From: a virus
DNA: 64,000 nt
IMG/VR virus record: IMGVR_UViG_3300009008_000010
Span: 1-64,000 of that record
Strand: one strand, 5' to 3'
Part shown: in pieces, positions 1 through 64,000 of the stretch
How the letters are laid out: each line of letters starts with the position of its first letter
How positions within the stretch are numbered: position 1 is the first letter of the stretch
The notes under the pieces: generated by a model
Databases searched by the model: none
Seen by the model: only the letters and a program-made list of their open reading frames with translations
What the model was told of the DNA's origin: nothing
Made by a program: the position numbers and the translations under genes

Positions 1-42
1 CCGACCCTTTTTTTTTGCACCTACAGAACGAAAGAATGAGAT

Positions 43-480
43 ATGGCTATTTTAAAAGGCTTTCCGCCTTCTGATAGAATTTCTACGGGTGGGCATCCAA
101 TAAATGACGTTCAAGTAGACATTAAAGAACGCACGTTCCAAACATTAAAGTTGGCGAATGAATTGTTTGAAGATTTGAGGGGTGGAATTAAGAAATGCAC
201 TGTAAGGGCAGGAAAAAGAGATGTGTCATTAGGCCCGTTAATTTTTGAGTCTACTGATCCTGTTGATGATGATAGTGTGTTTCTTTTCCAAGAGGTCAAT
301 ATAACAGAAGTAAGATATACTACTTTGAAATACTTGAGCGATGAAGTTGCCCAAATGGACGGCGCTGCTGATGCAGTGGAACTTTTGGGATCGCTAAGAA
401 ACTTTTATCCAGACCTTGATTTAAACGATGAAATAACGATAATAATATTTAACGAGGTAAAAGACTATGGCAAGACGTAA
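43..480 (+). CDS. Hypothetical protein upstream of the recombinase
   Basis: This is a 145-residue protein that I do not recognise. It is soluble-looking, mixed alpha/beta in composition, and has no signal peptide or membrane segment. A purine-rich stretch (GAAAGAATGAGAT) precedes the ATG. Its last 14 bases overlap the start of the RecA-like gene in another frame, so the two are probably translated together. A role linked to recombination is only inferred from that coupling. Confidence 0.75.
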   Translation: MAILKGFPPSDRISTGGHPINDVQVDIKERTFQTLKLANELFEDLRGGIKKCTVRAGKRDVSLGPLIFESTDPVDDDSVFLFQEVNITEVRYTTLKYLSDEVAQMDGAADAVELLGSLRNFYPDLDLNDEITIIIFNEVKDYGKT

Positions 481-1687
481 AAAAGAACCGGCAGAGGATT
501 TTGTTGATCTGTCGGATATGGGTGGAGTCGCTTTAGATGAGATTCGCCCCAAATATTTTGTAGATACTGGCAATTTAGCCATTAATTATATTTGTAGTGG
601 GAGGTTTATAGGTGGCGGGCTTCCTGGTGGCAAGATTACTGAAATTTTCGGTCCACCTGCGGGTTCTAAATCTTTATTAGCAACTTGTGCCTTGCATGGC
701 TGTCAGCAGATGAATGGGTTTGCTGTTTTGTTGGATTTAGAGCGTGCCGTGAATAGAGATTTCGCAGTAGCAGCAGCTAGAATTAATCCTAAACGATTGA
801 TAGTTTTCGAGCCAGACACAATTGAAGAAACGTTTTCAAAGATTGTAAATGTGACCAAGCGTGTCAGAGAGAAGATGGGACCAGATATTCCTATTGTGTT
901 TATGTATGACTCCTTGACTGCTGTTCCTTGCGAGCGTGAGTTAAGAGAAAATGATTTGCCTGACCTAGCATCTTCCGACATTACAGATGCTCAGTGGAAG
1001 AAAATTGTTGGTGCTAAGGAGCAACCTGGAGAAAGAGCCAAGGCTATCAATAAAGGCTTGCGTAAGGTCAATGGGTTCTTATCTAAGCAGAATGCAACTT
1101 TAGTTGTAATTAATCAGGTCCGAGAGAAGATTGGGGTGATGTTTGGCAGTCCTGAAACCACTCCTGGTGGTAAGTCTCTTGAGTTTTATTCATCGTGCCG
1201 TCTGAGAGTTGCACCGCAGAAGCAGATGGTTAAGAAATTAACTGAAAAACACCAAATACCGATTGGTGTTAATGTTCAATTAAAGAACAAAAAGAACAGA
1301 TCGTTTGCGCCTCATTGGGAAACTGATAATATTCAATTGTATTTTGAAAGTGGCATCAATCCTTTGGGAGGTTTGCTTGGTGTGCTTATTAAAGCAGAGC
1401 GAATCAAAGCTGTGAAGGCGGGGTATTACCAAGTATTGGAGCCTTATGCTGGCGGCAAAGAGATTAAATTTCAAAGCAGCCAAGAGAGAAACGATGTGCC
1501 AGTAGACTTATTGTTTGACTGTCCTGCTGTAATTGATGCTAAGAGCAAGAAGGAAGTCGAAGATTACCTCAAAGCCTTTGGTTCTGCAATTGATCTTTCT
1601 CATGTTGATGGCATTACGGAAGAAGAAATTGAAGACGAGAATAAAGACATTATGGCTGTTATAAATGGTAGCGCAGAAGAAGAATAG
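467..1687 (+). CDS. RecA/UvsX-like DNA recombinase
   Basis: A 406-residue strand-exchange ATPase of the RecA superfamily, expected to form filaments on single-stranded DNA and drive homologous pairing during phage replication and repair. The RecA-like core begins near residue 48 with GGGLPGGKITEIFGP, followed by a P-loop at 62-69, a Walker B strand IPIVFMYDS at 141-149, and an L2-type segment NQVREKIGVMFGS with TTPGG at about 216-235. The P-loop reads GPPAGSKS, with Ser where Gly is usual (GxxxxGK[ST]). Length is slightly above bacterial RecA (about 350). The acidic C-terminal tail (many Glu/Asp) resembles the regulatory tail of RecA. It overlaps the upstream gene and ends before a terminator. 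Family assignment is strong; RecA versus UvsX subtype is not resolved. Confidence 0.93.
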   Translation: MARRKKEPAEDFVDLSDMGGVALDEIRPKYFVDTGNLAINYICSGRFIGGGLPGGKITEIFGPPAGSKSLLATCALHGCQQMNGFAVLLDLERAVNRDFAVAAARINPKRLIVFEPDTIEETFSKIVNVTKRVREKMGPDIPIVFMYDSLTAVPCERELRENDLPDLASSDITDAQWKKIVGAKEQPGERAKAINKGLRKVNGFLSKQNATLVVINQVREKIGVMFGSPETTPGGKSLEFYSSCRLRVAPQKQMVKKLTEKHQIPIGVNVQLKNKKNRSFAPHWETDNIQLYFESGINPLGGLLGVLIKAERIKAVKAGYYQVLEPYAGGKEIKFQSSQERNDVPVDLLFDCPAVIDAKSKKEVEDYLKAFGSAIDLSHVDGITEEEIEDENKDIMAVINGSAEEE

Positions 1688-1734
1688 AGAGTTGGTCGTT
1701 ATCTTACCTCCAATTGATCAAACATCAACTCTGG

Positions 1735-1764
1735 CCCCGTTCATATTTTGAGCGGGGTTTTTTA
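1735..1764 (+). terminator. Rho-independent terminator after the recombinase
   Basis: The arms CCCCG and CGGGG enclose a 13-base loop with a further TCA/TGA pairing, followed by a run of six T. It lies 47 bases after the recombinase stop codon and abuts the end of the convergent M28 peptidase gene. Confidence 0.8.
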
Positions 1765-2724
1765 TTCTCTGTCCATCATCCATAGGATTTCAGCAGCGTA
1801 TCTTACGATTTGCTGCATATCTCTGTAATTAATTTTTTCTGGGGTGTCAGTGGTTTGGTGGTAGTTCCTGTGTGTTCCGGTAAAGAGCCATACTATTTTT
1901 ACCCCTTTATCACGAAAGCTCTTGTTGTCTGAAACCCCAGACCCTTGCCATGTGATGTCTCTGTAGGGGTATTTGTGTTCTAATTTAGATATTATATGTT
2001 CAACAACTGGTTCTCCTTGGCTTACACGAGCATCAGGCCCCATTGATTTACCGTGGTAGCCAATCATATCCAGGTTTATCATGTAGTTATGTTTTCTAAT
2101 ATCTGGGTTGCTAATAGGGAATGTTGGGTTATTACAGTAGTATCGACTCCCATAAAGCCCATATTCTTCGGCATCATAGAGTTGAAACACTATGGTTCTT
2201 CGGGGGTGGAGTGGGGTGTTTTTTAGCATTCCAAATGCTTCAGCCACTTCCAACACTCCAACGCTCCCAGAGCCGTTATCGTCAGCACCAGGACAATTTC
2301 TTACTGTGTCAAAGTGAGCGCCTATGACCAGTATTTCATTTGGTAATTCTTTCCCCTCAATCCAAGCAAATAAATTTGTAGCATTTCCTCTCCTGTAGGG
2401 AAATTGTTGCCTCATTACTTGAAGTCCTGCTTCTCTGAACCTCGCTTCAGCATAATCCATGTGTTTATGGTATTCATTGCTGAGGGCATATCTGTGCGTC
2501 TTAGCAATTGCATAAAGCATCTCCTTTAATTCCGCCTCTGTAATTGATTCTACAGCTTGGTCAAAGGTTAAATGACCTGGAGGAAGACCTGGAGGTTGTG
2601 GTTGAGATGGATATTGAGGCGGTTGATATGGGTATGGTGTTGGCGTATCAACCGGAGGAACAAGGGAAAAGAATATTAGCCCTAAAATAAGAGCCAGTGC
2701 TACTATTACGGGTTCTTTTTGCAT
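1762..2724 (-). CDS. Membrane-anchored M28-family metallopeptidase
   Basis: A zinc aminopeptidase-like enzyme of family M28. From the chosen start the protein has a hydrophobic N-terminal segment (residues 5-23), a Pro/Gln/Tyr-rich tether (about 23-50) and a catalytic domain. Metal and catalytic residues are visible in GAHFDTV (His137), GADDNGSG (Asp149), YDAEEYG (Glu186/187), INLDMIG (Asp219) and a late His in THRNYHQTTDT. The domain order implies an inner-membrane anchor with the enzyme outside the cytoplasm. I chose the ATG at 2724 because AAGGA lies 7 bases upstream and the membrane segment then starts at residue 5; an upstream ATG at 2772 overlaps the preceding gene as ATGA but has no ribosome site. 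M28 enzymes are unusual in phages. Substrate unknown. Confidence 0.88.
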   Translation of the reverse strand: MQKEPVIVALALILGLIFFSLVPPVDTPTPYPYQPPQYPSQPQPPGLPPGHLTFDQAVESITEAELKEMLYAIAKTHRYALSNEYHKHMDYAEARFREAGLQVMRQQFPYRRGNATNLFAWIEGKELPNEILVIGAHFDTVRNCPGADDNGSGSVGVLEVAEAFGMLKNTPLHPRRTIVFQLYDAEEYGLYGSRYYCNNPTFPISNPDIRKHNYMINLDMIGYHGKSMGPDARVSQGEPVVEHIISKLEHKYPYRDITWQGSGVSDNKSFRDKGVKIVWLFTGTHRNYHQTTDTPEKINYRDMQQIVRYAAEILWMMDRE

Positions 2725-2765
2725 TTTACAGTCCTTTATATCTGGAGATATATAGGGACTGTAAA
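2725..2765. repeat. Perfect-arm inverted repeat covering the M28 ribosome site
   Basis: The 10-base arms TTTACAGTCC (2725-2734) and GGACTGTAAA (2756-2765) are exact inverted copies, and the interior contains TATATCT/AGATATA, giving a nearly continuous hairpin. On the minus strand the right arm contains the AAGGA ribosome site of the M28 gene, whose ATG follows directly. It has no T run, so a terminator is unlikely; an operator or a translation-control hairpin is more plausible. Confidence 0.7.
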
Positions 2766-2768
2766 GGT

Positions 2769-3251
2769 TCATTTAATGGTGTAGACGCCTCGTTTTTTGC
2801 GAACTATTTCGTAGCCATCTTGTTCCATTTCTTCTTTTGCTCTTCTGATATGGTTGCTGATTGTGGGTTTGCTCAGGTTGTATTTGTGAAATTTCTTTTC
2901 TACCTGGGCGAACGTCACGGAGCCATTGGTTAAGAGTTGGGTAACAATGAAGGTTTTAATTTGCGAGGCAAGGGCCAAGATATTTTTTCTTTTGTTGGGT
3001 GCTTGCGGGGCAATGTTTTTGAATTCCGCTATTTTGATGCGGACTAATTCATAGTTTGTTTGATCGGCGTAGGATGCATCGCAGAATGCTGTGGGCAACT
3101 CTTCCAGGGTCAGCACTTTGTTATCATCATCTATTTTCACCACGGATATTTCTGCCCCGAACACTTTTGAGAACTCTATCAATTGTGGCAGGTGTTCTTC
3201 GTGAGTGAAGAATTGTCGCTGGTCTTTGGTTTTAATCATCAAGCATTTCAT
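2769..3251 (-). CDS. Winged-helix-like DNA-binding protein
   Basis: A 160-residue protein. The C-terminal half has the pattern of a winged helix: a helical stretch (LASQIKTFIVTQLLTNGSV), a recognition-helix-like segment KPTISNHIRRAKEEME and a basic wing IVRKKRGVYTIK. The N-terminal half is not recognised. The start at 3251 has AGGGAG 9 bases upstream; a longer open frame reaching 3329 has no ribosome site. It lies directly upstream of the M28 gene, with the inverted repeat between them, so it could regulate that gene. That role is inference. Confidence 0.7.
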   Translation of the reverse strand: MKCLMIKTKDQRQFFTHEEHLPQLIEFSKVFGAEISVVKIDDDNKVLTLEELPTAFCDASYADQTNYELVRIKIAEFKNIAPQAPNKRKNILALASQIKTFIVTQLLTNGSVTFAQVEKKFHKYNLSKPTISNHIRRAKEEMEQDGYEIVRKKRGVYTIK

Positions 3252-3350
3252 ATAATAACTCCCTAAGAGTATTTTAATTATAAAGGAGGTTTTGTCAATA
3301 GGAAAGGAAGGAATCTGAGAGAATGGCATTATTATTTGATATATATAAGC

Positions 3351-3806
3351 ATGGCAGACAAATTTGATGATAACATGATGGACAGAATAAGGTGTTGGGC
3401 TGACAGGCTGATCCCTTTCAGCTACCCATTTGTTGCACCAGAGGAAGAAGACGCTATCAATATCTTAAAATTTAGAGAGGTAACGGTAGACGGTTATCAT
3501 TTAATTTTGCACTTCAACAGGCATGATTACAAAGATCATTATCTCGAAACTTTCCAAATCATAGGGAAAGACACGCCTTTTTTGCCATTCTGCTTGACCT
3601 GCAAGCTGGCCCAGAAGATGTTGGGCGACCGATACCTGTCATTAGTTGAGGTATTGAAGAACAATCGTAAGATTTATTGTTGGACTGTTGTAACTGACAG
3701 AGACGGATATGCTGTCTCCAGTCCCTATAAAAATCAAGGAGAATCTTGTAATTACGAGGGATGGGAGTATAATTACGTCTATCCTAATAGTGTCAACTTT
3801 TATTAA
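3351..3806 (+). CDS. Hypothetical protein
   Basis: A 151-residue protein that I do not recognise, rich in aromatic residues and Cys, with no membrane segment. The ATG at 3351 is preceded by the AT-rich stretch GATATATATAAGC and no clear ribosome site; an in-frame TTG at 3336 is the alternative start. It is divergent from the winged-helix gene, so the 100 bases between them should hold promoters for both directions. Confidence 0.65.
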   Translation: MADKFDDNMMDRIRCWADRLIPFSYPFVAPEEEDAINILKFREVTVDGYHLILHFNRHDYKDHYLETFQIIGKDTPFLPFCLTCKLAQKMLGDRYLSLVEVLKNNRKIYCWTVVTDRDGYAVSSPYKNQGESCNYEGWEYNYVYPNSVNFY

Positions 3807-3888
3807 CGAAAACGATTTTTCATAATAGTAAATTTTGCTTCGTATTAAAGGTAAATACTGTATCGTTCCCATTTAGGAGGATTCAGAA

Positions 3889-4179
3889 ATGACACGGAAA
3901 GATAAGATACAATACCTTTTAATCTCCTACCTTTTGAAACACGGAAGCATCAAATTACAGCTACCGGACGGCGTTGACTTAGAAATCGGCATTACAGAGG
4001 AGGGCTTCAGTGGGAAGAAATTTAAAAAGCAAGACTATTGCTGGGTCATCACACGACGAGAAGATCGTGAAGTTGAGCTAGATTCATATAATTTAGGATT
4101 GAATTTCCTTGACGAAGACAGTATAATACTTATTGACGAAGACAACGTTGAGGAAACCATCAACGTTAGCGTTTTTTAA
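3889..4179 (+). CDS. Hypothetical acidic protein
   Basis: A 96-residue acidic protein of unknown function, with a strong AGGAGG ribosome site 8 bases before the ATG. Its 3' end overlaps the convergent gene at 4166 by 14 bases. The C-terminal third is very rich in Asp, Glu, Ile and Val. The 80 bases upstream are AT-rich and include TTGCTT at 3834, a possible -35, but a convincing -10 was not found. Confidence 0.65.
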   Translation: MTRKDKIQYLLISYLLKHGSIKLQLPDGVDLEIGITEEGFSGKKFKKQDYCWVITRREDREVELDSYNLGLNFLDEDSIILIDEDNVEETINVSVF

Positions 4180-4498
4180 GCATTTGTCCGACTATACGAA
4201 CTGGTATTAAATCACCTTCAAAATTCAGGTGGGTTTCTAAAGTACCGATTGCAAAACCATTGTCCTTTGGTACTGTGAAATCCAGCCAGAGGAGGAATCC
4301 ATTGTCGAGTAGTGTAAAGCGGGTGACGGTAATCTCCACACCCTTCTGTGGAAGAGTTTCTTCTTCATATACTGGAAACTCATCGTGATCCCTTACGTTG
4401 ACCATAACGAACGCCATGATTTTCTTGAAGTCAAGGAATTCCGCCCATTTTGACGTGAGCAGGCGTTCCAACTTATCTTTATCAATCACGTTTTGCAT
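4166..4498 (-). CDS. Hypothetical protein
   Basis: A 110-residue protein with alternating beta-like segments (VEITVTRFTLLDNGFLLWLD) and a basic C-terminus. No family is recognised. It is convergent with the gene at 3889 and divergent from the gene at 4513 with only 14 bases between start codons, so regulatory signals for one must lie within the other. Confidence 0.6.
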   Translation of the reverse strand: MQNVIDKDKLERLLTSKWAEFLDFKKIMAFVMVNVRDHDEFPVYEEETLPQKGVEITVTRFTLLDNGFLLWLDFTVPKDNGFAIGTLETHLNFEGDLIPVRIVGQMLKKR

Positions 4499-4512
4499 GT
4501 GAGGTACTTAAA

Positions 4513-4767
4513 ATGAAAAAGGCTGAAGTATTAGTAAAAGAGTATGTTGGTAGATTAACTGATGAGAACGTGTTTTTCTTACATTCACGTATAACACAGA
4601 GATATGCCACCGATTTATCTGAAGCGTTGGAGTTTGTTTCTAAGGCAAACGACGTAGACAAGTGGCTATGTTCCGCTTCCTCAGCCCACGAATTTTATTC
4701 AATGTTAGACAAATTAGAAGAGCAATTGCAGAAAGAGGTTGCTAAACGAGAGAAGACTAGGGTATAA
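4513..4767 (+). CDS. Hypothetical small helical protein
   Basis: An 84-residue, largely alpha-helical protein with a charged C-terminal helix (LDKLEEQLQKEVAKREKTR). No family is recognised. It is followed by a strong terminator 25 bases downstream, so it is the last gene of its transcript. Confidence 0.65.
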   Translation: MKKAEVLVKEYVGRLTDENVFFLHSRITQRYATDLSEALEFVSKANDVDKWLCSASSAHEFYSMLDKLEEQLQKEVAKREKTRV

Positions 4768-4791
4768 TCATACCATTAATTTCATAAACCG

Positions 4792-4827
4792 CCTCCCCGC
4801 ACGCGGGCGGGCGGGGAGGTTTTTTTA
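4792..4827 (+). terminator. Strong Rho-independent terminator
   Basis: The arms CCTCCCCGC (4792-4800) and GCGGGGAGG (4811-4819) form a perfect 9-bp stem with a 10-base loop followed by seven T. Confidence 0.92.
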
Positions 4828-4862
4828 TAGAGACTGTGAGTTGATTTGGAGCAATATAAGTA

Positions 4863-5030
4863 ATGACTCTAAAAGAAGCGTTTATTAAAGGTTTTACGCC
4901 CCTTTATAAGGGGTGGTTTGGACAAAAAGAAGAACCCACTCCTGAACAATTAGAACAAGCGTGGGTGGAATTTACTACGAAATATGATTATAGTTATTTG
5001 CGTGATCCATGTTTTCCGACTTTATGTTAG
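4863..5030 (+). CDS. Small ORF, possibly frameshifted near its 3' end
   Basis: A 55-codon frame begins MTLKEAFIKGFTPLYKGW and ends DPCFPTLC. Near the end, the overlapping frame from 5009 reads MFSDFMLEDAMKRDAERKGT and runs to a stop exactly before the helicase ATG at 5072. The second frame has more natural protein composition and would continue the first as ...RDPMFSDF after a one-base backward shift near 5008. Either these are one gene interrupted by a frameshift (real, programmed or an assembly error), or the tail is a coincidental frame. There is no homopolymer or classic slippery heptamer at the junction. Confidence 0.45.
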   Translation: MTLKEAFIKGFTPLYKGWFGQKEEPTPEQLEQAWVEFTTKYDYSYLRDPCFPTLC

Positions 5031-5071
5031 AGGATGCAATGAAAAGAGATGCAGAAAGAAAAGGAACATAG

Positions 5072-7090
5072 ATGCCCCCAATTCAAAAGCTAACTGACCA
5101 GAACGAATTAGCTAAATCCGATCAATTCCCACACGCCTCATTTCCCTTTGATGAATTCAATCCAGTTCAAAGTAGAGTGCTTGAGGTCTATGAGAATAAC
5201 GCCAATTTAATTATTGCAGCCGCTACATCGGCTGGTAAGACCGTTTGCGCAGAAATGCTGCTCAGTCACGAAGTTCGAGTTAGAGGCGGTAAGGGGATGT
5301 ATCTGGCCCCTTTAAAAGCCCTTTCTCAGGAGAAGATAGATGATTGGACGGATGAAAAACACCACTTCTCAGATTTAAATTTATCAATTTGCACGGGGGA
5401 TTATAGATTAACTGCTGCCAGAAAAAAGGAACTGGAAGAATCGAATCTTATCTTGATGACTTCGGAGATGTTAAATTCTCGGTGTCGCAATGATAAATCG
5501 GAGAAAAATCAATTTTTAAGAGAGATAGGAACAATTGTAGTTGATGAAAGCCACTTGCTGACAGTGCCAGGACGAGGCGATCATTTAGAGGCGGGGTTGA
5601 TGAAATTAACCATGATTAACCCTGATGTAAGAATTGTTTTTCTATCTGCTACCATGCCTAATGTTGATGAAATCAGCGAGTGGGTTTCTTACGCATTAAC
5701 AGGCCGGGATACTGCGCTTTTAAGTTCTACATATCGCCCCTGTCCTTTGACCGTGCATTACGAAGCATATTGGGATATGGGAGGCACTTATGAAGAAAAC
5801 GAGGCGCAGAAGGTCAATCAGGCTTTAGGATTAATTGAATCTTATCCTAACGACAAGTTTCTAATTTTTGCCCACACCAAGCGAACTGGGCACCTGATGA
5901 AGCGACACATTCAAGCATTAGGAGAAGAGTGTGAGTTTCACAATGCTGATTTAGAGAAGAAGAAGCGAGTAGAGCTTGAGCATAGATTCAGGAACGATCC
6001 TAAGTTTCGTTGTATTGTGGCTACTAGCACGTTGGCTTGGGGTTTAAATATGCCTGCTAGACGTGTGATTATTTTGGGAGTGCATAGAGGTTTAGAAGAT
6101 GTTGCTACCTACGATATTACTCAGATGGTAGGTCGTGCAGGGCGAGTGGGTTATGACCCTTGCGGGGATGCTTATATTTTATTGCCGCAATCGAAGTTTG
6201 ATCAATATAAAGACAAGTTGACGAAGCCACAAAAGATTAAATCACAGATGTTGGATGATGCTTTTGGGCACCACAAGATTCTAGCTTTCCATTTGGTCAG
6301 TGAGATTCATCATGGGAACATTAGCACGGTGCAGGATATTCACGAATGGTATGATCGCAGTTTGGCTCATTGGCAGGAGAATGAATTAGAAGAAAACATC
6401 ATTGAGAAGACTATTGAGTTGTTGAGGAAGTGTGGTGCTGTTTATGAAGATGAGGAAGGTGTTTTAAGTGCCACGTCGATTGGCAAGATTTCCAGTTTGT
6501 TTTATTACTCTCCTTTTGATGTGTCTGATTTGAAGAAGAATTTTCAGAAATTATTTGAAAATCACGATGAAAAGGATGATCATAGTTTAGCTATCGCTCT
6601 AGGCGATATAGATACAAATAGAATGGGCATTGTAAGTCGCCTAGAAAGGGAGAATATGGGGACATTTCTCTCTACTTCAATAAGGAGGTTTCCAAATGTT
6701 TATGAGCCGTCTATTAAAGCAGGCTATTGCTACCACCAGCTTCTCCACGGACGTTCAAATGCTATTTTTGCTGGCTACATGCGAGGTCTTCAGATGGATT
6801 TTCCTCGCTGCGTCGAAGTATTAAATGCCATAGACAGCATGAGTGCTAAGTGGGGCAAGAGAGAATGGATCAAGAGGCTTAATCTCAGAGTAAAATATGG
6901 GGTTAGAGGCGACTTGGTTTTCTTATGCGAGATTCCTAATGTTGGTAAAGTCAGGGCTGAAAAGCTCTGGAAGGTAGGATTACGCACAGTAGCCGATGTC
7001 GCCAATAACCCCGGTAAAGTTCAGGATGCCCTCAAGTTTAAATCTGAGCGTGTCACTAAGATTTGCGAGGACGCCTCTTCACTTCTTTGA
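5072..7090 (+). CDS. Ski2/Hel308-like superfamily 2 helicase
   Basis: A 672-residue ATP-dependent helicase. Motif I is AATSAGKT (50-57), motif II is DESH (158-161), motif III is LSATMP, and the second RecA domain carries TLAWGLNMPAR and the motif VI sequence QMVGRAGR. The C-terminal region has a helix-hairpin-helix element (IPNVGKVRAEKLWKVG, near residue 625) as in Hel308/Ski2 proteins. It probably unwinds or remodels branched DNA or RNA during replication. It is preceded by the short ORF at 4863 with the ATG directly after a stop codon, and its end overlaps the convergent Cys-rich gene by 35 bases. Replacement of DEAH by DESH is a tolerated variant. RNA versus DNA substrate cannot be told from sequence alone. 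Confidence 0.92.
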   Translation: MPPIQKLTDQNELAKSDQFPHASFPFDEFNPVQSRVLEVYENNANLIIAAATSAGKTVCAEMLLSHEVRVRGGKGMYLAPLKALSQEKIDDWTDEKHHFSDLNLSICTGDYRLTAARKKELEESNLILMTSEMLNSRCRNDKSEKNQFLREIGTIVVDESHLLTVPGRGDHLEAGLMKLTMINPDVRIVFLSATMPNVDEISEWVSYALTGRDTALLSSTYRPCPLTVHYEAYWDMGGTYEENEAQKVNQALGLIESYPNDKFLIFAHTKRTGHLMKRHIQALGEECEFHNADLEKKKRVELEHRFRNDPKFRCIVATSTLAWGLNMPARRVIILGVHRGLEDVATYDITQMVGRAGRVGYDPCGDAYILLPQSKFDQYKDKLTKPQKIKSQMLDDAFGHHKILAFHLVSEIHHGNISTVQDIHEWYDRSLAHWQENELEENIIEKTIELLRKCGAVYEDEEGVLSATSIGKISSLFYYSPFDVSDLKKNFQKLFENHDEKDDHSLAIALGDIDTNRMGIVSRLERENMGTFLSTSIRRFPNVYEPSIKAGYCYHQLLHGRSNAIFAGYMRGLQMDFPRCVEVLNAIDSMSAKWGKREWIKRLNLRVKYGVRGDLVFLCEIPNVGKVRAEKLWKVGLRTVADVANNPGKVQDALKFKSERVTKICEDASSLL

Positions 7091-7736
7091 GTTTTGGTGC
7101 AATTTTATTTCTATTCTTCTTTGGTTTCCTCATTACAAAGTATTCTCTGTGTTTGATACTTTTCAGTTTGTTAATTAATGATTTTTCATTGAGATAAAGT
7201 TTATTACCTACACGAACATAAATGGGTGCTTTTGATGCCATGAATGCTGACATACTAGCGGCAGGATCGCAATCGGGGAATTCCCCCATTGAACATCCTG
7301 TGTTGCAACATCCACAACCATCTCCTGTTGCTACCACACTGGCAGAAACACCCATCCCATGAGTAACTGCGATTGGAGGGGTGCTGCCATTTAATAGAAG
7401 CGTGTAAGGGCCACAACATGTGCCCCCACCACCTACAGAACCACCTACGGTTCCGTCGCCTCTGGCCGTGACGCTAGAGCCGCCACAAGAGTTTTTTTCA
7501 AAGCAACAGGATGCACTGAGACTTACGGTGACTTCTTCGCAAGCACAAGAACATACTGCTAGTGCGTGGACCTGTTCTTCCTCAAATTCTGGAACAGGAA
7601 AGTCTACTTCTAAAACGGGTTTTAATAGAGGGGCACCGCAGCAGGTTGGATCGGTAGCGCAGCCGCAATCGAAAGTCATTTCTGCTGAGTTACAACAACA
7701 ACAACATTTACAACAATCAGGATCTATGCAACCCAT
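7056..7736 (-). CDS. Extremely cysteine-rich protein with basic tail
   Basis: A 226-residue protein with about 25 Cys, clustered as CCKCCCCC near residue 8, then CGC, CC, CSCAC, CGCCNTGC and others. The middle is rich in Gly, Ser, Thr and Val, beta-like and virion-protein-like. The last 45 residues are strongly basic (RKPKKNRNK and KEVKRRPRKS). I do not recognise a family. The Cys clusters could bind metal or form cross-links in a virion part. It is convergent with the helicase, and a short hairpin (TTACCC...GGGGTAA) lies just upstream of its start. Confidence 0.7.
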   Translation of the reverse strand: MGCIDPDCCKCCCCCNSAEMTFDCGCATDPTCCGAPLLKPVLEVDFPVPEFEEEQVHALAVCSCACEEVTVSLSASCCFEKNSCGGSSVTARGDGTVGGSVGGGGTCCGPYTLLLNGSTPPIAVTHGMGVSASVVATGDGCGCCNTGCSMGEFPDCDPAASMSAFMASKAPIYVRVGNKLYLNEKSLINKLKSIKHREYFVMRKPKKNRNKIAPKLKEVKRRPRKS

Positions 7737-7766
7737 TTAGTTACCCTTTAAAGGGGTAAGAAGAGC

Positions 7767-8108
7767 TTAATCCCGAAAGAGACCACCGAATCCTTTATCT
7801 TTCAGATCGTCATCGGATTGGAAGAAGCCTTCCCATAACTTTAATTTTTCTGGAAACTGCATTTTTACAACGCCATCCTTCTCTGTTTTGTTTCCAGTAA
7901 GGGGGTCTTCTGTCCACCATCTCATTTCTTCGACTTCAATGCCTAATTCATCCATGTGGCATTGGTCTTGTGGAAAAACAGGCATGTTAAATTGCTCTTC
8001 ACCGATCATCACGCTTACTTTGCATTGACCTTTTGGATGGTCGTATAATCTGCAATTACCGCAAATCGGTTCAACTTTGCCTTTTCTTTTCTTGCTTTTC
8101 TTTCCCAT
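7767..8108 (-). CDS. Hypothetical protein with Cys-type metal-binding motif
   Basis: A 113-residue protein with a basic start (MGKKSKKRKGK), then CGNCRLYDHPKGQC and a further Cys about 20 residues later. This arrangement resembles small Cys-cluster proteins seen in phages, in which four Cys bind zinc or iron; that is inference. The rest is acidic and not recognised. It is divergent from the gene at 8180, whose promoter lies directly in front. Confidence 0.65.
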   Translation of the reverse strand: MGKKSKKRKGKVEPICGNCRLYDHPKGQCKVSVMIGEEQFNMPVFPQDQCHMDELGIEVEEMRWWTEDPLTGNKTEKDGVVKMQFPEKLKLWEGFFQSDDDLKDKGFGGLFRD

Positions 8109-8115
8109 AATTCTA

Positions 8116-8145
8116 TTGACTTTACCTCCTCTAAGTTAGTATATT
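8116..8145 (+). promoter_or_regulatory. Sigma70-like promoter
   Basis: TTGACT (8116-8121), an 18-base spacer and TATATT (8140-8145). The expected start near 8152 leaves a short leader before the ATG at 8180, which has an AAGGA ribosome site. It should drive the 8180-10483 gene run. Confidence 0.65.
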
Positions 8146-8179
8146 AATCAAAGTTTCAAATTAATTTAAGGATGAAATT

Positions 8180-8602
8180 ATGACTCAACCGCAACTTAAC
8201 CCTCCTGATGACGGCCCTACGACTTTCAATAAAGTTGTGGATTCTGGTGAACGACAAGAGTTTGGAACCGGAGCGGTTCGAGATACTCAAGATGGAAAGG
8301 GGAGATTCGATTTGCTTCCTTATTACGCAGTAACAAGACTGGCACAGCACTTTGAGAATGGCGCTCAAAAATATGGTGCTGAGAACTGGCGACAAGGCAT
8401 TCCTCTTAGGCGATATTTGGATTCTATGCTAAGGCACGCATTTAAGTTTTTGGCTGGTTCCGAGGACGAAGACCACCTAGCGGCTGTCATTTGGAATGCG
8501 TGTTGTTTGCTGGAAACTCAGGAATTAGTTAAGCAGGGCTTGCTACCTGAAGAATTAAATGATTTGCCCAAACCTGTAATAGTGGAGAAAACAAATGAGT
8601 GA
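8180..8602 (+). CDS. dATP/dGTP diphosphohydrolase-domain protein (DUF5664-like)
   Basis: A 140-residue protein of a common phage family annotated as dATP/dGTP diphosphohydrolase. Conserved segments are visible: GKGRFDLLP, QKYGAENWRQGIP, RYLDSMLRHAFKFLAG and DEDHLAAVIWNACCLLE. The acidic and His residues in the last two fit a MazG-like all-helical metal site. The likely role is to adjust the deoxynucleotide pool. It is the first gene after a promoter and overlaps the cupin gene by 8 bases. Confidence 0.8.
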   Translation: MTQPQLNPPDDGPTTFNKVVDSGERQEFGTGAVRDTQDGKGRFDLLPYYAVTRLAQHFENGAQKYGAENWRQGIPLRRYLDSMLRHAFKFLAGSEDEDHLAAVIWNACCLLETQELVKQGLLPEELNDLPKPVIVEKTNE

Positions 8603-9071
8603 AGATCCTCTAATGAAGAAAATGTTGGATGTTTCTATGAATCAAAGGATGGAGATGCTAAATAAACAAAAAGCCAAGGTGGAGCGATCCATGAGAGAGA
8701 CGCCGAAGTATTTTGTTCATCCTAATAAAAGAACATTCGTCCCTAAAGGTTGGGGCTATGAAGATTGGATTGCTAATTCTGAATTATATTGTGGCAAAGA
8801 ACTGTTTGTCAAAAAAGGCAAAAAGTGCAGTTGGCACTATCACGAAAAAAAGGATGAAACATTCTATGTGATGACAGGCAAGATGCTTCTATATTTCTCT
8901 GAAGATGACGATTTAGAGAAGTCTTGTGAAGTAGTTCTAACTCCAGGCGATGCTTTCCATGTGCCTGTAGGTTTAAGGCACCAGTTTGTTGGATTGCAAG
9001 ATACACGTTTTTTTGAAATTTCTACACAGCATTTTGATGAAGATTCCATAAGGGTAATCAAAGGCGATTAG
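8595..9071 (+). CDS. Cupin-domain protein
   Basis: A 158-residue protein with a single cupin barrel in its C-terminal two thirds. Cupin motif 1 is CSWHYHEKKDETFYVMTGK (HxH and Glu metal ligands) and motif 2 is PGDAFHVPVGLRHQFVG (His ligand). Such barrels occur in sugar isomerases, epimerases and dioxygenases; the substrate cannot be read here. It overlaps the diphosphohydrolase-like gene by 8 bases. Confidence 0.85.
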   Translation: MSEDPLMKKMLDVSMNQRMEMLNKQKAKVERSMRETPKYFVHPNKRTFVPKGWGYEDWIANSELYCGKELFVKKGKKCSWHYHEKKDETFYVMTGKMLLYFSEDDDLEKSCEVVLTPGDAFHVPVGLRHQFVGLQDTRFFEISTQHFDEDSIRVIKGD

Positions 9072-9085
9072 CAAGGAGAATTGCG

Positions 9086-9415
9086 ATGCCGTATATCACA
9101 CAGGATGATCGTGAGAAACTGAAGCACACCCTAAATTTGCTTGTCTATCAATTAGATTCTTTTGGTGATGAGGATATTGAAGGTGTAATGAACTATTGTA
9201 TTACTTATATTCTCAACAAGAGAATGAGACCTCATTCCGGCTGGCGATATAAATGGGTCAATCGAGCCATAGGTGTCTTAGAAGCTGTTAAAATGGAGTT
9301 TTATGGAAGACTGGCTAGGCCGTATGAAGATAAAGCCATTGCTAAAAATGGCGATATTGACGTATATGGTGAAGATGTTAAATCTGATTTGGGAATTTCT
9401 TCACCTTCAGAATAA
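9086..9415 (+). CDS. Conserved phage protein, DUF6899-like
   Basis: A 109-residue protein that starts MPYITQDDREKL and contains GVMNYCITYIL, NRAIGVLEAVKMEFYGRL and PYEDKAIAKNGDI. This pattern recurs in many phage proteins of unknown function (my recollection of the DUF6899 family). It has an AAGGAG ribosome site 8 bases before the ATG and sits in the operon with the cupin and M14 genes. Confidence 0.75.
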   Translation: MPYITQDDREKLKHTLNLLVYQLDSFGDEDIEGVMNYCITYILNKRMRPHSGWRYKWVNRAIGVLEAVKMEFYGRLARPYEDKAIAKNGDIDVYGEDVKSDLGISSPSE

Positions 9416-9424
9416 ATACCTGAG

Positions 9425-10483
9425 ATGAAGGATCACAAAAAACTAATCATAATAGGCTTGGCCTTTTTACTAGCTTTTATAGTATTTGACAGCAAAAACA
9501 AGAGGCGTCAAAACACGCTACCCGTCCAGCCTCAACAGGTTCTTCCCCCGCAGCAGCCTCAACAGCCGCCGCCTCCTCCACCTGAGCCTGAAATTCCCGA
9601 TATATCCAATCCTGTGCCCAGCTATCAGGATTACTCTGATATTATAACACAAATAAAAGAATGGCAGCAGGAAGCTCCTGATTTGGTGTATGAGGTTGGC
9701 GTATATGGAAAAACTACTAGAGGCAACAGTCTTTGGTTTATGAGGATGGGGAATAAATACAGAGAAAGTAAATTAAAAGTTCTTCTGTTCGCTGCTATTC
9801 ATGGCAATGAATCAATTGGCACAAGCACTATGATGGCTTTCTGTGGCACTTTGCTTTCTAAATATGGCAAAGATAACAAGGTTACAGAATTATTAAATAC
9901 AAGAGAAATAGTGTTAGTTCCTGTAGTTTCTCCTGATACCTACCCACATACTCGTTGGGTAGATGGGGTAGATCCAAATAGGAACTTCCCATCAAAGCGA
10001 AGTCTTCAAGTTAATTCTGTGCCTCCTGTTAGAGCTTTAATGGAGCTTCATAAAAAAGAGAACTTCAAGGCTGTGTTGTGCGGTCATTCGTCAGGCAGGT
10101 GGTGGTTATATCCTTGGTCGGAAATTAAAGAGGAGACCCCAAATCACAATAAATATAACGATTTGTTGGATAGAATGACGGCAAGTGGGGCTAGAGGCTA
10201 TAAGAAAAAGCAATCTGCATATTTTTATCCTGGTCAGACGATAGTTGGCGGTGCGTGTGATTGGTTCTATAGAAATGGCTGTGTTGCTATGACTCCTGAG
10301 TTTGGAACACACCAAAGAAAATCTTCAGACGAAGAAATAAGGACTGAATTGGGATTAGTATATGATGCTTTCGTAATTTATATTACAGAAGCACCTACTT
10401 GGGATGTTCCTCAAATAGATCCAGAATACCACAATGCGGTTCATTTAAAACCATACACTCCTTATGATCCTATTCGAGAATGA
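9425..10483 (+). CDS. Membrane-anchored M14-like carboxypeptidase (copy 1)
   Basis: A 352-residue zinc carboxypeptidase of the M14 type. An N-terminal membrane segment (LIIIGLAFLLAFIVF, residues 7-21) is followed by a Pro/Gln-rich tether (about 32-55). The catalytic domain shows the HxxE zinc pair in AIHGNES, the substrate-binding DPNRNFP, the third zinc His in CGHSSGRW, and the general-base Glu in TPEFGTHQ. The enzyme probably faces the periplasm or cell surface, where M14 relatives trim peptides, including cell-wall peptides. A paralogue with the same architecture is encoded at 20308-21273. It starts 10 bases after the previous gene. Confidence 0.9.
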   Translation: MKDHKKLIIIGLAFLLAFIVFDSKNKRRQNTLPVQPQQVLPPQQPQQPPPPPPEPEIPDISNPVPSYQDYSDIITQIKEWQQEAPDLVYEVGVYGKTTRGNSLWFMRMGNKYRESKLKVLLFAAIHGNESIGTSTMMAFCGTLLSKYGKDNKVTELLNTREIVLVPVVSPDTYPHTRWVDGVDPNRNFPSKRSLQVNSVPPVRALMELHKKENFKAVLCGHSSGRWWLYPWSEIKEETPNHNKYNDLLDRMTASGARGYKKKQSAYFYPGQTIVGGACDWFYRNGCVAMTPEFGTHQRKSSDEEIRTELGLVYDAFVIYITEAPTWDVPQIDPEYHNAVHLKPYTPYDPIRE

Positions 10484-10484
10484 T

Positions 10485-11081
10485 TCATAAGTGCATTTTA
10501 TCAAAGTTTCTGAGAGTGTGGTATCGGCTAAGATTTGCGAACTTCTTGTGTCTTAGTGAAAGTTGTAATCGTCGGTAGTGTTTTGTGTTTCCATTTTTGA
10601 GTTTAAGCGAATTTAAGTTTTCTAGTATAGGCAAATCAAAGTAGTTTAAGATTAGGTTTACATAAATTAAATTATATGTCAAAAGAGATTCATAAGATAC
10701 ATCCATGTAATTTAGATTGAGTTGAGCAATTCCACCATAAATCATCTTGTATGCTCTTTGAATGTTTTTTATTCTAAATATGTTGCCTGCACTATTGCAA
10801 AACCAATCTCTTTTGGTCACGGCCACTCTAATATCATTGAATCCACCCTTTTTTGCTCCATCTACTAGCTTAGGAATGGGTGCCCACCATTTTCCATGAG
10901 GGTAACTTAATCGCAATATAGCTAAATTAATGCCTTTTGTAGCCGTTGGGGAGTTATACATTTTAAGCATTCTTTGGAAATTATCTCCATCTCCAAAGCA
11001 CCCTGCTTGCAGAAACACTCTTGCCCAAAGGCGAGTGCAGCTTGTTTCTGGGCCAAGCACCAAAATTAGCCTTTTAGCCAT
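10485..11081 (-). CDS. Sulfotransferase-like P-loop protein
   Basis: A 198-residue protein beginning MAKRLILVLGPETSCTRLW, a P-loop-like start of the type that binds PAPS in sulfotransferases (usual form G-x-x-x-S-G-T-R). The glycine before Thr is replaced by Cys. The rest matches the family only in general layout. It is convergent with the M14 gene, and its start is 1 base from the stop of the minus-strand gene at 11083, suggesting an operon. A second sulfotransferase-like gene is at 48448. Confidence 0.6.
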   Translation of the reverse strand: MAKRLILVLGPETSCTRLWARVFLQAGCFGDGDNFQRMLKMYNSPTATKGINLAILRLSYPHGKWWAPIPKLVDGAKKGGFNDIRVAVTKRDWFCNSAGNIFRIKNIQRAYKMIYGGIAQLNLNYMDVSYESLLTYNLIYVNLILNYFDLPILENLNSLKLKNGNTKHYRRLQLSLRHKKFANLSRYHTLRNFDKMHL

Positions 11082-11082
11082 G

Positions 11083-11769
11083 CTACCCTCTGATTAATCG
11101 TTTGACCTTTTTTTCTAATTTATTGATGCCGACCTCGGTTATAACTACAAATTTCCAACCTCTGATGTGACAATAATCTTCGGCGGCATGGAATTTAGCC
11201 TCGTTTTTTGGACTGCTAGTTTGGCTGGCTGGCTTCACTTCCCAGACTTCTGTATGGCCATCTGCCATAGCTATTTTTAAATCTGGTAAGTAAATGTGTC
11301 TTTCCCCATCGAGGTAGTATGGGATTTCTTCGGTTTCTGTGTCATAAAGCAATATGTCTGGCAAGACTTCAAGGCACTCGTATACTTTTCTTTCATAGCC
11401 AGATCGGTATCTTACTTCTTTCCCTTTCATCATGGGCTTATTGGATACTAAAATACCCTGCATGAATTTGGGTTTTCTGGTGACAATTTTCTTTTTGCCT
11501 TTAGCTACTTTTTGATCTCGCCACACGGTAGCCTTGAATTGAATCCCTCCAGGTATTTTTTCATTTCTGTGCTTGGTTTTAAAATGTGCTCTCAAATCAC
11601 GCACGGGTGCTCCACATCTTTTTAGTGGGCAAAGCACGTAATCTCTGCTTTCTTCGTGTTTTTCTACTATGTGTTCTTTGTATGCTTTGTAGTCATTGAA
11701 TTCTTGCCCACACACGAAACACTGCCATCTTCTTTTATATTTATCAGGCAGATCGAAGGGTAGTGTCAT
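11083..11769 (-). CDS. Zinc-finger nuclease of the TnsA/restriction-endonuclease-like fold
   Basis: A 228-residue protein. The N-terminus holds a C2H2 finger (CFVCGQEFNDYKAYKEHIVEKH, Cys-x2-Cys...His-x4-His) and a second Cys/His finger at about 45-70. The C-terminal domain carries SGYERKVYECL, YLPDLKI and EVWEVKP, that is the E...D...ExK pattern of TnsA-like and related nucleases, followed by WKFVVITE. It likely cuts DNA; related phage proteins process ends during head completion or degrade DNA, and the exact role is inference. It overlaps the next minus-strand gene by 4 bases. Confidence 0.8.
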   Translation of the reverse strand: MTLPFDLPDKYKRRWQCFVCGQEFNDYKAYKEHIVEKHEESRDYVLCPLKRCGAPVRDLRAHFKTKHRNEKIPGGIQFKATVWRDQKVAKGKKKIVTRKPKFMQGILVSNKPMMKGKEVRYRSGYERKVYECLEVLPDILLYDTETEEIPYYLDGERHIYLPDLKIAMADGHTEVWEVKPASQTSSPKNEAKFHAAEDYCHIRGWKFVVITEVGINKLEKKVKRLIRG

Positions 11770-12203
11770 TCTTTGTCTCCTTGGAGAGTGATTGTTCCAG
11801 GTGGTGTATCGTCTTCTTTTTCTGGTTCTATTGGTTTTGCACTTTTAGTTTTCTTAGCCAGTATATTCTTGACATCTTCTTGATCTAGAATTTTGATTTT
11901 ATCTAAGTCTTTTGTAGAGAACATATTGTGGACTTTTGCTCCTTGGAGAGCCTTGGTTAAGTTAATTCCCATGAAATTAGCTTCTTTTTTCCACTCTTCA
12001 TCTTCATCATCCCCTTTCATTTTGGCAAAAACGAGGCGACCTTCCTCGGTAGCTCCATACACTTCTTTGCCTTTTTTAAAGAACATGACAAATGGCTGAC
12101 CATTCAAAAGCAGGTCAATTTTGTTCTCTTCTTCTTCTTCTACTAAATATTGGTCCCAAGTGTCGATTAGGGATCTGAATTTGGAGAATCCTAGTGATTT
12201 CAT
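11766..12203 (-). CDS. Acidic protein with possible capsid-targeting N-terminus
   Basis: A 145-residue protein of unknown function. It begins with the F-x-K-F-R-S-L-I pattern (GFSKFRSLIDTW), a weak match to the N-terminal motif shared by several proteins here. The middle has an acidic run (VEEEEENK) and the C-terminus is disordered-looking (PIEPEKEDDTPPG). It is transcribed divergently from the gene at 12234 with 30 bases between them. Confidence 0.65.
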   Translation of the reverse strand: MKSLGFSKFRSLIDTWDQYLVEEEEENKIDLLLNGQPFVMFFKKGKEVYGATEEGRLVFAKMKGDDEDEEWKKEANFMGINLTKALQGAKVHNMFSTKDLDKIKILDQEDVKNILAKKTKSAKPIEPEKEDDTPPGTITLQGDKE

Positions 12204-12233
12204 AATTTCTACCTCTTAATAGTATATATCTCT

Positions 12234-12668
12234 ATGATTAAAACATTTCGTCAATGGCTTGAAGGTCAAGCACCACCAAATCCCGATGGTATCACGGGAG
12301 GCACCGAGAGTCAGGTGGGTGCTGGCCCTGCTGCTTGGAAAGGCCAAGCATTTCCTTTTACTGGAGAATTAAAAGGAAAGCAGTATAATCAAGTATGGTT
12401 TACCATAGCTGATATGGATGATGATGAAGATCCACAGACGATTACGCTAGATATATTTAGCGATAGCCCCAGTTTGACTCAACGGGTGTCTTTCGTAAAC
12501 CAAAAACAAGATGGCGATAAATTTGCAGCCGAACCAGACCAGGGACAAATTACAGTCACCAGAGCAGAATTGGATGAAATAATAGGAGGACCGTGGCGAA
12601 CAGCAATGGCCCCTCCAAATCCAATGGGCGGTGGCGGATTACCTGGAGGAGCACCAGGAGGATTATAA
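12234..12668 (+). CDS. Small protein with T4-like capsid-targeting N-terminus
   Basis: A 144-residue protein starting MIKTFRQWLEGQ, one of the best matches in this window to the T4 capsid-targeting sequence (MKTYQEFIAEA). The rest has a central beta-like region and a Gly/Pro-rich tail (GGGGLPGGAPGG). No ribosome site is visible; instead TATATAT (12223-12229) ends 4 bases before the ATG. Head packaging is inferred from the N-terminus. It is followed after 1 base by the gene at 12670. Confidence 0.7.
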   Translation: MIKTFRQWLEGQAPPNPDGITGGTESQVGAGPAAWKGQAFPFTGELKGKQYNQVWFTIADMDDDEDPQTITLDIFSDSPSLTQRVSFVNQKQDGDKFAAEPDQGQITVTRAELDEIIGGPWRTAMAPPNPMGGGGLPGGAPGGL

Positions 12669-12669
12669 A

Positions 12670-13002
12670 ATGAAATTTTGTGACATGAACGATTTAATTA
12701 CTGAATCTAAAAAAACAAAAAAAGAAAAAAAAGAGGCCCCAAAAGAGTTTCCATTTTTTAAAAAAGAGGCTCCAGAAGACAAGTCGCCTGATAAGGACGG
12801 TAAGGAAGAACCTAAAGACGACAAAAAAGAGGCGGTGGCTTATCCCACATTTACTGAGTGGATGAAGTTAAAAGAAACAACGACATCTACTGCTTGTGTT
12901 GCTGGCTTTGCTCGTCCTGTCGGAATTGGCACTCCAGGCCCAGATGATGACAAAAAGAAAAAAAATGAAAAAGGGAGTGTGATAAGAAGGAATTTCCCTT
13001 GA
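12670..13002 (+). CDS. Lys/Glu-rich low-complexity protein
   Basis: A 110-residue, strongly charged, probably disordered protein. It starts MKFCDMNDLITESKK (ITE|S would fit a T4-type prohead protease site) and contains the internal segment PTFTEWMKLKETT, close to the shared N-terminal motif. I chose the ATG at 12670, which follows AGGAGGATTATAAA; a longer frame from 12631 lies inside the previous gene. Function unknown; a packaged internal protein is possible. Confidence 0.6.
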   Translation: MKFCDMNDLITESKKTKKEKKEAPKEFPFFKKEAPEDKSPDKDGKEEPKDDKKEAVAYPTFTEWMKLKETTTSTACVAGFARPVGIGTPGPDDDKKKKNEKGSVIRRNFP

Positions 13003-13027
13003 CAATTTATCCCTAGAAGACTACTAT
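12999..13027 (+). promoter_or_regulatory. Sigma70-like promoter
   Basis: A perfect -35 TTGACA (12999-13004), a 17-base spacer and TACTAT (13022-13027). The -35 overlaps the stop codon of the upstream gene. It points into a 215-base stretch without a gene that ends in a terminator. Confidence 0.65.
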
Positions 13028-13033
13028 ATTTAA

Positions 13034-13209
13034 TAAGGTGCTACAACACCTGTGGCTGCAATTAGCCAAACAAAGTTCGCGTCTAATTTAAATTTGCTAC
13101 GATTTTCATATGACGATGATTTTTGGATAATAATAACGGCTTTTGAGATGGGAAATTGCGAACACTAATAATTGCAGGCCCACCTTCGATAGGAAGGTGG
13201 GCTTTTTTT
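13034..13209 (+). ncRNA. Candidate small RNA between promoter and terminator
   Basis: The 13003-13242 gap holds no usable ORF (the best is 5 codons). It starts with a sigma70-like promoter and ends in a strong terminator, so a transcript of about 175 bases is predicted. The interior contains GTGCTACAACACC and other short self-complementary pieces. I recognise no RNA family. The alternative is that the terminator simply closes the upstream operon. Confidence 0.3.
13178..13209 (+). terminator. Rho-independent terminator
   Basis: GCCCACCTTC and GAAGGTGGGC form a perfect 10-bp stem with a tight loop followed by seven T. Confidence 0.92.
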
Positions 13210-13242
13210 GTGTCTATACTAGATTAGAACAAGGAGATTGAA

Positions 13243-13671
13243 ATGCAAATAGAGCTAAGGACGGAAAAACAAGAGTATATTGATGAGGATTTCAAAGATC
13301 ATTTGAAGGAATGCAAAGATTGTTTCCCTGAGTGTGAGACTAGGTTCGGTCCTGGTAGTTATGGGTTTTTTGAACTTTTAGATCGCTCAATGCAGGCTTA
13401 TGAGTATTTTGAACATTATGTATTAGGAAGCTGCGCTACATCAGTAGATAAAGAGATTTATGAGAAAGCTCATAAAATAGCTCAGGCGTTGTATGACTTT
13501 TATCAATTTGTTGCCTTGAAGGATTTCGATGCAGAAGATAAAGAAAAACACCGTCAAGTAGGCGAGTTTTTCGATTGGGCAACTAAAAAAATCAAAACGG
13601 ATGGCAAACCAGTGGATTTGGAGGCTTTAATGAAAGAATGGGAGAAGGAGCACAACGTAGGACAATTTTAA
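13243..13671 (+). CDS. Hypothetical acidic helical protein
   Basis: A 142-residue protein with Cys near the N-terminus (CKDCFPEC) and a long helical remainder. No family is recognised. It has an AAGGAG ribosome site before the ATG and opens the run of genes leading to thymidylate synthase. Confidence 0.65.
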   Translation: MQIELRTEKQEYIDEDFKDHLKECKDCFPECETRFGPGSYGFFELLDRSMQAYEYFEHYVLGSCATSVDKEIYEKAHKIAQALYDFYQFVALKDFDAEDKEKHRQVGEFFDWATKKIKTDGKPVDLEALMKEWEKEHNVGQF

Positions 13672-13672
13672 T

Positions 13673-14005
13673 ATGATAGAAATTGGTGGATACGGGTATG
13701 AATTTGAAACCGAGCATTATGGTGGCCCGTTTGATGGTTCAAAAGATACAGTGGTATCATTTAATGAACTTCCGCCCCGTTATCAGGTTTTGCCTGTAGG
13801 CGAAACAATAAATGATAATAAGAAGTTGGGGCAGAAATTAATGGAGGCGTGGAGACAAAAACACTTGCCTGATGATACATGGGTAGCCGTTTATAAAATA
13901 GAAGGCAGACCAGAAGAATATGATAATGAACAGGTGGTTCCTTATCACTATGTCAAAACCATGTGTCATAAGGAATATAAGGAAGAATACAGGGAGGAAG
14001 AGTGA
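13673..14005 (+). CDS. Hypothetical protein
   Basis: A 110-residue protein that begins 1 base after the previous stop. It contains GGPFDGS and GRPEEYDN and has an acidic, Tyr-rich C-terminus. Short phage proteins with an HYGGPFDG start are common, but no function is known to me. Its end holds the AGGGAGGAAG ribosome site of the next gene. Confidence 0.65.
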   Translation: MIEIGGYGYEFETEHYGGPFDGSKDTVVSFNELPPRYQVLPVGETINDNKKLGQKLMEAWRQKHLPDDTWVAVYKIEGRPEEYDNEQVVPYHYVKTMCHKEYKEEYREEE

Positions 14006-14172
14006 TCCCACTAGAGAGCGGACAGCCTCCAAACAACATTGCGATTGCAACTGGATGTTGTGATGATGATGATTATATCAAGCAATTAGGCGATGATATA
14101 GCCAAATTAGATACGAACCAATCCAAGGAATTATATGATTACCTCAGATTACATATTGGAACCCTACGATGA
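14002..14172 (+). CDS. Small GTG-start protein before thyA
   Basis: A 56-codon frame (VIPLESGQPPNN... to ...YLRLHIGTLR) starts with GTG overlapping the previous stop as GTGA, 7 bases after GGAGG. It overlaps the start of the thymidylate synthase gene by 38 bases in another frame. The composition (a DDDD run, then an amphipathic helix) is protein-like. Function unknown. Confidence 0.5.
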   Translation: MIPLESGQPPNNIAIATGCCDDDDYIKQLGDDIAKLDTNQSKELYDYLRLHIGTLR

Positions 14173-15043
14173 TGCCCTTACTCAAATATTGAGGAAGGGC
14201 GATCTTAAAAAAAATAGGACGGGAGTGGATACCATTTCTATTTTCTGTATGCAGTCTCGTTATAGAATAGATGAATACTTTCCCTTGCTTACTCGTCGTT
14301 CTATAAGACCTCAATCTCTTTTCGCTGAACTATTGTGGTTTATCAGTGGAAACACCAACAACAATAAACTCAAAGAGCTAGGTTGTAATTTCTGGACTCC
14401 TTGGGTAGATGAAGAGTTTGAGGAAAAACATAAATTTGTTCCTGGGTCATTTGGCCCGCTCTATGGTTTCCAGTTGAGACATTTTAATGGGATTTATCAT
14501 AATGGGGATCAAAATTGTTTTAGGAGAGACCATTATGGGTCTGAGCCAGACAATTACTGTTATGGTGAGGGTGGTTTTGACCAACTGGCTTATGTTTTAG
14601 AACAATTAAAAACCAACCCTGATTCTCGTCGCATATTGTGGAATTTGTGGAATCCTAAACAGTTAGATAAAATGCGGTTGCCTCCCTGTCATTATGGGTT
14701 TCAGTTTTATACTTACGAAAATAAATTAAGCGGCGTCCTAACACAACGCAGTTGTGATTTCCCAGTTGGCGTTCCTTTCAATATCGCTTTTTACAGTGCT
14801 TTAATCTATATGGTGGCTCAACAAACAGGTTTTGAGCCTTATGAGTTTATCCATTGGACAGCCGATAGTCACATCTATGTAGATCAAATTCCGGCAGTGG
14901 AAGATTATCTCGCACGAGATAAACCGGGTTCACCTAAATTAAATCTGAGAAAAGCAGAAGATATTGACTCATACAAAGTTGAAGATTTTCAACTAGAGAT
15001 GTATAATCCCCTTTCGCATATTAAAATTCCGGTAGCTGTATGA
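14135..15043 (+). CDS. thyA: Thymidylate synthase (ThyA type)
   Basis: A 302-residue folate-dependent thymidylate synthase making dTMP from dUMP. The catalytic Cys185 lies in LPPCHYGFQ. The phosphate- and base-binding segments RRILWNLWNP (about 165-174) and QRSCDFPVGVPFNIA (204-218) are present, and Asn216 is the residue that separates dUMP enzymes from dCMP hydroxymethylases, where it is Asp. HIYVDQ follows near 250. There is an extra segment at about 119-146 (NGIYHNGD... to CYGEGG) with several Cys, compared with the usual enzyme of about 264 residues. It works with the dihydrofolate reductase encoded downstream and the dCMP deaminase at 60392. It overlaps the next gene by 4 bases. Confidence 0.95.
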   Translation: MITSDYILEPYDDALTQILRKGDLKKNRTGVDTISIFCMQSRYRIDEYFPLLTRRSIRPQSLFAELLWFISGNTNNNKLKELGCNFWTPWVDEEFEEKHKFVPGSFGPLYGFQLRHFNGIYHNGDQNCFRRDHYGSEPDNYCYGEGGFDQLAYVLEQLKTNPDSRRILWNLWNPKQLDKMRLPPCHYGFQFYTYENKLSGVLTQRSCDFPVGVPFNIAFYSALIYMVAQQTGFEPYEFIHWTADSHIYVDQIPAVEDYLARDKPGSPKLNLRKAEDIDSYKVEDFQLEMYNPLSHIKIPVAV

Positions 15044-15366
15044 GTTTTTATCTTTTTTGGGTTCCTGCTGTATTAATCATGTATGCTGTAACTGCTGTCT
15101 TTTCTAAGTGGGCAAATGACAGCACTGGTTGGACGTGGGTGTTTGGCTTGTATGTTCTTCAGTGTGCAGGTCTTTGGCCATTGGTTTCCAAGTATTCTAA
15201 GAACATTGTTTTTGATGGCCTTTTATATGAAGTGATTATGTTTGTAGGTTTTTATGGTGTTTTGTGTATAATGGGTGCAACAAAGAACTTTACATTTTAT
15301 CAGTATTGTGGTATGATTCTCGTAATTACTGGGATGATTTTAGTTAAAGTCACAGGAACACACTAA
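15040..15366 (+). CDS. Small multi-pass membrane protein
   Basis: A 108-residue protein with about four hydrophobic helices (residues 2-18, 31-47, 61-79 and 84-104), resembling small transporters in overall layout but with no decisive motif. It is inserted between thyA and folA, overlapping both by 1-4 bases, so it is co-translated with them. The role is unknown; transport of a precursor would be a guess. Confidence 0.65.
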   Translation: MSFYLFWVPAVLIMYAVTAVFSKWANDSTGWTWVFGLYVLQCAGLWPLVSKYSKNIVFDGLLYEVIMFVGFYGVLCIMGATKNFTFYQYCGMILVITGMILVKVTGTH

Positions 15367-15863
15367 TGATCACTATAATTGCAGCCGTAGATGATAACGG
15401 AATCATAGGCCAGAATGGGGACATTCCTTGGCGCATTCCAGAAGAACTGGAACATTTCAAAAAGACCACGTTGGGTCACGTAGTAATTATGGGGCGAAAG
15501 ACGTGGGACAGTTTACCAGATGGATTTAAACCTTTACCAGAAAGGTTTAATTTGATAGTATCTGGTAGCGATCATGTTGACACTGGCACTGAGAACACGG
15601 TGTTTTTTGATAGCTTAGAGTCGGCTATTCAATTTGCTGAATCTAATTGTCAGAGTTCTTTTGTGATAGGTGGAGCCAGCATTTATCGTCAAGTGCTAGA
15701 CAAAGGCTTGGCTGATCGCATATTAATGAGTAAGGTAAAAGGGGAACATGAGGGGGATGTGTATTTCCCCTTAATGACCGGCTGTTGGCAAGGAAACTTA
15801 ACAGAAGAGCATGATCAGTTTGATGTCTGGGAATACAATAAAATACACGAAGACGACGATTAA
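15366..15863 (+). CDS. folA: Dihydrofolate reductase
   Basis: A 165-residue DHFR that regenerates tetrahydrofolate consumed by thymidylate synthase. The N-terminal MITIIAAVDDNGIIGQNG, the WRIPEEL helix with its acidic active-site residue, VIMGRKTWDSLP (cofactor binding) and FVIGGASIYRQ are all in the canonical order. Length is normal. Its start overlaps the preceding stop by 1 base (TAATG). Confidence 0.95.
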   Translation: MITIIAAVDDNGIIGQNGDIPWRIPEELEHFKKTTLGHVVIMGRKTWDSLPDGFKPLPERFNLIVSGSDHVDTGTENTVFFDSLESAIQFAESNCQSSFVIGGASIYRQVLDKGLADRILMSKVKGEHEGDVYFPLMTGCWQGNLTEEHDQFDVWEYNKIHEDDD

Positions 15864-15867
15864 TTTA

Positions 15868-16293
15868 ATGATCGCTTCGTTGATTGAGAATATAAAATCA
15901 TCGGGAAAGCAGTATAGCTGTGTAGTAGGCATCAGGGAAGGTGGGATAAACGTGAGTGTTCCGGTCGCGCGTGCGTTATGCCTGCCGCATCATTCGGTCC
16001 ATATTAGTTTTTATGATCGTCAGAATGCGGTAGGAGGGTTGGTGTCTAGCGATGGTTTTATTTGGCAGCAAAACTGTCTTGTTGTGGATGATTTGATTGA
16101 TGGGGGCAAGACGATTGAGTGTTTTAAATCTAATTTTGGTGAAGCAGACGTAGCGGTTTTATTCTGGCATGAGACGTGTCATGTGATTCCAGAATACTAC
16201 GTTCATGTTAAGCCGCCATCCTGGGTGGTTTTCCCTTGGGAGATAGAAGAATGTCCGAATGGCAATTTGAAGGTTTCGAGCGTCCCAAATTAA
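15868..16293 (+). CDS. Type I phosphoribosyltransferase-like protein
   Basis: A 141-residue protein with the PRPP-binding motif CLVVDDLIDGGKTI (hydrophobic residues, two Asp, GGKT) and an upstream GIREGGI loop. Enzymes of this type join a base to PRPP in purine or pyrimidine salvage; the base is not clear. I chose the ATG at 15868, just after the DHFR stop; a longer frame from 15811 lies inside folA and adds an unrelated leader. Its 3' end overlaps the small ORF at 16251. Confidence 0.8.
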   Translation: MIASLIENIKSSGKQYSCVVGIREGGINVSVPVARALCLPHHSVHISFYDRQNAVGGLVSSDGFIWQQNCLVVDDLIDGGKTIECFKSNFGEADVAVLFWHETCHVIPEYYVHVKPPSWVVFPWEIEECPNGNLKVSSVPN

Positions 16294-16382
16294 ATCTTGA
16301 GGACATTGATAAAGTTCTCCACATGATTCGGGCACGCATTAGTCATCATTTTGAAAAGTATGGTGATGGTGTCTTTAGGTAA
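16251..16382 (+). CDS. Small hypothetical protein
   Basis: A 43-residue frame, MSEWQFEGFERPKLNLED... to ...KYGDGVFR, with a helical C-terminus. It overlaps the phosphoribosyltransferase gene by 43 bases and the following gene by 32 bases. AGATAGAAGA before the ATG can serve as a weak ribosome site. Composition and fit into the overlapping gene run support it; no function is known. Confidence 0.45.
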   Translation: MSEWQFEGFERPKLNLEDIDKVLHMIRARISHHFEKYGDGVFR

Positions 16383-16623
16383 TGATCGAACCAATATACT
16401 TGAGGTCAATGCCGGTAAGGGTATATCTACCATATTTGATTGTGGTTGTTCGTCCGCAGGATTCCCAGTGCCCATACCAGAAGAACCGTATAGATTTCAA
16501 TTAAAAGGCATTGCTGCTTTTCCATTATTCGTGGATAGTCTTCTTTCTGATGATGCCTTGGTGATTATGTTAAAAGACGGGTTAGCCCATAATTTGGTGA
16601 TTAGAAATGCAAATTATAAATGA
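16351..16623 (+). CDS. Hypothetical protein before GMP reductase
   Basis: A 90-residue protein of unknown function whose end overlaps the GMP reductase start by 17 bases. The C-terminal half (AAFPLFVDSLLSDDALVIML) looks like a folded alpha/beta segment. The start is uncertain, with ATGs at 16351, 16360 and 16366. A competing 40-codon frame from 16382 overlaps it completely. Confidence 0.5.
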   Translation: MKSMVMVSLGNDRTNILEVNAGKGISTIFDCGCSSAGFPVPIPEEPYRFQLKGIAAFPLFVDSLLSDDALVIMLKDGLAHNLVIRNANYK

Positions 16624-17857
16624 TGTTAAATTAGACTTTAGTGACGTTTTGATACGTCCTAAGAGATCAAAAACAGTAAGTCGTTCTAGGGTTGATTTAA
16701 CCCGTGAATATCAGTTTCTCAATTGCGATAATCCTTCTGAAGAGCTTCCAACTTGGGAAGGTGTCCCAATTGTTGCAGCAAATATGGATTCGGTAGGAAC
16801 ATTTAGAATGGCTGAGTCATTATCCAAGCATGGGATGATGACTTGTCTTCATAAACACTACAGTATCGAACAACTAATTGCATTTTATTCTAGGTCGGAT
16901 CAGGTTTGTAGTAAATTGATGCATTCAGAGCCGCCAGGAGGGCCAGATTATGAGATTGGCCCTGAAGGTGTGCCGGAAGAAGACATAGAATTTGCGAAAG
17001 AATGTTATCGCGCCTATGTTGCCGATCATACTTTCTACACAATGGGGATTAAAGAAGATGATTTAATGAAGCTGAAAAAAGTGATAGGCATACAAAACTC
17101 AGAGCTTTTTCAGATTCCAGGTGCAAAAACAAAAATTAGGCACGTCTGCATGGATGTTGCAAATGGGTATCAAGACTACTTTGTAGACTGTGTGAGAAGA
17201 CTCAGAGATGAGGTGGGTGAAGATGTGGTAATTATGGCTGGTAATGTAGCTACACCTGAAATGGTTCAGGAGCTTCTAATTACTGGGGCAGCAGACATTG
17301 TAAAGGTTGGGATTGGTCCTGGTTCTGTTTGCACTACTAGAACCACTACAGGCGTGGGTTTTCCTCAGTTAAGTGCAGTTATTGAATGTGCAGACGCCGC
17401 ACACGGTTGCGATGGTCATATCTGTGCAGATGGAGGCTGCGTAACCCCTGGTGATGTGTGTAAAGCGTTCGGGGCCGGGGCAGATTTTGTAATGTTGGGC
17501 GGGATGCTGAGTGGAACGGACGAGTGTGATGGTGAATGGACTTATTGGGAAGATTACGGTTCATGTAGTGGAACCACTGAATCTGGTGAGAGAAAAAAGA
17601 AAGCCTTTGTGTTTTATGGTATGAGTTCTAAAGAAGCTCAATTGAAACATGACGGAGAATTTAAGAGATACAGAGCGGCGGAAGGGAAAAAGACATTTAT
17701 TCCTTATAAAGGCCCTGTAGATCGTGTTATACAAGAAGTTTTAGGGGGGTTAAGGTCGGCTTGTGCTTATGTGGGCACGGATGATCTTAAAAATTTATCT
17801 AAATGCACTACTTTTGTAAGAGTCAATAGAACTCACAACCGAACTTACGGAGAATAA
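16607..17857 (+). CDS. guaC: GMP reductase (IMPDH/GMPR family)
   Basis: A 416-residue enzyme of the IMPDH/GMP reductase family. It starts like GuaC (LDFSDVLIRPKRS), followed by PIVAANMDSVGTFRMA, GNVATPEMVQELL, the catalytic-Cys loop GIGPGSVCTTR, CADGGCVTPGDV, GADFVMLGGMLSGTDEC and FYGMSS. No CBS domains are present, which fits GMP reductase (GMP to IMP) rather than IMPDH. It is longer than the usual enzyme of about 346 residues because of an insertion at about 100-150 containing EPPGGPDYEIGPEG and another near 305-325. It could redirect host guanine nucleotides to the adenine pool. Confidence 0.9.
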   Translation: MQIINDVKLDFSDVLIRPKRSKTVSRSRVDLTREYQFLNCDNPSEELPTWEGVPIVAANMDSVGTFRMAESLSKHGMMTCLHKHYSIEQLIAFYSRSDQVCSKLMHSEPPGGPDYEIGPEGVPEEDIEFAKECYRAYVADHTFYTMGIKEDDLMKLKKVIGIQNSELFQIPGAKTKIRHVCMDVANGYQDYFVDCVRRLRDEVGEDVVIMAGNVATPEMVQELLITGAADIVKVGIGPGSVCTTRTTTGVGFPQLSAVIECADAAHGCDGHICADGGCVTPGDVCKAFGAGADFVMLGGMLSGTDECDGEWTYWEDYGSCSGTTESGERKKKAFVFYGMSSKEAQLKHDGEFKRYRAAEGKKTFIPYKGPVDRVIQEVLGGLRSACAYVGTDDLKNLSKCTTFVRVNRTHNRTYGE

Positions 17858-17858
17858 A

Positions 17859-18158
17859 ATGGATATTAAGTATGTAAAACTTTTGACAGGTGAAGATTTG
17901 GTTTCTGAAGTTGTCGATAGTAGTGGTGAATCTTTTAAATTGAAGAATCCAGTTAGATTGATTGTGACCCAAGAAGGCTTGGGGATGGGTCCACTTACTC
18001 CTTTTTCAAAAGGGGTAGAAGTGGAAATTAGAAAAGAACATGTTATTTTTGTTGATGATCCTGAAGAAGAGATAAGGAATGCATACAACAGTCAGTTTGG
18101 CAGTGGTATAGTGACTGCCGGGGCTGGTGCGCTGCATGGTATTGACATTGTGAGTTAA
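17859..18158 (+). CDS. Small Sm/LSm-like beta-barrel protein
   Basis: A 99-residue protein starting MDIKYVKLLTGEDLVSEVV followed by FKLKNPVRLIV, the pattern of the short LSm-like proteins found in cyanophages and other large phages (my recollection). The strands and the hydrophobic Val/Ile pattern fit a small barrel. RNA binding is possible but not shown. It starts 1 base after the GMP reductase stop. Confidence 0.6.
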   Translation: MDIKYVKLLTGEDLVSEVVDSSGESFKLKNPVRLIVTQEGLGMGPLTPFSKGVEVEIRKEHVIFVDDPEEEIRNAYNSQFGSGIVTAGAGALHGIDIVS

Positions 18159-18159
18159 A

Positions 18160-18414
18160 ATGTTGACCTATGTTACGCTTGAAGAACTTAGAGGAAGATT
18201 ATATCATTATGCTGCTCAACCCGGCAGGCCGGTAATAATAGAAGCGGGGCCGGGGAACTTTTCTCAAGTAGCATTTGCTTTGGAGGAAGGTGAGCGGTAT
18301 AAGTTGTTTAAGATTTATACAGGAGGGGGAAAGTATTCTGAAGTGCGAGATATGATTACCCTTGTTGTAGAGAATTTAGGTGGAACAGTGGAAGAATGGT
18401 GGAAAAATGAGTGA
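18160..18414 (+). CDS. Hypothetical protein
   Basis: An 84-residue protein with an alpha/beta pattern (PVIIEAGPGNFSQVAFALEE), not recognised. It follows the previous gene by 1 base and overlaps the methyltransferase gene by 8 bases. Confidence 0.6.
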   Translation: MLTYVTLEELRGRLYHYAAQPGRPVIIEAGPGNFSQVAFALEEGERYKLFKIYTGGGKYSEVRDMITLVVENLGGTVEEWWKNE

Positions 18415-19123
18415 GTTGTTAAAACAAGTTGAAAGTCTGGCCCCTTGGCATATGAAGGTAGATTTGGGAAATGGGCTTTTTACATCGGGGAAATCTGATC
18501 CTAAATCTGTGACAGGTGTTTTGGAAAGGGTTTATCCTCAAGGCTTGGAAGGAAGGAGTTTTTTGGATGCGGGTTGTAATTGCGGAGCAACATGTTTCGC
18601 AGTTAAAAAAATGGGAGCCGGAAAGGTTCTAGGTGTAGATGTGCGACCGCATTGGATGAAACAAGCCGAGTTTCTAAAGACGCAACTTCCGTCCGATGAT
18701 ATAGAGTTTAAACTATGTCATGCTAACGAAGTAGATGTGGAGCCGTTTGACATTGTTGCATTTAAGGGTTTATTTTATCATTTGTCTGATCCTATTGGTG
18801 CGATGAAAAGGTTGGATGCAAATGAATTAATTATAGTAGACACGGACGGCGATCCTTCAGTTCCAGAAGATTGCATTCAGGCTGGAATGGAGAAAACTTC
18901 GGGAGATTTGATGGGGGTAGATGGCCTTAAATGGTTGCCGGGCGGGCCAAAAGTTATGCAGATGATACTGGAATCTCTGGGTTACAAATATACTGCCATA
19001 GAGTATAATAGGCCCCTGTCGCCTCGTAGAACCGAGAAATGCCACAAGAAAGAATTGATCCGGTTTTGTGTCGTCGGCAGCAAGAAAGAGGGAATGTTAG
19101 ATAAGATAGGAAAGAGAAAATGA
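18407..19123 (+). CDS. SAM-dependent methyltransferase (CmoB-like fold)
   Basis: A 238-residue class I methyltransferase. The SAM site is SFLDAGCNCGATCFAVKKMGA with the acidic residue of the next strand in VLGVDVRP, then FDIVAFKGLFYHLSDP, the pattern seen in CmoB-type tRNA-modifying enzymes (usual form FLGVLYHLRDP). Substrate is unknown: tRNA, glycan or small molecule. The ATG at 18407 has GGTGGAA upstream and gives a sensible N-terminus (MSELLKQVESLAPWHMKV); a longer frame from 18380 is less likely. It overlaps the next gene by 4 bases. Confidence 0.82.
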   Translation: MSELLKQVESLAPWHMKVDLGNGLFTSGKSDPKSVTGVLERVYPQGLEGRSFLDAGCNCGATCFAVKKMGAGKVLGVDVRPHWMKQAEFLKTQLPSDDIEFKLCHANEVDVEPFDIVAFKGLFYHLSDPIGAMKRLDANELIIVDTDGDPSVPEDCIQAGMEKTSGDLMGVDGLKWLPGGPKVMQMILESLGYKYTAIEYNRPLSPRRTEKCHKKELIRFCVVGSKKEGMLDKIGKRK

Positions 19124-19407
19124 GTGAAATCACGGACAAAATTGTTCAAGATATTGCTGCGGAATACGAATATCAGTTAGAAAAGTGGGGTGTCGAGTTT
19201 GACGACAAAAACACTGTGAATGACTGGGTGGCTTACCTAGCCAACTACTCATCCAGAGCGTCAAACATGGAAAGCCCCCCTAGCAGGCAGAGGGAGTCTA
19301 TGGTAAAGGTTGCGACCCTAGCCGTGGCTGCAATTGCGGCTTTCGACCGAAATGGCCAATTTCCGCCTCGACATTATGAGGAAAGATGTGCCAAAATCGA
19401 AAGTTGA
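19120..19407 (+). CDS. Conserved phage-type small protein
   Basis: A 95-residue protein. The pattern EYEYQLEKWG...VNDWVAYLANY...RESMVKVATLAVAAIAAFDR recurs in many phage and prophage proteins and resembles all-helical MazG-like proteins, but no function is established to my knowledge. It is the last gene before a 112-base gap. Confidence 0.6.
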   Translation: MSEITDKIVQDIAAEYEYQLEKWGVEFDDKNTVNDWVAYLANYSSRASNMESPPSRQRESMVKVATLAVAAIAAFDRNGQFPPRHYEERCAKIES

Positions 19408-19519
19408 TCAGAAATCTCAAAATTGTAGTTGAGTGACTTCGCTTTGGTGCGCCGTATGTTACAATGTGCATACATGAAATGCACGAAATGACTCTCAGAG
19501 AAAGGGAAAGGGAAAGCAA

Positions 19520-20248
19520 ATGACGAAGAATGGTATTATTGGTGTTGTGGGTGTCTTGGTTGTTCTGGGTGGTATCTGGTTTGTCCTGAGCAAGCCGTTT
19601 CAGACTCAGGTGAAGGAAACCTTCCGCCAGGGAACCGAGTGGACCCCGGAAAACATTCAGGCTGATCCGGTGGGGTATCTCACCTGGGCACAAGCCGAGA
19701 CGAAAAAGACCGAGCAAAAGCTGGAAGCCAGTGTGCTGAGCCTGCGCACAAAGAAGAACGCCGCCGCACGCTCGTTGGAGAAGAACAAGGCAGATCAGGC
19801 CGACTATGAGAAGCTGTTGGCCGAATTCAAAGAAGGATATATTGCTGCCGAAGGTAATTTCCCCGTCAAGATTCGTGGCGTCGAATTTGAGGAATCGGGC
19901 TTGAAGCGAAAGATTGTCGAATGCAACGACAAGCTGGAAAACGTTACGAGCTTGGTGGGAACCTACGAGAAATCGAAAACGACGATTGACCGGAAACTTG
20001 GCGAAATCGAACAGAAGATGAGCGAAGTGACCAAATTGACCAACAAGTTGGGCACCGATTTGGAAATCGCCAAGGTCAACAAGTCCGTCGAAGGTATCGA
20101 AGGTATCGGTGATACGCTCAATTCCATCATGGATACCACTGATGCGTTGGTCAGCACAGCCGAAGACGGCATCAGCGTCGAAGAGATGATTACCCCGACC
20201 GGCGAAATGCGGGTGGACGACGAATTCGACAAGATTATGGGTGAATAA
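19520..20248 (+). CDS. GC-rich coiled-coil protein with N-terminal membrane anchor (moron-like)
   Basis: A 242-residue protein: one N-terminal membrane helix (GIIGVVGVLVVLGGIWFVL), then long coiled-coil segments (about residues 50-100 and 120-180) and an acidic end. No known family is certain; PspA-like or envelope-stress coiled-coil proteins are comparable in shape. Codon use differs sharply from its neighbours: in a 30-codon sample near 19740-19830, 23 third positions are G or C. It has its own leader (TACAAT at 19460-19465), a strong ribosome site (GAAAGGGAAAG) and its own terminator. This points to recent transfer from a GC-rich genome, possibly the host. Confidence 0.75.
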   Translation: MTKNGIIGVVGVLVVLGGIWFVLSKPFQTQVKETFRQGTEWTPENIQADPVGYLTWAQAETKKTEQKLEASVLSLRTKKNAAARSLEKNKADQADYEKLLAEFKEGYIAAEGNFPVKIRGVEFEESGLKRKIVECNDKLENVTSLVGTYEKSKTTIDRKLGEIEQKMSEVTKLTNKLGTDLEIAKVNKSVEGIEGIGDTLNSIMDTTDALVSTAEDGISVEEMITPTGEMRVDDEFDKIMGE

Positions 20249-20274
20249 CCCATCCCCTGCGGTCCACCACAACC

Positions 20275-20309
20275 GGCCCCCGTGCTTGCACGCACGGGGG
20301 CCTTTTTTT
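20275..20309 (+). terminator. Strong terminator of the GC-rich gene
   Basis: GGCCCCCGTGC (20275-20285) pairs with GCACGGGGGCC (20292-20302) to give an 11-bp perfect stem followed by seven T. It ends inside the last codons of the convergent M14 gene. Confidence 0.95.
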
Positions 20310-21273
20310 ATGCGCAACTCTCTCTACCAATACTAAAGGCCACTGAGGCTTCTTTCATAAAGTAAAGAGCCGCTTCATAGGTCGCCTCAAATTCTGTTTC
20401 AATGTCTCTTTCTGAGGGCGCTCGCTGGTGCGTGCCGAATTCTATAATGGTGGAAAATGCTCCCTGTCTATTTCCCCAATCGGCATCCAGAGTAGTTCCG
20501 GGGCCTCCCAAGCTGCTTATTCTGTAGCTGCTGAGTCTGCCTATTTCTTTCTCAATCCTACTGTAAACCGCTTTTCTTTGCGGGTCTGAGTTGGATGCAA
20601 ACAGCCAAATTCTACCGTAAGAGTGGCCAGAGGCGTAGCAGTCGAATTGCATTCTTTTGAAGAATTCCTTCAGGTTTTGAATTGGAGGAATTGATCTATT
20701 GTCAGAATTGCCTGATGGGAAGTTGCGGTTCGGGTCTAATCCGTCACAATGTCTGCTGCTGGGGTAACTATCAGGGCAAACTACAGGGATGAAATATAGC
20801 TCCCTCGTATCCACCAATTCGGTGACTTCTGGGTTTTGACCGTATGTGCTTAAAATTCGGCCTATCCACCACATTGTTGTCCATGTGCTAATAGGTTCAT
20901 TACCGTGAATACAGCCTGTCATTAGGCTGCGAGGCTTTTCTGCCTGATTAAATTCATTGGTGATTTTAATGTAATACTGATCTTGACCTCTTGAAGTTTT
21001 GCCGTAAGTCCCCACTTCTACGAAGTCTTCTGCTTCGCTCTCCCAAGTTTTTAATACCGCTACCATTGCATTGTAATCTCTATGCAGTGGTCGCACTTCT
21101 GATATTTGAGGTAGTCTAGGTTGTTGTGGTTGCGGTTGTTGAGGTTGTTGAGGCCACCGTTGTTGCTGCTGTGGCGGTTGGAATTGCGCAGGTGGCTCAC
21201 TCTTTTTGTTAAAGTAAAAAAACGATAATGCAAACGCAAAGACTAAGACGACGAGCTTTTTTTTGTCATCCAT
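20308..21273 (-). CDS. Membrane-anchored M14-like carboxypeptidase (copy 2)
   Basis: A 321-residue paralogue of the M14 enzyme at 9425. An N-terminal membrane helix (KLVVLVFAFALSFFYF) and a Gln/Pro-rich tether lead to a zinc peptidase domain with CIHGNEP (HxxE), DGLDPNRNFPSG, ASGHSYGRIW and IEFGTHQR (Glu general base). The start at 21273 has AGGAGG 8 bases upstream; a longer frame to 21327 runs into the divergent gene. It probably acts outside the cytoplasm. Retention of two tethered copies in one window suggests different substrates. Confidence 0.9.
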   Translation of the reverse strand: MDDKKKLVVLVFAFALSFFYFNKKSEPPAQFQPPQQQQRWPQQPQQPQPQQPRLPQISEVRPLHRDYNAMVAVLKTWESEAEDFVEVGTYGKTSRGQDQYYIKITNEFNQAEKPRSLMTGCIHGNEPISTWTTMWWIGRILSTYGQNPEVTELVDTRELYFIPVVCPDSYPSSRHCDGLDPNRNFPSGNSDNRSIPPIQNLKEFFKRMQFDCYASGHSYGRIWLFASNSDPQRKAVYSRIEKEIGRLSSYRISSLGGPGTTLDADWGNRQGAFSTIIEFGTHQRAPSERDIETEFEATYEAALYFMKEASVAFSIGRESCA

Positions 21274-21320
21274 AACGAACCTCCTGTTAATTATATTTAT
21301 CCGTAATACTCTTTTATTGC

Positions 21321-22634
21321 ATGACACTGATAACAGACTTTATAGGCAAGAACTATGCGACCCGCCCCAAAATCCTTGTAATGGGGGATTGCATGATTGA
21401 TGAGTATTACGAGGTAGAAGTTAATAGAATATCACCGGAGGCACCCATTCCAGTGATGAAGTCTTCTACTGATGAGCCAGTATGTATCGCTCCAGGTGGG
21501 GCAGCTAATGTGGCGAGTCAATTTGCATACTGGAATACGGAATGCGATTTGTTGAGTCCAGAGTGTCGCATCCCTATTAAAAAGAGGTTTAAAAATGGAC
21601 AGAATTTAATTAGATGGGACGTAGAAGATCCGTCTGAAGTGACTGATAAGCACATTGAGGAAACCATTGCAACTTTGAAGGTGTGGTTATCAAAAAAGAA
21701 ATATGATGTTGCTATATTGAGCGATTATGATAAGGGTCTTTTTAGAAACTTCAAACTTGTTCAAGAAATGATTACTCTTTTTAGCACCTATGGAGTCAAA
21801 ACTATTGTCGATCCTAAAGATGATCCTATTGAGAAGTGGTTGGGTTGCACTGTGTTTAAGCCCAATTCTGTTGAAGCAAATAAATTTACAGGGCACTATG
21901 ACGGTGGTTGTCAAAGTGCCAAATTAGCTGAGAGCTTGTTGGATTCGTCTATCGTAATAACTAAAGGGGGTGAAGGTACCTATTGTTACGACGCTTCAGC
22001 AAGACACGATTTCCACTATCAGCCAAAGAAGAGGGCAAGGGTAAAGAGTGTAATAGGGGCGGGAGATTGTTTTGTTTCTTTGCTCGCCTTAGCGATAGCT
22101 CATAAGTATCCGCTTGAACAAGCGGTAGAGATAGCTTATGAGGCGGGGGCTATTTATGTGCAGAGAGAACACAATAAGCCCGTTAGCCCACTGGACTTAC
22201 AAGATAGTAAGTTTGTATGGCCAGTTTCTTTGGCTGATAGGGATTTTAAATTAGTCGTCAGTAATGGATGTTTTGATTTGCTTCATTCTGGTCATATAGC
22301 TTCTTTGGAGTTTGCTAAATCTAAAGGGGATAAGTTAGCCGTTCTTGTTAATTCAGATATGAGTGTAAGGAAATTAAAGGGGCGCGGAAGACCGATTTTA
22401 CCACTATCAGATAGAATGGACATGTTGGCTGCATTAGAGTGTGTTGATTATGTAGTTCCTTTTGAGGAAGAGAGTCCTATGGAATGTATTAAGAAAATAC
22501 AGCCAGATGTTCTTGTTAAGGGGCCGACAAGCAAAAAACCAAGGTCTGCTGAGTTTGTCAAAGAGTTTTATAATGCTCCTTCTGTAGATTGGGTATCTAC
22601 AAGTAACATTATTGACAGAATTAAAAACGCTTGA
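21321..22634 (+). CDS. hldE: HldE-like bifunctional heptose-phosphate kinase/adenylyltransferase
   Basis: A 437-residue two-domain protein. The N-terminal part is a PfkB/ribokinase-type sugar kinase (PGGAANVA near residue 57, VIGAGDCFVSLLAL near 243 with the catalytic Asp). The C-terminal part is a nucleotidyltransferase (VVSNGCFDLLHSGH near 312, then GRGRPILPLSDRMDML and DVLVKGP). This is the HldE arrangement, which makes D-glycero-beta-D-manno-heptose 1-phosphate and activates it to ADP-heptose for LPS. It is slightly shorter than bacterial HldE (about 477). A heptosyltransferase-like gene lies at 37621. It starts 47 bases from the divergent M14 gene. Confidence 0.88.
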   Translation: MTLITDFIGKNYATRPKILVMGDCMIDEYYEVEVNRISPEAPIPVMKSSTDEPVCIAPGGAANVASQFAYWNTECDLLSPECRIPIKKRFKNGQNLIRWDVEDPSEVTDKHIEETIATLKVWLSKKKYDVAILSDYDKGLFRNFKLVQEMITLFSTYGVKTIVDPKDDPIEKWLGCTVFKPNSVEANKFTGHYDGGCQSAKLAESLLDSSIVITKGGEGTYCYDASARHDFHYQPKKRARVKSVIGAGDCFVSLLALAIAHKYPLEQAVEIAYEAGAIYVQREHNKPVSPLDLQDSKFVWPVSLADRDFKLVVSNGCFDLLHSGHIASLEFAKSKGDKLAVLVNSDMSVRKLKGRGRPILPLSDRMDMLAALECVDYVVPFEEESPMECIKKIQPDVLVKGPTSKKPRSAEFVKEFYNAPSVDWVSTSNIIDRIKNA

Positions 22635-22671
22635 TATAATTCAGCGATATAAATTTTACAAGGAACAGTTG

Positions 22672-23658
22672 ATGTCACTTCCTATCCCACTATACGCTCT
22701 GGTAACAGAAGAACAATTACGATCTACTAGGAGCGGCGAAAGATACTTTTTTCAATACACTGTCAAAACTATTGCGGGCAATTTGAAGGCGATGATGTGG
22801 AATGCACATCAAGGTGCCGATATGGACGAGGCTTTCCCGCACGCCAATGACATAGTAGAGTTGACCAACTTTATCGATCAGCTTTCTACCCACAAAAGCA
22901 TTGTAATTAACAGCAATGGATTCAGGCGATTAACCAAAGAACAATTGCCTGAAGACCAAAAATCCATTTGTGAATTCCCCAAGGCGAAGCCAGAGGATCT
23001 AAAATGGGCTTTTTCAGTGCTTGCTGATAAAGAAATGTGGGATGAAGTTGAGCATTATGAGTTCGCTGCTGCATGTTTGGCTAAGTTGGACACAAATAAA
23101 TTGAAGGCGTGTCCTGCTGCTACTGCTGTTCACCACAACTATCAGGGCGGATTGCTTGTTCACACGGCTGAGGTTTTAAGTTTGTGTAAATCTTACATGG
23201 ATGCCGCTGGTGAAAGGTATCCTTTTGTTAGTCGTGATGTATTGTATGCTAGTGCTATCTTGCATGATATTGGCAAGGTAGAAACGTATTCTATCAGTGA
23301 AATGGGGGCCGCAGAGAGAAGCGTCACTGAGAATCAAATAGGTCATATTTATTACGGTATGCACCTTGCACAAATTGTAGGCGAAGAAAGAAAAGTTGAT
23401 CCTGAATTTTTAAATGAAGTGATGCACTGTATTGCTGCTCATCATGGCACCGTAGATTGGGGCAGTGTTAAACCTGTGTTGTCCCATGAAGCTGGTATTT
23501 TGAGTCGCCTCGATTATCTTAGTAGCAGAAATGGCATGATTGAATCCAAGCTAGAAGAGAACGTAAGAGGCAATCTACCACTAAAAGATTTTGTTATTTA
23601 TGGCGATCCGTATTTCGCATCCATTGCCATGAAAAAATACGTCGAAGATAGGATTTAA
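22672..23658 (+). CDS. HD-domain hydrolase, YhaM-like 3'-5' exonuclease
   Basis: A 328-residue protein with an N-terminal OB-fold-like region (RYFFQYTVKTIAGNLKAMMW) and a C-terminal HD phosphohydrolase domain: HHNYQGGLLVHTAEV, then AILHDIGKVETY (HD pair), then HCIAAHHG. This is the layout of YhaM/CBF1 3'-5' exoribonucleases. It may degrade RNA or short oligonucleotides. I chose the ATG at 22672 because AAGGAA lies 7 bases upstream; a longer frame from 22612 overlaps the HldE-like gene. Confidence 0.82.
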   Translation: MSLPIPLYALVTEEQLRSTRSGERYFFQYTVKTIAGNLKAMMWNAHQGADMDEAFPHANDIVELTNFIDQLSTHKSIVINSNGFRRLTKEQLPEDQKSICEFPKAKPEDLKWAFSVLADKEMWDEVEHYEFAAACLAKLDTNKLKACPAATAVHHNYQGGLLVHTAEVLSLCKSYMDAAGERYPFVSRDVLYASAILHDIGKVETYSISEMGAAERSVTENQIGHIYYGMHLAQIVGEERKVDPEFLNEVMHCIAAHHGTVDWGSVKPVLSHEAGILSRLDYLSSRNGMIESKLEENVRGNLPLKDFVIYGDPYFASIAMKKYVEDRI

Positions 23659-23702
23659 TATGGATATATACATTAGGTTTTAATCCAAAGGAGGGACACC
23701 TA

Positions 23703-23810
23703 ATGTTATACGTCATATTAGCTTTCGCAGCAGGTTTAGTGGTAGGATGGAACTTCATTCCGCAGCCCCAATGGGTTGCCGATATTTTCAGCAAGTTCAA
23801 GAAAAACTAA
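23703..23810 (+). CDS. Small membrane protein
   Basis: A 35-residue frame starting MLYVILAFAAGLVVGWNF, one membrane helix followed by a short basic tail (FSKFKKN). AAAGGAGG lies 9 bases before the ATG, and a terminator begins 8 bases after the stop. It resembles short single-helix phage proteins; function unknown. Confidence 0.65.
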   Translation: MLYVILAFAAGLVVGWNFIPQPQWVADIFSKFKKN

Positions 23811-23817
23811 TTTGCTT

Positions 23818-23850
23818 TTAACCCCATCAATATGATGGGGTTAATTTTTT
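23818..23850 (+). terminator. Terminator shared by convergent genes
   Basis: TTAACCCCATCA pairs with TGATGGGGTTAA in a perfect 12-bp stem with a 3-base loop, followed by six T on the plus strand. The stop codon of the minus-strand GNAT gene lies inside the stem. Confidence 0.88.
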
Positions 23851-24597
23851 CTCTACCCAAAAGAATGCGGTTACTGCTATTAATATTGGCCAGCCGATTA
23901 GCCAAGCAACCGCATAGTCAAAGGGGAATCTAGCCCACCAATACATTCTTTCTAAAATAGGTATATCAGCTTTGGCAGTTGGCCACCACACATCTTTGAT
24001 GACGGCTGTATATGGGATTTTCATTTTTTGGCAAACACGTTCCCACATTATCATTAAATGTCTGGCGTCTGATCTCATTAGAACTCCTGGCGCATTTACC
24101 GAATCAACTGCTTCTTGTTCTTTTACTACGCTAAACCCTAATGCTTTTTTATAAAAACCAACATGTTTGGGATTGAATACAAAGAGTATCACATGGACAT
24201 GGTTTTCACACATGAACTCGATGGCTCTTTTTATTAAATAGAAAGCTAGTTTTCTATCTCTGTAGCCGGAATCGGTGATTATCCGCCAACAGTAGCCAAG
24301 GTGTTTGCTGGTTACAATACATTCATGTTTGATTTTTTCCACGTCTTCAGGGAAGTCGTGGTCTATAGGGAATCCGGTCAAGTTGTTGGTGGTTACTGAT
24401 ATGGTCCCTATTATTTTATCATCAGCTTTAGCTATGAACACAGATGTTTCTGGGAGCGTGTCCCATCTTCTGAATTTTTTGAATTTCTTGTCAGAATTGG
24501 GTTCGATGTAATCTTCTTTGAGATATTCTTTATAAGTTAATTCTTCTACAGATGTGAAATCTTCCGGCGTTTCTGCCTTCCTGATAGTGTAGTTCAT
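23827..24597 (-). CDS. GNAT-like acyltransferase with C-terminal membrane segment
   Basis: A 256-residue protein. The N-terminal domain follows the GNAT fold: an IGTISVTTNN strand, then CWRIITDSGYRDRKLAFYLIKRAIEF in the acyl-CoA-binding position (the usual R/Q-x-x-G-x-G/A loop is degenerate) and FNPKHVGFYKKALGF near residue 152. A hydrophobic segment near 230-250 (VAWLIGWPILIAVTAFFW) suggests membrane attachment. Related long-chain N-acyl amino acid synthases share this size range, but the assignment is open. Confidence 0.7.
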   Translation of the reverse strand: MNYTIRKAETPEDFTSVEELTYKEYLKEDYIEPNSDKKFKKFRRWDTLPETSVFIAKADDKIIGTISVTTNNLTGFPIDHDFPEDVEKIKHECIVTSKHLGYCWRIITDSGYRDRKLAFYLIKRAIEFMCENHVHVILFVFNPKHVGFYKKALGFSVVKEQEAVDSVNAPGVLMRSDARHLMIMWERVCQKMKIPYTAVIKDVWWPTAKADIPILERMYWWARFPFDYAVAWLIGWPILIAVTAFFWVEKKLTPSY

Positions 24598-24678
24598 TCC
24601 GTTGTTTATTTTCCTTCCTTGTTAATGAACACATGCATATATATCATTAACAATCTTGCTCTTTATGGAGGAAATAAA

Positions 24679-24849
24679 ATGGACAGGAATAGCATACTTG
24701 CATTGGTTGCCGGTGTCTTGCTTGGACTGATCGTAGGTTGGATGGGTCGTGGCGAATATGATGCTCGCAATCAGCGAACAATTAATATTGATGTGCCCGG
24801 CTTTCAGTATGAGGGTAATTTTTGCGAACCAGGAGGTTGCCCCAAATGA
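24679..24849 (+). CDS. Small single-pass membrane protein
   Basis: A 56-residue protein with one membrane helix (ILALVAGVLLGLIVGWMG) and a short tail ending FCEPGGCPK. GGAGG lies 9 bases before the ATG. A longer frame from 24619 has no ribosome site. It overlaps the lipoprotein gene by 4 bases, so the pair may act together at the envelope. Confidence 0.65.
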   Translation: MDRNSILALVAGVLLGLIVGWMGRGEYDARNQRTINIDVPGFQYEGNFCEPGGCPK

Positions 24850-25064
24850 GACTTTTTAGTTTTTTAATTGCTGCATGTCTTTTAGTAGGGTGTGCGCCAC
24901 AGCAGCCGCAATCACAGCCTCAAGGTTGTGATATAAATAATCCACAATGTCCCGATCATGGGATTCAACACCGTGATGTTCATGTTAAGCCCCCCTTTGG
25001 CCCAGAGGTTCATGTTGAAGAGGGTGATGTTCGAGTTGGAAGAAGAATTCATATTAAGAAATAA
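24846..25064 (+). CDS. Small lipoprotein
   Basis: A 72-residue protein with a typical lipoprotein signal (MRLFSFLIAACLLVGC, lipobox LVGC at 13-16), a short Pro/Gln-rich stretch and a repetitive His/Val/Asp segment (RDVHVKPPFGPEVHVEEGDV). Lipidation and an outer-membrane or periplasmic location are likely. The His residues might bind metal. It overlaps the upstream membrane-protein gene as ATGA. Confidence 0.75.
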   Translation: MRLFSFLIAACLLVGCAPQQPQSQPQGCDINNPQCPDHGIQHRDVHVKPPFGPEVHVEEGDVRVGRRIHIKK

Positions 25065-25087
25065 TTAATTTTCTTCTCTCCTAGAGT

Positions 25088-25351
25088 GTGGACAAAAAGG
25101 CTAAAAAGAGGCGCGATAAAAGGTGTGTTTTCTGTGAAGAAGACGATTATGAGTTGCTTGATACGCACCGCATAGTTCCAGGTGAAGAGGGCGGGAAATA
25201 TACTGAGCACAACACGATAACGTGTTGCAGTTTATGTCACAGGAAAACACACAGCGGCAGGATAGAAATTTTTGGTAAACATCCTACATCCAAAGGGGTT
25301 CGTGTTTTGCATTGTGCTGTAGATGGTGAAGAAAAATGGCTTCCTTGTTGA
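25088..25351 (+). CDS. Small HNH-like zinc protein
   Basis: An 87-residue protein with a GTG start. CVFC...THRIVPGEEGGKY...NTITCCSLCHRKTH matches the HNH nuclease pattern with two zinc-binding Cys pairs, the His-Arg element and the Asn and His of the beta-beta-alpha metal core. It is short for a homing endonuclease and could be a minimal HNH nuclease. It is followed after 13 bases by the gene at 25365. Confidence 0.65.
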   Translation: MDKKAKKRRDKRCVFCEEDDYELLDTHRIVPGEEGGKYTEHNTITCCSLCHRKTHSGRIEIFGKHPTSKGVRVLHCAVDGEEKWLPC

Positions 25352-25364
25352 TAGATATATTATT

Positions 25365-25625
25365 ATGAAAACATTTGTAACATGGTTGGAAGAACAAGAC
25401 AATAAAGCGGCACAGGATTTTGCTAAGACTGTGGCTACTAATGTTGCTACGACAAAAACGAGGCAATTGGGCACCACGACGGGGGCAACCCCTCCTAATT
25501 CAGCAGGCGTAGATGCTGGGAAAGTCATTAATCAGGCTGTTTTAGATGCTGCATCTGATCCCAATCAAGTGTCAGGCGCTATTAAATCTGTTTCTGGTAT
25601 GAAAAAGAAGATGAAGAAGAAATGA
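25365..25625 (+). CDS. Small protein with T4-like capsid-targeting N-terminus
   Basis: An 86-residue protein starting MKTFVTWLEEQ, the closest match in this window to the T4 capsid-targeting sequence (MKTYQEFIAEA); LEE fits the L-x-E cleavage rule of the T4 prohead protease. The rest is polar with a Lys/Met-rich end (GMKKKMKKK). The ATG at 25365 is preceded by GATATATTATT without a ribosome site; a longer frame from 25323 runs into the HNH-like gene. A packaged internal head protein is inferred. Confidence 0.65.
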   Translation: MKTFVTWLEEQDNKAAQDFAKTVATNVATTKTRQLGTTTGATPPNSAGVDAGKVINQAVLDAASDPNQVSGAIKSVSGMKKKMKKK

Positions 25626-25873
25626 ATGGTTTTACTGAATTCTTTTTTTCTGAGGAAAATAGAAACCCCTCGCCACAGAAGAGGAAGCATGTTTCTAGTT
25701 CACTTGCTGTAAAACCTCCTGCCCCTGTCAGAGATGGTGGCGTAGAGCCGCCTCAAAATGTTACTTGGAAGCCTAAAAAAGCACCTACGGATGGAGGTTT
25801 GGGTATCATTCCTAATTTAATTCCCAGGCCCCAGACGGTTTTTGGTAACAAAAGACCCTTAGATAACAAATGA
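25622..25873 (+). CDS. Small basic protein with partial capsid-targeting N-terminus
   Basis: An 83-residue Pro/Lys-rich protein starting MNGFTEFFFSEEN, a variant of the shared F-x-x-F motif. The rest is disordered-looking and basic (VTWKPKKAP), which suits a DNA-associated internal protein. It overlaps both neighbours by 4 bases (ATGA junctions). Confidence 0.6.
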   Translation: MNGFTEFFFSEENRNPSPQKRKHVSSSLAVKPPAPVRDGGVEPPQNVTWKPKKAPTDGGLGIIPNLIPRPQTVFGNKRPLDNK

Positions 25874-26073
25874 AATATTACACTCTTTACAATAAATTAA
25901 CCGACAAGAAATTGATTCATCCTAAAGTTGGTTTGTGGTTTACTACCAAATTAGATGAAGCAAAAGATATGTTGGAGGATGTCCGTGGTTATCTCGATCA
26001 TACAGGTGTTTCCAATCTAAAAGATAAAATAGTCATTATTGATGCTGAGACGGGCGAGGAATCACTCGTTTAG
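25870..26073 (+). CDS. Hypothetical protein
   Basis: A 67-residue protein, alpha/beta-like (MKYYTLYNKLTDKKLIHP... to ...KIVIIDAETGEE). Small phage proteins with similar composition are common; no function is known. It overlaps the upstream gene by 4 bases. Confidence 0.6.
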   Translation: MKYYTLYNKLTDKKLIHPKVGLWFTTKLDEAKDMLEDVRGYLDHTGVSNLKDKIVIIDAETGEESLV

Positions 26074-26076
26074 TGT

Positions 26077-26553
26077 ATGGAAAATACAGGTAGTGGCCTT
26101 AGCATCGTGGTGGAGTGTGAATATCTAAAACACCACCACTGGATGACTTATGCTTCGTGGTATTCTTTAACAAAGAATTTACCAGATGCTAATGTCCTCA
26201 TTTACTGTAAAAGAAGCAGGGAAACTGAACCATTATTCCAATGGGCGGTTAAATTAAGGGCATTCTTTTCTTATAATCCACCTAAACAGTGTGATTTAGT
26301 GATCCCTTGTGATGTCATGGCAGTAAGATCATGGCACGGGGAAAAAATAATTAACGCTAAATCCAAAGAAACTACCACTTTCGTGAGTTATAAAGACGGT
26401 TGTGGTGATTTTGTTTTGTCTGACTGGATACATAAGGAAGAGGCACCTTTTTTTGAGGTAGATACATTGAAATCGGCGGACATGACCGTAAATGAATTTA
26501 AAGTATTTGATTTATGGAAAAAGATGCTTCTTGTATATCGGGAGGTAGGATGA
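26077..26553 (+). CDS. Hypothetical protein
   Basis: A 158-residue protein with HHWMTYASWYSLTKNLPDANV and several Trp residues, somewhat like glycosyltransferase-associated proteins in composition, but no motif decides it. Its end overlaps the next gene by 4 bases. Confidence 0.6.
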   Translation: MENTGSGLSIVVECEYLKHHHWMTYASWYSLTKNLPDANVLIYCKRSRETEPLFQWAVKLRAFFSYNPPKQCDLVIPCDVMAVRSWHGEKIINAKSKETTTFVSYKDGCGDFVLSDWIHKEEAPFFEVDTLKSADMTVNEFKVFDLWKKMLLVYREVG

Positions 26554-26873
26554 TGCGCGAGTATGATTATGACGAGAACTCCGATGAGTTTCAGGACGAA
26601 ATGGAAGAATTTTTTGAGGAGGAATACGAGGAGTATCAAGCCGAACTTCTTAAAAAGAAGGATGTGCTTAAAGCTATGGAAATGGAATTGGTTGAGAATA
26701 GTATGGATTTGAAATTGTTAAAAGATGTGACAAAAATGCTACAAAAATCGTTTTGGTGGAGGTTTTACTCATTTAAAACCAGACTTAAGATGATTACTCA
26801 GGCGTATGCTGTCATTGATAAGTTAATAATGGAAGTCCGAGATAGACGAAGAGAACAACAACAGGGGGAATAA
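26550..26873 (+). CDS. Acidic coiled-coil protein
   Basis: A 107-residue protein that is strongly acidic at its N-terminus (an Asp/Glu-rich stretch of about 35 residues) and then a predicted long helix with coiled-coil character. GGGAGG lies 5 bases before the chosen ATG at 26550. Function unknown. Confidence 0.65.
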   Translation: MMREYDYDENSDEFQDEMEEFFEEEYEEYQAELLKKKDVLKAMEMELVENSMDLKLLKDVTKMLQKSFWWRFYSFKTRLKMITQAYAVIDKLIMEVRDRRREQQQGE

Positions 26874-26874
26874 A

Positions 26875-27210
26875 GTGCCTCTTTACGAGTTTGAATGTAA
26901 TAAATGTGATTCAGGGTATACTGAATTAGCACAATATGATGAATCTGGCGAATATGAATCTGTTATTTGCCCAGAATGCGGTTCTTCAGATAAAACTAAG
27001 TTACTCTCTGCGTGTAAGCATAGTTTTACCAATCCAGAAGGAACTGACAAGATGAATACGCATGATTATCGAGCACATCATGCAATCGAGAAGCCGGGAG
27101 GCGCAAGCGACCAGCGTAAAAATGCTGAAGAAAATTCGCACATGGGTTCTGATCCATATCCAAAAATTGACGATGTTAGTGGCGGGAAGCATTTCGGTCC
27201 CGTTAAATAA
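26875..27210 (+). CDS. FmdB-type zinc-ribbon protein
   Basis: A 111-residue protein with a GTG start (MPLYEFECNKC). The N-terminal zinc ribbon has CNKC and CPECGS pairs and matches the FmdB-like putative regulatory domain; the C-terminal half is polar and unrecognised. Such ribbons bind nucleic acid or act as structural knuckles. It is the last gene before the promoter for the prkA cluster. Confidence 0.75.
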   Translation: MPLYEFECNKCDSGYTELAQYDESGEYESVICPECGSSDKTKLLSACKHSFTNPEGTDKMNTHDYRAHHAIEKPGGASDQRKNAEENSHMGSDPYPKIDDVSGGKHFGPVK

Positions 27211-27242
27211 TAGAGGTTTATCTGAAAACTCCGTGTTCGTTG

Positions 27243-27271
27243 TTGCTTTTAATTTGTAGATTTAATATACT
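27243..27271 (+). promoter_or_regulatory. Sigma70-like promoter for the prkA cluster
   Basis: TTGCTT (27243-27248), a 17-base spacer and TATACT (27266-27271), 42 bases before the prkA-like start codon. A CATAAATA sequence follows at 27285. Confidence 0.6.
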
Positions 27272-27312
27272 ACTTTAAGTTCAACATAAATAATGCTAAG
27301 GGAGCTTTTTAG

Positions 27313-29373
27313 ATGACGAAACTAGCAGAACTCACTTCTCAATTTGATCGTCAACGTTTTCTTTCGTTGAATGAAGAGATTTCTTTTGACGAATATTTAG
27401 AGAAGTGTTGGGAGAGACCCAAAACCGTAAGGTCAGCGTACCAAAGAATATATGACATGATAATGTGCGCTGGCACTTCATCTTACAAAAGATACAGGAA
27501 GTCTTATACCTGTTATCACTTTTTCGATGACACAGAAGTGCCTGTGTTTTCTTTAGATGATACCAAGGATCAGTTTGTTAAATTCATTAGAGGGGCCGCA
27601 GGTGGCTTCGGTAGTGAAAAGAGACTACTCCTTCTACATGGCCCAGTAGGCTCAGCTAAGTCTACACTGTGCCGTCTTTTAAAGCGTGGGCTAGAAAGGT
27701 TTTCAAGGACCGACGATGGTGCTTGGTATACCTTCAAGTGGGTTAATTTACCAGAGGAATTGTTTGTTAAGGAACACGATATTTCCCCAATGAATGATGA
27801 GCCTCTGAAGCTGCTCACCCCTGATATAGCCCTGCCTTTCTTGCAAGACCTAAACAAAAGGCTTGTAGAAACTGTTGAAGACACCCGCTTGCATTATGAT
27901 CTTAAATTGGTTGGTTCTTTAAATCCAAGGTGCAAGTTTTACTTAGATGAACTTTTGAGGCTCCATGATGGAGATTTGAACAAAGTTCTTTCAGAACATG
28001 TTAGGGTAATTCGTAGGGTTCACTCTGAAGCAGATCGCACAGGTATCGGAACATTTGCTCCGAAAGACGAGAAAAACCAAGATTCCACTGAATTAAATGG
28101 TGACATTGCTTGGGATAAGATCAGCAAGTATGGTTCGGATTCCGATCCGAGGGCATTTAATTTTGATGGTGAATTCTGTGTGGGTTCTCGTGGTGTTGTA
28201 GAGTGGATTGAGGTCTTAAAACTGCAAAAAGAATTCCTATATGACTTGTTGAGTGCTACCCAAGAACAGTGTATCAAACCTAAAAAGTTCCCTCAGATTG
28301 GCATTGACACCGTTTTAATTGGTCACACCAATAATCCTGAATATAAAAAGCTCCAAGAAGATATTTACATGGAAGCATTCAGGGACAGAACAGTTAAGGT
28401 GGATGTTCCCTATCTGTTGGAAATATCACAAGAGAAGAAGATTTATGACCATGATTATGGCGAAGAGAAGGTTCAACAACATATCGCTCCGCACACTTTG
28501 GAAATGGCTGCTCTTTGGGGAGTTATAACCAGATTGAAGGAATGTGAGGCATGTGATGATCCTATCAAGTTGGCCAAATTATATGATGGTCAAGCACTGC
28601 CCGGTTGGACAGAAGACCGAGTTCGAGAAATTAAAGAGACTAGGGTAGATGAGGGCATGGGTGTGGGCATCAGTGCCCGTTACATCCAAGATGCTCTCTC
28701 TTGTTGCCTTAGCGATCACCACACCTATATCAACCCATTTATGTTGATTAACGAACTGGAACGTCGTCTAAGACACAGTTCGGTCTTTGCAGCAGATAAA
28801 GATTTGCTCAAACACCTGTTAGATTGCATTGATTCTGTTAAAAAGGAATTAGATGAAATTCTTAAAAATGAAGTCAAGAATGCTTTAATTTCTGATGAAA
28901 AAGCCGTTGTTAGACTTTGCACTAATTACATTGATAACTTAATGGCTTATATTGAAGGTTCTAAAGTTACGAATGAGTTCACAGGACGGGAAGAAGAGCC
29001 TAATGAAGCGTTAATGCGGAGTATTGAAGAAAAAATCAGAATCCCCGATACAGGGGCACATGATTTTCGTGTTATGATTCAAGGCTACATTGGCAAGTGT
29101 CACCACTTAAAAGAAGAGTTTACGTGGAAGTCCAATGATGATTTGAAAAGGGCTTTGGAAGCCAAACTGTATGAAGATACCAAGGATCACATTAAGTTGA
29201 GTGCTTTAAATGTCAAAGGTGCTTCAACTGTAGACCCTGACTTGCAAGAAAAGATCGATGTTATTAAGAAGAGGATGATTGAAAAATTTGGATACATCGA
29301 AGAATCTGCCACTGATGTTTTGAATTATGTTGGTAGTATTTTCGCTAGAGGCGAGTTAGCCAAGGAGGAGTAA
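27313..29373 (+). CDS. prkA: PrkA-like AAA+ serine protein kinase
   Basis: A 686-residue homologue of PrkA/YeaG. The AAA+ domain has the P-loop HGPVGSAKST (109-118), in the GPVG-x-x-KS form typical of PrkA, and the region DTVLIGHTNNPEYKKL with FRDRTVKVDVPY further on. The C-terminal half is the PrkA-specific helical domain. In bacteria PrkA is encoded with YeaH and SpoVR (YcgB) and acts in nitrogen or stress responses and sporulation; both partners follow here. Length is a little above cellular PrkA (about 640). A promoter lies 42 bases upstream. Kinase versus AAA+ protease activity of this family is debated, so the reaction is not certain. Confidence 0.92.
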   Translation: MTKLAELTSQFDRQRFLSLNEEISFDEYLEKCWERPKTVRSAYQRIYDMIMCAGTSSYKRYRKSYTCYHFFDDTEVPVFSLDDTKDQFVKFIRGAAGGFGSEKRLLLLHGPVGSAKSTLCRLLKRGLERFSRTDDGAWYTFKWVNLPEELFVKEHDISPMNDEPLKLLTPDIALPFLQDLNKRLVETVEDTRLHYDLKLVGSLNPRCKFYLDELLRLHDGDLNKVLSEHVRVIRRVHSEADRTGIGTFAPKDEKNQDSTELNGDIAWDKISKYGSDSDPRAFNFDGEFCVGSRGVVEWIEVLKLQKEFLYDLLSATQEQCIKPKKFPQIGIDTVLIGHTNNPEYKKLQEDIYMEAFRDRTVKVDVPYLLEISQEKKIYDHDYGEEKVQQHIAPHTLEMAALWGVITRLKECEACDDPIKLAKLYDGQALPGWTEDRVREIKETRVDEGMGVGISARYIQDALSCCLSDHHTYINPFMLINELERRLRHSSVFAADKDLLKHLLDCIDSVKKELDEILKNEVKNALISDEKAVVRLCTNYIDNLMAYIEGSKVTNEFTGREEEPNEALMRSIEEKIRIPDTGAHDFRVMIQGYIGKCHHLKEEFTWKSNDDLKRALEAKLYEDTKDHIKLSALNVKGASTVDPDLQEKIDVIKKRMIEKFGYIEESATDVLNYVGSIFARGELAKEE

Positions 29374-29377
29374 GGAA

Positions 29378-29647
29378 GTGGAAGTGAGCGACAATCAAAT
29401 GTTGTTTGATTGGGCTTATACTCAATATACCTGTGAGCCTATTGTGCTTTCGTTGGTCACATTAGGCAAAACAGTGTATGAAGTAAATATAAGCCCCACT
29501 ATTGCGCGTAAAGTGTTGGAATGGTATTTCAATAATTACGTTGACGAAATCAAGGATGAGGATTGGAGTGATAGTCTCCTTTGTCAAGCACTAGAGGAGT
29601 TCACACAAGAACACACCGATACAGGTCTAACAAAGGTAAATAAATGA
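29378..29647 (+). CDS. Small protein within the prkA cluster
   Basis: An 89-residue acidic protein with GTG as the likely start (29378), 4 bases after the prkA stop, and AAGGAGGAG as ribosome site. Not recognised. It sits between the prkA-like and yeaH-like genes and overlaps the latter by 4 bases, so it is an extra member of the operon not present in the usual bacterial arrangement. Confidence 0.6.
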   Translation: MEVSDNQMLFDWAYTQYTCEPIVLSLVTLGKTVYEVNISPTIARKVLEWYFNNYVDEIKDEDWSDSLLCQALEEFTQEHTDTGLTKVNK

Positions 29648-30855
29648 CACGTCGTATTGATGCAGATCATAAATATTTCCGAAAGGTAATAGAAAGAAAA
29701 GTTCGCAAGTCGTTAGACAGATATATCGACAAGGGCAGCATTTTTCGCAACAAGCCAAAAGGCGGCAAAATAGTTATTCCTATTGATCAAATTCACCAGC
29801 CTAAATTGGTTTATGGTGATAATAAAATAGGCGTAGGCCGTGGTCCTGGTAATAAAGGGGATGTGATTAGGCGTGATCCTCAACAGGGCAAAGGTGGAAA
29901 TCAAGCAGGCGAAGAACATGCGGACGGTGTGGAGGTCGTTGTCGATTTGGATGCTGTCTTGCGAGCTATTGGGGAAGATTTAGAACTTCCCAACTTGAAG
30001 CCCAAGGAAAGCAATCTTGAAGAAATAGAATATAAATATTGCAGCATTTCTAAAACAGGCCCTAATTCTCTTAGGCACACTAGAAAAACTCTCATGCAGG
30101 CACTCAAACGCAGGATTATGAGTGGTGAAGATGATGTTTTATATCAACTGCCTGGATTCCGCGAGTCGGTGCAATTAATTAGTCCCATTAGTGAAGATTT
30201 TAGATATAGACAGTATAAGGAGTTTCGGAAACCTGTTAGCAATGCTGTCATATTTTTTGCTAGGGATTGTTCGGGGTCTATGGGTGATGCCAAATGTGAG
30301 ATTGTGTCTGATATATCTTGGTGGCTTGATTTGTGGATACGCAGGTTTTATAAAAGAACAGAGAGAATCTATACAATCCACGATACTGAGGCTGAAATCT
30401 GTGACGAGGATAAATTCTATAGATACCGTCATGGAGGCGGGACAAGGTGTTCATCATCCTTGAAATTAATAAATCAAGAAATCAAAAATAGGTTCCCGCC
30501 CCACAAGTGGAATATTTATTTGTTTTACTTCAGTGATGGGGATAACATAGACCATGATAATGCAGAGTTCTGTCGTGTTTTAAAAGAAGACCTGACGCCC
30601 CAAATTGTTAATTTAACTGGTATTACTCAGGTCTTGTGTTGGAATTACAAATTTAGTCTTAAAAAGTCAATAGACACAGAATTAAGTTCTGGAGGTTTAA
30701 GGCCAGAGTTTGTTAGGACTGTCAGTGTGGGTTCTGAAGAAGAGAAGAAAGGCTATTCAATCTCAGGTGGCACTTTAACGGATGAACAGCGAGACCAATA
30801 CACAAAAAGAGTTTTAAAATCCCTACTAGGCAAGCTAGAAAAAGCAGGTAAATAA
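29644..30855 (+). CDS. yeaH: YeaH/YhbH-family (DUF444) VWA-domain protein
   Basis: A 403-residue protein of the DUF444 family. The N-terminal part matches YhbH/YeaH (basic start, RGPGNKGDVI glycine-rich segment). The VWA-like C-terminal half carries a MIDAS motif DCSGSMG at 208-214, then YRYRHGGGTRCSSSL and LFYFSDGDN. Such proteins are thought to work with PrkA and SpoVR, possibly as metal-dependent adaptors. It overlaps the spoVR start by 1 base. Length is close to the cellular family (about 390-430). Confidence 0.92.
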   Translation: MTRRIDADHKYFRKVIERKVRKSLDRYIDKGSIFRNKPKGGKIVIPIDQIHQPKLVYGDNKIGVGRGPGNKGDVIRRDPQQGKGGNQAGEEHADGVEVVVDLDAVLRAIGEDLELPNLKPKESNLEEIEYKYCSISKTGPNSLRHTRKTLMQALKRRIMSGEDDVLYQLPGFRESVQLISPISEDFRYRQYKEFRKPVSNAVIFFARDCSGSMGDAKCEIVSDISWWLDLWIRRFYKRTERIYTIHDTEAEICDEDKFYRYRHGGGTRCSSSLKLINQEIKNRFPPHKWNIYLFYFSDGDNIDHDNAEFCRVLKEDLTPQIVNLTGITQVLCWNYKFSLKKSIDTELSSGGLRPEFVRTVSVGSEEEKKGYSISGGTLTDEQRDQYTKRVLKSLLGKLEKAGK

Positions 30856-32432
30856 TGGTTTCTAAAGTTTTTGCGGGATCGCCAACATTAGAAGGCGACA
30901 ATACGGTTCCTGGCGCATCAATGCCAGAAGAGCTTAAGGCTGTAATCCCTCAAATTTTTCAAGCTGTAAGGGATTACGGTTGTGATTTTTACCCCACCAT
31001 CATCGAGATGTTGAGAGATGATGAAATCAGTGAGATTGTGGCTTATAACGGATTCCCTGTTCGTTACCATCACTGGTCGTTTGGGGCAACTTATGAAGAA
31101 ATGCAGATAAGCTATGAGCTTGCCATCAGGCGTGTCAGTGAGCTTGTCATTAACACAGACCCTTGTTTTATTTATTGTTTGAGCAGCAACACCCTTATAG
31201 ACAACATAACCTGTGTATCGCACGCTCTGGGCCATAACGACTTTTTTAAAAATAACATACACTTCCAACACACCGACCGTAACGCCATGAATCGGTTGGC
31301 TAATAATGGCAGTCGTATTAATGAGTATATGGATAGGTGGGGGCGAGAGCGAGTAACGGCTTTTATAGATTGTGTTATGAGGCTGAACACCCTTGTCGAT
31401 CCTGTTAAAGGGTATAAAAGAGTTAGGCAAAAGCCTTTACAGAAAATCAAGGATGAAAGAAAGTATTACGAACCCAGAAGGCTGAAGGTTGATGAAGACC
31501 ATATGGAAAAGTGGATAAACCCGGAAGGTTGGGTTGAACATGAACATGAAATAATTAGAGATAAAGAGGCGGCAGATAACATAGATTTATTTGAGGAGCC
31601 TACTCGTGATGTTTTAGGATTTTTGAGGGATAATGCCCCATTGAAGAATTGGCAGGCAGATATTTTGTCTATGCTCTATGATGAGGCTCTTTATTTTTAC
31701 CCTCAAAGGAAGACTAAGATGGCTAACGAGGGTTGGGCTTCAAAGATTGATTATGAATTGATGGCAAAGCAAGGTCTTGTTGATTTAGGCCCAGGGGGCA
31801 TAGTTGAATATGCCAAGGATAAAATGGGTGTTCTGGGAGGAAAATACTCCATGAACCCCTACAAGCTAGGTTTTTGTTTATTTAATGATATTGAGGATAG
31901 GTGGAACAAGGGGAAATTCGGTCCAGAGTGGGCGAAGTGCCCCATACCAGATAAAAAAGATTGGGATAAAAAGCTAGGCTTAGGCAAAGATAAGATTTTT
32001 GAAGTTCGCCAGTTTTATGATGATTACATGATGATCAATGATTTCTTCACCGAGGACTTTTGTAACGAAAATGAATTTTTCGAGTGGGAGAAGAACGCTA
32101 AGGGCGAATACGTGATAGCTAGTAGGGATCATAGTGTAATTAAAAACAAGTTGCTGAGACATTATCTGAATCGTGGTCTCCCTGACATAAGGCTTGCCGA
32201 CCCTAATTTCAGGGGCAGGGGGCAGTTTTTATTGGAGCATGTTTGGGAAGGTCGAGAATTGTATCATCCTTATATGAAAGCAGTGCTTACATCTGTTAGG
32301 ACACTGTGGAATGATGCTGTGTTTTTGGCTACTAGAGATGCTGATGGCGAGGAAATAGTTTGCATGTGTGATTCGGATAATGAAGATGATGTAGAAATTA
32401 TTAGTAGAGAAAAGTTTGAAAAGGATTGGTAG
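30855..32432 (+). CDS. spoVR: SpoVR-family protein
   Basis: A 525-residue member of the SpoVR/YcgB family. Hallmarks are NGFPVRYHHWSFGATYEEM, ELVINTDPCFIYCLSSN, HALGHNDFFKNNIHF and RINEYMDRWGRERV, in the cellular order. The biochemical function of SpoVR is not known; in Bacillus it affects spore cortex formation and in enterobacteria it sits beside yeaH and yeaG. Length is normal (470-530). It is the third gene of the complete prkA-yeaH-spoVR set. Confidence 0.93.
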   Translation: MVSKVFAGSPTLEGDNTVPGASMPEELKAVIPQIFQAVRDYGCDFYPTIIEMLRDDEISEIVAYNGFPVRYHHWSFGATYEEMQISYELAIRRVSELVINTDPCFIYCLSSNTLIDNITCVSHALGHNDFFKNNIHFQHTDRNAMNRLANNGSRINEYMDRWGRERVTAFIDCVMRLNTLVDPVKGYKRVRQKPLQKIKDERKYYEPRRLKVDEDHMEKWINPEGWVEHEHEIIRDKEAADNIDLFEEPTRDVLGFLRDNAPLKNWQADILSMLYDEALYFYPQRKTKMANEGWASKIDYELMAKQGLVDLGPGGIVEYAKDKMGVLGGKYSMNPYKLGFCLFNDIEDRWNKGKFGPEWAKCPIPDKKDWDKKLGLGKDKIFEVRQFYDDYMMINDFFTEDFCNENEFFEWEKNAKGEYVIASRDHSVIKNKLLRHYLNRGLPDIRLADPNFRGRGQFLLEHVWEGRELYHPYMKAVLTSVRTLWNDAVFLATRDADGEEIVCMCDSDNEDDVEIISREKFEKDW

Positions 32433-32485
32433 AATTGGGCGGGTTTCTTTCGATTAAATAGGGTCACATATAATAAGGATTTCAA

Positions 32486-33205
32486 ATGGTACGCAACCAA
32501 AGTCAAGCTGCCGCTAAAAAGAGAAAAGAACAGCTTGAGCAAATCTTGTCAGATTTGCACAATTTAAACTGTAATCTATACACTCGTGAAGTATACATGC
32601 ATGGTTATTACAATGACTATGACGAGCCGGGTGTAGAATACCGCATGGCAACTACTTTCGAGAAGAACATAAGACTCCTCGATCAACAAGACCAAACTAA
32701 TATTTTGGTTCACATGCACACTTTTGGCGGTGAGTGGAATGATGGCATGGCTATGTATGACATCATTAGATTCGTAAAGTCTCCGGTCACAATTATCGGG
32801 TATTCTTGGGCAAGGTCTATGTCCAGTATAATTCCACAAGCAGCAGATTTAAGAATCCTTTTACCAGATTGTGATTTTATGGTGCATTATGGGTGGTATG
32901 GTGAGGAGAATCAATGGACTGCTGCAATGTCATCTATGGAATATGCTAAAAGATCAGAGGAAAGGATGTTGCGTGTTTATGCGAAAAGATGTATAAATGG
33001 AGAATACTTTCAAAATCGTTATAAGTCTCTCACCGAAGAGAAGGTGATGGAGTTTTTAGATAAAAAGATGAGAGAGAGAGGGGACTGGTGGATTGGCTCA
33101 GAAGAAGCCGTCTATTATGGTTTTGCAGACGGAGTTCTGGGTCAGCCAGGATTTGAAACGTTCGAGAAAACCAGAATTAAGAAAAAGGTGAAACTAGAGC
33201 TATGA
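32486..33205 (+). CDS. ClpP-like serine protease
   Basis: A 239-residue protein of the ClpP/crotonase fold. NILVHMHTFGGEWNDGMAMYD is the oxyanion-side segment (cellular form NSPGG), the catalytic Ser is Ser111 in SWARSMSSI and the catalytic His is His134 in CDFMVHYGW. The N-terminal 70 residues are not like ClpP. ClpP-type enzymes work with an AAA+ unfoldase; two AAA-type genes are nearby (27313 and 34841). Some phages use ClpP-related enzymes for head maturation, which is another possibility. It overlaps the next gene by 4 bases. Confidence 0.82.
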   Translation: MVRNQSQAAAKKRKEQLEQILSDLHNLNCNLYTREVYMHGYYNDYDEPGVEYRMATTFEKNIRLLDQQDQTNILVHMHTFGGEWNDGMAMYDIIRFVKSPVTIIGYSWARSMSSIIPQAADLRILLPDCDFMVHYGWYGEENQWTAAMSSMEYAKRSEERMLRVYAKRCINGEYFQNRYKSLTEEKVMEFLDKKMRERGDWWIGSEEAVYYGFADGVLGQPGFETFEKTRIKKKVKLEL

Positions 33206-33456
33206 CAGAAGGTGAACTACTACTGACAGACGAATTCCTACAGTTTTCCGGGGACATTGCAGCACTTATCCAAGAAAAGAAAACCCTCAAAGACGATTTT
33301 AAGAAAGTCTATGAGGAGTTTCAAACCAAACTCAAATCGGTAGATCAAAAAGCTGATAAACGATCTAAAGAGTTTGATGAGTGGAAGAAATCTAAAACTA
33401 AAGATCCTGTGCCGCACATGGAAGAACCTCCTAAATCCAAGACGGGTAAAAAGTGA
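33202..33456 (+). CDS. Small coiled-coil protein
   Basis: An 84-residue charged helical protein (LKDDFKKVYEEFQTKLKSVD) with a Lys/Pro-rich end. It overlaps the ClpP-like gene and the polymerase gene by 4 bases each. Function unknown. Confidence 0.6.
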   Translation: MTEGELLLTDEFLQFSGDIAALIQEKKTLKDDFKKVYEEFQTKLKSVDQKADKRSKEFDEWKKSKTKDPVPHMEEPPKSKTGKK

Positions 33457-34844
33457 AACACGAAATTTGTGGCGTTGAGCATCTTCACAGGCACACCCAT
33501 TTCAGTCTCCTAGACGGGTATGCGCATCCTGAAGAATATGCAGCCTATTCTAAATTGGTGAATCAACAATTCTTGTGCATTTCGGATCACGGGCAGATGG
33601 GGGCAATCCCTCGTCAAATAGCCACCTGTGAGAAAAACAGCGTGCATCCGATATTTGCGTGTGAACTGTATGTAAACCCCCTACAGCCAGCTTGTCGAAA
33701 TAACGATGAATATAAAAAATTCATGGATGACCTGGATGAAGAACAAAAGCGTATTCTTAAAAAGAGCTTCCATCTATTAGCCATAGCTCATAGCGATGAA
33801 GGTTATAAAAATCTCGTTAATCTGAGTTCATGGGCGTGGGTTAATGGTAAGGGCGGTCGCCCCAGAAGGCCCCGTGTGAACCATGAACAGCTTCTTAAAT
33901 ATAAAGAAGGTATCACGTTTAGCTCGGCCTGCTACAACAGTGAAATAGCTCAGGCTTTTGATGGTTTCTATGGTGGAAATGAGAATCGTGAAGCCGGTTT
34001 CGAGATGCTTGAAAAATATCTGGCGATGTTTGGAGAGCATTTTTTCTTAGAACTCATGCTTCTTGATTTTAAATCTCAAAAGCCTTATGATAAGTTCCTA
34101 GTTGAAGCTCATGCTAAATATGGCACTCCCGTAGTTCTTACAAATGATTGCCATTATTGCTTTCAAGATGATTCTAAAATGCAAAGATACTCCTTGATGA
34201 TCCAGACTGGAAAAACAATCAAGGAGATTACAGAGGTTCTGTCTCAAAACCCAGATGCGGATATGTTTGAACTTCAAGACACAAACCTCTGGATGAAGTC
34301 TGAAGATGAAATTAACGCTATGTGGGAAGCTAATTATATGGATACTGTCCCATATGAGATTTTTAAAGAAGCTAAAAGGAATAGTGTTAGAATATGCGAA
34401 AACGCTAAGGGAGTAGAACTGGATCGTAGTATGAAGTTGCCGGATTATCCTGATGCTGATGCTAAATTCAAAGAAGCTATAGGAATAGGCTTTAAAGAAA
34501 GAGGGCTTCCTCCCAACAGAACATACCTTGGTAGAATCAAAGAAGAATACGCATTGATTTGCAGGAAAGGCTTTTCTAGTTATTTCTTAATTCAAAAAGA
34601 AATGGTTGATGAAGCTAGAAGAATTTGTCCTGAAATCTTAGGTTGGGGCAACGGCTGTGAAGCCGTTGGACCGGGGCGCGGTAGTGCGGTTGGTGCTTTG
34701 GTTTGTTATTGTTTAGGAATTACAGACGTAGATCCTATAAAACATGACCTGCTGTTTTCTCGTTTCTTAAGTGAATCTAGGGGCGGTAAGCAGATGAAAC
34801 TTAGATTTGTGAATGTAGATCCAATTTTAGAAGGAGCGGCTTGA
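33453..34844 (+). CDS. dnaE: DNA polymerase III alpha (DnaE), N-terminal part
   Basis: A 463-residue N-terminal part of a family C polymerase. The PHP domain starts VEHLHRHTHFSLLDG (residues 8-22), with CISDHGQMGA and LTNDCHYC further on. The beginning of the palm is present: FSSYFLIQKEMVDEA and the nucleotide-binding loop GPGRGSAVGALVCYCLGI (about 406-424), then DPIKHDLLFSRFLSE. The protein stops just before the catalytic-Asp motif, ending NVDPILEGAA. The rest of the enzyme is at 44431. No intein-like sequence is seen at the end. The stop overlaps the AAA+ start (TGATG). The catalytic part is in a separate gene about 9.6 kb away. Confidence 0.9.
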   Translation: MKHEICGVEHLHRHTHFSLLDGYAHPEEYAAYSKLVNQQFLCISDHGQMGAIPRQIATCEKNSVHPIFACELYVNPLQPACRNNDEYKKFMDDLDEEQKRILKKSFHLLAIAHSDEGYKNLVNLSSWAWVNGKGGRPRRPRVNHEQLLKYKEGITFSSACYNSEIAQAFDGFYGGNENREAGFEMLEKYLAMFGEHFFLELMLLDFKSQKPYDKFLVEAHAKYGTPVVLTNDCHYCFQDDSKMQRYSLMIQTGKTIKEITEVLSQNPDADMFELQDTNLWMKSEDEINAMWEANYMDTVPYEIFKEAKRNSVRICENAKGVELDRSMKLPDYPDADAKFKEAIGIGFKERGLPPNRTYLGRIKEEYALICRKGFSSYFLIQKEMVDEARRICPEILGWGNGCEAVGPGRGSAVGALVCYCLGITDVDPIKHDLLFSRFLSESRGGKQMKLRFVNVDPILEGAA

Positions 34845-35902
34845 TGGCCAGTAATGAAGACAAGGAATTGTTGGGAATTTTAAAAACCATGAATGATGGG
34901 TTTGATCAACATATGAACTCGAAACCTCAAGCATGTGGAGAAGCGGTGGCAGAGGAACCACGAGCTAACGACATATTTTCGGGTGCTTTGGTTCAATGGA
35001 CTACAGGCGACGGAAAGGTTTATTTTCCTGCGGGAGAAACCACCCAAAATCTTACTCCAGGTGTTTATGAGATTGGACATTGTGAAAGAGGGATTTATTT
35101 TCAGAGAATACCTGTTAAGACCGAAGGTTTAATTCATTTTCCTCAAACTAATATGGAGAAAGTGGTCGAGGAGATACAAACTTTTTGGTCGAAGGAAGAT
35201 AAGTTTCGTGAGTATGAATTGACATACAAACGAGGCATTATTCTCTGGGGGCCTCCTGGTAGTGGTAAAAGCTGCACGGTTCAGTTGATTATCAAAGATG
35301 TAATTGATCGTGGCGGTGTGGTGATTAAATTCACCCAACCAGCTTTGTTTATGCAGGGCATGAGGGATTTGAGAGAAATACAAACGGACTCCCCTGTGGT
35401 TGTTCTAATGGAAGATATTGATTCTATTTTAGAACATTATAGCGAGAGTATGGTTCTTAATATTTTAGATGGCGTTGATGAAGTAGATAAGGCTGTGTTC
35501 TTGGCGACTACCAATTATCCAGAAAGATTAGGAGCCAGGATTATTAATCGTCCTAGCCGTTTTGATAAGCGATTCAAGATAGGCCATCCCAACAAAGAGT
35601 CTCGACGCCTCTATTTTGAACACATAATTGGTGGTAAAAATAAGACTACAGTTCAAGAGTTTCAAGAGAGGTTTGGTGTTGATCTTGATCAATGGGTGGA
35701 TGATACCAAAGGTTTTTCTATTGCTCACTTGAAAGAATTGTTTGTTGCGGTTTGTATTTTGGGGGATAATTATAGTGATGCTATCGAAACTCTTGAAACC
35801 ATGAGAGAGCAGGTTATGGCTGAGAAGGAATTCGATTCACCCCATATGGGATTCGAGCAAAAAGCCTGCACGAAGAAAACAAGATACAATGAGTTTGAAT
35901 GA
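34841..35902 (+). CDS. AAA+ ATPase
   Basis: A 353-residue AAA+ protein. Walker A is GPPGSGKS (about 136-143), Walker B is VVVLMEDIDS, sensor 1 is LATTNYP, and an arginine-finger region is NRPSRFDKRF. The first 90 residues are not AAA-like and may bind a substrate. It resembles FtsH/Bcs1/p97-class unfoldase ATPases rather than clamp loaders. It begins inside the end of the polymerase gene, so it may be co-translated with it. Possible roles are replication-complex remodelling or a partner for the ClpP-like protease. Confidence 0.88.
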   Translation: MMASNEDKELLGILKTMNDGFDQHMNSKPQACGEAVAEEPRANDIFSGALVQWTTGDGKVYFPAGETTQNLTPGVYEIGHCERGIYFQRIPVKTEGLIHFPQTNMEKVVEEIQTFWSKEDKFREYELTYKRGIILWGPPGSGKSCTVQLIIKDVIDRGGVVIKFTQPALFMQGMRDLREIQTDSPVVVLMEDIDSILEHYSESMVLNILDGVDEVDKAVFLATTNYPERLGARIINRPSRFDKRFKIGHPNKESRRLYFEHIIGGKNKTTVQEFQERFGVDLDQWVDDTKGFSIAHLKELFVAVCILGDNYSDAIETLETMREQVMAEKEFDSPHMGFEQKACTKKTRYNEFE

Positions 35903-36503
35903 AGTTTGGCACAAAGTATCTGTAATAACGCCCACCTGGAAGCGTCATAGGTTTTTACTAAACCTTACTCAAAATATGTTGGCCCAGGTGGGCGTTGAGT
36001 TTGAACACATCATTGTCTCAGATGGTTATGATGATGTTGCTAGGAGTGTCTGTGAATCTTATGGTTCAAAAGCCACCTACCCAGTTACATATGATGAAAT
36101 AGAGCATAAGGGTCACTATGGCGATTATGCTCGCACCAGAGGGTTAGAATTAGCCAAGGGTGAATATGTAATTTTCTTTGACGATGATAATGCCTATTTT
36201 CCACATGCTGTTACGACCTTATACGCAGCAGCGTGTAATCACGATATTGGAATAGCTCTTATTGAGCATTGGGATTTTCAAAGTCCCAACAAGCAGATCA
36301 TAGGCAGTCAGATTGCATACGGCCAAATTGATACCGCTTGTTATTGTGTTCGCAAAAGCCGTGCAGTTCCTTGGACGGGATTTACAGAAAATGGTGTTGG
36401 CACGGATTATCATTGGATTGAGCTAGTAAGCACTGGAGCCAATGTAAATCTTGTCCCAATAGTAATTGCCAGCCATCTTATTGAGAAACAACACCCTGTC
36501 TAA
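35889..36503 (+). CDS. Family 2 glycosyltransferase
   Basis: A 204-residue GT-A fold enzyme. It shows VSVITPTWKRHRFL at the start, IIVSDGYDD, ARTRGLELAKGEYVIFFDDDNAY (the DxD metal-binding motif) and a later acidic GTDYHWIEL. This is a compact GT2 that transfers a sugar from a nucleotide donor; acceptor unknown. It overlaps the AAA+ gene by 14 bases. Confidence 0.88.
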   Translation: MSLNEVWHKVSVITPTWKRHRFLLNLTQNMLAQVGVEFEHIIVSDGYDDVARSVCESYGSKATYPVTYDEIEHKGHYGDYARTRGLELAKGEYVIFFDDDNAYFPHAVTTLYAAACNHDIGIALIEHWDFQSPNKQIIGSQIAYGQIDTACYCVRKSRAVPWTGFTENGVGTDYHWIELVSTGANVNLVPIVIASHLIEKQHPV

Positions 36504-36514
36504 TAAATACCAGT

Positions 36515-37195
36515 ATGAAAGTGAAGGACTACATATTGGTTGGCACAATGGTTGCCATTATCTTGGGTGCTGTTCTGTGGAGAGATTTTCGCAATCACTT
36601 TCCACATAAAGAGGAAAATCTTCTTTCTGATTTTCCTGTCTTAAAGCAACCTGATGGTATAAGCTGTGGGCCTACGTCTGCGGCTATGGCTCTTAATTAT
36701 TTGGGGCGAGAGGCAACAATAGAGGGTTTGAAGAGCAAGGCTAAAACCACTTGGTATAAATCGGGAGACACAGAGATAGGGATGACTGCCCCAGATGTTT
36801 TGGCGAAAGCTATTCCAGGTAAGTTGAAAACCGGCAGTTTAGATGAAATAAAATATCACATTGATCAAAACAAACCTGTAATTGTTTTACTTCGCAGTGG
36901 TCAAACAACGTGGCATTATGTTGTGGTGATTGGATATACTGAAGATAATATCACAATGGCCGACCCAGCAGGATATATTCACTCTAAAGAAAATGATATG
37001 TTTTTAAGTGCTTGGAATTTCTCTACAGATATGTCTGGAAATGAAGTCGCTGAATCTTGTCCTATGTGTGGCGGTGATGGGGAAATAGGAATAGCTGCTT
37101 GTGAAGTGTGCAATGAAGGCCGAGTTGATCTTATTCTTATGGCTTTTATTTTAACCGAAATCAAGCCTTACACCATGATTATTGTTTCAATTTAA
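36515..37195 (+). CDS. Membrane-anchored C39-like cysteine peptidase with DnaJ-type zinc motif
   Basis: A 226-residue protein. One N-terminal membrane helix (YILVGTMVAIILGAVLW) is followed by a C39-like domain: QPDGISCGPTSAAMALNYLG (catalytic Cys), TTWHYVVVIGY (His) and MADPAGY (Asp). After that comes CPMCGGDGEIGIAACEVC, two CxxC(G)xG units as in DnaJ zinc domains, and a short hydrophobic end. C39 enzymes cut leader peptides or isopeptides; here it would act at the membrane. The combination with a DnaJ-like zinc element is unusual. Confidence 0.8.
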   Translation: MKVKDYILVGTMVAIILGAVLWRDFRNHFPHKEENLLSDFPVLKQPDGISCGPTSAAMALNYLGREATIEGLKSKAKTTWYKSGDTEIGMTAPDVLAKAIPGKLKTGSLDEIKYHIDQNKPVIVLLRSGQTTWHYVVVIGYTEDNITMADPAGYIHSKENDMFLSAWNFSTDMSGNEVAESCPMCGGDGEIGIAACEVCNEGRVDLILMAFILTEIKPYTMIIVSI

Positions 37196-37595
37196 CGCTT
37201 CTGACATTTTCGTTGTTTTGCAACAATTCAAGTAGTGTTGATCTGTTTTTGCGCGTAGACATTTTGACTTCATAAATTCCGCCTTGCTTGTGTTCAACAG
37301 ACACAATTTGCCCTCCGCTATTTTCTATCGTTGTTGGAATTGCTTGAGGATCGACAACATCTACAACAACTGTAATTTGTTCAACTGACATTGTGTTGTA
37401 GGTCATTATTCCGACACCGCCCAAGCATACAGCCAGAAGCATGATGCCTATATTAAGAGGAAAGCGCGATCTCTTTCTCTTGATGACAATTCTTCCCATG
37501 TCAACAACCCCCATGTCAGGGTATTCTTCGCCTTCGTCTCTTGCAGATTGCAAATTTCCCGGCAAATCTCTGAGTGGCATTGGTTTTTTATTCAT
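37179..37595 (-). CDS. Single-pass membrane protein
   Basis: A 138-residue protein with a basic patch (VIKRKRSRFP), one membrane helix (IGIMLLAVCLGGVGIMTY) and a C-terminal extracytoplasmic domain with an alpha/beta pattern (QIVSVEHKQGGIYEVKMS). Not recognised. It is convergent with the C39-like gene (17-base overlap). Confidence 0.65.
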   Translation of the reverse strand: MNKKPMPLRDLPGNLQSARDEGEEYPDMGVVDMGRIVIKRKRSRFPLNIGIMLLAVCLGGVGIMTYNTMSVEQITVVVDVVDPQAIPTTIENSGGQIVSVEHKQGGIYEVKMSTRKNRSTLLELLQNNENVRSVKLKQ

Positions 37596-37620
37596 TTTAT
37601 CTCCGTTTCAATCCTTTAAG

Positions 37621-38397
37621 TTATATATCATTCTCACAATGGTTTAATTTTTGGAAAGCCTCTAGTATCGGCTTTGGATTTAGTTGCTCGTTTACGCGCA
37701 CGGGAATTATTTTGGAGAATGGAGGTATTCTTGAGTTTGGGCTGACATCGCCAAATAAGCCGATGCTGTCTGTGCCAAGTGAATTTGCAATGTGTAAAGG
37801 AGCAGAGTCTACGCCTAAGAACATATTAGCAGCATTTATGATGGACATTAATTGTCGCAATGTGGTTTGGTCCCTCAAATCTAAATCTTGATTATCTAGC
37901 GGGGGTATATCGTGACCCTTGTTGCCAACAATAACTAATTTATATCCCGCCCCTTTAATTATTTGCAGAATAGGCTGCCATTCATCTTTAGGCCAAGATT
38001 GTTTTTTTCTGGGTATTTTAGGGGGTCTTTTGCCCGTGTCTACTACCACCCATTTTTCATCAGGATGAAGTATTGAAAACCCATACTTTTTCTCTTTCGA
38101 TGATAAAAAAATTCGAGGCGTTAGTTCAAGTTCTGGAAGATGGAGACGAAATTTTATTAAATATGACCGTATTGCTAGACCCTTTGATGCTTCATAAGCA
38201 TCTGTGAGGTTGAACGTTCTGCTGTTTGAGGGTTTTTCTTCTCGGAAGCCAGTTACAAGTGGGTGGTTTTTAAATATTTCAGGGTATCTGGTGGAAATGA
38301 ATATTTGGTCATATCCTATTGCACCCAATGCTCTTATTGTGGGTTCTGCAAACAGCACATCTCCAATTGCCACTCTTCTGATAATAAATGCTTTCAT
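37621..38397 (-). CDS. Family 9 glycosyltransferase (heptosyltransferase-like)
   Basis: A 258-residue GT-B enzyme of family 9, related to ADP-heptose:LPS heptosyltransferases. The start RRVAIGDVLFAEPTIRAL is the family hallmark (usual form R-x-D-A-x-G-D-x-x), followed later by GVDSAPLHIANSLGT and SIGLFG, the nucleotide-sugar site. It is shorter than the usual enzyme of about 350 residues, mainly in the middle. Paired with the HldE-like gene at 21321, it could add heptose to host or phage glycan. It overlaps the next gene by 4 bases. Confidence 0.85.
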   Translation of the reverse strand: MKAFIIRRVAIGDVLFAEPTIRALGAIGYDQIFISTRYPEIFKNHPLVTGFREEKPSNSRTFNLTDAYEASKGLAIRSYLIKFRLHLPELELTPRIFLSSKEKKYGFSILHPDEKWVVVDTGKRPPKIPRKKQSWPKDEWQPILQIIKGAGYKLVIVGNKGHDIPPLDNQDLDLRDQTTLRQLMSIINAANMFLGVDSAPLHIANSLGTDSIGLFGDVSPNSRIPPFSKIIPVRVNEQLNPKPILEAFQKLNHCENDI

Positions 38398-39284
38398 AAT
38401 TCACTTATAAAAGTTCTAACCTCAGCAACAAAATCTTCCACTGTTGGGAGATTGATCTGTTTTAGAAACTCATGTCCTTCTTCTGCTCGATTAAATAAAA
38501 GGCGAGCGTCCTCAAACTTATCATAAAAAAGAGGATAGTCCGGTGTTAGGTATTCTTCTATTGACGGGTGCCGATTGACGACCAAAGGTGTATTTCTTAG
38601 AATGCATTCTACAATTATATTACTAGCACCGCAATCTATGAATTCAGCAAAAACACAACTGGATGACAACCACCTGTTTAATCTATCATTGCTGATTCTC
38701 TTTTTTATAACCACGTCATTGTCTAGTATAGGTCTTCTTAATTGAGTTCTGATTTTTGGGGGTTTTATTTTTACCTTGTTGTAGCCTTCAATGGGCGGTA
38801 GTTGATCTAATGCCAGGGAGTTTTTCAAAAAGAAGCCATATTGAAGTATTCTTTTTTGATTGTGAAATCTATCAATTGAAAACCTCCTCTCGACTGGTGG
38901 CATGGTGAATTTTAGTATTTTGTAAGGACAATCTACATGATTTGCAAAAGTTTGAGAAGATAGATAGGATTCAGCCACATACTTCGATAGGAAAATTACA
39001 CCTTTAAGGTTCTTTCGAGATCGATGCCAACACCTGGATTTTATCAGTTGTTTTCGATAAGACTTATGATTAGGGATGTGAAATACGCCCACCCAAGGAC
39101 GCCAAATAGGCTCATGTGTGTTTTTTCTTAAAAAAAAATCTGGAAAGTCCTTTAGGATTATGCTGTCTTTGGCTGTTTTAGAACTATACTCGGCCAGTCG
39201 TTTGACCAAATATGGCCATCCCGCAATGTGTTGCGTTGCATTTTCAGATCCTATTGGGCTGGTATTACCAAGATAATATTCCAT
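38394..39284 (-). CDS. Glycosyltransferase-like protein
   Basis: A 296-residue protein of glycosyltransferase GT-B appearance. The C-terminal segment CVFAEFIDCGASNIIVECILRNTPLVVN matches the donor-binding region of GT4-like enzymes (E-x7-E pattern with a proline). The N-terminal part is not distinctive. It forms an operon with the family 9 enzyme, whose start overlaps its stop. Confidence 0.7.
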   Translation of the reverse strand: MEYYLGNTSPIGSENATQHIAGWPYLVKRLAEYSSKTAKDSIILKDFPDFFLRKNTHEPIWRPWVGVFHIPNHKSYRKQLIKSRCWHRSRKNLKGVIFLSKYVAESYLSSQTFANHVDCPYKILKFTMPPVERRFSIDRFHNQKRILQYGFFLKNSLALDQLPPIEGYNKVKIKPPKIRTQLRRPILDNDVVIKKRISNDRLNRWLSSSCVFAEFIDCGASNIIVECILRNTPLVVNRHPSIEEYLTPDYPLFYDKFEDARLLFNRAEEGHEFLKQINLPTVEDFVAEVRTFISEL

Positions 39285-39320
39285 AGCATTATTTAGTATA
39301 TAGTATTAAAGGAGTTACCA

Positions 39321-40253
39321 ATGGGGAAGAAACACATATTTGTAATAAGCGTTATTTGCCTTTTCATTTTATTTTTTTGGAATAGTGGTGGAGCATCTGT
39401 TGATGTGCAGATTTGCCCTATTTCGGATTATGTGGCCAAAGTCCAGTGTATTCAGGAAGATTCGCCTTTTTCCATACGTCTTTTGGTTCTCAAGCATTGT
39501 TTAGAAAGCATGGCTGATGGGGATGCTAAATTAGCCATACAAGCAGCGAACGTAGCTAAATCGAGAGGATTGAGAATTAGGGATATTGGTAATCACTATG
39601 TTGATAAAAATGGGGAAATCCAAAGGGCCAGTTATGCCAATGAAATAGTCTGGGGTCAGACGCAATATTTAGACATTGATCAGTTTAAAGCGTTTGTTAA
39701 ACAACAAATGGTTGTAGGTGCTGAACCCGGTGACACTTTGGTTTTGTTTACTATTGGACATGGTAGTAAATCGGGGTATTTAGATACGCTGGGACAGAGA
39801 CCAGAAGTTATGAAGGCTTTAGCTGAAGCAGCAGAAGAGACGGAACAAGAGACGATGTGGTGGCAATTAAGTTGTTATGCTGCTGCGTCGTTGCCTGCCA
39901 TTTCCACTTTGAATGAAAACCAGCAAGATTTATTTAGCATCTGTGCTAGTTCGCCTGCTAACAGAGAGAGTCCAGCTTATGTGGAAGGCGAACACATGGA
40001 GAAGGTTTTCACTGCTATGGCAGATAGAAGCCCTGAGATTGACCCAGACCAGGATGATATGGTGGTAGCAATCGAGTTGGGTGGTTTTTTAGAAAAGAAC
40101 GCAGAGCGAGGTCGTGGCCGTTTAGTTTTTGCCAGAAGCGACCGAGAGGTTATCTTTGGTTTAAATTTTGCTCAACGCATACCTATTATCGACAGGAATA
40201 GCCCACAGAGAGAATATCCAAGAGATTATATCCCAATGCCAGAAGGAGGATAA
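39321..40253 (+). CDS. Caspase/legumain-like (clan CD) cysteine peptidase, secreted or anchored
   Basis: A 310-residue protein with an N-terminal hydrophobic segment (IFVISVICLFILFFWNSG). The catalytic pair looks like His in LFTIGHGSKSGYL and Cys in WWQLSCYAAASLP, the spacing and context of clan CD peptidases such as C13 and C14. A preceding strand GDTLVLFTIGHG is typical. A tail with a helix-rich stretch follows (AEETEQETMWW lies before the Cys). Such enzymes cleave after Asn, Asp or basic residues and are uncommon in phages. It probably acts in the periplasm. Confidence 0.7.
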   Translation: MGKKHIFVISVICLFILFFWNSGGASVDVQICPISDYVAKVQCIQEDSPFSIRLLVLKHCLESMADGDAKLAIQAANVAKSRGLRIRDIGNHYVDKNGEIQRASYANEIVWGQTQYLDIDQFKAFVKQQMVVGAEPGDTLVLFTIGHGSKSGYLDTLGQRPEVMKALAEAAEETEQETMWWQLSCYAAASLPAISTLNENQQDLFSICASSPANRESPAYVEGEHMEKVFTAMADRSPEIDPDQDDMVVAIELGGFLEKNAERGRGRLVFARSDREVIFGLNFAQRIPIIDRNSPQREYPRDYIPMPEGG

Positions 40254-40254
40254 T

Positions 40255-40407
40255 ATGGCTAGATTGATTAAATCAAGTAAGGTTAAAAAGTTGAATTGGC
40301 CTGCACACACGGGCCACAGTGAGCACAAACGAGAAAAGTTTGACAGACATGGAAGGAAATGGTGTAGGGTTTGCAAGAAATACACTAATGAGTGCAAGCA
40401 CAAATAA
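40255..40407 (+). CDS. Small Cys/His basic protein
   Basis: A 50-residue protein (MARLIKSSKVKKLNWP... to ...CRVCKKYTNECKHK), basic with one CxxC pair, likely to bind metal or nucleic acid. AGGAGG lies 6 bases before the ATG at 40255. Its stop is followed by a terminator-like inverted repeat. Confidence 0.6.
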   Translation: MARLIKSSKVKKLNWPAHTGHSEHKREKFDRHGRKWCRVCKKYTNECKHK

Positions 40408-40445
40408 AAAAACCCATCGTGAGGCGTTGGGCTTCACGATGGGTT
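40405..40445 (-). terminator. Terminator of the tmRNA/HNH unit
   Basis: AACCCATCGTGA (40411-40422) and TCACGATGGGTT (40434-40445) form a perfect 12-bp stem. On the minus strand it is followed by a T run. The HNH stop codon lies in the stem. Confidence 0.8.
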
Positions 40446-40946
40446 AAAATTAACTACAGCTTCACAGAAATCCTTCAATTCTTGATCGTCCCATGTGTTT
40501 TTTGCATATTGGGCCATAAGCGATACAAATTGAATGTTGTCTTTCGTATATGGTTTAGATGAATCTATACGATCAAGGCTGGCTCTGTCAGGTGTTCTCG
40601 GTAAAGATTCCCTTGTGTTTTTTGGAGTTTTTAATTTCCAACCAGTGTAGGGACATTTGCCGTTTTGTTTTTCCCATTGTTTTTTTAAATCTTCTACTGT
40701 GATGAAAAACGGTTTTCTTTTGCAGTTGCGTAAGATTTTCATAAAAAAACGAAATGGAGAAAGATCGTCTGCCTTATTATCGGGGATAAGATTTTCAGGA
40801 TTGGCAGGCAGGTGTGTGTGGTTGTCTTTTCCCACACATTGAAGTGAGCAGTAATTTCTTCTTCCTAATTTTTTGCTTCGATTGACTTCTGCTTTTCTTC
40901 TTTTGAATTCTTTTCCGCAAGTTTCACAAGTTAGTTGTATGTACAT
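40434..40946 (-). CDS. HNH homing endonuclease-like protein downstream of tmRNA
   Basis: A 170-residue protein. The N-terminal zinc element is CETCGKEFKRRKAEVNRS...CSLQC. The C-terminal region has the free-standing HNH pattern: KCPYTGWKL, RASLDRIDSSKPYTKDNIQFVS and KNTWDDQELKDFCEAVV. Its C-terminal HNH half is related to the gene at 56578 (LDRIDSSK-x-Y-x-x-x-N-x-Q). I chose the ATG at 40946; its GGAGG ribosome site lies inside the tmRNA terminator hairpin, so translation may depend on readthrough or on unfolding of that hairpin. An alternative ATG is at 40961. Confidence 0.75.
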   Translation of the reverse strand: MYIQLTCETCGKEFKRRKAEVNRSKKLGRRNYCSLQCVGKDNHTHLPANPENLIPDNKADDLSPFRFFMKILRNCKRKPFFITVEDLKKQWEKQNGKCPYTGWKLKTPKNTRESLPRTPDRASLDRIDSSKPYTKDNIQFVSLMAQYAKNTWDDQELKDFCEAVVNFNPS

Positions 40947-40985
40947 AAAAAACGCCTCCATGCCATTTATATAGTATGGAGGCGT
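40947..40985 (-). terminator. Terminator after the tmRNA
   Basis: ACGCCTCCAT (minus strand, 40985-40976) pairs with ATGGAGGCGT (40961-40952) in a perfect 10-bp stem with a 14-base loop, followed by T residues. The left arm repeats the last bases of the tmRNA (CGCCTCCA), and the right arm carries the ribosome site of the HNH gene. Confidence 0.8.
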
Positions 40986-40996
40986 CAGTTTTGAAG

Positions 40997-41349
40997 TGGA
41001 GGCGGTGGGCTATGCTCCCACGTCCAGTCTATCTATCCCCAAAGCGTCTACGTGTGTAGTTTATTGCTTGTGTCTCGCTTCATGGTGTTGCAACAAACAA
41101 AAGCGCCAATCAGCCAGCAACATCTTGTCTTACTTAGGTCGTCGTTGCAGGAACCTAAGAGTGGCCAACTTTTGCGACTAGACTTCAGACCCCGTTAGCT
41201 AAGGGTTCTTTGTCCAGGGCTACTGTTACGCAGCCAGTTGAAGTGGTCTTTCGACAACTAAATTATTGATCAAGTTTTTACGTGGCCCCTTGATCAACCA
41301 CGACACGCGACTTTGGCTCAACGATACCTGTCGAACCTAATTCGCCCCC
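40997..41349 (-). ncRNA. ssrA: Transfer-messenger RNA (tmRNA)
   Basis: The minus strand from 41349 reads GGGGGCGAATTAGGTTCGAC, the conserved tmRNA 5' end; GGGGGCG pairs with CGCCTCC near 41004-40998 to form a 7-bp acceptor stem with one G-T pair, and A is the discriminator. The CCA end is not encoded. After TTAGTT the resume codon appears to be GTC (41255-41253), giving the tag VERPLQLAA and a TAA at 41228-41226; the LAA end is the classical degradation signal. Predicted length is about 353 bases, near the bacterial norm. The T-arm stem (GTGGG/CCCAC) is kept, but its loop reads AGCATAG instead of the usual TTCAANT type. It tags proteins on stalled ribosomes for destruction. It lies 9 bases after a lipoprotein gene and in front of an HNH gene, so it is probably cut from a longer transcript. 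Confidence 0.92.
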
Positions 41350-41357
41350 GAAGTATC

Positions 41358-50490: not shown

Positions 50491-50905
50491 AAGAGTGGGA
50501 CTCTATGTATTATGCCTAGCATTAGGCGTGGCTATTTTTGTGTTTAGCTGTTTAACACCTCCTCAACCCCAGCCGCCCCAATTTCAACAATCTGTTGTTG
50601 AAATTAGCGAAATTGGGAAAGAGATACCTGTTATGAGGATTCGCATAATTTCAGGTCACGAATTTGACTTGAAATTGGAGGATGGCCGCAGAATTCTTGG
50701 TCGTCTTACTGTAACGACACCCGAAGGCGAGGAAGTTCGGGATAAGGTCATTGATTTTTTGAACTCCCCCGGAGTCACCCATCCCGCAGTTGTTTTACTT
50801 GGTAAGTTAGATCACGCATGGAGCATTGAGTTGTACTTGAATGTAGGTGAAGAACGGGTACAATTGACTAGCTGGTTGCGTGAAAATGGGCTGATCTGGG
50901 AATAA
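50477..50905 (+). CDS. Envelope protein with Pro/Gln tether
   Basis: A 142-residue protein. The N-terminus (VGLYVLCLALGVAIFVFSC) is a membrane helix or a lipoprotein signal with Cys at 25, followed by TPPQPQPPQFQQ, the same kind of tether as in the M14 peptidases. The C-terminal domain is beta-rich (RIISGHEFDLKLEDGRRILG) and resembles small nuclease or OB-type barrels, but no catalytic motif is certain. Confidence 0.65.
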   Translation: MKKYRRVGLYVLCLALGVAIFVFSCLTPPQPQPPQFQQSVVEISEIGKEIPVMRIRIISGHEFDLKLEDGRRILGRLTVTTPEGEEVRDKVIDFLNSPGVTHPAVVLLGKLDHAWSIELYLNVGEERVQLTSWLRENGLIWE

Positions 50906-50921
50906 TGCGAAGGTATGTAAC

Positions 50922-52010
50922 ATGTCAGAGGTTGCTGTAGATGAAATCCCTACCGAGAGTAGTGGCTTTGAACGACAATTTGAGAGTTGGAAAGATCAGA
51001 TTAAGTCGGGTGAGAAGGTAGCTATATTCACCCATAGAAGCCCTGATCCAGATGCTATTGGATCTACGATGGCTCTCATGTGGTTGCTCGATAAATTCGG
51101 CATCGAAGCTGAGGCTTTCTTTGTAGGCGCTGTTAGTCATCCTCAGAATCTAGCTATGTGCAATCTTTTATCGCCACTTAGCAGGCCCGTTGAGGATTAT
51201 GACTCTAGCGAGTTTGCGCATAATGTGATGCTAGACTGTTGCCCAGATGGGGATAATGCGGGCCTGCCTAAAGATAAACCGAAGTTCGATTTGGTTGTAG
51301 ATCACCATAAGGCTATTCCCAACAACGGTTTTAGTGGCACGTTCATTAATTTAAAGAACGGTAGTTGCAGTTCCACCATTTACGCATTGATCAAGGCTTC
51401 CAGTTTTGATTTTCAGGATGACAACGCCGCCGATAGTAAAGTGGCTACGTCATTGATGGTAGGAGTGTTGACAGATACGGACGGTCTACTGGCTGATTCC
51501 TGTACCGAGTATGAATTTAATGCATATTCGGGTCTGTTTGAATTCAGAAATGACAATGCTTTGCGGGCGATCATTAAATACAAACGCCCCAAGTTCTGGG
51601 TCACTAAGAAGGCAGACGCTACTAAGACGGCCACTATTGACGATGATGGTGTGGCTATTGTGGGCGTAGGGCTGCTCCCAGAAAAACACTTCAATTTAAT
51701 TGCCGATATTGCCGATGAAATGATCTCATGGGCCTCTGTTGAAACGGCGGTTTGTTTCGCAATTATCAACGGGGAGAGGCTTGTAGGCTCAGTTAGAAGT
51801 ATCAACGCAAGTGTTGACACGGATTTGATTTGCAGCCGTTTAGGTGGCCGATTTGGATCTGGTGGTGGTCGAGAAGGTAAGGGTTCATATTCATTTTCAA
51901 TTCAGGGTCTTTCTATTGAAGAGGAAGATGATGAAGAAGTGAAGTCGGCTGTGTGGGCTACTGCCAATACAAAGGAAATCAAGCGAGTCAAGAGGATTCT
52001 CAACAGTTAG
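50922..52010 (+). CDS. DHH-family phosphoesterase (NrnA-like)
   Basis: A 362-residue protein. The DHH domain has THRSPDPDAIGSTMAL, VMLDCCPDG and VVDHHKAIP, and the C-terminal DHHA1 part has GGRFGSGGGREGKGSYSF. This is the NrnA/RecJ-like architecture for nanoRNA or pAp hydrolysis. It may recycle short RNA or cyclic-dinucleotide products, possibly a counter to signalling immunity; that is inference. It overlaps the convergent gene at 52007 by 4 bases. Confidence 0.88.
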   Translation: MSEVAVDEIPTESSGFERQFESWKDQIKSGEKVAIFTHRSPDPDAIGSTMALMWLLDKFGIEAEAFFVGAVSHPQNLAMCNLLSPLSRPVEDYDSSEFAHNVMLDCCPDGDNAGLPKDKPKFDLVVDHHKAIPNNGFSGTFINLKNGSCSSTIYALIKASSFDFQDDNAADSKVATSLMVGVLTDTDGLLADSCTEYEFNAYSGLFEFRNDNALRAIIKYKRPKFWVTKKADATKTATIDDDGVAIVGVGLLPEKHFNLIADIADEMISWASVETAVCFAIINGERLVGSVRSINASVDTDLICSRLGGRFGSGGGREGKGSYSFSIQGLSIEEEDDEEVKSAVWATANTKEIKRVKRILNS

Positions 52011-52474
52011 GCAGCGTTCCTTCCTGGTGGGTTGATATTTTTGAATTTATCTACAGTCTCACCAGAGTTTTGTCTGGCGGTCTGGAACAACTTCTCTAAT
52101 TCCGCCACTCTTTTCTGCAATTCCCCAATGTCTGAGGTCTGTTCTAAGTCCCTCAGTCTCTTTTCAAGTTCCCCCACTTTGCTCTGAAGCCCTTGTGATT
52201 GTATTTGGGTGTCTTGTTGGGCATCTTTCGCCTGTTGCGCACGGGGATCATGGTAAATTTGGGTTAGGTCGGGGTCATTGGGATTTACTTCGCCCCGTTT
52301 TACTTGCGCATCGAATTCCTTCTGTCTGTCATCATTGTCTTTTTTAGCTTGGATGGCATACATTTGTTGCAATTGGTCACGATTTAAAAACTTATTCATG
52401 TGCTTGTCATTAAAAAACACATGTTCTGGGTCTTCGTGCCAACCCGCTTCTAGGAATTGTTTGAATGTAAGCAT
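52007..52474 (-). CDS. Coiled-coil protein with capsid-targeting-like N-terminus
   Basis: A 155-residue protein starting MLTFKQFLEAGWHED, a strong match to the F-x-x-F motif. The C-terminal half is a long coiled coil (LQSKVGELEKRLRDLEQTSD). The start has no ribosome site; TATATATA lies 8-15 bases upstream on the minus strand. A head-packaged role is inferred. Confidence 0.65.
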   Translation of the reverse strand: MLTFKQFLEAGWHEDPEHVFFNDKHMNKFLNRDQLQQMYAIQAKKDNDDRQKEFDAQVKRGEVNPNDPDLTQIYHDPRAQQAKDAQQDTQIQSQGLQSKVGELEKRLRDLEQTSDIGELQKRVAELEKLFQTARQNSGETVDKFKNINPPGRNAA

Positions 52475-52492
52475 TAATTATATATACTCATG

Positions 52493-52981
52493 TTAAATGT
52501 TTGACCCTACAGCCATCGCAGCTTTTTCTAGTTCTGGTTTGCGATCACGATACCATGCTAAGATTGGTGGTGTATCAAGTTCTTTGCCTTCCTGAAAGCC
52601 GTTTATGAGGATATTTTCGTTGTGTCCTTTGGTGCATCCATATCTATCCATCCGATTGGCCGCAGGCCAAGGGGCGTCTACGCCATTTTTTAATGGATAG
52701 AGATGGTCGAAACAATAACCACAGAACTTATCATTACAAAAGCCGTTTGTATATCGGTCTGTTTCTCCATTTAAAAATGCCAACAATCTAACCTCATTGC
52801 GCACGGAATTTGTCCACACTTTGGATTTTTTGCATTTGCATGTCCGCATTTGACCAACATCGTAGATGTGTCTGGGATTGATTATGATTCCTGCGCCTGT
52901 TAATGGAGCATGGCAGAATTCACAGAATGCAGACTCGTCATTCATGTATTTTTCTGTCAGCAGCCATTCTTGAAAATTCAT
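52493..52981 (-). CDS. Cys-rich HNH-like protein with capsid-targeting-like N-terminus
   Basis: A 162-residue protein starting MNFQEWLLTEKYMNDE. Two Cys pairs (CEFCHAPL and CKCKK), a later CGYCFDHLYPL and WPAANRMDRYGC give an HNH-like arrangement of zinc ligands with His in FDHLYPL. The ATG at 52981 follows AAGGAC and a perfect TATAAATA (53012-53005, minus strand); a longer frame to 53050 overlaps the divergent gene. If the N-terminal motif is a targeting signal, this would be a nuclease-like protein packaged into the head and injected. Confidence 0.6.
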   Translation of the reverse strand: MNFQEWLLTEKYMNDESAFCEFCHAPLTGAGIIINPRHIYDVGQMRTCKCKKSKVWTNSVRNEVRLLAFLNGETDRYTNGFCNDKFCGYCFDHLYPLKNGVDAPWPAANRMDRYGCTKGHNENILINGFQEGKELDTPPILAWYRDRKPELEKAAMAVGSNI

Positions 52982-53014
52982 ATTGTTGTCCTTCTTTACT
53001 ATTTTATTTATACA

Positions 53015-53206
53015 ATGGCTTTTATTATCAGATGCAACAATTGTGGCCACAAAGTCTTTACTAACGGAACTAAGCCCGATTTGAAGGAAAAGGGCATGTT
53101 AGACAGAGAAATCCATAAAGGCTGTAAAACTTGTGGCGGTCCCAGGAAATTCAGATGTTTGAATTGCGGCATTGCTACAAAAATGATTAGGTTAATTAAA
53201 AGATGA
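53015..53206 (+). CDS. Small zinc-ribbon protein
   Basis: A 63-residue protein with four CxxC-type pairs or single Cys (CNNCGHKVF, CKTCGG, CLNCGI). Likely a zinc-binding nucleic-acid-interacting protein. The ATG at 53015 is used; a longer frame from 52910 overlaps the divergent gene. It overlaps the next gene by 4 bases. Confidence 0.65.
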   Translation: MAFIIRCNNCGHKVFTNGTKPDLKEKGMLDREIHKGCKTCGGPRKFRCLNCGIATKMIRLIKR

Positions 53207-54345
53207 AATTCATACAGGCTAAAGATAGAGAACCATTTGAGGATTTAGGTTTTACTATATATAAATTTTCAAATCGTCCTCGCCCTAAAGACAAGCGTAG
53301 CATAACTTTAATATCATGTTTATCTGAGTTCGGGTGTGAGACACTGGGGATACTTTGGAATATCCCTATGATATGCCAAGAGCGAGCGGGACATTACAAG
53401 ATTGCGGTGGGTTGGTACGGTCGTGAGTATTTTTACAGGCATCTTGTTGACGAGTTTTGGGAATTAAAACCAAAGCACCAGTGGTTGCGAGATTATTGTA
53501 AGGCTTTTCACCATGAATCTAGGAATTTAACAAAACTAGAAGAGCTTTTGACTAATTATGGACATGTTGTAACGGCTCAACAAGTCGGCAATTATGCAGT
53601 TGGCAACAGATGTCAGGGGTGCGGTAATTTCTGGGGAGATATTAGCTATGTGACAGAGTGCCCCAGATGCAAAGGGAAGAAGATTCTCAGATCGCTGTTT
53701 GGAGATATTCCCTACTACAGAAAGAAATTCACTCCTATGAAGGCTCCATCTAAGGAAAAGCAAAAGATAGCTAAAGACTATTTGAAGCCTAAAACTGTGG
53801 GGGTTTTTGCGAGAGGTAGAAAAACTTATGGCAGGAATTTACAGCCAGAGTTTTATGTGAAGTTGATTAATCTTCTTCGGTCCAGGGATTATAATGTGCT
53901 TTGGTTGGGCGAGAAACAAAGCACACAGTCCTGTCCTGTTGAAGACATTTTGGATTATTCAAGGATGGAGCAGGCTAAGGATTTAGAATTAACTTGTGCT
54001 ATCGTCAAAGAGCTTGAATTCACTGTTCAATTTTGGACAGCATCAACTAGGCTTGCTGCCATGATGGGGACTCCTTATTTAATGTTTGAGAGTCCGATGC
54101 AAATATGGGGCGAGGGGCAGGAGGGTTATCGACTCTCTTTGTTGAAAAATATGGCACCTAGAAAGATGTCAATTAATCATTTTACCAAAGTATTAAACGA
54201 TCACGAGGGTTCAATGAAAGTGATTGAGCAATGCATAGATGAAATGAACCAGGGGGATTATTCCGACAACATAGGGCTTGTTGAAAACAAAGATTTTGTT
54301 CATAGCATGAAGACGTTTAGCAAACAGAGGATTAGTGATGATTAG
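53203..54345 (+). CDS. Glycosyltransferase-like protein with inserted zinc ribbon
   Basis: A 380-residue protein. The C-terminal half (TVGVFARGRKTYGRNLQPEFYVKL, then FWTASTRLAAMMGTPYLMFE) has the donor-side layout of a GT-B enzyme near family 9. In the middle a zinc ribbon is inserted, CQGCGNFW...CPRCKGK. It is 380 residues, exactly the length of the next gene product, and the two overlap by 11 bases; they may be distant paralogues. Sugar and acceptor unknown. Confidence 0.6.
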   Translation: MKFIQAKDREPFEDLGFTIYKFSNRPRPKDKRSITLISCLSEFGCETLGILWNIPMICQERAGHYKIAVGWYGREYFYRHLVDEFWELKPKHQWLRDYCKAFHHESRNLTKLEELLTNYGHVVTAQQVGNYAVGNRCQGCGNFWGDISYVTECPRCKGKKILRSLFGDIPYYRKKFTPMKAPSKEKQKIAKDYLKPKTVGVFARGRKTYGRNLQPEFYVKLINLLRSRDYNVLWLGEKQSTQSCPVEDILDYSRMEQAKDLELTCAIVKELEFTVQFWTASTRLAAMMGTPYLMFESPMQIWGEGQEGYRLSLLKNMAPRKMSINHFTKVLNDHEGSMKVIEQCIDEMNQGDYSDNIGLVENKDFVHSMKTFSKQRISDD

Positions 54346-55477
54346 TGTTCCAGAGTTTTTAGATAAAGCTGCTGATAAATGCGGTTTTTTACGAGAGAAT
54401 TATAATGAGGGTGACATTCCCACCACGGTGTCTAATGTAACGATTTTACCTTTTTTTGGCGATACTTGTTTGTCGTTTGTGTTGTCGTGTTTGCTTTTTA
54501 AATCGTATAGGGAGAGAATTAGAGGGTCTAAGTATTTTATTGTGGCCTCTTGGCCAGGACATAAAATACTTTATCCTGGTGCGAATGAGTATTGGTCTGT
54601 AAAAGATGCTTCATTGTTGAGGGGTTTTTATTCTAAATCCAATGGTTTAATTAATGAAAATCCTGCTACCATGAATTACATGAGGTTATTAAATCAATTC
54701 TTTGATGACGTGATAAATATAGATTCTTTGAAAGCATATTACAGCTTGGGACTTGGTGATGATTATATTGCTGCATTTGGAAAAATAGAGAGATCGATGC
54801 CTATGATTCCATCTTCTGGTGTCTTAGGTGCTGATTTTAACCGCATGTTGGCAAATAACACAGGTTATAAGATTTTAGTTTGTCCCACTCTTTATGTGAA
54901 GTCATGGAGAAATCATGGAATTGTCAACATTAAAACTCAGGAAGATTTCTGGGTGAGTTTGATTGATAGACTTAAGAATGAAGGTTACACTCCAGTGGTG
55001 GTAAATAATTATACCACACATGACCTGTCTGCCCGTTTGAGTGATGGTTGTATAGTTTTCAATGACACCGATCTCTCCAAGTTGCTTTGTGTTATGCGGT
55101 CGGTGAACTGTGTTTTAGATGTGTTCAATGATTTTTCAAAATGGGCCATTTTGGCAAGAAGCCCCTTTGTTTCTTGCACAGAACGACAGAAGTATATAAA
55201 AGCTAAGGACTATGAGATTGATGATTTAACCTGTTTGGATATGCTCCCTAAGCAATATATTTTCTCTTTCACTACTATATTAGAAAGTGCGAAAGAAGTG
55301 TGGGATATTAGTCTTTTTGACAACATAATAGCCCGATTGAATAAATTCATCCCTGAAATTGACAGGAGTAGGTTGCCTACAGGGTCAGCCATCACTGAGG
55401 AAGTTTCATATGAAAAGGTGAGAATTAGAAAGATAAAGCGCCTGGGCGCAAGATATATTAAAGTACGTCAAGATTAA
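54335..55477 (+). CDS. Glycosyltransferase-like protein
   Basis: A 380-residue protein with the same broad layout as the preceding one (YKILVCPTLYVKSWRNHGIV, VPVV-type strand, then LLCVMRSVNCVLDVFNDFSKWAILARSPFV in the donor-site position), but without the zinc ribbon. Family is not certain. It overlaps the preceding gene by 11 bases. The C-terminus is basic (RIRKIKRLGARYIKVRQD). Confidence 0.55.
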   Translation: MMISVPEFLDKAADKCGFLRENYNEGDIPTTVSNVTILPFFGDTCLSFVLSCLLFKSYRERIRGSKYFIVASWPGHKILYPGANEYWSVKDASLLRGFYSKSNGLINENPATMNYMRLLNQFFDDVINIDSLKAYYSLGLGDDYIAAFGKIERSMPMIPSSGVLGADFNRMLANNTGYKILVCPTLYVKSWRNHGIVNIKTQEDFWVSLIDRLKNEGYTPVVVNNYTTHDLSARLSDGCIVFNDTDLSKLLCVMRSVNCVLDVFNDFSKWAILARSPFVSCTERQKYIKAKDYEIDDLTCLDMLPKQYIFSFTTILESAKEVWDISLFDNIIARLNKFIPEIDRSRLPTGSAITEEVSYEKVRIRKIKRLGARYIKVRQD

Positions 55478-55535
55478 ACAAAATCGCATGATGGTTAGGT
55501 ACATCAAACGTGCGTGAAAATTGAGGAGACTTCCG

Positions 55536-55745
55536 ATGGTTAGAGTAGTTGCTAGAGATAGCGGCAACATGGATAAGGACAGGGCTTTTAAGGCTTTGTT
55601 GAGTGCTTTCAAGAACCAAGTGAACAAATCGGGCATTCTTTCCGAGTGCAAAAAAAGAGAGTTTTTTGAAAGCAAAGGTGAAAAAAGGAGACGAAGGCGA
55701 AAGGAAGCCATAAGAGAACATCAAAAGAAACTTAAGAAGCAATAA
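55536..55745 (+). CDS. rpsU: Ribosomal protein bS21
   Basis: A 69-residue protein. MVRVVARDSGNMDKDRAFKA followed by LLSAFKNQVNKSGILSECKK, then RREFFE-type residues and a very basic tail (GEKRRRRRKEAIREH) matches bS21. bS21 sits at the small subunit near the anti-Shine-Dalgarno sequence and helps base-pairing at initiation. Phage-encoded bS21 is known in huge phages and is thought to redirect ribosomes to viral mRNAs. I chose the ATG at 55536 with GAGGAG upstream; an earlier frame from 55521 adds five residues. It is 10 bases from the next gene. Confidence 0.93.
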   Translation: MVRVVARDSGNMDKDRAFKALLSAFKNQVNKSGILSECKKREFFESKGEKRRRRRKEAIREHQKKLKKQ

Positions 55746-55754
55746 GGTGTATAA

Positions 55755-56033
55755 ATGTCGAAAAAGTTAAGCATAATGTCTTTGTCGATCAAGCCGGAAC
55801 TACAAGAAAGAGCCAAGCAAGAGGCTAAGGAAGAAGGCATTTCCGCTTCCAAATTTCTTTCAGGTTTAGTCCAGAAATATGTTGTGGATAGGGATAAGTT
55901 AATTATAATTGAGAAGTCAGATGAGCAATTGCCCGTAGTACTCAAGATACCGCGTGGTTTAAGCGAACCAGAACTTCAGAAATGGCTACAAATTAGAGTG
56001 GGAGCCATTCAGAAATATTATAAAGAACAGTAA
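55755..56033 (+). CDS. Ribbon-helix-helix-like regulator
   Basis: A 92-residue protein. The N-terminal segment LSIMSLSIKPELQERAKQEA followed by GISASKFLSGLV is the ribbon-helix-helix pattern of Arc/CopG-type DNA-binding proteins. The C-terminal half is not recognised. Placed between bS21 and peptide deformylase, it could control this translation block. It directly abuts the deformylase start. Confidence 0.7.
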   Translation: MSKKLSIMSLSIKPELQERAKQEAKEEGISASKFLSGLVQKYVVDRDKLIIIEKSDEQLPVVLKIPRGLSEPELQKWLQIRVGAIQKYYKEQ

Positions 56034-56531
56034 ATGTTGGAAATAGTGCCCCTTGATAAAATACCTGTGGCAGAAGATGTGCCTCTTGATAACCTTATGT
56101 CAGTCTATAAGACGTGTCTGGATTTGCAGGACGCATGTGAGTTTGGTGATGGTGTGGGACTTTCTGCCGTTCAGGTTGGTATAGCATGGAAGCTGTTTGT
56201 GGTGAGGTATGGCAACAAGTTTTCATATTTTGTGAATTGTAAATATGAGCCTTTGGTTGATCCTAGACTACGAACACTCCAATCCATAGAGGGTTGTCTT
56301 TCACTCCGAAAGGACGATGGTTCGTTTCGGAGTTTCTTAGTTAATCGCTACCCAAAGATAAAAGTTACAGGCAAATCTCTTGTAGTGGGAGAATATCCTG
56401 TAATACAGGATATAGATTTAAGACTGAGTGATGATAGGATGACAGTGGTTTTTCAGCATGAAATAGATCACCAGTTTGGCACTGAACGCCTCATATCTGT
56501 CATTGGTGAAGAAAAAGAAATTATTATCTAA
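56034..56531 (+). CDS. def: Peptide deformylase
   Basis: A 165-residue enzyme that removes the formyl group from new proteins. The three zinc/iron motifs are intact: GVGLSAVQVG (motif 1), EGCLSL (motif 2 with the metal Cys) and FQHEIDHQFG (motif 3). Length is normal. It may raise processing capacity for viral proteins. It starts 0 bases after the RHH-like gene and is followed by an HNH gene. Confidence 0.95.
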   Translation: MLEIVPLDKIPVAEDVPLDNLMSVYKTCLDLQDACEFGDGVGLSAVQVGIAWKLFVVRYGNKFSYFVNCKYEPLVDPRLRTLQSIEGCLSLRKDDGSFRSFLVNRYPKIKVTGKSLVVGEYPVIQDIDLRLSDDRMTVVFQHEIDHQFGTERLISVIGEEKEIII

Positions 56532-56577
56532 ATTATTGCATGAAACTATTTATTGTGCATAAATAACATGTGGAGTA

Positions 56578-57288
56578 ATGATGCACAAAAACGTTAAAGA
56601 TATTACAGGGCAACAATTCAACAATTGGACCGTTATTCAAAAAAGCGAGTCTCGTCAAGGTAAGGCGTATTGGTTGTGTATTTGTAGGTGTGGGACTGAA
56701 CAGATCGTATCTGGTTATAAATTAAGAAATGGTGCAAAAGGTTGCAGGCGTTGCGCTGGCGTAGAAGATTTAAGTGGCAGAAAATTCGGCAGTTGGCTGG
56801 TGTTAAAGAGAGACTATTCAAAATCAGGCAATGTTTATTGGTTGTGCCGATGTGATTGTGGGTTGGAGAAGCCTGTTTTGGGTTGTCACCTTGTTAGAAA
56901 TAAAACATTAAGTTGCAGAAAGTGTTCCAATCATAAACACAAGGGTAAACTTAACGGTACTTTGATTGCTAGAATCAGATGGGGCGCAAAAAAAAGAGGT
57001 ATTTTTATTGAAGACACAAATGCCTTTTTTAAATATGTTTATGATTTGTTTTATGAGGTTCAAGAAGGCAAGTGTGCGTTGACGGGTAGAGATATTACTA
57101 TTGCTAATTGCAATAAAGAGCAAAAGTCTGGAATGGCTACTGCATCGTTGGATAGAATTGATTCATCTAAAGGTTACGTGAGAGGAAATGTGCAGTGGGT
57201 ACATAAAGATGTAAATTTAATGAAGATGAATTTGGATCAAAAACACTTTGTTGATTTGTGTAGAGAGGTGGTTGAGTATGCTATCTAA
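56578..57288 (+). CDS. HNH homing endonuclease-like protein with tandem zinc repeats
   Basis: A 236-residue protein. Two copies of a zinc/AP2-like unit are at the N-terminus (TGQQFNNWTVIQKSESRQGK...YWLCICRCG and SGRKFGSWLVLKRDYSKSGN...YWLCRCDCG). The HNH part is KCALTGRDI, TASLDRIDSSKGYVRGNVQW and HKDVNLMKMNLDQKHF. The HNH half is related to the gene at 40434. It sits just after peptide deformylase and overlaps the next gene by 11 bases. ATG at 56578 or 56581 is uncertain. GCATAAATAACATG lies upstream. Confidence 0.82.
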   Translation: MMHKNVKDITGQQFNNWTVIQKSESRQGKAYWLCICRCGTEQIVSGYKLRNGAKGCRRCAGVEDLSGRKFGSWLVLKRDYSKSGNVYWLCRCDCGLEKPVLGCHLVRNKTLSCRKCSNHKHKGKLNGTLIARIRWGAKKRGIFIEDTNAFFKYVYDLFYEVQEGKCALTGRDITIANCNKEQKSGMATASLDRIDSSKGYVRGNVQWVHKDVNLMKMNLDQKHFVDLCREVVEYAI

Positions 57289-57553
57289 AGAACATTTGAA
57301 TTGTTATTGTCTTCCTTACGGCGGTCCTTCAAGGTGCAAATACCTTGCAGAAGACGACAATCACATGGGAAGATTTTTCTGTCTTAAAAAATCTGTCAAG
57401 AAGAAAGTTGTAGATGCTGAGCTAAATGAGATTCTTAAAACCTTAAAAGGCAAAGGCAAAGATCCCTCAAAACAAGGCATCCCTCTAGGAAACAATTGTC
57501 CTGGTTTCATTTTGTTAAAAAACAAAGAGCAGGGTCTTGATGTTCAAGATTAG
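57278..57553 (+). CDS. Small Cys-containing protein
   Basis: A 91-residue protein with CYCLPYGGPSRCKYL and CLKKSV, suggesting a metal-binding fold, and a basic C-terminal helix. It overlaps the HNH gene by 11 bases and the convergent gene at 57550 by 4. Not recognised. The ATG at 57278 is chosen; the frame from 57248 lies inside the HNH gene. Confidence 0.6.
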   Translation: MLSKEHLNCYCLPYGGPSRCKYLAEDDNHMGRFFCLKKSVKKKVVDAELNEILKTLKGKGKDPSKQGIPLGNNCPGFILLKNKEQGLDVQD

Positions 57554-58053
57554 ACTTTAATGCCAAACTTTCTCTGATTTCGCTTGATAACCATTAGTAT
57601 CTCTTTTTCGACACCGATGGTCATAGCTTTGCTGAATACAGCGTTTTCAACATCTATGTCGTTAAATTTAACCACCTCTTCAGCTAGGATTTCTAGCGCC
57701 TTTTCGTTCTTTGAGTATTTCTCTCTGTAATACATCAATAGGAACATTAAGACTATCACAATTGTGGCAAAGGCAAAGATCAACCCGCCCGATCCCTGAA
57801 ACATCTGAAATCCAGAGTTTTCGTTGCTGCTGTTGACTAAGCCTTGTTGTAGGTTGTTAATGCTATCGGCATTAATCTCGCTTTGGTGTTGAAGATTACC
57901 TACTTCTAAATTGATTGAGTTTTGCAATTCCTGCAACTCTTGAATCTGCCCTCCTTGGTTATCAATGTCATTCTGCATATCGCTGATTGGAGACATGTTG
58001 CCACAACCAGGGAAGAATAAAATCAGTGCAAGCAGTGCAAGTAGATTTTTCAT
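57550..58053 (-). CDS. Spanin-like lipoprotein with coiled coil and membrane helix
   Basis: A 167-residue protein. N-terminal lipoprotein signal (MKNLLALLALILFFPGC, lipobox FPGC), then a Gln/Asn-rich coiled coil (residues 20-70), a membrane helix (IFAFATIVIVLMFLLMYY, about 90-108) and a basic cytoplasmic tail. An outer-membrane lipid anchor plus an inner-membrane helix is the layout of a unimolecular spanin, which fuses the two membranes in lysis. The long tail after the helix is unusual. No holin or endolysin was seen next to it. A simple membrane lipoprotein is the alternative. Confidence 0.6.
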   Translation of the reverse strand: MKNLLALLALILFFPGCGNMSPISDMQNDIDNQGGQIQELQELQNSINLEVGNLQHQSEINADSINNLQQGLVNSSNENSGFQMFQGSGGLIFAFATIVIVLMFLLMYYREKYSKNEKALEILAEEVVKFNDIDVENAVFSKAMTIGVEKEILMVIKRNQRKFGIKV

Positions 58054-58107
58054 TTTATACCCCCTTGACTGTTATATATATGCTTCTGACCTCATAGAAA
58101 AATGGTG

Positions 58108-58136
58108 TTGACGAGATCAATTAAAGCGGCTAGAAT
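58108..58136 (+). promoter_or_regulatory. Sigma70-like promoter
   Basis: TTGACG (58108-58113), an exact 17-base spacer and TAGAAT (58131-58136), 34 bases before the ATG at 58171, which has TAGGAGG as ribosome site. Confidence 0.7.
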
Positions 58137-58170
58137 TAAATATCATTTGACTTCGAGATAGGAGGCTCCG

Positions 58171-58518
58171 ATGCGGAAAGAGAAGGAAGTAAACTTTGAT
58201 GGGTTGGATGACAAACAGAAATGGGAGATTTGTAAGGATCTTATAACGTTATTTTTTTGCGACAAGCAATTTACATGGGGTGGGCCGATTCCGGCAAGTA
58301 AATTGCATTCAAACCGTAATGTCCGTCGTGTTATGAATACCACCATAAGCGAAGGCGTAAGTAAGTTCTACGCAGCAGTTTGGGATGAATGGCCCAATGC
58401 TCAACAACGGTTGGTGGATGTGTTGAATCAATGCGCTAAACGACATATCCCCAAACAGTTCGCTGCTGGTATTATGTTGATGTATTTTAATCTTTGTGAG
58501 GGTGTCCAAATTGCGTGA
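58171..58518 (+). CDS. Hypothetical protein
   Basis: A 115-residue helical protein (DKQKWEICKDLITLFFCDKQ). Not recognised. A clear promoter and a strong AGGAGG ribosome site precede it. It overlaps the next gene by 23 bases. Confidence 0.65.
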   Translation: MRKEKEVNFDGLDDKQKWEICKDLITLFFCDKQFTWGGPIPASKLHSNRNVRRVMNTTISEGVSKFYAAVWDEWPNAQQRLVDVLNQCAKRHIPKQFAAGIMLMYFNLCEGVQIA

Positions 58519-58804
58519 TTTGAAGTTAATATCTGGCGAGTTCTTTGACTTAACACTTCCAAAGGAGAAGTTGTATCTGCTCAAGTATTTTGATACGGAA
58601 GTGCAGTTGCAGTTTTTGTATTACTACCACATTTTCCGTTCTACAGACAGATTCATACAACATACGGGGCACCTTGTTAGCAAAAGGTGGTTGAATGACC
58701 TGAAGAACAAGTATGAAAAACTTGTAGAAACTCACGATAATGCCAAAAGCAACTTAGATTTAGATATTTTGGCTGAAATAACTTCGGGTAAATTTAAGTT
58801 ATGA
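58496..58804 (+). CDS. Hypothetical helical protein
   Basis: A 102-residue protein with a GTG start (58496 or 58502). The C-terminal half is a long helix (LNDLKNKYEKLVETHDNAKS). Not recognised. It overlaps the gene at 58171 by 23 bases. Confidence 0.6.
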   Translation: MRVSKLRDLKLISGEFFDLTLPKEKLYLLKYFDTEVQLQFLYYYHIFRSTDRFIQHTGHLVSKRWLNDLKNKYEKLVETHDNAKSNLDLDILAEITSGKFKL

Positions 58805-58822
58805 GTTGCTACATAAGATATT

Positions 58823-59374
58823 ATGGCACTAAAATCATTTAAAGAATTTCTTGCACAGAGGGAATCTAGTGCATTTACCAGAACGAGAAAACAGGCAATG
58901 TTGGGCTTAGGGCCTGATATACCAGACGCCTCTACCCATTCTCGTTCAACTTGCGATCCCACTCTTCTCGATTACAAAGAGAAGCGAAAAAAGAAGAAAA
59001 AAGGCAAGAAAAAGAAAAAGAAGATGTTTGACGAATCTTCAGATGAATCTTTAAATGAGGCCAAAACCCCGCGTCCGGTCAACAAGCAGATTGATAAATG
59101 GTTGGATGCTGTAGACGGTTTAAAGAAAGATGTGGATGAGCTAGATGATGCTCCTGATGAAGACGAAGACGAAATCGGTCATCACATTCCAAGAGACGCA
59201 GATGAGCTTGAAGATTTAGAAGATGAAATCGGTGGCTTGGAAGATGATGTTGAGGATTTAGAAGACGACATAGATGATCAGGAAGATGACATGGAAGATG
59301 CGGCTGAAGAAGGCCCAAAATCCTTCCAGTCTTGGATGAAAAACAAGGATAAAACCCCACCTATAGACGCTTAA
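58823..59374 (+). CDS. Highly charged protein with capsid-targeting-like N-terminus
   Basis: A 183-residue protein. It starts MALKSFKEFLAQRESSAF (a clear F-x-x-F-L motif), then has a Lys-rich run (about residues 53-68), and a very acidic second half (about 90-165, mostly Glu/Asp) with coiled-coil periodicity. It closes with FQSWMKNKDK, similar to the N-terminal motif. AGATATT precedes the ATG without a clear ribosome site. An internal head or DNA-mimic protein is possible. Confidence 0.65.
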   Translation: MALKSFKEFLAQRESSAFTRTRKQAMLGLGPDIPDASTHSRSTCDPTLLDYKEKRKKKKKGKKKKKKMFDESSDESLNEAKTPRPVNKQIDKWLDAVDGLKKDVDELDDAPDEDEDEIGHHIPRDADELEDLEDEIGGLEDDVEDLEDDIDDQEDDMEDAAEEGPKSFQSWMKNKDKTPPIDA

Positions 59375-59402
59375 TAATTTCCTAGCCATAGTAAATATTA
59401 CT

Positions 59403-59921
59403 ATGGAGTTTATCAATGTTCCCCGGCTAGGGAAGAAGCGGGACGAATTCATTAAATTGCTCAACAAGAGAGTTGGTAAAGGCAATTGGTATTGGGCTTT
59501 CCAAATAGGGAAGAATCTCTATTCTTGGGAATTTGGCCTACAATTATATGAAGACTCCTATTGGCTTTATTTAAAAGATCACTTGACTTTGTTGAAAGAA
59601 ATCGTTACAAAGTATGGAGATGTTTACGTTGTAGATAAGAAGGATCTTAAATCGGGTCTTGATTATAAAAAACAATCCCAATACGAAGACCATTATGCTG
59701 ACATTGCTATCAGACGTTCATTGAGGCGATTAGGCGTTTGGTTCAAAGGGGATAAGTTGTTGAAAATATCAGAATCAGATTTAAGTGAAAACAAAGTGCC
59801 TTTTCATCTAACTCATTTATTGAAAAACAGACCAGTTGGAGACTTTTTAAATACCAGGGTTGCTGTAGTCGTCGTAGAAATAGGTGACAAGCATGAACTG
59901 GGAGAAAGGTTAATTAAATGA
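59403..59921 (+). CDS. Hypothetical protein
   Basis: A 172-residue protein with many aromatic residues (GNWYWAFQIGKNLYSWEFGL) and a basic, Arg-rich middle. Not recognised; no membrane segment. AT-rich upstream sequence (GTAAATATTACT) instead of a ribosome site. It overlaps the small gene at 59918 by 4 bases. Confidence 0.6.
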   Translation: MEFINVPRLGKKRDEFIKLLNKRVGKGNWYWAFQIGKNLYSWEFGLQLYEDSYWLYLKDHLTLLKEIVTKYGDVYVVDKKDLKSGLDYKKQSQYEDHYADIAIRRSLRRLGVWFKGDKLLKISESDLSENKVPFHLTHLLKNRPVGDFLNTRVAVVVVEIGDKHELGERLIK

Positions 59922-60097
59922 GAGAAGATGGTGAACCGATTACCACTGAACAAGAGTTGAAAGAGCTTTTGATCAGGATTCGTAAAGGATCGTTAGAAAG
60001 TGAAAGTGCCCGTGATTTTATATCGTGGGTGCAGGAAATCTTAATTGAACATCCATTATTAGAGGAGGATGACGATGGAGAAGATGGAATTTCATAA
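59918..60097 (+). CDS. Small acidic protein
   Basis: A 59-residue frame from MREDGEPITTEQELKELL to ...LLEEDDDGEDGIS, overlapping the previous stop as ATGA and the next start by 23 bases. It has an amphipathic helix and an acidic tail. The tight gene fit supports it; function unknown. Confidence 0.55.
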   Translation: MREDGEPITTEQELKELLIRIRKGSLESESARDFISWVQEILIEHPLLEEDDDGEDGIS

Positions 60098-60389
60098 ACC
60101 TCGATTGCCCCATGTGACAATGAAGGAATTGAGGGAACAGGATGAAGTGTCGTTTGAAATAGTGATGACAGTCGTAAGAAATGCTGCATTGATGCTATAT
60201 CATGCTAATCCAGCTACTTACGAACTGGGCTTAGAAAAGTGCGAAGAAGCCATTTTAGACATGCTCGATGAAGGGACAGCTAAGATAATGTGGGATGAAC
60301 ATGATTTCGATCCAGAGGAAGATCGTGTTTGGATTGGGTATTTCCACTCCACTACTGGCGAATATCACCCTCCTGCATTTGCTGAATAA
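60075..60389 (+). CDS. Hypothetical protein
   Basis: A 104-residue helical protein (TMKELREQDEVSFEIVMTVV). Not recognised. The ATG at 60075 has AGAGGAGG upstream; 60069 is an alternative. It ends 2 bases before the dCMP deaminase gene. Confidence 0.6.
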   Translation: MEKMEFHKPRLPHVTMKELREQDEVSFEIVMTVVRNAALMLYHANPATYELGLEKCEEAILDMLDEGTAKIMWDEHDFDPEEDRVWIGYFHSTTGEYHPPAFAE

Positions 60390-60391
60390 CT

Positions 60392-60862
60392 ATGAACTGG
60401 GACGAATATTTTTTCGATATAATCGAATCTGTATTAAAAAAATCTAAAGATCCAAGCACTCGCGTTGGGTCCATAATTGTTTCCCCAGACCATGAAATCG
60501 TCTCTACTGGTTTCAATGGTTTTCCTAAACGTGTTCAGGATGTTTCTAATAACCTCAAAAATATTGAGGCGAGATATGAGCGATCCCAGAAGTTGCTTTT
60601 CACAGAACATGCTGAAAGGAACGCCATTTACGCCGCCGCCCGCAGAGGTACACCATTAGATGGATGCACAATCTATGTTGATTGGACCCCTTGTGCAGAT
60701 TGCATGAGGGGTATTATTCAGTCTGGGATTGTAGAAGTTGTTCTTAATGGGCGCAGCGAATCATTTAATAATGAGGCGCTACAGAAAAGGTGGGCAGATC
60801 ACATCGAATGCTCAAATACTATGGCAAGTGAGGCCGGTGTTTTGATAAGGGTGTGGAAATAG
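60392..60862 (+). CDS. dCMP deaminase
   Basis: A 156-residue zinc deaminase that converts dCMP to dUMP, the substrate of thymidylate synthase. The zinc site is FTEHAERNAI (His, Glu) and TPCADCM (two Cys). MNWDEYFFDIIESV and GFNGFP are typical of dCMP deaminases. Length is normal. It complements the thyA-folA block at 14-16 kb. Confidence 0.93.
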   Translation: MNWDEYFFDIIESVLKKSKDPSTRVGSIIVSPDHEIVSTGFNGFPKRVQDVSNNLKNIEARYERSQKLLFTEHAERNAIYAAARRGTPLDGCTIYVDWTPCADCMRGIIQSGIVEVVLNGRSESFNNEALQKRWADHIECSNTMASEAGVLIRVWK

Positions 60863-60889
60863 ATTTTATTGGTGATATATACCTTTACT

Positions 60890-61678
60890 ATGACATGTAA
60901 AAGCTCAGGATGTGGAAATACGATGGATGCCCCGATTGTTCGCAATTCAGGGTGTCCCGACAAATTTGGATGTGGCCCAGATGTTTGCCCAGATTTTGTA
61001 ATAAGGCGAAATGATTCTCTGCCTTCTTTCAAGTTGCTTGTCGAAGATTGCGATGGGCCGCTAGATTTAGAGGACGAAGACATCATTGTTGAAGCCAATA
61101 TGTGGGCCAGAGTAAAATTAAAGGCCGCTCTTACCGCAGATGCTACGTCATTTAGACTAGCAGATGATATTGGGTTTGAGCAGGTAATGACTGGGGATAT
61201 TATTATTATGGAACGGGTTCGTGCGCCCGAACATATGATAGTCACTGGATTTGATGAAGTGAATAAATTGATTCATGTTACTCGTGGCTACAATGCTACT
61301 ATACCCTCAGCGTGGAAAAAAGGGGCGGTTATGAGGGTTTTTCGCATGATAAATGCCCCAGCCGCAATTGAGTTAATTAAGCAAGATATACTAAGCCCTG
61401 ATGGGTCTACAGAAGAAGATGTTTTAACAGATACTTTTTTGGTGTATGAGTGGAATACTGGTAACACCTGTCTTCCTGGTTGTTATTATTTTGAGTTTAA
61501 AGTGTTGAAGCAAGAAGAAGGTGCTGAACCACATACACACACACCAAGCGTAAGTTCTACTCCAAGCGTCAGTTCAATTCCCTGCGGGGCTACTGGCATT
61601 GAGTGGATAAGAAGGTTCCCTGTATCGGGAGAGGGGTTTTTAATTCAAATAGTTGATTCTCCAACATCGGAACCGTAA
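60890..61678 (+). CDS. Probable virion structural protein, Cys-rich N-terminus
   Basis: A 262-residue protein starting MTCKSSGCGNTMDAPIV with a Cys-rich first 40 residues, then beta-rich segments (ADATSFRLADDIGFEQVMTGD, VTGFDEVNKLIHVTRGYN) as in tail or baseplate proteins, and a Ser/Thr/Pro linker (TPSVSSTPSVSS) near the end. GATATATACC lies upstream and no ribosome site is evident. A longer frame from 60869 is less likely. Function is inferred from composition. Confidence 0.6.
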   Translation: MTCKSSGCGNTMDAPIVRNSGCPDKFGCGPDVCPDFVIRRNDSLPSFKLLVEDCDGPLDLEDEDIIVEANMWARVKLKAALTADATSFRLADDIGFEQVMTGDIIIMERVRAPEHMIVTGFDEVNKLIHVTRGYNATIPSAWKKGAVMRVFRMINAPAAIELIKQDILSPDGSTEEDVLTDTFLVYEWNTGNTCLPGCYYFEFKVLKQEEGAEPHTHTPSVSSTPSVSSIPCGATGIEWIRRFPVSGEGFLIQIVDSPTSEP

Positions 61679-61691
61679 AACGAAACGAAAT

Positions 61692-62213
61692 ATGAAAAAG
61701 AAAGAAAAAAACAAGTTCACAAGAGTAAACGATCAGATTAGAATTTCTCCTGTTCGTGTTGTAAAAGATGGTGAACAATTAGGCGTTATGCCTTTAGATA
61801 AAGCTAAAAGGCTGGCCAGAAATGCAAAGCTGGATCTCGTAGAGATAGCTCCGCAAGCCAGACCACCAGTTTGTAATATTATTGATTATGGTAAATTTCG
61901 TTACCAGCAATCAATTAAAGAAAAAGAGATAAAACAAAAATCCAAGACTTCAGAAGTTAAAGAAATTCGTCTTTCGCCTAAAATTGCTGTTCACGATATA
62001 GATACGAAAACGAAAGCGGCTCGCAAGTTTTTAGAGCAAGGTAAGAAGGTGCAGTTTAATTTACTATTTAAAGGTCGTGACTTAGCACATAAAGACACGG
62101 GCTTTGCAGTGGTTAAAAGAATGGCAGAAAACCTTGAGGACGTTGCTCAAGTAGAATTGAAACCTAAACTCGATGGCAAACGTCTTATATGTAGACTTGA
62201 ACCCAAAAGGTAA
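61692..62213 (+). CDS. infC: Translation initiation factor IF-3
   Basis: A 173-residue protein, full length for IF-3. The N-terminal domain has RVNDQIRISPVRVV, GEQLGVMPLDKAKRLA and LDLVEIAPQARPPVC; the linker is NIIDYGKFRYQQSIKEKE; the C-terminal domain has VKEIRLSPKIAVHDIDTK, RKFLEQGKKVQFNLLFKGR and PKLDGKRLICRL. IF-3 binds the 30S subunit, blocks premature joining and checks the start codon. With bS21 it could bias initiation to viral mRNAs. The ATG at 61692 is chosen; it is followed after 1 base by the gene at 62215. Confidence 0.95.
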   Translation: MKKKEKNKFTRVNDQIRISPVRVVKDGEQLGVMPLDKAKRLARNAKLDLVEIAPQARPPVCNIIDYGKFRYQQSIKEKEIKQKSKTSEVKEIRLSPKIAVHDIDTKTKAARKFLEQGKKVQFNLLFKGRDLAHKDTGFAVVKRMAENLEDVAQVELKPKLDGKRLICRLEPKR

Positions 62214-62214
62214 C

Positions 62215-63123
62215 ATGGATATTAAAAAAACAATTCAGCAGGCCGTTGAACTACAGATGCTATGTAATGAGCCATTTGACTCTAGTGCTGTGCGCTTTAA
62301 TTTATTGAATTGTTTTTTGCCAAAACCGCATCGTTTTAGTTCTCAATTATCTCCTATGAATCCCAAAGTAGTAGGAATGTTGGGAGATGTGGGCTGGAAG
62401 TTGGCTCTCTTAGCTGTTGCTTTTGATGATAATGTTAATCATCCTGATATTCACAATGCTCTTGGTGGTGCTTTTAAGTTAGAAAGCAAATTTGCTCAGT
62501 CAATTGATGAATTTCTCAAGATGGCTCGAATGCTAGTTCCACACATGCAGAGCACCCATAAAAATCATAATTTTGATTACTTCATCAAGAAAGACAAGGC
62601 GGTTAGAAAGATTCTTCCTAGATTGGGGACGCCTCATGTGGTCCGGTTTTTAAAGGAAAAAAACAGAACTACATGTAGACTAGAAAAGGAATCTTTTAAC
62701 CTAGATTTGCCACATACGCTTCCTATCTGGGAGAGAATGAATAGTGCTTCTTTTTGGGACTATGTAAGATTTAATACTCCCACAGCAAAGGATCTGAGGA
62801 AAGAAGATTTATACAAGCACCAACCTTATTTCGGTTTTAATCGCATCACCATGACTAATGCTGGCGTGCTGCTTTCTCTTAAAAAACCGTTCATACCAGG
62901 AAAACACCTTATAGCCAGAGTGGTTCCAGTTGTTCCATCTTCTGATCATAGCCAGTGGTCTTGGTTGCCTGACCACGCCAAATATGTTTTAGAAAAGTTG
63001 GAAGAATTTCCTGATGCAGGCAATCGAGCCATTTTTGATTATTTTTGGGCAATAACGATAGGTAATGACTCTATTCTTTTAGGCGAACGTGAGAAACGTT
63101 GCTACTTCATTACTATGTTATAG
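62215..63123 (+). CDS. Hypothetical protein downstream of IF-3
   Basis: A 302-residue soluble protein that I do not recognise. It has helices and a late beta-rich part (VVPVVPSSDHSQWSWLPDH) with many aromatic residues. It starts 1 base after IF-3, so the two are probably translated together. The ATG at 62215 is preferred over an in-frame one at 62173, inside infC. Confidence 0.65.
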   Translation: MDIKKTIQQAVELQMLCNEPFDSSAVRFNLLNCFLPKPHRFSSQLSPMNPKVVGMLGDVGWKLALLAVAFDDNVNHPDIHNALGGAFKLESKFAQSIDEFLKMARMLVPHMQSTHKNHNFDYFIKKDKAVRKILPRLGTPHVVRFLKEKNRTTCRLEKESFNLDLPHTLPIWERMNSASFWDYVRFNTPTAKDLRKEDLYKHQPYFGFNRITMTNAGVLLSLKKPFIPGKHLIARVVPVVPSSDHSQWSWLPDHAKYVLEKLEEFPDAGNRAIFDYFWAITIGNDSILLGEREKRCYFITML

Positions 63124-63143
63124 AAAGAACCGAAAGGAATAAA

Positions 63144-63461
63144 ATGGGCGTTGCAAAGATTTCAGACATTAGAGCTACTGGTATGTCTATTTTGGTAGAA
63201 TTAATCAATCCAGAAGAGATGATACAAACCACCATCATTACTCCTGAAGGAGGCGCGAAAGATTTGATTGATGGTGCCTCTCAGGCTTACATTTTAAGTT
63301 TGGGTCCAAAAGTAGACCCAGAAGAATGGGGTTTTGATGAGGGTGATAGGGTGATGTTTTCAGGTAATTTTGTGCCTGCTTATAACTTCGATGAGAGCAA
63401 GAGGGCTAAGGGCACAATTGACCCTCATAGCATAAAAGCTGTTTTTGATGAGGCAGAGTGA
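63144..63461 (+). CDS. groES: GroES-like co-chaperonin
   Basis: A 105-residue protein. ISDIRATGMSILVELINPEE, a mobile-loop-like segment (TTIITPEGGAKD), AYILSLGPKVDPEEWGF, GDRVMFSGNF and a final SIKAVFDE follow the GroES/gp31 plan. It would form a heptameric lid for the host GroEL for folding of phage proteins. The ATG at 63144 has CGAAAGG before it. It overlaps the J-domain gene by 4 bases. Confidence 0.85.
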   Translation: MGVAKISDIRATGMSILVELINPEEMIQTTIITPEGGAKDLIDGASQAYILSLGPKVDPEEWGFDEGDRVMFSGNFVPAYNFDESKRAKGTIDPHSIKAVFDEAE

Positions 63462-63766
63462 ATTATTACGAGATTTTGAGTGTAGCCACGGATGCCAGCA
63501 TTGAACAGATAAATATTGCTTATCGTAGGCTGGCTATCAAGAGTCACCCCGATGCAGGAGGCGACCCAGAGCAATTTAAAAAATTCACTGAGGCATATGA
63601 TACATTAGGCGATCCTGTTAAAAGAATGGCCTACGATAAGCAATATAAGGTTTATAATGTTTGCTACAACAGAGATGCAAGATTAATAATGCCGCTCTGT
63701 AAAAAAAAGACTCATAGGGAATTATTAGATGAGTTAGTAAATACAGAGTGGGAGGTAAACAGATGA
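63458..63766 (+). CDS. J-domain (DnaJ-like) protein
   Basis: A 102-residue protein with a GTG start. MNYYEILSVATDASIEQINI followed by AYRRLAIKSHPDAGGD carries the HPD motif, then KFTEAYDTLGDPVKRMAYDK. A minimal J domain with a short unknown tail; it would stimulate a DnaK-type ATPase. It is coupled to GroES-like by a 4-base overlap and to the next gene by ATGA. Confidence 0.9.
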   Translation: MNYYEILSVATDASIEQINIAYRRLAIKSHPDAGGDPEQFKKFTEAYDTLGDPVKRMAYDKQYKVYNVCYNRDARLIMPLCKKKTHRELLDELVNTEWEVNR

Positions 63767-64000
63767 AGAAAACCAAGAATAAGAATACCATAATAATTAT
63801 TGCTGTTGTGCTGGGTGCTGCCCTTATAGGATTTCAGGGGTGTGATATGCTGATGGACAAGATAGCTGATAGGGTTATCGAAAAGCTAGAAAAAGATTAT
63901 TCTCCGTCACCTTATGGACCGGGACTTGATCCAGATAGGGTTGATGTGAATGCTTTTGCTAGGCCCCAACAGCAACAAATCCCTCAACAGCCGCCTAATT
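63763..64000 (+). CDS. Partial envelope lipoprotein with Pro/Gln tether (runs off the window)
   Basis: The first 79 codons are present. An N-terminal hydrophobic segment with a possible lipobox (IIIIAVVLGAALIGFQGC, Cys at 27) is followed by a helix and then ARPQQQQIPQQPPN, the same type of tether as in the peptidases. GGGAGG lies 7 bases upstream, and the start overlaps the previous stop as ATGA. The gene is cut by the window end. Confidence 0.6.
   Translation, partial: MKKTKNKNTIIIIAVVLGAALIGFQGCDMLMDKIADRVIEKLEKDYSPSPYGPGLDPDRVDVNAFARPQQQQIPQQPPN

What the first reader, a model, noticed from the sequence alone, without database searches (positions are those of the whole stretch)
40997..41349. 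Phage tmRNA with tag VERPLQLAA and an aberrant T-loop
A minus-strand tmRNA has the canonical 5' end (GGGGGCG...GGTTCGAC), a 7-bp acceptor stem, a tag frame ending LAA-stop and near-normal length, but its T-loop is AGCATAG in place of the conserved TTCAA-type loop, and CCA is not encoded. Phage tmRNAs are known but rare; a T-loop change would affect folding and binding of EF-Tu/SmpB-like partners.
Basis: partly seen in the sequence, partly recalled or inferred. Interest (0 to 1): 0.85.

Follow-up and report, generated by a model that had tools for sequence, protein, structure and literature searches.

The report
Phage tmRNA with swapped elbow pair
A large phage carries a complete tmRNA (the RNA that frees stuck ribosomes and tags their proteins) whose odd T-loop is not damage: it is one half of a matched change in the D- and T-loops that make the RNA's elbow, a change that many phages and some bacteria have made repeatedly and always with both halves together.

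Summary
The tmRNA is real. RF00023 matches over its full length (113 bits, E 2.4e-43) at 40994-41349 on the minus strand; ARAGORN misses it. The 7-bp acceptor with G3.U70, the tag VERPLQLAA-stop, the T-loop AGCATAG and the missing CCA are all confirmed. In exhaustive fixed-spacing scans of IMG/VR, A18+G55 occurs in 21 contigs, A18+U55 in 0 and G18+G55 in 0; a capped scan open to all four combinations gave 111 G18/U55 and 9 A18/G55. The same elbow is in the Rfam consensus of alphaproteobacterial permuted tmRNA and in some uncultured Clostridia. With the elbow masked, the window's tmRNA is 79% identical to that of a 527-kb phage with an ordinary elbow, so the elbow was swapped in place; trees need several such swaps. 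Best reading: a working phage tmRNA with a compensated elbow, probably depending on host SmpB. The strict 18-55 covariation and repeated phage swaps were not found in the literature I could search. No SmpB signature was found; hosts are unknown.

The parts
40998..41349 (-). tmRNA (ssrA) gene, 352 nt, one-piece, 5' end at 41349
   Evidence: RF00023 113 bits, E 2.4e-43, model 1-374; paired acceptor and T-stem
41343..41349 (-). acceptor stem 5' strand GGGGGCG (G3 of the G3.U70 alanine identity pair)
   Evidence: 7 of 7 pairs with 40998-41004
41330..41342 (-). D-loop region AATTAGGTTCGAC; A18 equivalent at 41338, G19 at 41337
   Evidence: ungapped in the Infernal alignment to the consensus GG; same AG class in other A18 tmRNAs
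41226..41255 (-). tag reading frame VERPLQLAA-stop, preceded by TAGTT
   Evidence: translation; mRNA-like part of the RF00023 alignment
41005..41021 (-). T-arm: stem GTGGG/CCCAC, loop AGCATAG at 41010-41016 (A54 G55 C56 A57 U58)
   Evidence: 54/58 and 18/55 covariation
40998..41004 (-). acceptor stem 3' strand CGCCTCC (U70); discriminator A at 40997, CCA not encoded (CTT follows)
40947..40985 (-). intrinsic-terminator-like hairpin ACGCCTCCAT/ATGGAGGCGT with 14-nt loop and T run, just after the tmRNA
27313..32432 (+). PrkA, DUF444/YhbH and SpoVR genes; the SpoVR gene neighbours the tmRNA gene in related phages
   Evidence: Pfam; SpoVR and tmRNA in the same records in related phages

Best explanation
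It is a functional one-piece phage tmRNA with a compensated elbow. In place of G18.U55 and U54.A58, the D- and T-loops use A18.G55 with A54/U58, while G19-C56 and a purine at 57 are kept. The T-loop turn goes from the UNR type (U55 C56 R57) to the GNR type (G55 C56 R57), probably with A18 paired to G55 in a purine-purine pair; that geometry is inferred. The RNA is presumably charged with alanine through G3.U70, given CCA by a host or phage nucleotidyltransferase, bound by host SmpB and EF-Tu, and used in trans-translation during infection to free stalled ribosomes and add (A)VERPLQLAA. Shown: the gene, its parts, covariation, swap in place, and no SmpB gene in the available record. Inferred: expression, charging, tagging, pair geometry, dependence on host SmpB.
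For: Full-length RF00023 match with G3.U70, LAA tag and terminator. Exhaustive IMG/VR scans at fixed spacing: A18+G55 21, A18+U55 0, G18+G55 0; capped scan open to all four: 111 G18/U55 and 9 A18/G55. Independent check by T-arm alone in 297 Clostridia-order genomes: every true tmRNA T-arm with G55 had AG in the D-loop. Positions 54/58 are G/G, U/A or A/U in all phage A18 types, and U/A in all 130 canonical ones; TGCAA loops keep U54/A58 while 18/55 change, so 18-55 is a separate unit. Swap in place: elbow-masked body 78.9% identical over 270 nt to the canonical-elbow tmRNA of a 527-kb phage; another pair is 94.9% identical over 275 nt. Trees: at least 10 changes forced by well-supported branches on tmRNA bodies, at least 4 by parsimony on SpoVR. 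No SmpB gene in the record; 30 of 32 tmRNA phage records lack one.
Against: No expression, charging or tagging data. No second read set or contig covers the T-arm: the near-identical contig L010 ends at 40939. The window's exact A54/U58 loop was not found in any other phage. In the window the D-loop also has a GG one base later, so A18 rests on the ungapped frame and on class members without GG. Strict independent-pair testing on starred branches gives only 2 pairs.
Confidence: 0.82

Rival explanations
1. The elbow variant is an adaptation to the host's trans-translation partners (SmpB, RNase P, T-loop modification enzymes): phages that move to hosts using the A18/G55 elbow change theirs to match. 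This is a stronger form of the best explanation.
For: The same elbow is in the alphaproteobacterial permuted tmRNA consensus and in some Clostridia; repeated swaps within phage groups; nearly all these phage records lack SmpB; literature says D/T-loop interaction is needed for SmpB binding (PMC3968760).
Against: No clean SmpB residue separates A18 from G18 bacteria: the longer hairpin near the elbow contact also occurs in Thermus and other canonical species. Hosts of these phages are unknown.
Confidence: 0.35
2. The T-loop has decayed and the gene is a dying pseudogene.
For: The T-loop departs from the usual TTCRA and ARAGORN fails.
Against: Acceptor, T-stem, tag frame and G3.U70 are intact and D-loop, T-loop and 54/58 changes are matched in the same way as in 21 other phage contigs. 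ARAGORN also misses all 6 other A18 one-piece phage tmRNAs tested and 6 of 19 canonical ones.
Confidence: 0.04
3. Sequencing or assembly error in the T-loop.
For: No second contig covers 41010-41016.
Against: An error would not also place A at 18; the same class of loop occurs in many independent contigs and bacterial genomes.
Confidence: 0.01
4. A decoy that titrates SmpB and blocks host trans-translation, as proposed in the literature for the TLD-only tmRNA of mycobacteriophage DS6A.
For: Such phage RNAs are reported (PMC4131195, PMC11915505).
Against: This one keeps the whole mRNA-like part, an LAA tag and stop, as do its relatives.
Confidence: 0.06
5. The tmRNA was taken whole from an alphaproteobacterial or clostridial host with this elbow.
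For: Elbow type shared with those bacteria.
Against: The gene is one-piece, not permuted; its elbow-masked body matches canonical-elbow phage tmRNAs best (79% to L093, 71% to L095) and the Clostridia tmRNAs in the set were not among its best matches.
Confidence: 0.04

Closest known systems
tmRNA of jumbo phage IMGVR_UViG_3300005613_000001 (G039, locus L093)
   Same: One-piece phage tmRNA near SpoVR, body 78.9% identical over 270 nt with the elbow masked, no CCA
   Different: Ordinary elbow: D-loop AATTTGGTTTCGAC, T-loop TTCGAGT
alpha_tmRNA, Rfam RF01849 (permuted two-piece tmRNA of Alphaproteobacteria)
   Same: Consensus D-loop UAGGAUCGAC (A18-G19) and T-loop GGCGGUA (G55-C56-R57)
   Different: Gene is circularly permuted and two-piece; 54/58 is G/G rather than A/U
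One-piece tmRNA of uncultured Clostridia (Candidatus Caccovivens and relatives, L235-L250 without L239)
   Same: A18 with T-loop AGCRU.., the only other A54/U58 case found
   Different: Longer, CCA encoded, different tag, body not similar
Phage tmRNAs of huge phages (Al-Shayeb et al. 2020, PMC7162821) and phage-encoded tmRNA in general
   Same: Phage-borne tmRNA in large genomes
   Different: That survey used ARAGORN, which missed all seven A18/G55 one-piece phage tmRNAs tested here

Membership tests
tmRNA, RF00023 (one-piece) | Covariance model match above gathering score over the whole model | tested here: met
   113 bits against 47, positions 1-374
tmRNA, RF00023 (one-piece) | 7-bp acceptor stem with G3.U70 and discriminator A for alanine charging | tested here: met
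   GGGGGCG/CGCCTCC then A
tmRNA, RF00023 (one-piece) | Internal tag reading frame ending in small hydrophobic residues and a stop | tested here: met
   VERPLQLAA*
tmRNA, RF00023 (one-piece) | tRNA-like domain with T-arm and a D-loop lacking a stem | tested here: met
   5-bp T-stem with 7-nt loop; D-loop segment aligned
tmRNA, RF00023 (one-piece) | Typical but not defining: UUCRA T-loop and G18-G19 D-loop | tested here: not met
   AGCATAG with A18-G19; tmRNAs of Alphaproteobacteria also depart here, so this does not exclude membership
tmRNA, RF00023 (one-piece) | Four pseudoknots | tested here: inconclusive
   The model aligns the pseudoknot helices it contains, several with mismatches; pseudoknot pairing not tested
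tmRNA, RF00023 (one-piece) | Works with SmpB in trans-translation | not testable with these tools
   No SmpB gene in the record; function needs an experiment
alpha_tmRNA, RF01849 | Circularly permuted gene, two-piece mature RNA | tested here: not met
   Gene order 5' acceptor, tag, T-arm, 3' acceptor in one stretch
alpha_tmRNA, RF01849 | A18/G55 elbow (seen in the consensus) | tested here: met

The most novel reading that the evidence does not exclude
tmRNAs exist in two exclusive elbow types (G18.U55 and A18.G55), and phages switch type repeatedly to match the trans-translation machinery of new hosts, so the elbow type of a phage tmRNA is a readable host marker and A18.G55 may be a partly separate tmRNA-partner recognition code.
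Probability: 0.3. Interest if true: 0.72.

Novelty: new variant of a known kind. Interest (0 to 1): 0.52.

Why it matters
G18.U55 is among the most conserved contacts of tRNA-like RNAs. A natural, repeated, all-or-nothing swap of that pair in otherwise very similar tmRNAs gives ready-made pairs (for example L475 and L437, 95% identical bodies) to test how the elbow folds and how SmpB reads it. It also means ARAGORN-based surveys undercount phage tmRNAs of this type.

Tried and rejected
Blastn of the window tmRNA and of four other A18 tmRNAs against INPHARED: no match, so no isolate host. Megablast of window 33000-57000 against phages: no match. Exact and near-exact T-arm patterns for the window's own loop in IMG/VR: none. 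SmpB alignment of A18 against G18 bacteria: no discriminating residue; the extra hairpin residue is also in Thermus. Host link to the Clostridia group: DNA hits were acidic low-complexity coding repeats and short AT-rich matches, not evidence. The possibility that the window keeps G18-G19 with a one-base deletion was considered; the distance from 18-19 to the TCGA motif is nearly constant in canonical members and several class members have no GG at all, so A18 is preferred. A regex count that seemed to show 32 A18/U55 cases was an artefact of lazy matching on A-GG; the fixed-frame counts are.

Full report
Observation. The minus-strand tmRNA is real and complete. Rfam RF00023 matches 40994-41349 over all model positions (113 bits, gathering score 47, E 2.4e-43). 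The acceptor GGGGGCG/CGCCTCC pairs throughout with G3.U70, the T-stem is GTGGG/CCCAC, and the T-loop is AGCATAG. The tag frame at 41226-41255 reads VERPLQLAA-stop. The discriminator A is followed by CTT, so CCA is not encoded, and a hairpin followed by a T run lies directly downstream. ARAGORN reports nothing. The window is part of a 120,240-base virus record with 31 tRNAs called by ARAGORN; nine of the ten tRNAs whose alignments were shown have GGUUC at the T-loop and the tenth CGUUC.

Context. The 525-aa protein at 30855-32432 is SpoVR, and PrkA and DUF444 (YhbH) precede it. Relatives of this SpoVR occur in 75 IMG/VR loci, some in records of 300-527 kb. Of 50 such records 29 carry a tmRNA above the RF00023 cut-off, and in the loci that hold both genes the tmRNA lies about 3-10 kb from the SpoVR start. 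So tmRNA is a common gene of this phage group, and lack of CCA is the rule there.

The T-loop is half of a pair. Reading D-loops and T-loops together shows two types. Ordinary members have G18-G19 with U54 U55 C56 R57 A58. The window and others have A18-G19 with N54 G55 C56 R57 N58. Three tests follow. (b) Exhaustive scans for single combinations: A18+G55 21 contigs, A18+U55 0, G18+G55 0. (c) In 297 genomes of a Clostridia order, a pattern on the T-arm alone found nine true tmRNA T-arms with G55; every one had AG in the D-loop. Positions 54/58 behave likewise: G/G, U/A or A/U in phage A18 types, U/A in all 130 canonical ones. TGCAA loops change 18/55 while keeping U54/A58 and look like the intermediate step.

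Known elsewhere. The Rfam consensus for the permuted alphaproteobacterial tmRNA (RF01849), displayed when it matched virus contig L157, has D-loop UAGGAUCGAC and T-loop GGCGGUA, the same elbow. A 2005 comparative study noted G in these T-loop positions in Caulobacter and a jakobid mitochondrion (PMC1168896); I found no mention of the matching D-loop change in the papers I could search. A genome scan for AGCRT loops found 15 genomes, nearly all uncultured Clostridia, with one-piece tmRNAs of the A18 type. The window's A54/U58 form was otherwise seen only there, although that scan could by design find only A54/U58 forms.

Swapped in place. With the elbow masked, the window tmRNA is 78.9% identical over 270 nt to that of the 527-kb phage G039, which has an ordinary elbow; that phage is also the nearest by SpoVR. 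The clearest pair is L475 (A18/G55) and L437 (G18/U55), 94.9% identical over 275 nt. Tree counts: at least 4 changes on the SpoVR tree; 20 by parsimony and at least 10 forced by well-supported branches on the tree of tmRNA bodies. On the stricter independent-pairs count only 2 pairs rest on starred branches, 10 on the best tree, so the number of swaps is uncertain though more than one is secure.

How it most likely works. The known elbow contact is G18 with U55 and G19 with C56 (PMC7912444). Keeping G19-C56 and R57 while changing 18/55 to A/G turns the UNR-type T-loop turn into a GNR type, which can be closed by a purine pair A18.G55. This geometry is inference. The rest of the RNA is that of a tagging tmRNA. 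No SmpB gene is in the record and 30 of 32 tmRNA phage records lack one, so host SmpB is the likely partner; most of these records are fragments, so absence is not proof. CCA could be added by the host, or by phage enzymes: 6 of 8 related records tested, including G039, hold a nucleotidyltransferase-family match, though the window's own fragment does not.

What is not shown. I looked for an SmpB signature that follows elbow type and did not find a clean one. Hosts are unknown: no isolate phage relatives of the tmRNAs were found, and DNA similarity to the Clostridia group was low-complexity only. The near-identical contig L010 ends 55 nt before the tmRNA. Host tuning therefore remains a rival of moderate weight, not a result.

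Verdict. The broader result, strict 18-55 covariation with repeated natural swaps in phages, is the interesting part.

Noticed in passing
L008 and L009 tRNAs (record positions about 92,000-115,400) and window 40994-40997: 28 of 30 phage tRNAs have CT directly after the discriminator base instead of CCA, and so does the tmRNA; 18 of 22 tmRNAs of the related phage group read ACTN. This may be a shared 3'-processing signature.
   Followed up: partly
window 27313-32432: Phage-borne PrkA, DUF444 (YhbH) and SpoVR genes in a row, an arrangement resembling the bacterial stress operon; SpoVR recurs in many large phages.
   Followed up: partly
L052, L053, L055, L056, L058, L060-L062, L068, L069, L071-L078, L080, L083: SpoVR open frames of 928-1375 aa in several phages, with the match broken in the middle, suggesting one or two inteins or other in-frame insertions.
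   Followed up: no
window 33453-34844 and 44431-47292: DNA polymerase III alpha appears split: PHP plus N-terminal part in one frame, the rest about 10 kb away.
   Followed up: no
L111 and L113: Two related phage tmRNAs are interrupted in the T-loop in a way that looks like a group I intron, a form known in bacterial tmRNA genes.
   Followed up: no
L157:331-828: A 7-kb virus contig with an alpha-type permuted tmRNA next to a glutamine riboswitch, the arrangement reported for phage Melnitz (PMC9004378).
   Followed up: partly
G303, G292, G135, G204, G313, G081, G109, G114, G086: Clostridia genomes with TGCAA T-loops and A18, likely the intermediate form between the ordinary and the fully changed elbow.
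   Followed up: yes
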